A DNA stretch of 20,913 bases from a virus, in the IMG/VR virus record IMGVR_UViG_3300048836_000593, positions 1-20,913 of that record; one strand, written 5' to 3'. Of the stretch, positions 1 to 20,913 are shown in pieces. Made by a program: the position numbers and the translations under genes. Position 1 is the stretch's first letter. Every line of letters starts with the position of its first letter. The notes under the pieces were generated by a model. The model worked only from the letters and a program-made list of their open reading frames with translations, was not told the origin of the DNA and made no database searches.

Positions 1-1768
1 CGCCCAGGCCATAGTGGCCCATAAGACCACTCGCGCCGTCGCTTCCACACGCCACAGCTGACTTGCCTTGCCCGCTGTCGCCTACGATGAGCGACTCCAC
101 CCATCCCTTAATTGGCTTGGGCGAATCGAACGTTATAAGCAGTGGTGAATACAATGTTAAGTCGACAACTAGATGCGTATCCCGACGTTTGAATATACGT
201 GTTATATTGGTCTCTAAATCGTCGTATAATGCATCCAAGCGAACTTGTAGTGATTCTATAGTCCATTGATCTGGCCTGAACATTTCAAGCGAGTCTAGGT
301 CGGTTGGAACATATGTTGACAGCGCATCCTTGGTCGTATTGTAATTACTGATTAGGAGAGTCGACTGTTGCGTCTTTGGATGAGGATGCATTCGACCAAC
401 GAGATCATAGCTCTCATTCAAGTCAATGCCTTCACCAATACAAATCGCTGGCTGCATCGCACGATCGCTTGCGCGATTCACAATGTCAAGCTGTGGGCTG
501 ATGCGCGTCTCTTCAGCGTTGTAATAGTCTTGCACGTTGAACATGCACGTCTTACACGTATGCGGAATACCTAAGCCCAGCATGATCGCTTCGCGTTGCG
601 CATTCTGATGAGCAGCATACATGTTAAGAAGCGCCGGCGACTCAGGGTGAATCGTCCACTCACTCTTGCCCACAAGCATCACAGGGCAGATCGCGCATTC
701 CTTCTGATCCTTCTCGCATAAGACTTCAACGCTACGTGGGATCACGTAAGGCGCTTCACCAATCGCAGTGACGACTGCTTTAAGCCTGACGCGACGCCCC
801 GCCATCTTTGCGTTTGTGGCGGACATCAAGTCAGTGTCTTCTGGCTCAGTGTCGTCGCTTGTTATGACTCGACTTGCAGGTGTCCACTCGACTGCTGATT
901 CAATAAGCGGGTGTAAGTCGCCTTTCTCTTGCCCAATGAAATCGTTGATGTCTCCCTTAGGATAACGGTCCTCATCAAGTGGCAGCACCACATCACTTAA
1001 GAATGTGACTGTGCGATAGAGTAATGAGCAGATCTTAGCCGCTGCTGAGCGACCGCCTGCGTCAATGTCCATGATCGTGTAGACTTCTTTACCCATGAAT
1101 CGCTGCAAGAGTTCAGGGACCCACGCGCCTTCGCCGGCTGTGATACACACCGCACCGATGCCGTATGCGTTCAATTGCTTAGCCGCGGCGATGGCTTTCA
1201 TCTCGCCGCCAGTAAACACTAAGCGATCATACTTAAGCTGCTCTATAGGGAAGAGACGAGGCTTGCTATGACCCTTTGTGTTCTTCATCTTCTCAGGGCC
1301 AGGCGCGCCTGGAAGATACAAGCGTATGTTAACGATGAACCCATTCTCATTGGGAATAGGAATCGTGATGCGGCCGCCCTTTTCACCAAGGCGATATTGT
1401 CGAATCAATTCATCATCAATGCCACGAGCATACAACTGCTTAAGCAATGGCTTCGCATGCCAGATCGCTTGGTGATAGCGCTCAATGACGTCAGTATTGA
1501 TCGTCTTAGAGAGATCAAGATTGTATCGCTGGGCGAGCTCTAAGTAGACTAAGTTGCGTGGCTGCTCTAAGTAGCGAGCCATGAATGATATGAAGTCGCC
1601 GCTCGCCTCGCATTGTGGGACCTTACAATTGAACAGTCGCTTCTCGACATTCACATTGCAGGACGGATGCTTGTCCTCATGAAAGGGACATAGACATCTC
1701 ACCTCGTCTTCGCCCGCCCACTCGTAGGCAATGCCCAGACGTTCAAGCTCCGCCAAAACGTTGATCAT
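1..1768 (-). CDS. DNA primase fused to AAA+/MCM-like helicase, C-terminus beyond window
   Basis: I translated this frame by hand from 1768 to the left edge; it stays open for 589 codons with no stop, so the gene is 3'-truncated by the window. Residues 25-53 form a CHC2-type zinc finger (CLCPFH at 25-30, Cys37, Cys48, Cys53). The CxxH pair matches DnaG, although the second pair is spaced x4 rather than x2. A TOPRIM domain follows, with the acidic residues in GGEMKA (Glu189) and MDIDAGG (Asp234, Asp236), then KGDINDF near 271. Residues about 316-430 look like an OB fold carrying Cys351, Cys358, Cys361, Cys405 and Cys408. GDSGQGKS at 563-570 is a Walker A motif preceded by a GWVESLIV strand, as in MCM/AAA+ proteins. 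Primer synthesis plus strand unwinding at the phage fork is the inferred role. The start is uncertain: ATG at 1825 would add 19 residues but lies inside a terminator hairpin, and neither start has a clear Shine-Dalgarno. Confidence 0.85.
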   Translation of the reverse strand, partial: MINVLAELERLGIAYEWAGEDEVRCLCPFHEDKHPSCNVNVEKRLFNCKVPQCEASGDFISFMARYLEQPRNLVYLELAQRYNLDLSKTINTDVIERYHQAIWHAKPLLKQLYARGIDDELIRQYRLGEKGGRITIPIPNENGFIVNIRLYLPGAPGPEKMKNTKGHSKPRLFPIEQLKYDRLVFTGGEMKAIAAAKQLNAYGIGAVCITAGEGAWVPELLQRFMGKEVYTIMDIDAGGRSAAAKICSLLYRTVTFLSDVVLPLDEDRYPKGDINDFIGQEKGDLHPLIESAVEWTPASRVITSDDTEPEDTDLMSATNAKMAGRRVRLKAVVTAIGEAPYVIPRSVEVLCEKDQKECAICPVMLVGKSEWTIHPESPALLNMYAAHQNAQREAIMLGLGIPHTCKTCMFNVQDYYNAEETRISPQLDIVNRASDRAMQPAICIGEGIDLNESYDLVGRMHPHPKTQQSTLLISNYNTTKDALSTYVPTDLDSLEMFRPDQWTIESLQVRLDALYDDLETNITRIFKRRDTHLVVDLTLYSPLLITFDSPKPIKGWVESLIVGDSGQGKSAVACGSDGASGLMGHYGLG

Positions 1769-1792
1769 ATCCGAGTGCAGTGTGGGAGGGAG

Positions 1793-1839
1793 TAAAAGAA
1801 AAGCGCCGGCCCAAGACGCGCTCATGCGTAAGGGCCGGC
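1793..1839 (-). terminator. Rho-independent terminator closing the helicase-to-SSB-like unit
   Basis: On the minus strand GCCGGCCC (1839-1832) pairs perfectly with GGGCCGGC (1812-1805) across a 19-base loop, which can itself pair ACGC with GCGT. A T-rich run, TTTTCTTTT, follows at 1802-1794. The structure begins 14 bases after the stop codon at 1854 and ends before the primase start. A 14-base perfect palindrome, CTAGCTTAAGCTAG, sits just upstream at 1839-1852. Confidence 0.75.
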
Positions 1840-1853
1840 TAGCTTAAGCTAGA

Positions 1854-2714
1854 CTAGAACTCTTTCGTTGAGGAGACCTCAACGTCAGCTTCATCATCGT
1901 GATCAACGCGAATGAGCTGCTTGTGATACGCGTCCTTGTATTCTTCATGAATCGGCTTAAGTGACTCATAAAGATCAGGAGGCGTCCACGGCGCGACACC
2001 GCTGTCGGCAGACGGATTGGTTACGTCAACGCCGAACCACTCGCCGTCGTTATTCGTGCGTTCATGCACCATCCCTTCGAACACACAGCCGAAGATATCA
2101 GCCTTGCGTAACTTGATGAGGCTTGCGAAGTTACTCCCTGCGCGATGCTCACCACGTGAGAACGACATCACCATGGGAATTCCTGCAAGCTGGTTCTCAC
2201 CAATGATCATCACCACGAAGTTCAGATGTTCCACGTGGCGAATGATGATAGGCCGACCTTGATCATCCATCGGCTTTTCTGGGTATGGTTCGATACGCAA
2301 CTCTTTCGTGCGCGCCTTAGCGACGAGAGGGTTGTCGCGATCAAGCGTACGATCGCGAATCATCGGGATACCATCGATGCCCCGTGGATTCCACGTGCAC
2401 CATTCAGGGAAGAAGAAGATGGGAACGAAGTGGAATGGAACGCCCACGCCGGCGGAACGGCCTTGTGCATTCTTCTGCATGTCGGCAACGAGCACGCGCT
2501 GTGGCATGCTGATGACGCACCCAGGATCGAATTGCGAAAGCAACTCGTTGTTCGACTGCTTCTGAACAACCTTGATGCGCGGCGGCACGATGAACTCGTT
2601 GAGGTTATCAACGCCTTGCAGTTCATCAGGCGCCTTGCGCAAATACTCTGGAACGCTCAACGCGCTCGCAGGCGGTTGTTCGATCATCTCTTGCTCTTGC
2701 GATTTCTTAGCCAT
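1854..2714 (-). CDS. Phage replication-region protein, candidate ssDNA-binding protein
   Basis: This is a 286-aa protein when started at ATG 2714, which has TAAGGA about ten bases upstream; a longer reading to 2831 would overlap the previous gene with low-complexity residues. It has no motif I can assign with certainty. Features seen are VPPRIKVVQ near residue 43, an aromatic-rich stretch PFHFVPIFFFPEWCTWNPRG around 93-112, and a strongly acidic C-terminus (DHDDEADVEV) ending in Phe. Phage and bacterial ssDNA-binding proteins commonly end in an acidic tail with a terminal aromatic residue that recruits replication partners. With the helicase upstream and the primase downstream, an SSB-like role is a reasonable inference. 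It remains hypothetical; another replication accessory role is possible. Confidence 0.8.
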   Translation of the reverse strand: MAKKSQEQEMIEQPPASALSVPEYLRKAPDELQGVDNLNEFIVPPRIKVVQKQSNNELLSQFDPGCVISMPQRVLVADMQKNAQGRSAGVGVPFHFVPIFFFPEWCTWNPRGIDGIPMIRDRTLDRDNPLVAKARTKELRIEPYPEKPMDDQGRPIIIRHVEHLNFVVMIIGENQLAGIPMVMSFSRGEHRAGSNFASLIKLRKADIFGCVFEGMVHERTNNDGEWFGVDVTNPSADSGVAPWTPPDLYESLKPIHEEYKDAYHKQLIRVDHDDEADVEVSSTKEF

Positions 2715-2751
2715 CGTTCGATTGTCCTTACGTTGATGAAATGAATCCTCC

Positions 2752-3318
2752 TTAGCTTGCGACTTGTTCGTCGGGCTCCTTCTTCCCACGTGTGACGCAA
2801 GTGTACTCTGGGTAAGTCGATTCCGGATCAATGCCAGGAGGCAGAGGTTGGCCTTGTGACATCAATTCCGAAAGGTGGGCAACGAGCCCCGGCCAATGCG
2901 GACGAACGATCTCAAACTCTTCGTCACCCGCATAGAGTTCAGGTGGAACATTCAAGAAGCGCATCAGTGCGTTGTACTTCTCAGGGTCACGCCTCTTCTT
3001 TGGGATCACAGCGATCAATCGAACCTTGGGTGTGCACGTCGCATACTCAGTTCGAATGGGGCCGCCCTCGCCTGCTTGCACGTAAAGCAATGCAGTGATC
3101 TTTTGATAGACGTCGTGCGTCTTCTTGACTTCGTTGTGAATGTCCTCTGTGTACTTAATGATCTCACGGAGGCCATACGTGCGGTTCGCCAATTCTTCGA
3201 GATTGGCTGTCGAATTGACGTCCGCTTTCAGCGCGGAGACTAGCTTGTAAATCTCCTCGTGTAACTTCTTGGCTGTCTTATACAGCCTTGCGATTTCCGG
3301 ATGCATGTTCCTGGCCAT
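2752..3318 (-). CDS. Hypothetical protein of replication cluster, helical N-terminus
   Basis: ATG at 3318 has AGGA eight bases upstream and gives 188 aa; a TTG two codons earlier is less likely. Residues 1-80 are Lys/Glu-rich and predicted helical (EIARLYKTAKKLHEEIYKL and following), possibly coiled coil. The second half is a mixed segment with PEKYNALMRFLNVPPELY and a Pro-rich end. It overlaps the preceding gene by 41 bases and ends 37 bases before the next start, so it belongs to the same transcription unit as the helicase. I do not recognise the family and propose no function beyond membership in the replication cluster. Confidence 0.8.
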   Translation of the reverse strand: MARNMHPEIARLYKTAKKLHEEIYKLVSALKADVNSTANLEELANRTYGLREIIKYTEDIHNEVKKTHDVYQKITALLYVQAGEGGPIRTEYATCTPKVRLIAVIPKKRRDPEKYNALMRFLNVPPELYAGDEEFEIVRPHWPGLVAHLSELMSQGQPLPPGIDPESTYPEYTCVTRGKKEPDEQVAS

Positions 3319-3643
3319 ATGCAATGTCCTTCATGGAGTATGCGACATAGTCGCGGGATGGGGCGTCGTAAAACAATACGCTGATCTCACCAAAGCGTTG
3401 CACCAGCGTGCCAATCATTATCGTCACAGGGATCATGTGACCCGCTATGACTATGTGATCGTTTGCAGGATCATACGCGTGTGCGTCTAGTGCTGCAAGG
3501 ATCTCTTGACGGAATTCATCTGACCAGATACTCGCACGCCTGCTCCCGCGAGGGAATAGCACAAGAACAGGCCCGTGCTTTGATGCAGGGGCCGTATTCA
3601 CGTTTGTGCATGGCTCGATCAGAAAGCATCGAGGCTTACTCAT
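3278..3643 (-). CDS. Small hypothetical protein downstream of helicase
   Basis: The ATG at 3643 overlaps the helicase stop codon (GATGAGTAA), a common translational-coupling arrangement, and gives 121 aa. Visible features are a beta-strand-like VLVLFPRGSRR segment near 28, AILAALDAH-type helix, and a hydrophobic HIVIAGHMIPVTIMIG stretch near 65-80. The alternation of short hydrophobic strands and helices could be a small alpha/beta fold, but no catalytic motif is obvious. It is not a convincing membrane protein. I do not recognise the family. Confidence 0.75.
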   Translation of the reverse strand: MSKPRCFLIEPCTNVNTAPASKHGPVLVLFPRGSRRASIWSDEFRQEILAALDAHAYDPANDHIVIAGHMIPVTIMIGTLVQRFGEISVLFYDAPSRDYVAYSMKDIAYGQEHASGNRKAV

Positions 3644-5657
3644 CAATGAATCCTCTCAACACGTTACGCAGAATTTCGCGGACGTCCGCAATGGACGCGG
3701 CGTTGATCCGCTTCTTCAATACGCGGGCGCGGATCTCTTCGTCGATCGTTCGTGGGATGCACAAGTCAGTAATGCGAACTGGCTCGCGTGTGCCACGACG
3801 ATGCGCGCGGTCTTCTGACTGACTTCGCTTGATGGACGACCAATCCTGTGAGTAATAGATCACGTGATTGCAATTGGACGGATAGTCATCGCCCTCGCCT
3901 GGCGGGTAGCCAAGCAGGTTCAGCCCCGTTCCGCCTGCAGCTGGATTGCCAACAAACACCTTGATGTCTGCGTTGTGATTGAACTCATATTCAGCGATAG
4001 CGCGATCGTCTTCTTTCGTGCCACCATAGAACGTAACGCATCCGATTCCTTCTTGCTCAAGGCGAGCACGGATCGACTTGATGTCTTGAATCCAATTCGC
4101 CCAAACGATTGTCTTGTCGTTGGGTCCCTTTTCCTTCAAGATCTCAATGAGCGCTTCGATCTTCGGGTTAGGATCGAAACGATCCACACCACCTTCAGCG
4201 ACAACTTCGCCTTCTTCGTTGTACGTTGGATTCCATTTGTAAAATCCCGACGTGATCTGCGCAAGACGAAGCAACTTAGTGAGGATGTTGTTGACAGCGA
4301 TCGTCTTGTTCGCTGCACCATCAAGATCGGACTTGATCTCTGCGGCGAGGTACTTGCTTAACGCTTCGTACACTTCCTCTTGTTCCTTCGTCATCTCAAC
4401 TTCGATGACGTCGTATACTTTATCTGGCAGGTCAGGCAACACGTCCTTCTTCTCAACGATGAAGCTAAGACGCGCAAGTCGTTCTTGCATGAATGGTAGA
4501 TTCTGCAAGGCCACAAGAGCTTGACGTCCTTCTTGATTCTTCTCGAACACACCATAGAAAGAACGGAAGTTTTTCCACGACATGAATCCACTGAACCCTT
4601 TGCCCAAGAACTCAAACTGAGCATAAGTGTCAAGTGGCGTGTTGGCAATCGGTGTGCCTGTGAGCAGCATCCGCTTGTCAGCGAGTTCACGCAACAAGAA
4701 AGCGTGCTTGGCGCGCTGTGTCTCTGGCCACTTGATGTAGTGACCTTCGTCAAGAACGGCAACGTCCCAGCGAATCGCTTTCAGAACCTTCCACATGCGA
4801 ACCATCATCTCGTAGCCAATGACAATGGTGATGCGTTCATCTTGTGCAGTGAGCGCGTCGATCAATTGCTTGATCCGTTCGATCTCGCCACCACGCAAGA
4901 TTGTCACTTTGCCTTTCGTCAGCGAGAACTTCTCAAACTCTGACGACCAGTTCAAGCGCACATTGTTTGGACAAACGATTAGCGAGCGATGAGCGCGATT
5001 CTCTTTCGCCTTCACGCGCGGTTGATCATTGTCGATTACGCTGATGACCACAGGCGTCTTGCCCGTGCCTTGCTCCATGAACAACGCATAGGCCTCGCTG
5101 TCAAGCGCGTTCTTCGCTGCAACCTGTTGATAGAACGCCAAGCGAAGGTCAGGATCGGGATGCAAGCGAAGTCCTGACACATCAGGAACTTCCTCACCCG
5201 CATGACCCGACGCTTCGATGATCGTCGCTTCATGCATCCCGTAAATTTCTTGCTCACGGCTAAGATGAAGCAGATTCTTGAACTTGGCGAAGTTGTCAGC
5301 GTTACGACCTTGCTGAACGAATGACACCAGCAAGTAGTCGTAGACGATCTTCGCGTCCGACTCGAAGTCGATCAACTCGCGCGGCACAACGCCGTCGATT
5401 ATATTAGCGGTGATATCAGTGCAGGGCAATTCCCAGCGGCAATCACCGTCGAGTTCTTTGCGCTCGGGAAAGCGCGCCCAGAGAGTTCGTTGCATGTGCA
5501 GCGAAGGCGACACGCGACGATTGTCGTAAGGATTCACGCGGTAGGCAGTGCACACAAATCGCTCGCCATCTTTGTCGAGCGCGATGTGCAATTTGTCTGC
5601 TTTGTCAAAGCGAAGTGGCGTGAAGAGTTTCGCTGTGGCGTGTGTAAGAGCTTTCAT
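3636..5657 (-). CDS. SNF2-family DEAD/DEAH-like helicase (superfamily 2)
   Basis: This 673-aa protein is an ATP-driven DNA translocase of superfamily 2. Motif I is MEQGTGKT at 194-201, motif II is DEGH at 303-306, motif III is LTGTP at 332-336, motif V is GGTGLNL near 575-581, and motif VI is QSEDRAHRRGT at 613-623. The QxxDRxxRxGT form of motif VI is typical of SNF2 proteins. About 170 residues precede the helicase core and contain no domain I can name. Phages often use such proteins in replication, recombination or fork remodelling, so this is the probable unwinding or remodelling enzyme for the cluster. It is the first gene after a consensus promoter and has a strong Shine-Dalgarno. A DNA-repair or host-takeover role cannot be excluded. 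Confidence 0.95.
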   Translation of the reverse strand: MKALTHATAKLFTPLRFDKADKLHIALDKDGERFVCTAYRVNPYDNRRVSPSLHMQRTLWARFPERKELDGDCRWELPCTDITANIIDGVVPRELIDFESDAKIVYDYLLVSFVQQGRNADNFAKFKNLLHLSREQEIYGMHEATIIEASGHAGEEVPDVSGLRLHPDPDLRLAFYQQVAAKNALDSEAYALFMEQGTGKTPVVISVIDNDQPRVKAKENRAHRSLIVCPNNVRLNWSSEFEKFSLTKGKVTILRGGEIERIKQLIDALTAQDERITIVIGYEMMVRMWKVLKAIRWDVAVLDEGHYIKWPETQRAKHAFLLRELADKRMLLTGTPIANTPLDTYAQFEFLGKGFSGFMSWKNFRSFYGVFEKNQEGRQALVALQNLPFMQERLARLSFIVEKKDVLPDLPDKVYDVIEVEMTKEQEEVYEALSKYLAAEIKSDLDGAANKTIAVNNILTKLLRLAQITSGFYKWNPTYNEEGEVVAEGGVDRFDPNPKIEALIEILKEKGPNDKTIVWANWIQDIKSIRARLEQEGIGCVTFYGGTKEDDRAIAEYEFNHNADIKVFVGNPAAGGTGLNLLGYPPGEGDDYPSNCNHVIYYSQDWSSIKRSQSEDRAHRRGTREPVRITDLCIPRTIDEEIRARVLKKRINAASIADVREILRNVLRGFIDE

Positions 5658-5660
5658 TTC

Positions 5661-5668
5661 ATCACCTC
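5661..5668 (-). promoter_or_regulatory. Strong ribosome binding site of the SNF2 helicase gene
   Basis: GAGGTGAT on the minus strand lies five bases from its GAGGTG core to the ATG at 5657. It is the best match to the anti-Shine-Dalgarno among the starts examined and fixes the helicase start. Confidence 0.75.
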
Positions 5669-5709
5669 ATTATGCAGTATGGTTCGGCAGGACGTCCGCC
5701 GCGAATTCC

Positions 5710-5738
5710 ATTATAACGATATCGCGTACTGATGTCAA
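5710..5738 (-). promoter_or_regulatory. Consensus sigma-70 promoter for the replication genes
   Basis: On the minus strand TTGACA (5738-5733) and TATAAT (5715-5710) are both perfect consensus hexamers separated by exactly 17 bases. A very AT-rich stretch immediately upstream (about 5739-5760) could act as an UP element. The 8-base palindrome CGATATCG (5717-5724) lies in the spacer. Transcription would start near 5703 and read into the helicase gene, giving a leader of roughly 45 bases. This is the only sizeable intergenic gap (95 bases) in the window and separates late genes from replication genes. Confidence 0.85.
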
Positions 5739-5752
5739 TATCTATTAAAGAA

Positions 5753-7066
5753 TTATTTTGAAGAAAAATGTCGCTTGTGCGGTTGCACGTAGTTAAGCGC
5801 AGCTTTTATCTGTGCATCACTGACTTCAAGTTTCAAGTGTTCGACGATGGCTCGCATCGGCGCAGCGGGATCATCGATCATCTCATCATATTGAACAGTC
5901 AAGTGAGGCGTCGTCTTCAAGAAACGATTCTTCTCCTGCCATAAGAATCCCTGTAGATTCTCGAGTTTTTGATGATCGTGGCGTTTACCCGAACGTTTCA
6001 CCAACGAAGCGATCGAGTGTTCCAGCGAACGCTGCGCGTGAATCACGTGTAAGCGTGCTTTGCAGATTTCCGTGAAGTATGGGGCGAAAACGCAGAAGTG
6101 AGGATACTTCGCGCCACACAGCGATTCTGTTGTGTCCCACTGCTTTTTCACAAACGTAGCGAATTGCGATTTTATGTTGTGAGGCGTCATACGCAAGCGC
6201 ATCTGAGGAAATGGCATCGCGCGCTCACATATGCGTAAGATCTCAATTGCCTCGCCACCTCCGTCGCTTTCGCATCCGCCGAACTTGTCGCCCATGTACA
6301 CACCAAGTTTTCGCAACACATTCGCAAGAAGCGAACTCCCGCTGCGATGTAACCCAACGATGATCACATAGTCGCGACCTGTCGCACTCACTTCGCGGTC
6401 TTCAGGAATGACCACGTCCTTCCCATTCCAGAACCGCTGTGGCACAATCTTTTGTGAGACAGTGGAATGCCCTTCGTTTTGTCCAATGAGCCAGTGCGTC
6501 GGCGCATACGCTTTCATCTTACCCGACATGATAAGATGGCCCATGTGATGATCAATATGATTCGCATGACGCCACACCTTCGTGTCGTTAAGATGACGAT
6601 AGACTTCCTGCAAACCCTTTCCTCTTAGTGCCCACGCGTGAGTACGATTCACGTTGTAAGGTTTCACAACGAGATCGTTCAGTGGGACAGGCTTCTGCTT
6701 CCCTTGGCACAAGTGCTGACCACCCAAGTACAAGATCTCCCAATCTTGCGGCACAGCAGCCATGAACGCGTTCACACGCTGCGTGAATTCGGGAACACAC
6801 AGCGCGTCGTCCTCCATTAAGAGAACGCTCTTAGTGCCATCCATCAAGCATTGCTCAATGATGTTAAGATGCGAGCGATAACAACCCCACGCGCCGCCAC
6901 CCATGCGCCACCACGTGGGATGCTTGCACTTCTTGCCATCAATAGCATCATAGCGCTCGGGTTGCGCGAATGGCCAATCGCTTGGCAAGTTGTCGATGAA
7001 ACGAGTCCAGCGATCAGGCGTGCGGGAGAGCGACACGCATACTACTTTTTCGAACATGTACCACAT
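5753..7066 (-). CDS. Glycosyltransferase family 25 fused to sulfotransferase
   Basis: The 437-aa protein has two enzyme domains. Residues about 4-205 match the GT25 (LPS-type glycosyltransferase) pattern: KVVCVSLSRTPDRW at 7-20, GCYRSH at 61-66, the LLMEDDA strand with EDD at 85-87, and IDHHMG at 171-176. Residues about 231-437 look like a P-loop-type sulfotransferase: YVIIVGLHRSGSS ends at 245 and resembles the 5'-phosphosulfate loop that binds PAPS, and HAQRSLEHSIASLVKRSGKR at 343-362 resembles the 3'-phosphate-binding region. The likely substrate is a cell-surface or virion glycan. ATG 7066 follows AAGAAAGG closely; ATG 7057 is an alternative. The gene overlaps the Cys-rich gene by 25 bases and is the last gene before the replication promoter. 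Substrates and donor sugar cannot be read from sequence. Confidence 0.88.
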   Translation of the reverse strand: MWYMFEKVVCVSLSRTPDRWTRFIDNLPSDWPFAQPERYDAIDGKKCKHPTWWRMGGGAWGCYRSHLNIIEQCLMDGTKSVLLMEDDALCVPEFTQRVNAFMAAVPQDWEILYLGGQHLCQGKQKPVPLNDLVVKPYNVNRTHAWALRGKGLQEVYRHLNDTKVWRHANHIDHHMGHLIMSGKMKAYAPTHWLIGQNEGHSTVSQKIVPQRFWNGKDVVIPEDREVSATGRDYVIIVGLHRSGSSLLANVLRKLGVYMGDKFGGCESDGGGEAIEILRICERAMPFPQMRLRMTPHNIKSQFATFVKKQWDTTESLCGAKYPHFCVFAPYFTEICKARLHVIHAQRSLEHSIASLVKRSGKRHDHQKLENLQGFLWQEKNRFLKTTPHLTVQYDEMIDDPAAPMRAIVEHLKLEVSDAQIKAALNYVQPHKRHFSSK

Positions 7067-7329
7067 CTGCCTTTCTTTGCTGTGGCGCGAAACTTTCCTA
7101 TGGGGCAAGCCTCAGTAGCGAACGTCAACTTATTCAGCGTGCGGCGATCATCTGCAAGGTTGCACCCGCATTCATTGCACACGCCTTCGTTTTCGGATAC
7201 GCTCGTGAAGTGTTCGCACGGCTTACATATCTCGTGAAAGATACGGCGTATGTTTTTACGCATACGCCGCTTGAATCCTGATGCTGACCAATACATCACT
7301 GACTTAAGGAACCGCGAAGCTTTACTCAT
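7042..7329 (-). CDS. Small eight-cysteine, zinc-ribbon-like phage protein
   Basis: The ATG at 7329 overlaps the lipoprotein stop (GCGATGAGTAA) and gives 95 aa. The first 34 residues are basic (FKRRMRKNIRR). Cysteines come in pairs: CKPC at 35-38, CNECGC at 51-56, CPIGKF at 75, and CGTC at 89-92, consistent with binding one or two zinc ions. Small proteins with a CxxC...CxxCGC...ACPIGKW layout are a recurrent phage tail-region family of unknown function. A structural zinc fold or a nucleic-acid-binding role are both possible. A longer reading upstream would lie inside the lipoprotein gene and is not favoured. Confidence 0.8.
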   Translation of the reverse strand: MSKASRFLKSVMYWSASGFKRRMRKNIRRIFHEICKPCEHFTSVSENEGVCNECGCNLADDRRTLNKLTFATEACPIGKFRATAKKGRCGTCSKK

Positions 7330-8161
7330 CGCACTCTTCCCACAAGCAACTTGCGTCGACTTCATCACAGTAGAAGTTGATTCTACTTGGGCCATGACGC
7401 AAGCTGCCTGAGCTATTGTTTGCTGATGCGCCGATTCCCCACACGGTGTCACTGCCTGATGGACGCGTCATGCAATGCGCGACGCCTGTGTTCTGATCTT
7501 TGGTGACTCGCAGCTCTGTGTCAGTTAACACAAGCTGCCCAATGAAGACGCCTTGATCAGCGCCCACGCCCGAGTCAACGTCTGATGTGTATACGAGCGA
7601 CCCATCAACATGAATCGTCAGCGTGACTATTGATAGGACGCCTGCGACGCGCGATGTAATTGTCCATCGTGCTTCAATGTTTCCTGGTGCGAATATCGAA
7701 ACCGAATCACCAATGCTGTCACCGATGAACGATGACATGATGAACGTGCCATTGCTGTGACCTAGGTTGAACTTCGCAGTTCCATCGCCTTCGTACCAAT
7801 TCGCCGGTGATATATCCGTGCGATACACCATGTCACCAGCGACAACGTCAAACACTGGGCGTGGATCAAAATCATCTTGCAGGTCAAGTGCCGGCGAGCA
7901 CTCAAGAAACGCGGCGCCCGCCGCTACCACTGTGCGTCCATCAATGGTCACATCAGCGACGCCTGTCGCATCGTGAAAGAGCACGCATCCTTCCACAGGC
8001 ACACACGGACACACATCGCACTTGATGACGCCCACGTCATCGCGAAGAACACCACGCCCATCATGCCAGATTTGTAAGGGCATCTGCGAACACCCACTAA
8101 GAACTACTAGCGCTACCAGGTAAATTGCACTCGCTAAGCGGGACTTTAACAATGCAGCCAT
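7322..8161 (-). CDS. Phage-encoded lipoprotein with LamG/jelly-roll-like domain
   Basis: ATG at 8161 has GGAGAA seven bases upstream and gives 279 aa. The N-terminus is a classical lipoprotein signal: basic MAALLKSR, a hydrophobic helix, then lipobox LSGC with Cys24 as the lipidated residue. A Cys-rich linker (CDVCPC) follows, then a beta-rich region of roughly 200 residues resembling concanavalin/LamG folds. It overlaps the preceding tail gene by 65 bases. A lipid-anchored envelope protein encoded late by a phage could mask the receptor or block superinfection, but that is inference. A host-acquired surface-binding protein is an alternative. An upstream ATG would bury the signal peptide and is less likely. 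Confidence 0.82.
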   Translation of the reverse strand: MAALLKSRLASAIYLVALVVLSGCSQMPLQIWHDGRGVLRDDVGVIKCDVCPCVPVEGCVLFHDATGVADVTIDGRTVVAAGAAFLECSPALDLQDDFDPRPVFDVVAGDMVYRTDISPANWYEGDGTAKFNLGHSNGTFIMSSFIGDSIGDSVSIFAPGNIEARWTITSRVAGVLSIVTLTIHVDGSLVYTSDVDSGVGADQGVFIGQLVLTDTELRVTKDQNTGVAHCMTRPSGSDTVWGIGASANNSSGSLRHGPSRINFYCDEVDASCLWEECDE

Positions 8162-9137
8162 TTGAGTCTTCTCCAAATAAGTACACAACGTTTGCGACAT
8201 CAGCAACAGGGATGTCAGCTATTGGCCTACCTTCAATTGTATCAAGGCAGTCAATAGACGATGAAGAAGAAATACTTGGAGGCGACGAACTGCTGCTGGG
8301 CGGTGAGGAACTGCTTGACGATGGCGGACTACTGCTTGACGATGATGGCGACGAGCTACTTGATGATGACAGTGGAGCGCACGGCATCTCCACAACATAC
8401 CCAACGCCTAAGACTTGCTCTGACTTGACGATTACGCCTGACAGTATCTCTTCGTCGCAAATGTTGTACACAAGCGTGAGCCATGAACCGCCCGCTCCCG
8501 GCTTAGGCGCCGCGCGAAGCGTGCCACCATCATCGCGGTACATAACTCGCACAAGGCCTGAGCCCGGCACGTTATTCACTCGTGGCGAGATGCCGCCCAC
8601 AGTCACACCAACAATGGCGTGTGGCTCAACACCTTTGATCGCCCATATGTAACCGCTCTCTGATTGCCCAACGCAAGTCAACCCGAATCTGTTGCTCGTT
8701 ACGCTGAATGAATTCCACGGCCCGCACGGCATCCCAGTAACACCAGCGCCTTGCAGTTTCACTGGGTCCCACAATCCAATGGGACGAGCGAATCCTTTCG
8801 ATCCCACCTCTACTGCAAGTGAGTCGTTCGTAAACAGCGCTAATGGCGATCCGTTGTAACTATCTCCAATGCGACTAGCATTGATGTTGTATGGTGAGGT
8901 ATCGCCGCTGCCGGTGGTGATACCGAACACAGAATATGGTGGAATCTCTTCGTTACACGACACATGAATATATCGCGGTGATGTCTTGATCTTCTCAGAG
9001 ATCGCTGTGAGGTCAGTGCTCGAGTATCCATTATTGAATCGCGCTTTCGACTGCGCATTCCGGATGAGGGCATTCACCTCCTCATGAGTCAGGAACTCTC
9101 CACGCTTCTTCTCTTTAAGTAATTCAATGGGCAACAT
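8097..9137 (-). CDS. Tail-associated protein with Ser/Pro tract linker
   Basis: The 346-aa protein starts in a TAATG overlap with the gene before it. Residues 1-50 are helical and charged. Residues about 50-250 are a beta-rich, Gly-rich region typical of tail tip or fibre proteins, with few recognisable motifs. Residues 256-295 are almost only Ser and Pro, arranged as runs of five to seven Ser separated by one or two Pro, and probably act as an extended flexible or glycosylated linker. A short C-terminal domain (about 296-346, DTIEGRPIADIPVADVANVV) follows. Position after the tape measure and tail protein suggests a virion tail component. The specific function is unknown. Confidence 0.82.
   Translation of the reverse strand: MLPIELLKEKKRGEFLTHEEVNALIRNAQSKARFNNGYSSTDLTAISEKIKTSPRYIHVSCNEEIPPYSVFGITTGSGDTSPYNINASRIGDSYNGSPLALFTNDSLAVEVGSKGFARPIGLWDPVKLQGAGVTGMPCGPWNSFSVTSNRFGLTCVGQSESGYIWAIKGVEPHAIVGVTVGGISPRVNNVPGSGLVRVMYRDDGGTLRAAPKPGAGGSWLTLVYNICDEEILSGVIVKSEQVLGVGYVVEMPCAPLSSSSSSSPSSSSSSPPSSSSSSPPSSSSSPPSISSSSSIDCLDTIEGRPIADIPVADVANVVYLFGEDSNGCIVKVPLSECNLPGSASSS
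8253..8372 (-). repeat. Ser/Pro codon repeat tract
   Basis: About 120 bases encode forty residues that are nearly all Ser and Pro. On the plus strand the repeated units read as variants of GACGAACTGCTGCTG and GACGATGATGGC. The unit number could change by slippage. Confidence 0.8.
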
Positions 9138-9907
9138 TAGAATAAGAATGCAGAGAAGTCATCGGGTGGATAATTCTTGTACACAGCAGCGCCATCCATG
9201 TTCCACATCTCTTCGTACGACTCAGTCTCTGCACGCCAGAACTTATTCCAACCTTCTGGCTTGTACGGGAACATCAGTGAAACGTCGAACGCAAAGTTGC
9301 CCGCAGTTGAGATGGTGCGACTCATCGAAGGTGGACCGAAGATGAGTGTCTCAATAGGGAACGTGAGCCCCAGCAACGCGCTTACATACGCAGCGCTATT
9401 GCTTTTCCCAGGAAGCGTTAAGAGCGACGCAGGCAAAGGCGGCTCTACCTTGAAGAGCGTTCGCGCAAGCACCATGCTAAATAGCTGTCGCCCGGGCGCC
9501 TCAGCCTCGATGAGTGGATCGCCCGCAGCGTTACCCCAACGAAAGCGTCGAAAGTCGAGTTGTTGAAACTCAACATTCGTCTCAAGCGACTCAGCGACTA
9601 AGTCCTCTTCTTCAGCAGTTGTGTAGTTCACTGTGACGAGCGCGTCGGCATACACAATGGCTTGCCCATCTGTAACGCCCTTAGACGGAAACGGTCGCGC
9701 TGACGCACTCTGCGCGCGAGGCGTCGCTGCGCCGAATCCCGTCGCATAAGGCCACGCAGCTCGACCGCCTATCAGCTCAGCCATCAGCGCCCAGCGATCA
9801 GACCAATTGCAGCGCAGCACTACTGATGCTGTGATGGCATCACGCGTCAACGATTCGCTAGGCGAGCCGTGTTCTTCACACACCACTGTTGTTGCGTACG
9901 TTGTCAT
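9137..9907 (-). CDS. Putative tail protein downstream of tape measure
   Basis: This 256-aa protein begins in a TAATG overlap with the tape measure stop and ends in the same kind of overlap with the next gene, so it is translated as part of the tail unit. It contains beta-rich, aromatic segments (LRCNWSDRWALMAELIGGR, FQQLDFRRFRWGN, WNKFWRAETESYEEMW). No catalytic or binding motif is visible. Its place directly after the tape measure is where many siphophages carry a distal tail protein or minor tail protein, so that is the working call. Assignment is by context, not by a recognised domain. Confidence 0.8.
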   Translation of the reverse strand: MTTYATTVVCEEHGSPSESLTRDAITASVVLRCNWSDRWALMAELIGGRAAWPYATGFGAATPRAQSASARPFPSKGVTDGQAIVYADALVTVNYTTAEEEDLVAESLETNVEFQQLDFRRFRWGNAAGDPLIEAEAPGRQLFSMVLARTLFKVEPPLPASLLTLPGKSNSAAYVSALLGLTFPIETLIFGPPSMSRTISTAGNFAFDVSLMFPYKPEGWNKFWRAETESYEEMWNMDGAAVYKNYPPDDFSAFLF

Positions 9908-11481
9908 TATCGCAATGCGCCCACGAAAGGCAATCCTTCAATTACTTTGTCTAGGCGATCCACAGTAGCTTGTGCTGCAACCTTGACGCCCTCAAGGAAT
10001 TCATTGCCGCGCTTAGCTAATTCGGCCGCTGCAGCATTTGCTTCTTTGATTGCTTTCGCTGCGCGCTCACCATCACTCATACCGCCAGCAGCGCCAGAGA
10101 TACGACGATTAAGATCAAGCAACCCTTCAATGCCGCCCGTGAATTTCTCAGGCAACTCGACTTCAACCTTTACTGCTTCTTCAGGCGCTGCAAGAACACC
10201 CATCATAATGTTCTCTTGCTGGCGATCGCGCAACGAGATAGGCTTGCCCGCTGACTCGTCAGCCATACTCTCTGCAGGCTGACGGACGCGTTCTCGCCGT
10301 GCGCGCCGCTCTTCGATTACCTCGCGCCTATCATCAGCGGTTGCGTCGTACGACTTTTGCAGCGACTCGCGTAGCTCGTCTGCTTGACGCTTCATCTCTT
10401 TGATGTTGCTACGCGCGGTATTGATTAACTTATCAGACGTAGCCTCTGACATCAAGCCTACTTGCTCAAGCGCTTCGTATAATGGAACAGTGATGTTCTC
10501 TACGATGCCATCAGCGATATCGTTGAAGATATCAGTCCAGCCTAACTTCAAGTAGCCCCAGAAATTGTTCCACCCTTCTTTAAGCGACGTGAACCACTGA
10601 ACTTGATTCTCTTCTTCGAGTCGCTTCATCGCTGCGCTGTTGTCATCCACAGCGTCGCTCATCAAGTTGAACTCATCAGTGACGTCAGTGATCGCAGGCA
10701 GCAAGACCTCTTTAAGAAAGTCCGCAATCGTCTCGACGAGAGGCATCCAGTCTTCCATAACTGGAATGAGGCCAGTCGCAAGCGTCTCCTTGATGTCGTC
10801 CCACGCCTTGTTCAAATTCGCTAAGCGCGCAGGCAGTTCACCGCCCGCAGCTTCAGCAGCTCCAGCGAAACGTTTTTCTAATTCGCCAATTAGCAACGCT
10901 TGCACTTCAGCCGTCTTACCGGCATCAAGCATTGTCGTCATCAGCTTCTTCTGTTCCGCAGAAAGCACCACGCCCATTTCTTTAAGGGCATTCATGCCTT
11001 CTCGCGGCTCAGCAATAGCCTTTGCGAGCCTCTGAGCTTGCGCTGGCATGTCTGTTCCAAAGCGTTGAGCTAGATCGGCAGTCAACGGAAGCAAGCGATC
11101 AATGTGCTGTGCTATGCCATCGAATCCTACCATCATTGTCGCGGCTGTGTTGGCTTGCTTGTCGTCGAATTGCGTAAGCGCATGAATCTCTGACGACAGC
11201 TTTGAGATCTTCTCGCCCACCTCTTCAGCAGCGTCGCCTAGAGGTAGCAGCGCGGCGTCAAGATTCGTTTGAATACTTATCGTCCTCATCGCGTCGCTTA
11301 AGCCACCTTGAATAGCTCCAGCGAACGCGCTCGCAAACGACGTGGCTACCTGCAAGCCGACTTGCACGACAGCAGTCTTAACAGCGACGCCCCACTCAGA
11401 GAAAAGCTTTTCGCTTTCCTTGAGTGATTCCTTGAGCGGCTTATTATCGCCTCTCAGTTCTGTTGTCGCCGAGTCAGCCAC
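9907..11481 (-). CDS. Tail tape measure protein
   Basis: The protein is 524 aa from a GTG start at 11481 and is mostly alpha-helical. It has a hydrophobic segment near 32-60 (AVKTAVVQVGLQVATSFASAFAGAI) and repeated Ala/Gln/Glu-rich helices. The segment around 95-240, with QANTAATMMVGFDGIA and AQRLAKAIAEPREGMNALKEMGV, resembles the conserved N-terminal region of phage tape measures. The gene follows the chaperone frameshift cassette and overlaps its -1 frame by 28 bases, the canonical position. Tape measure length sets tail length; at about 1.5 angstroms per residue this one would give a tail near 80 nm. No lysozyme or peptidase domain is seen. Confidence 0.92.
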   Translation of the reverse strand: MADSATTELRGDNKPLKESLKESEKLFSEWGVAVKTAVVQVGLQVATSFASAFAGAIQGGLSDAMRTISIQTNLDAALLPLGDAAEEVGEKISKLSSEIHALTQFDDKQANTAATMMVGFDGIAQHIDRLLPLTADLAQRFGTDMPAQAQRLAKAIAEPREGMNALKEMGVVLSAEQKKLMTTMLDAGKTAEVQALLIGELEKRFAGAAEAAGGELPARLANLNKAWDDIKETLATGLIPVMEDWMPLVETIADFLKEVLLPAITDVTDEFNLMSDAVDDNSAAMKRLEEENQVQWFTSLKEGWNNFWGYLKLGWTDIFNDIADGIVENITVPLYEALEQVGLMSEATSDKLINTARSNIKEMKRQADELRESLQKSYDATADDRREVIEERRARRERVRQPAESMADESAGKPISLRDRQQENIMMGVLAAPEEAVKVEVELPEKFTGGIEGLLDLNRRISGAAGGMSDGERAAKAIKEANAAAAELAKRGNEFLEGVKVAAQATVDRLDKVIEGLPFVGALR

Positions 11482-12085
11482 TCTTGATACTCACGCTTCG
11501 TGTTGAAGTAAAGCGTATCTTTATACGCTGTCTCATTGGGATCATCGTGCAGCATCGCAAGTTGCTGCGCGAGAGTCATTTCCGCGATCGTGTTCGGCGT
11601 CCAGCCGTATCTTTTTGCGAGGGCTCGGTAGATCGCGGGGCGGTTGAGTTGCTTTTCTTTCTCGCCGCCTTTGGCTGCCGGCTCTCGCTCTTGGGGTTTG
11701 AGACGAGTCTCGCAAACACACCATTCACTTCGCGCACGCCTACCTCACCCGCCTTGCGAATGTGTTCACGGAACACAGCAGGCGTTACGTCGGGATGATT
11801 GTGACGACATAAGACGTAGCAGATGAAAGCTAAGCCATCAATCGTTGCCATCATCTTAGCGCCCAAGGGCGACATCCAGCTAAGCGTCATTGCTTCTGCA
11901 ACGAGCTTTCCGTAGTCGACACCTGGGCGATTGCCTACATCAATGAATCGCTGCTGGACCCAGTGATCAACCTCAGAGATATCCTTGTCAGTCGGCGGAC
12001 TCATCAGATAGCTGCCGCCATCTGGAAAGTTTAAGGGCCGTGCTGCTGCCGTTAACTCAGCACGGTCCCTATCATACGTTGTCAT
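11454..12085 (-). CDS. Tail assembly chaperone, long form by -1 ribosomal frameshift
   Basis: The short chaperone frame stops at 11576, but the -1 frame stays open from about 11745 to a TGA ending at 11454. It has no usable start before an internal ATG, so it is probably reached by frameshifting. The -1 frame encodes AIYRALAKRYGWTPNTIAEM, typical of the C-terminal part of frameshifted siphophage chaperones (the T part of lambda gpGT). The fusion would be 210 aa; 632 bases plus one re-read base is an exact multiple of three. The long form bridges tape measure and tail tube during assembly in known systems. The extension overlaps the tape measure start, also typical. Confidence 0.85.
11576..12085 (-). 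CDS. Tail assembly chaperone, short form (gpG-like)
   Basis: The 169-aa zero-frame product has a globular helical core (residues about 30-130, with VDHWVQQRFIDVGNRPGV and LSWMSPLGAKMMATIDGLAF) and then a basic Lys/Arg/Ser tail (about 130-169). That tail is translated only without frameshifting and looks like non-conserved sequence, consistent with an out-of-frame read of the real coding extension. The gene starts 12 bases after the tail tube stop, with AAAGG upstream. It is placed between tail tube and tape measure as in lambda-like phages. I did not recognise the short form by itself; the call depends on position and on the -1 extension. Confidence 0.85.
   Translation of the reverse strand: MTTYDRDRAELTAAARPLNFPDGGSYLMSPPTDKDISEVDHWVQQRFIDVGNRPGVDYGKLVAEAMTLSWMSPLGAKMMATIDGLAFICYVLCRHNHPDVTPAVFREHIRKAGEVGVREVNGVFARLVSNPKSESRQPKAARKKSNSTAPRSTEPSQKDTAGRRTRSRK
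11657..11699 (-). promoter_or_regulatory. Candidate -1 frameshift sites in chaperone gene
   Basis: Two candidate sites lie in the overlap of the two frames. A AAC CCC at 11699-11693 fits the X XXY YYZ pattern in the zero frame exactly, so both tRNAs could re-pair after a -1 slip. A AAG at 11660-11657 is a four-base slip site of a type used in some insertion sequences. I cannot choose between them by eye. Confidence 0.55.
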
Positions 12086-12097
12086 TGCCTAGGACCT

Positions 12098-12955
12098 TTA
12101 AGGAACTGCAGGCCACCACTGGACTGCGTCAGGAGAAATGATTTCACCAATCGCACCACCCAAGAATCCGTTCATGTCGATGTTGCACGTTTGACTGATG
12201 ATCGTGCCTGTCTCACGATCAACTGTGAGCCCGGAGAAGTCGCGTACGTGACCCCACTTCAACCGCCAGAAGCGATCAGCGTCGATGAATAGACGAAGCG
12301 CGATGTCATCACCAATGTCGAATGGAATCTCAGAGCGACGATTCTCATCCATCACAATGGACAACGTCCAGTCAAGATTGCCGGAGCGACGCCCAGTGTA
12401 TCCACCCGTGCAGGAGTTCACAAACGTTTGTGAAGGTGCCGAAAGTGTAAGCGTAGCAGTCGCAACGCACAGCTCTGAGCCACTGCCGCTACCGCTGCCT
12501 TCACTACCGATACCGTCGAACTCGATACGCGCGCCTGTGATAGGCGGCGCATCAGGATCGCTGATGTCAGTGATGATGTCTGTGGTTTCGGTTAATGGAC
12601 CAGCGCCTGAGAAATTCGCGGTATGCGAGATGATGTTGCTTCCGCGCCAATCCCACGTGATCGCAACGCTTTCAATAACCGCGTCACCAGAATACACAGC
12701 ACCCGTGCTACCTTCGACGTCGTCGTCAGGCGCTGTGTAGCCCTCAAAAGAAAACGTTTCACCAGGGAGAATGAGCGGCGACCCGCCATACGCTCCATAG
12801 CTTCCGTTCCAATCTTTAATGCCGGCGCGTCGCCCATGCGCACCGCGAGTGTTACTTGCAGCGAATTGCTTCGGCTGCGACAGTTCGTTGATCACCCAGT
12901 TGCGAAGCGTGCTTATGCCATTCGCTGCGCCGAACTTGCCACTATGCGTGCCCAT
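12098..12955 (-). CDS. Major tail (tube) protein with two related halves
   Basis: The 285-aa protein sits just upstream of the chaperone pair, where siphophages place the tail tube gene. Residues 41-49 read GRRAGIKDW and residues 188-196 read GRRSGNLDW. Each is followed at similar distance by a PGETFSFEGY or PFDIGDDIAL type strand, then by a TIISQT/NIISHT element with a Gly-containing end. A Ser/Gly linker (residues 150-160) joins the halves. This suggests two tandem copies of a tube fold. Phage tubes usually form hexameric rings, so a tandem protein would form trimers. The position is strong evidence for the tube call; the duplication is my reading of the alignment and is untested. Confidence 0.8.
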   Translation of the reverse strand: MGTHSGKFGAANGISTLRNWVINELSQPKQFAASNTRGAHGRRAGIKDWNGSYGAYGGSPLILPGETFSFEGYTAPDDDVEGSTGAVYSGDAVIESVAITWDWRGSNIISHTANFSGAGPLTETTDIITDISDPDAPPITGARIEFDGIGSEGSGSGSGSELCVATATLTLSAPSQTFVNSCTGGYTGRRSGNLDWTLSIVMDENRRSEIPFDIGDDIALRLFIDADRFWRLKWGHVRDFSGLTVDRETGTIISQTCNIDMNGFLGGAIGEIISPDAVQWWPAVP

Positions 12956-12957
12956 CG

Positions 12958-13473
12958 TTATATCTCCAAGTGTGCAATCAAATCAGATTGCTTGAAATGC
13001 ATTTCAAGTTCGACGTTCCACAGCGCAGTCCAGCCGTTGATCCCGCGGTTAAGCGTAGGATCAAGAATGCCGTTGCTTCCATCAATGATACGCACGTTCT
13101 TAATGAACGATGAGCCGTTCCATTGAATTGATCCAAGTGTTCGTTGTGCCTTAAGCATGCCGCACAAGATCGCAAACTCGAGTGGGTACAGTCGATCCTG
13201 CAAGCGATAGTCGCCTGTGGAGATCACCCACGCGAAACGCCGCATGATCATTGTGCCGCATGAGTTGAACGATAAGTTGACTTGCAGTGAGCCGGCTGAC
13301 GTAAGCTGCAGCTCAGGTAAGTCAGAATCAAGTACGCGATCCTTGAGCGGGTCTCTCGTTGTTTCGTGGTCGTAGCGAATGTAGTTACGATCCTTCACAA
13401 GCGTAGCGAATATGGGAGACGTCGTTAACGCGTCCCACAGTCCGCCATATGCTAGTGTGAAGGGATCACTCAT
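12958..13473 (-). CDS. Putative tail completion/terminator protein
   Basis: This 171-aa protein begins within the stop of the gpG-like gene (GATGAGTGATCC) and ends two bases before the tail tube start. It is mixed alpha/beta, with a LTLAYGGLWDAL-type helix at the N-terminus and strands DLPELQLTSAG and WVISTGDYRL. Its size and place between the neck protein and tube gene match tail completion or tail terminator proteins of long-tailed phages. I see no diagnostic motif, so the call rests on order alone. Confidence 0.78.
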   Translation of the reverse strand: MSDPFTLAYGGLWDALTTSPIFATLVKDRNYIRYDHETTRDPLKDRVLDSDLPELQLTSAGSLQVNLSFNSCGTMIMRRFAWVISTGDYRLQDRLYPLEFAILCGMLKAQRTLGSIQWNGSSFIKNVRIIDGSNGILDPTLNRGINGWTALWNVELEMHFKQSDLIAHLEI

Positions 13474-13999
13474 CGCGAGCCATCTTTCCTAACGCACGTT
13501 CCATATCGCTGATCATGCCTTGAGTCGTCGCAGCATCAGGCGGAACGATGATCTGTCTCTTGGGCAATCGACCAACGCCAGCGTTGTGGAACGACGCTAT
13601 GTCTGCAACTGTTGCGCGGCCACCAGATGCATACCGGCCCGGACCGCCATATCCAACTATGACACCAAAGCTAGTGGGCTTCTCGATGGCGCCTGGAGCG
13701 TTAGAAAACGACGGATTCAACGCCGCAAACAACGTTCCCGTGTCGCGAAGAATCGCGAAGTCAACTTTCGCTTTCTTATTCGTTCCCTTACGACGCCCAC
13801 GCTTTGTTGATTCTGCAAGAGGCGGCCAATTACCTCCGCCCTTGCTGAACTTATCGAAGCGACGCTGTACGAATCCTCGATACCTCGCGGCCCATTGCTT
13901 AAGCACGCGCAAGATATGTGGCGACGACGAACCCTTATCGAGTTCATTGCGAAACTTTTTGAGTTTGCGCAAGTCAAGTTGTACAGTGACTTCGAGCAT
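13466..13999 (-). CDS. Mu gpG-like virion morphogenesis (neck) protein
   Basis: I start at ATG 13999 (177 aa), because a longer reading to 14053 runs through a terminator hairpin and encodes an unlikely leader. The sequence begins MLEVTVQLDLRKLKKF. It then shows WPPLAESTKRGRRKG near 58-72, ILRDTGTLFAAL near 82-93, and IASFHNAGVGRLPKRQIIVP near 134-153. These match the pattern of the phage virion morphogenesis family (Mu gpG and relatives), W-PL...T, ILrdtG.L and H..G..R.P.R. It would act in head-tail joining or tail completion. It lies directly after the capsid gene, separated by the terminator. Confidence 0.88.
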   Translation of the reverse strand: MLEVTVQLDLRKLKKFRNELDKGSSSPHILRVLKQWAARYRGFVQRRFDKFSKGGGNWPPLAESTKRGRRKGTNKKAKVDFAILRDTGTLFAALNPSFSNAPGAIEKPTSFGVIVGYGGPGRYASGGRATVADIASFHNAGVGRLPKRQIIVPPDAATTQGMISDMERALGKMARDE

Positions 14000-14000
14000 G

Positions 14001-14044
14001 AAAATAAAAACCCTGTGCCAAGCCACGAGTAACTTGACACAGGG
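14001..14044 (-). terminator. Intrinsic terminator after the major capsid gene
   Basis: On the minus strand CCCTGTGTCAAG (14044-14033) pairs with CTTGGCACAGGG (14022-14011) as a 12-bp stem with one G-U-type pair and a 10-base loop. TTTTTATTTT follows at 14010-14001. It lies 16 bases after the capsid stop and directly before the gpG-like start codon, so readthrough would set the head-to-tail expression ratio. Confidence 0.9.
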
Positions 14045-14059
14045 GACGGCCACACGGGC

Positions 14060-15085
14060 CTAGGCAGACGCTGACGACGCAGAGCCGGTGTTCGTTCCAA
14101 GGATCAACGCCTTGGGACGAGTGCAAATGCACAGCGGGTTTTGATTAGTGTGCAACTCAACACCCAGGTCCCACTTCATGCGTTCTTGCTTGGCGTAATA
14201 CGGCTTGCCAATCGTGTTGACTGACTCCGTGAAAGGCGCCGGCGCAAAGTACGTCCACAAGAAGTCGGGAATGCCCACGGGAACGAAGTGACATTGGTCG
14301 GGGTCAACGAAATACGTTGAGCCCAACTTGCCGCGGTAGTTCCACCACGTGATGTCGCCGAACTCGATTCCGCGAACGCGTTCTTGCTGTTGATTCAAGA
14401 ACGACTTGTCAGCGAGGTTCACACCAGTGAGACCTTCAATGACAGAGGCGTTCTGGATCAACGAATCGAAGAAGTTGTCGCCGCAGACCGCCATCAGATC
14501 ACGATAAGTGGTGAGGCCCAAGATGTCTTCGAGCAAGCGAATGACTTCAAGCGCTTTAAGCTTGATGTCGTCGTTCACAAGATCGAACTCGACGACTTCT
14601 TGCGTGATGCCGAATTCGTCAAACAAGTTGTAGATGACAGACGAGCCGTCCGCATCAAGGATCTCACCCTTGAGCGCGCCGATGCGATGCCACTCGAGCG
14701 TAAGCTCGTGCGACTGTTTCATCATCTCCATCTTGTCATTCACGCGAGTCTGCACGGCTTCAACAGAATCCTCTGACCCGAAGGCGCGAACGTTCTGGAC
14801 TTCGTCAGCCAAGACCGCATCATTCAACGGGATGTGAGGAACGATGAACGACCGCACCTTGCGCTTCGGCTGGCTTTGCACCGTAGGCATCGTGCCGCGC
14901 GCGGCCGTTGGAATCAATTGCAGTTTCCCGTCCTGCTCTTCGATGGCGACCGTAGTTGTCGACACGCCTTGCTGGCGGAACAAACCCATTGACCCAAGTC
15001 GCCCAGGCACGTAAGGCAACTTGTTGATGGCGGCGGTCAGCGACACAAAGCTGAACGCCTCCTCATTGAAAACATCAAGTACCAC
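14060..15085 (-). CDS. Major capsid protein, lambda gpE family
   Basis: The 341-aa protein has the phage major capsid E family hallmarks. These are an N-terminal MVLDVFNEEAFSFVSLTAAI segment, YVPGRLGSMGLF near 25-36, TTTVAIEEQDGKL near 43-55, and a central DADGSSVIYNLFDEFG region. The C-terminal part has KPYYAKQERMKWDLGVELHT followed by a short Ala/Ser tail. It starts at GTG with AGGAG eight bases upstream and is preceded by the decoration protein, the expected order for lambda-like heads. It forms the icosahedral shell. Its stop TAG lies in a CCTAGG junction motif, and the intrinsic terminator follows. Confidence 0.95.
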   Translation of the reverse strand: MVLDVFNEEAFSFVSLTAAINKLPYVPGRLGSMGLFRQQGVSTTTVAIEEQDGKLQLIPTAARGTMPTVQSQPKRKVRSFIVPHIPLNDAVLADEVQNVRAFGSEDSVEAVQTRVNDKMEMMKQSHELTLEWHRIGALKGEILDADGSSVIYNLFDEFGITQEVVEFDLVNDDIKLKALEVIRLLEDILGLTTYRDLMAVCGDNFFDSLIQNASVIEGLTGVNLADKSFLNQQQERVRGIEFGDITWWNYRGKLGSTYFVDPDQCHFVPVGIPDFLWTYFAPAPFTESVNTIGKPYYAKQERMKWDLGVELHTNQNPLCICTRPKALILGTNTGSASSASA

Positions 15086-15122
15086 GGTCGTATCTCCTAA
15101 AAGTACTGCTTATGAGTGGAAC

Positions 15123-15134
15123 GGCCTGCCTAGG
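15123..15134 (-). repeat. Junction repeat copy 1, CCTAGGCAGGCC
   Basis: On the minus strand CCTAGGCAGGCC lies at the decoration stop codon. A TTCCACT follows at 15121-15115. It closely matches copy 2, which precedes the decoration gene. Confidence 0.6.
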
Positions 15135-15546
15135 TCGTTTGCTCAGCTTGGATTGACGGCTCGACGCGAACGACGATACCAATCGCTTGAATGCGAGTGA
15201 TGTAGTTCGCCAACGTGATCGGGTCGCCGTCGTAATCGTTCTCTGGCAACACATCACGATTGATCGCAGCCGGACCGCGAACAAGCGCGGGCAGTTTGCG
15301 CGACTCACCATCAGCGAGCACCGCATGCTCCAGCAAGATCGCGTCAGTGTTTGCGATGTTCGCCGCGATGACCGGAACCGCAGTGCGCGCATCAAGCGTG
15401 CCCGCGAGATCAAGCGGATGACCAACGACAAGGGCGATTTCAGCACCCGTATTATTGGTAATCGTGACGCTCTCGCGAGAGAGCATTGCGTTTTCTTCGG
15501 ACTTCAACAAGTCACCGATGGTGACCGGCTTTTCGTACAGAGTCAT
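15130..15546 (-). CDS. Head decoration protein (lambda gpD/gp33-like)
   Basis: ATG at 15546 has GGAG ten bases upstream and gives 138 aa; a TTG two codons earlier is possible. The sequence has SRESVTITNNTGAEIALVVG and NTDAILLEHAVLADG, with KLPALVRGPAAINRDVL after it. This resembles the phage head-decoration/stabilisation family, in which this small beta-rich protein binds the surface of the expanded capsid. It sits directly between the protease and the capsid gene, the expected position. Related Mu-type phages encode a similar small protein here, so the exact subfamily is open. Confidence 0.85.
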   Translation of the reverse strand: MTLYEKPVTIGDLLKSEENAMLSRESVTITNNTGAEIALVVGHPLDLAGTLDARTAVPVIAANIANTDAILLEHAVLADGESRKLPALVRGPAAINRDVLPENDYDGDPITLANYITRIQAIGIVVRVEPSIQAEQTT

Positions 15547-15581
15547 CTTCAATAGTCTCCACCAGTGGAATGAAACACAAA

Positions 15582-15593
15582 GGTCTGCCTAGG
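15582..15593 (-). repeat. Junction repeat copy 2, CCTAGGCAGACC
   Basis: On the minus strand CCTAGGCAGACC lies 4 bases after the protease stop. A TTCCACT follows at 15570-15564. It differs from copy 1 by one base of 12. Shorter CCTAGG copies sit at 14059-14064 and 12088-12093. Confidence 0.6.
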
Positions 15594-15597
15594 AACC

Positions 15598-16128
15598 TTA
15601 GCGGCGTTTGGCTGCTTCCGCCGCGCGACGCTCTGCATCGCGAATGAGACCATTGTTCGTGGCAGAGTCGCCACTGTCATTGCCGTGCGACAAGCGCAAC
15701 GCTTGCGCGCCCGTCTTGCCTTTGAGACTGATGACAGGTTCGTTCGCTTTCGCGAGTTCATGCCACCCGTCAAAGCCGTCATCGGCCTTACCTGCAAGTG
15801 AGAGTTTCAGCGACACGTCGCCGGTGAACTTCTTCTTCGCCGCGGCGGCGACAGCAGGTGTGATACGACCTTCACCGACGAGCGCATCGATTTTCATCGT
15901 GCGGTTGTCGCGCATGAGGTTGACGAGCGAAGCGGCGACGGGCGCCTCTTCTTCTTCTTCGTCTTCAGGATCGACTTCGCCGCCTTCGAGCTCAGTGACC
16001 TTCTTCGTTAAGTCTTCAACCTGGCGCGTCAGATCGCTGAACGCCGAAACGATCGCAGCTTCAAGCTCCGCCTCTTCCTTGTCAGCGACAGGAATCGACA
16101 GCTTTTCAGCAAGAGAGCTAAGTGACAT
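15598..16128 (-). CDS. Nested in-frame scaffold protein from internal start
   Basis: An internal in-frame ATG at 16128 (Met168 of the protease) begins MSLSSLAEKLSIP and has GGAG nine bases upstream at 16141-16138. Translation from it would give a 176-aa scaffold without the protease domain. Phage lambda (Nu3 inside C) and Mu (Z inside I) use this same arrangement. Evidence here is the well-placed Shine-Dalgarno and the domain boundary. Expression is not shown. Confidence 0.6.
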   Translation of the reverse strand: MSLSSLAEKLSIPVADKEEAELEAAIVSAFSDLTRQVEDLTKKVTELEGGEVDPEDEEEEEAPVAASLVNLMRDNRTMKIDALVGEGRITPAVAAAAKKKFTGDVSLKLSLAGKADDGFDGWHELAKANEPVISLKGKTGAQALRLSHGNDSGDSATNNGLIRDAERRAAEAAKRR

Positions 16129-16629
16129 AATCTTCTTCTCCACAAGTGACGCGACGATAGGCTTAAAGGGTTCGAGGCCAGGAATCACTGGGTAGTTCGT
16201 TAGCGCGACATGTCGGATGGGTTTGAACCACGTGCGGCCTTTCCCATCTTTGAATGATCCCGGCACAAAGATGCTAACATCAGACGACTTAGCCAACTTT
16301 GCAGCATCAGCATCACGAAAGCGAATGCCCAAGAACAAAGCTTGCTTGCCCTTGGAGTTAACGCCGACGCGTGAACGAAACACTTGACCGCGATTGTCCT
16401 CGGTATTCTCAGTATGACGCAAAGGAACTGGGATGCCCACACCTTCACTTAGCATCTTCGTGACTGTGTCATGCCAGTGCATGATTAAGTCTTCGTCAAC
16501 GCTGAACGCGGTGTCGGGAGTCTCAAAGTAATCACTCTCGTAGATTACTTCTTTCTCCCACTCAAGCGGGTCATCGAGTTGCTTTGCCCAAGCAGTCGAT
16601 AACTTGTACACCATGTTCTTTGACATCAT
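15598..16629 (-). CDS. Mu gpI-like prohead protease with C-terminal scaffold
   Basis: The 343-aa protein has two parts. Residues about 40-160 resemble Mu gpI-type prohead proteases: IPVPLRHTENTEDNRGQV at 66-83 with candidate catalytic His72, SSDVSIFVPG at 115-124 with candidate Ser119, and HVALTNYPVIPGLEPF at 140-155. Residues 168-343 are an acidic, Ala-rich coiled-coil segment (LTRQVEDLTKKVTELEGG, then an acidic run), as expected of a scaffold. Start is ATG 16629 or ATG 16626, both downstream of GGAGAGG. It follows the gpF-like gene and precedes the decoration gene. The His/Ser catalytic pair is inferred from position, not from structure. Confidence 0.87.
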   Translation of the reverse strand: MMSKNMVYKLSTAWAKQLDDPLEWEKEVIYESDYFETPDTAFSVDEDLIMHWHDTVTKMLSEGVGIPVPLRHTENTEDNRGQVFRSRVGVNSKGKQALFLGIRFRDADAAKLAKSSDVSIFVPGSFKDGKGRTWFKPIRHVALTNYPVIPGLEPFKPIVASLVEKKIMSLSSLAEKLSIPVADKEEAELEAAIVSAFSDLTRQVEDLTKKVTELEGGEVDPEDEEEEEAPVAASLVNLMRDNRTMKIDALVGEGRITPAVAAAAKKKFTGDVSLKLSLAGKADDGFDGWHELAKANEPVISLKGKTGAQALRLSHGNDSGDSATNNGLIRDAERRAAEAAKRR

Positions 16630-16655
16630 ACCTCTCCACCAATAATTATACCGAC

Positions 16656-17525
16656 TTACAGCGCTCTTGTACTAAAGACTCGCCCTGGGTTAAACTCAAA
16701 ACCTCGGTCAGGCAACACAGGTGTACCATCACCTAAGAGCGACGGTGGTTTCACAGCGCGTTCTGGCTCAAAGACTGGGATCACTTGACATCGACAATTC
16801 CAACCATTAGGCGGCCAGAAGCGTTCCCAGAAAGGATCATCCTTCGGCAGCGTCACGCCATCAAGCGCTAAGTGCGTCTCGCGCGTGCGATCATCACCAA
16901 CTGCCGAATATGTGTATCCCCATAAGATCTCTTGGATGTCAGGGTCTTGATCAGCTTCCCAGCGACCCGCTCCATATGCCAGCTGGGTCTGTGTGCGGAA
17001 AATCGTTTCCAGTTGAAACTCATTCTTGGGCGTAAGGCCGAGCTTATCAAATTGTGCATAGAGAACCTTCTTCGCGTCGCCTACTGTCGCGCCTTCAGCA
17101 ATCAACTCAAAGATCGACTGACGCAACACTGCCTCAGTCTTGTCACTTACATCCTGCAAGATACGAAGAGCTTGCGTTTGATACTGCGCTTGCAGCGATC
17201 GCAGGTTCAGCCCAAGTAAGTTGCTGTACTTCTTGAGTACAGCATCAAACACGCTTAGCTGTAAGCCAGGTTGAGCTTTACGAGCAAGCGTGCGTTCTTC
17301 ATAAGCACCAAGCAAATGCGTCACAAGCATCGCGTCGCGTAGAGTAGGCGTCATCCCATTGATGATCGCCGCGCGTATCTCTGGAGTATAAGACCCGCTC
17401 GCATAAGACTGTAAAGCGATGCGACGAATGCGAATGCTTAAGCGCTTAGTGAATAGGACTCCACGAACTTGAATTCGTCGAAGCTCAGCAAGCGCGCGTT
17501 GCGTATGTAGTAGTCTACGACTCAT
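16656..17525 (-). CDS. Minor head protein, SPP1 gp7/Mu gpF family
   Basis: The 289-aa protein carries the conserved C-terminal signature of this head morphogenesis family: ETIFRTQTQLAYGAGRW near 173-189, DDRTRETHLALDG at 211-223, and PPNGWNCRCQVIPV at 238-251, with Cys244 and Cys246. The N-terminal half is helical and basic. These proteins associate with the portal and enter the head interior in related phages. It starts in an 11-base overlap with the upstream gene. The portal and terminase genes that usually precede it are outside the window or displaced by the right-hand structural genes. Confidence 0.92.
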   Translation of the reverse strand: MSRRLLHTQRALAELRRIQVRGVLFTKRLSIRIRRIALQSYASGSYTPEIRAAIINGMTPTLRDAMLVTHLLGAYEERTLARKAQPGLQLSVFDAVLKKYSNLLGLNLRSLQAQYQTQALRILQDVSDKTEAVLRQSIFELIAEGATVGDAKKVLYAQFDKLGLTPKNEFQLETIFRTQTQLAYGAGRWEADQDPDIQEILWGYTYSAVGDDRTRETHLALDGVTLPKDDPFWERFWPPNGWNCRCQVIPVFEPERAVKPPSLLGDGTPVLPDRGFEFNPGRVFSTRAL

Positions 17526-18234
17526 CAGTTACAACTTGTGGGAAGGTGGCACGAGCATGCGCAGGCATGTTAAGACGAATCGCGCCACGCTTAACGCGAT
17601 AAGCCCACTGCATCACTTCTTCTTTGTGAGCAGACACATTGTTAAGCGCACTCTCCGAATCCTCGATGCCGCGTGACTCGTATAAGAACACGCCTGCGAG
17701 ACGCGCAGTCGCATCAACGATTGAATTGTCGTACGGCATCTCAAACGGCAGCGTGTACGGCCCACCTTGCAGGAGCTCGTCAAGCTTACGCGATGCACGG
17801 TGTAATGCCCACGCCTTACGACGTCGAATCGTCGCGTCTTCATTATCGTTGTCTAAGTCAGCCCACTTGTTGACATTCGACCGACCAAAGACATCGTAGA
17901 GTGCGCGGCAGTTAGCGTAGACGTCCGGCCCGAAGAAAGGCAGGTTAGCAACCGCAGTATACGTCTCCTCGATTGACGCCGCATACGGTGTGACTCCGCG
18001 TATCCACGACGCCTCCATTGTAACGAGATAATCGTCGTCCTCGATTAGACCCGCGGTTGCTGGAAGAACGTACTTGTAGACGCCATCAGAGTCCTCTACG
18101 TACTCCATTGCTTCATCGTCGATGATGCCATAGATACTGATGAGAACTGTCGCGTCGTTTACGTAGCCTTCTTCGTCCTTAAGGCCAGACAAGAAAAGCG
18201 TGTTCACTTGGCCAACGTATAGCTCACACCCCAT
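17515..18234 (-). CDS. Connector-like protein with N-terminal Ig-like domain
   Basis: The 239-aa protein has two parts. Residues 1-90 are beta-rich (VNTLFLSGLKDEEGYVNDATVLISIYG) and look like a BppU-type or Ig-like domain. Residues about 105-230 are helical (CRALYDVFGRSNVNKWADL, then ASRKLDELLQGGPYTLPFEM and IVDATARLAGVFLYESRG). The second part resembles DUF1320/gp36-type head-tail connectors, which carry a helical bundle with a LxxLAxxxALYxL core. It overlaps the genes on both sides by 11 bases. In Mu-like order such a connector comes after the capsid; here it precedes the gpF-like gene. The family call is moderately sure. Confidence 0.78.
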   Translation of the reverse strand: MGCELYVGQVNTLFLSGLKDEEGYVNDATVLISIYGIIDDEAMEYVEDSDGVYKYVLPATAGLIEDDDYLVTMEASWIRGVTPYAASIEETYTAVANLPFFGPDVYANCRALYDVFGRSNVNKWADLDNDNEDATIRRRKAWALHRASRKLDELLQGGPYTLPFEMPYDNSIVDATARLAGVFLYESRGIEDSESALNNVSAHKEEVMQWAYRVKRGAIRLNMPAHARATFPQVVTDES

Positions 18235-19798
18235 CTTGCTGGCCTCCTAATCGCTGTTGCGCTTGCTGCATTGAAATGTTAACTTGAGACGACCCGTTCA
18301 CTGCAGGCTGCTCGATTAGAATTATACCTTCAGCGTGAACTTGAATTGTCACAGGCCCAACAAACGTTGCGCTCGCGCTGAGTATCTGAGCTGCCGCAAT
18401 CAGTGCAGCTACACCTGGCGCATCGAAGTTTGCGCTTGCATCAAGTATTTGTGCTGTGACTGTTAGGGCGCCCACCCCATCAAAGATAACTGTGCCACTA
18501 GCTGCAAGCGTTTGACTCGCAACCAGCAACGTCGCTTCGCCACTTGAAGTTGGCGCGATGTGCGTTGCGCTTACGTTTAGTATTTGCGCACTGACAGTAA
18601 GTGTGCCCTCCCCAGCGTATACGGGCACATCGAACTCAGCACTCGCGCTAAGTAACTGGCTCGTAACCACGAGTGTAGCCGTAGCTTGAAAGATTGCAGT
18701 AGCATGCGACGCGCTGGCGGTTAAAGTTTGCTGAGTGGCGCTTAAGCTGGCTTCACTTGAGTAAACCGGCGCGGTGAATGTCGCGCTGGCGGCGAGCTGG
18801 GCGGCGGCGGCCGTGAGGTTCGCTGTGGCCGTATAGACCGGATCGTCAAAGGCCGCGGAAGCGGCCAAGGTTTGCGAACTCGCGGCGAGCGTTGCGTCAC
18901 CGGTGTAGCTGGGCGCAACATGCGACGCGCTCGCGGCCAGGGTTTGCGAAGTCGCTGTCAGTGCTGCCGCGGCGGTGAAGGTGCCGGCGTCGAATGTCGC
19001 TGATGCGGCCAGCGTTTGGCTAGTCGCGGCCAGCGCGGCCGAAGCAGTGTATGTCGGCGGCGTGTGCGAGGCGGAAGCTGCTAGTGATTGCGCGGTGGCG
19101 GTCAGTGTGGCGGTACCGGTCTTGGTGCCAGCGGCGAAGGTCGCGGAGGCGGAGAGGGTTTGCGAACTGGCGACCAGCGCGCCGGTGGCGGTGAAGGTGG
19201 TGACTTCCTCCCAAGTCACCACCAAACTCGCCGGAGCATACCCGCTCGTGTTCTCTATGGCGGCTATCCCAAAGCCTGCGCCGCTGACCGCGCTATCGCT
19301 GCGCACCCGCAAGAGAATCGAGTCGTCGAACCCAGGGCGGTTCACGACCTCTTGAATCGGGCCGCTAATATCCACCGTCGCCACTCGTTGGCCAGTTACA
19401 TGCACACCCACGTCGCCAGTCGCGGCGGCCGTTGTCCATGCCATCGAGGTAACTGCGCCGCCGGTTGGCATAGCGGCATCGTCTTCGTCGGCGGCATCGA
19501 TAGTGTAGGTGTCGCCGGTGAAATCAAAGTCGCCGTTCTGCGTGTAGTGGAGTACGGCGGACGTAATCGTCGCGCCTTGGGGAATCGAGACAGTGAACCT
19601 CAAGAGGCCGGCGTAGAAGTCGATACCAGCGTAGCCGACGTTGAGAGCTTCACCTGCATCGTATTCGGAGCCAACGAACTCGACGTAATCGGCATCGTCG
19701 GCTCCTACCAGAATGTGCCAGGTGGGCGAATACACCAACTCATGCACGCCGCCGCGTCCACCGTAAGCCAGTCCGAAAATGTCTGGAGAAGCAGGCAT
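18224..19798 (-). CDS. Surface/adhesin-like protein, DNRLRE-type domain plus 12 repeats
   Basis: The 524-aa protein starts 4 bases after the previous stop. Residues 40-197 form a beta-rich domain (RFTVSIPQGATITSAVLHYTQ, then SGPIQEVVNRPGFDDSILLRV) that resembles the DNRLRE-type domain of surface and adhesin proteins. Residues 201-483 hold twelve tandem repeats of about 24 residues with a core of L-x-A-x-x-Q-x-L-x-A-S-A. A short C-terminal tail follows. Such repeats may form an extended stalk. I infer a virion surface or tail-fibre-like role, but the gene lies upstream of the head genes, not near the tail tip. There is a marked GC break inside the repeats. Confidence 0.85.
   Translation of the reverse strand: MPASPDIFGLAYGGRGGVHELVYSPTWHILVGADDADYVEFVGSEYDAGEALNVGYAGIDFYAGLLRFTVSIPQGATITSAVLHYTQNGDFDFTGDTYTIDAADEDDAAMPTGGAVTSMAWTTAAATGDVGVHVTGQRVATVDISGPIQEVVNRPGFDDSILLRVRSDSAVSGAGFGIAAIENTSGYAPASLVVTWEEVTTFTATGALVASSQTLSASATFAAGTKTGTATLTATAQSLAASASHTPPTYTASAALAATSQTLAASATFDAGTFTAAAALTATSQTLAASASHVAPSYTGDATLAASSQTLAASAAFDDPVYTATANLTAAAAQLAASATFTAPVYSSEASLSATQQTLTASASHATAIFQATATLVVTSQLLSASAEFDVPVYAGEGTLTVSAQILNVSATHIAPTSSGEATLLVASQTLAASGTVIFDGVGALTVTAQILDASANFDAPGVAALIAAAQILSASATFVGPVTIQVHAEGIILIEQPAVNGSSQVNISMQQAQQRLGGQQDGV
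18350..19198 (-). repeat. Twelve tandem 24-residue (about 72-base) protein repeats
   Basis: Unit consensus is near TATATLTATSQTLAASATFD with a short variable end. The first unit has 26 residues, units two to nine have 24, and the last three have 23, 21 and about 21. The start of the array is GC-rich and the end is not, with a change near 18,770. Confidence 0.85.
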
Positions 19799-19802
19799 AA
19801 GG

Positions 19803-20471
19803 TTAAGGGGCGTCGGTGATCGTCACGTCCGCGGTTTCGCTGGTGTCGTCATTGGTGTGGCGCAGGCTCTCGCCCTTGCGAATCATGGATTCCCGCGCGT
19901 CAGGGTCTAGCAAGCCCTCGGGCAGGTAGACCACAAACGTGTCATCCGAGTCCGGCGCAGTATTCCAGTCGGGGGTAACACTCGCCTGTTGATTGCTGCC
20001 GTCGTAGTCGTCGATCATGCGCACTTCTAGCACGCTGTCGATGGTCGCGGCACAAATGCACCCGTTCCACATATCGTTACGAGAACCGGCTCCAGCATCG
20101 AGAGTGATATACCCAGCCGCGCCGCCTTGAGCCGTGCCAGATCGCAAGGGAACTAGCTTGCGAGGGTACAACGTGAGTATCGTCGTCTTCGCGCCAGTCG
20201 TCGATGTCTTGACGATGATGCTTACCACGTCGGCGGTCATTTCCGTGGCGGTCAACAGCAGATAGTACGTGCCGCTGCTAGTTGCGATCTCCGTGGCTTC
20301 GTTGGTGCAATCCGCGTAGGTGTCGCCGTTCTTGCTGACTTCGGAGTCGAGGCCAGAAGCCCCGCTGACCGGGTCGCCATCGGCATCCATGATCGGAAAG
20401 GTGAGTCCGAACGGCACGCCATAGACCGGGTAGGGCAAGGCATTGTTGCGAAGTGCGGTTTGTTCGGCCAT
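19803..20471 (-). CDS. Hypothetical structural protein with N-terminal beta domain
   Basis: The 222-aa protein starts at ATG 20471, three bases after the previous stop. Residues about 14-110 (VYGVPFGLTFPIMDADGDPV, then SSGTYYLLLTATEMTADVVSI) form a beta-sandwich pattern like that seen in BppU-type N-terminal domains of phage baseplate or structural proteins. The region around 118-185 (GAAGYITLDAGAGSRNDMWNGCI, then EVRMIDDYDGSNQQASV) is beta-rich with Asp and Gly. The rest is short and acidic. It is probably a virion protein, but I do not recognise a defined function. GC is higher than in the left two-thirds of the window. Confidence 0.75.
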   Translation of the reverse strand: MAEQTALRNNALPYPVYGVPFGLTFPIMDADGDPVSGASGLDSEVSKNGDTYADCTNEATEIATSSGTYYLLLTATEMTADVVSIIVKTSTTGAKTTILTLYPRKLVPLRSGTAQGGAAGYITLDAGAGSRNDMWNGCICAATIDSVLEVRMIDDYDGSNQQASVTPDWNTAPDSDDTFVVYLPEGLLDPDARESMIRKGESLRHTNDDTSETADVTITDAP

Positions 20472-20474
20472 GTG

Positions 20475-20913
20475 CTAATTCGCTAGTCGTGATTCGGGTT
20501 GAACAATTGACCGATTGGGAAGGATCAAGCCGTTTTGTGAATGTCGCCAGCGTCGGATGCCGGTTCCTGGCTGGTAGCCGCCGTGCGCGAAGGCAACGCC
20601 GCCCATGCGTTTGCGGGCTGGTTGACCGGACACGGCTTCAGTCCACCACACTGTTGCGCGGATGTGGTCGGCCGAAATGACGTTATTGGCGGTGGCAAAT
20701 CCATTTTTCGCTGCTATCCAACAACCGAAAGTGCTTGCGTTCACCTGCGAAGCTGTCCAGGTCGTATTCCACAACTCCGAACTGCCTCCGGCACTGCGAT
20801 AGACGTCATCTGATGTAGGTATCGCAGAAGTTGAGATCGCGGCATATCCAGCGTAACCCGATCCGTACAGATCGGTCACGTCGTAAGCTGCAAACACGCT
20901 CCCCGAGGCAGTT
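20475..20913 (-). CDS. C-terminal part of a beta-rich structural protein (5' end outside)
   Basis: The frame is open to the right edge: reading from position 20912 gives TASGSVFAAYDVTDLYG, so the GTG at 20897 is not a reliable start. The visible part is about 145 residues. It holds WNTTWTASQVNASTFGCWIA and DHIRATVWWTEA, a pattern of beta-sandwich domains found in phage and bacterial surface proteins. RMGGVAFAHGGYQPGTGIRRW follows, and the tail is basic. A tail fibre or other virion surface role is likely. Only the upstream sequence can settle its size and domains. Confidence 0.72.
   Translation of the reverse strand, partial: TASGSVFAAYDVTDLYGSGYAGYAAISTSAIPTSDDVYRSAGGSSELWNTTWTASQVNASTFGCWIAAKNGFATANNVISADHIRATVWWTEAVSGQPARKRMGGVAFAHGGYQPGTGIRRWRHSQNGLILPNRSIVQPESRLAN

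Follow-up and report, generated by a model that had tools for sequence, protein, structure and literature searches.

A 20,913-base virus fragment from IMG/VR (the whole stretch is referred to here as the window) carries a gene whose product is very probably a tailed phage's replicative helicase-primase, in which a DnaG-type primase and a complete MCM are joined in a single chain. In archaea and eukaryotes, MCM forms the ring that unwinds DNA and is found with an AEP primase; in bacteria, DnaG is attached to DnaB. The helicase-primase activity of the fusion is one that we infer from its family.

The reading frame and its primase half

The 5′ 589 codons of the gene lie on the minus strand at positions 2-1768, starting with an ATG at 1768 (an alternative ATG is present at 1825), and the frame is open at the contig edge. 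A sequence-only reading of this DNA had described an unbroken run of 589 codons leaving the edge, and this was borne out by translation of the minus strand over 2-1768, in which no stop was encountered; the probability of 589 open codons at this base composition is ∼2e-13. CHC2, TOPRIM, a cysteine cluster and the P-loop GDSGQGKS, which the same reading had assigned to this one chain, were each located where it had placed them. The window extends only 19 residues past the P-loop and, with the AAA+ domain of this phage almost wholly unsequenced, we infer the integrity of the motor from homologues. The window protein alone gave no Pfam match to MCM, its gene being truncated shortly after the P-loop.

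A complete gene is present in a related virus contig (L002), where it encodes 949 amino acids in one frame; the best tblastn segment is 55% identical and the match spans window residues 2-589. Profile searching of IMG/VR left 79 loci, of which 74 have the gene as a single frame of about 890-983 amino acids and the other five a shorter gene of 542-835 amino acids. A stop within a few codons of the contig edge, which had been considered as a contrary outcome, was not seen in the homologues, where the frame goes on for ∼360 residues.

The chain begins with a CHC2 zinc-binding domain (residues 23-88, positions 1505-1702; this and all the following features of the gene are on the minus strand), with ligands C27, H30, C48 and C53, matched by Pfam PF01807 at 5.7e-11, which is above the curated cut-off, and these ligands are kept in 58-64 of 65 homologues. 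It is followed by a TOPRIM/RNA-polymerase domain of the DnaG type (approximately residues 106-295, positions 884-1453), identified by the PHROG family phrog_47 ('DNA primase', matching residues 3-279 at 2e-27), by DnaG in PDB profile searches and by Foldseek. The acidic motif of this domain, TGGEMKA (residues 186-192, positions 1193-1213), contains the catalytic glutamate, E189, with GE present in 65/65 homologues, and the DxD motif MDIDAGG (residues 233-239, positions 1052-1072) contains D234 and D236, both conserved in the homologues (in homologue numbering, D240 in 65/65 and D242 in 64/65). A further TOPRIM motif, GDINDF, is found at residues 272-277.

A seven-sequence profile gave DnaG as the best PDB match (3e-29), with MCM2 at 1.1e-10 for the same seven chains, and the AlphaFold (AF2) model of the truncated window protein (pLDDT 87.4) matched Aquifex and other DnaG structures in Foldseek. 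No match to DNA_primase_S (AEP) was found in the window protein or in the fusion homologues, CHC2 and TOPRIM being present instead. The C-terminal DnaB-binding domain of DnaG is absent and is replaced by the MCM part; the protein is therefore not a cellular DnaG. About 290 INPHARED records of Vibrio phages (∼114 kb) also match and, among the matches listed, do so only over the primase half (residues 3-285), indicating that this primase is combined with other partners as well.

Genomic setting and probable replicative role

The left end of the window is a replication module, transcribed leftward, with the fusion gene last. Immediately upstream of the fusion is a Pam3 gp34-like gene (positions 1854-2714; Pfam PF23977), which lies beside it in 36 of the loci searched, and further upstream are a conserved neighbour of unknown function (2752-3318; beside the fusion in 22 loci), a Pam3 gp32-like gene (3278-3646; Pfam PF23992; beside the fusion in 16 loci) and an SNF2/SF2 DNA helicase gene (3636-5657; Pfam SNF2-rel_dom 2.1e-33; match in 53 loci), all on the minus strand. 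In many distant contigs, too, these four genes (1854-5657) lie close to the fusion. The gp34-like family, for which the PDB yielded no relative, may belong to the replication machinery. In relatives, genes for an SNF2 helicase, an NTP-PPase, a DNA polymerase and nucleotide metabolism are located near the fusion.

The right-hand part of the window encodes a tailed-phage major capsid protein E, a tape-measure protein, a neck protein and a head morphogenesis protein. Between the structural and the replication genes sits an ORF (5753-7066, minus strand) with glycosyltransferase-25-like (Pfam 2.7e-6) and sulfotransferase-like (2.2e-8) parts in one chain. Long Ser/Pro runs (SSSSSSSPSSSSSSPPSSSSSSPP) are found in the ORF at 8097-9137 (minus strand), and the ORF at 18224-19798 (minus strand) contains many near-copies of a short unit like ALTATSQTLAASATFDAPxYTA.

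DnaB was the sole alternative helicase searched for, and DnaB_C was matched in none of 15 phage records (seven GenBank records were searched whole), MCM being found in 14 of the same 15; the bacterial genomes used as a positive control for the DnaB search all matched. An own replicative helicase-primase is the simplest account of phages that are without DnaB and have polymerase genes nearby. The chain could instead comprise an MCM-like ATPase for recombination, origin melting or packaging rather than fork unwinding, together with a primase for repair, which would suit the adjoining SNF2 helicase and the RecA-like and exonuclease genes seen in relatives. We consider this unlikely, since the phages examined are without DnaB, a DNA polymerase gene is nearby in many relatives, and a fused primase with intact catalytic residues fits a fork enzyme better.

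The MCM half

The Cys-rich, OB-like segment that follows the primase is most likely the N-terminal tier of an MCM with a predicted zinc site, since the truncated window model also finds MCM structures in Foldseek (alignments of about 250-400 columns). This beta-rich domain would span approximately residues 310-500 (positions 269-841) and is homologous to the equivalent AEP-MCM region. Its predicted zinc ligands are C351, C358 and C361 (VLCEKDQKECAICPV, positions 680-724) and, as the fourth, C405 (IPHTCKTC, positions 545-568), and these four are invariant across 45 homologues. Five cysteines had been counted in this segment; the cluster is indeed there, but between residues 310 and 562 it has six members (351, 358, 361, 405, 408 and 443), the five presumably being those from 351 to 408.

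The Walker A motif GDSGQGKS of the MCM AAA+ domain occupies residues 563-570 (positions 59-82), the rest of the domain lying beyond the contig edge, and the Walker A residues (G569, D570 and K575 in homologue numbering) are invariant in 65 homologues. Two features count against the proposed helicase-primase. The motif of the fusion ends in GKS, whereas the Walker A of cellular MCMs usually has AKS, and directly after it, where the P-loop helix begins, the window protein has a six-residue Gly-rich insertion, GSDGAS (positions 29-46). Similar inserts are present only in L021 and L074, lineages in different subclades, and the remaining homologues read like GKSETA..LM.HYGLG. With similar insertions in two other contigs, an assembly error at the edge is an unlikely source of GSDGAS.

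The remainder of the motor was examined in the homologues, whose C-terminal 640-residue profile gave MCMs as the 58 best of 60 PDB matches, with SsoMCM first at 1.9e-11, the two others being ClpX and a winged-helix protein (0.41). The profile alignment with SsoMCM covers Walker A (GDxxxGKS), Walker B (hhDE/hEE), sensor 1 (SNP) and the arginine finger, where the phage EDIRRFD is aligned with the MCM SRFD motif, and the key AAA+ motif residues of the homologues align with archaeal MCM motifs. Walker A, Walker B, the sensor 1 Asn, the RFD arginine finger and basic residues at the sensor-2 position are each found in 58-65 of 65 homologues, the window itself containing Walker A only. Pfam MCM was matched in 27 of 30 homologues.

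The AlphaFold (AF2) model of full-length L002 (pLDDT 91.5, pTM 0.72) gave the same result, its 50 best Foldseek matches in the PDB (3e-24 downward, over 552-827 columns) comprising only MCM or MCM-containing complexes. Two strand pairs of the model (604-609/612-617 and 652-655/661-664) lie, by secondary structure only, at the places expected for the helix-2 insert and pre-sensor-1 hairpins. In the model, residues 854-932 form a C-terminal winged helix, with helices and then a two-strand pattern, and Pfam matches to HTH, MarR and TrmB were found in several homologues. The sequence-only reading had proposed an MCM-like AAA+ domain in place of the usual DnaB-type partner, looking for support to profile matches with MCM OB/AAA+ domains, arginine-finger and sensor motifs, and a structure prediction; the proposal is supported by the C-terminal profile, the motifs and the Foldseek matches of the homologues.

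The primase could also be followed by an AAA+ ATPase from a different clade (SF3/D5, MoxR or ClpX-like) that merely resembles MCM, which would accord with the AAA_5 matches in 6 of 30 homologues, the appearance of ClpX at 0.33 in the PDB profile and a MoxR-like protein in the Foldseek search of the viral library. This is very improbable, as MCM is ahead by many orders of magnitude in both sequence and structure, and the match extends to the winged-helix tail and to the N-terminal zinc/OB-like domain, which lies outside the AAA+ part. Moreover, an archaeal MCM was matched in profile-profile comparison (97.7% probability, 1.4e-12, 425 columns), and the model strands E604-617 and E652-664 fit the MCM hairpin places, at the level of secondary structure only.

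Least credible of all is a chain like T7 gp4 or Twinkle, in which the hexameric helicase behind the DnaG-type primase would be of the RecA/DnaB type: the N-terminal half matches the T7 gp4 primase (1nui, 1.4e-7) and gp4-like primase-helicase fusions are the usual phage arrangement, but the C-terminal profile had no DnaB or RecA match in the PDB at E values up to 1, DnaB_C was found in 0/15 records, the best structural matches are to MCMs, and the arginine finger, sensor 1 and zinc-OB are of the MCM type. A DnaB/RecA helicase was thus rejected for the homologues by the DnaB_C search, the C-terminal PDB profile and Foldseek, and the RecA/DnaB fold downstream of the P-loop that would have contradicted the earlier proposal was not seen in them.

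Distribution, relatives and proposed mechanism

The same arrangement, primase then MCM in one ORF, was found in Microbacterium phage Krampus (gp47) and other Microbacterium phages, Arthrobacter phage Wollypog (gp50), Bacillus phage BSP7, Weizmannia phage Youna2 and Caudoviricetes ctIqW946, with a more distant fusion pair in Paenibacillus, including Paenibacillus phage SV21. The fusions of cultured or sequenced phages share ∼22-45% identity with the window protein or P0002, and CHC2 is below Pfam detection in Krampus and Wollypog. A TOPRIM primase joined to an MCM had been put forward as without known precedent; the fusion is real but is no lone oddity, as dozens of sequenced phages carry it. 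A single-sequence scan of genome-collection contigs gave no fusion match, and a search with a closer alignment revealed one alphaproteobacterial MAG contig in the collection that carries the fusion architecture.

The fusion is already in the databases, merely unlabelled, its public names being 'DNA primase', 'DNA primase/helicase' or similar. Misleading labels, 'DNA directed DNA polymerase' (MW202657) and 'DNA primase small subunit' (Youna2), were noted for the genes at 7983-10829 in L003 and 7938-10955 in L006. The Youna2 protein has CHC2 and TOPRIM, without AEP.

The closest relatives of the fusion are the AEP-MCM proteins of the BcMCM kind (phrog_18685; Bacillus cereus prophages and Bacillus phage vB_BboS-125). 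The entire non-primase part is homologous between the two (hhalign Prob 100, E 3e-106, 621 columns) in a comparison with vB_BboS-125 and its IMG/VR relatives, to which BcMCM itself is linked by its described architecture. Zinc cysteines, AAA+ motifs, a C-terminal tail and an N-terminal primase in a single chain are common to both. The primase of AEP-MCM, however, is an archaeo-eukaryotic AEP (Pfam DNA_primase_S), whereas that of the fusion is an unrelated bacterial CHC2-TOPRIM; consequently, two non-homologous primases are borne by one MCM chassis. A tree of the MCM region separates the two primase types by a branch, with a very long archaeal outgroup branch, weak support and the root unplaced. 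BcMCM is reported to have 3′-5′ helicase, primase and polymerase activities (PMC4538821), and in bacteria MCM helicases are known from phages, to which plasmids have been added, with MCM fused to AEP primases (Kazlauskas et al. 2018, PMC5862659).

The fusion is like SsoMCM and MCM2-7 in its OB-like N-tier with a zinc site, its AAA+ arginine finger and sensors, and its winged-helix tail, but is highly divergent from archaeal and eukaryotic MCM (about 11-15% identity in structural alignment) and has a primase fused in front. As in T7 gp4 and Twinkle, a single chain contains a CHC2-TOPRIM primase ahead of a ring helicase; the gp4 helicase, in contrast, is of the RecA/DnaB type and runs along the lagging strand in the 5′→3′ direction, whereas that of the fusion is of the MCM type and is expected to move 3′→5′ on the leading strand.

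T7 gp4 and DnaB travel 5′→3′ on the lagging strand, with the primase acting on the strand leaving the ring. MCM travels 3′→5′ on the leading strand with its N-tier first, and Pol α on the CMG helicase is placed where the lagging strand is excluded. In the mechanism proposed here, the chain would run from the CHC2 and TOPRIM primase through the zinc-bearing OB-like N-tier and the AAA+ motor to the winged-helix tail. Six such chains would, as expected from the family, form an MCM ring unwinding 3′→5′ as in BcMCM and archaeal MCM, and up to six DnaG primase modules at the N-tier may make RNA primers. Because MCM rides on the leading strand, opposite to T7 gp4 and DnaB, the primases would be located where the excluded lagging strand exits the ring, like Pol α-primase on the CMG helicase.

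A description of a DnaG-type primase fused to MCM was not found in the open-access literature, which yielded only AEP-MCM, and an earlier mention may exist. On balance, we favor the view that a widespread and as yet undescribed lineage of phages has swapped the primase carried by its MCM, with an AEP in the Bacillus prophages and a bacterial DnaG here. With a bacterial primase placed on the leading face of a ring of the archaeal/eukaryotic type, unwinding and priming would be coupled with a polarity opposite to that of DnaB and T7. The fusion protein thus combines one half of the bacterial priming system with one half of the archaeal/eukaryotic one, and suggests that two non-homologous primases are exchangeable on one helicase. 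Cultured Microbacterium and Bacillus phages would offer a one-polypeptide system for studying priming coupled to a leading-strand ring. The annotation can also be corrected, in that many phage 'DNA primase' genes may encode the phage's own MCM helicase.
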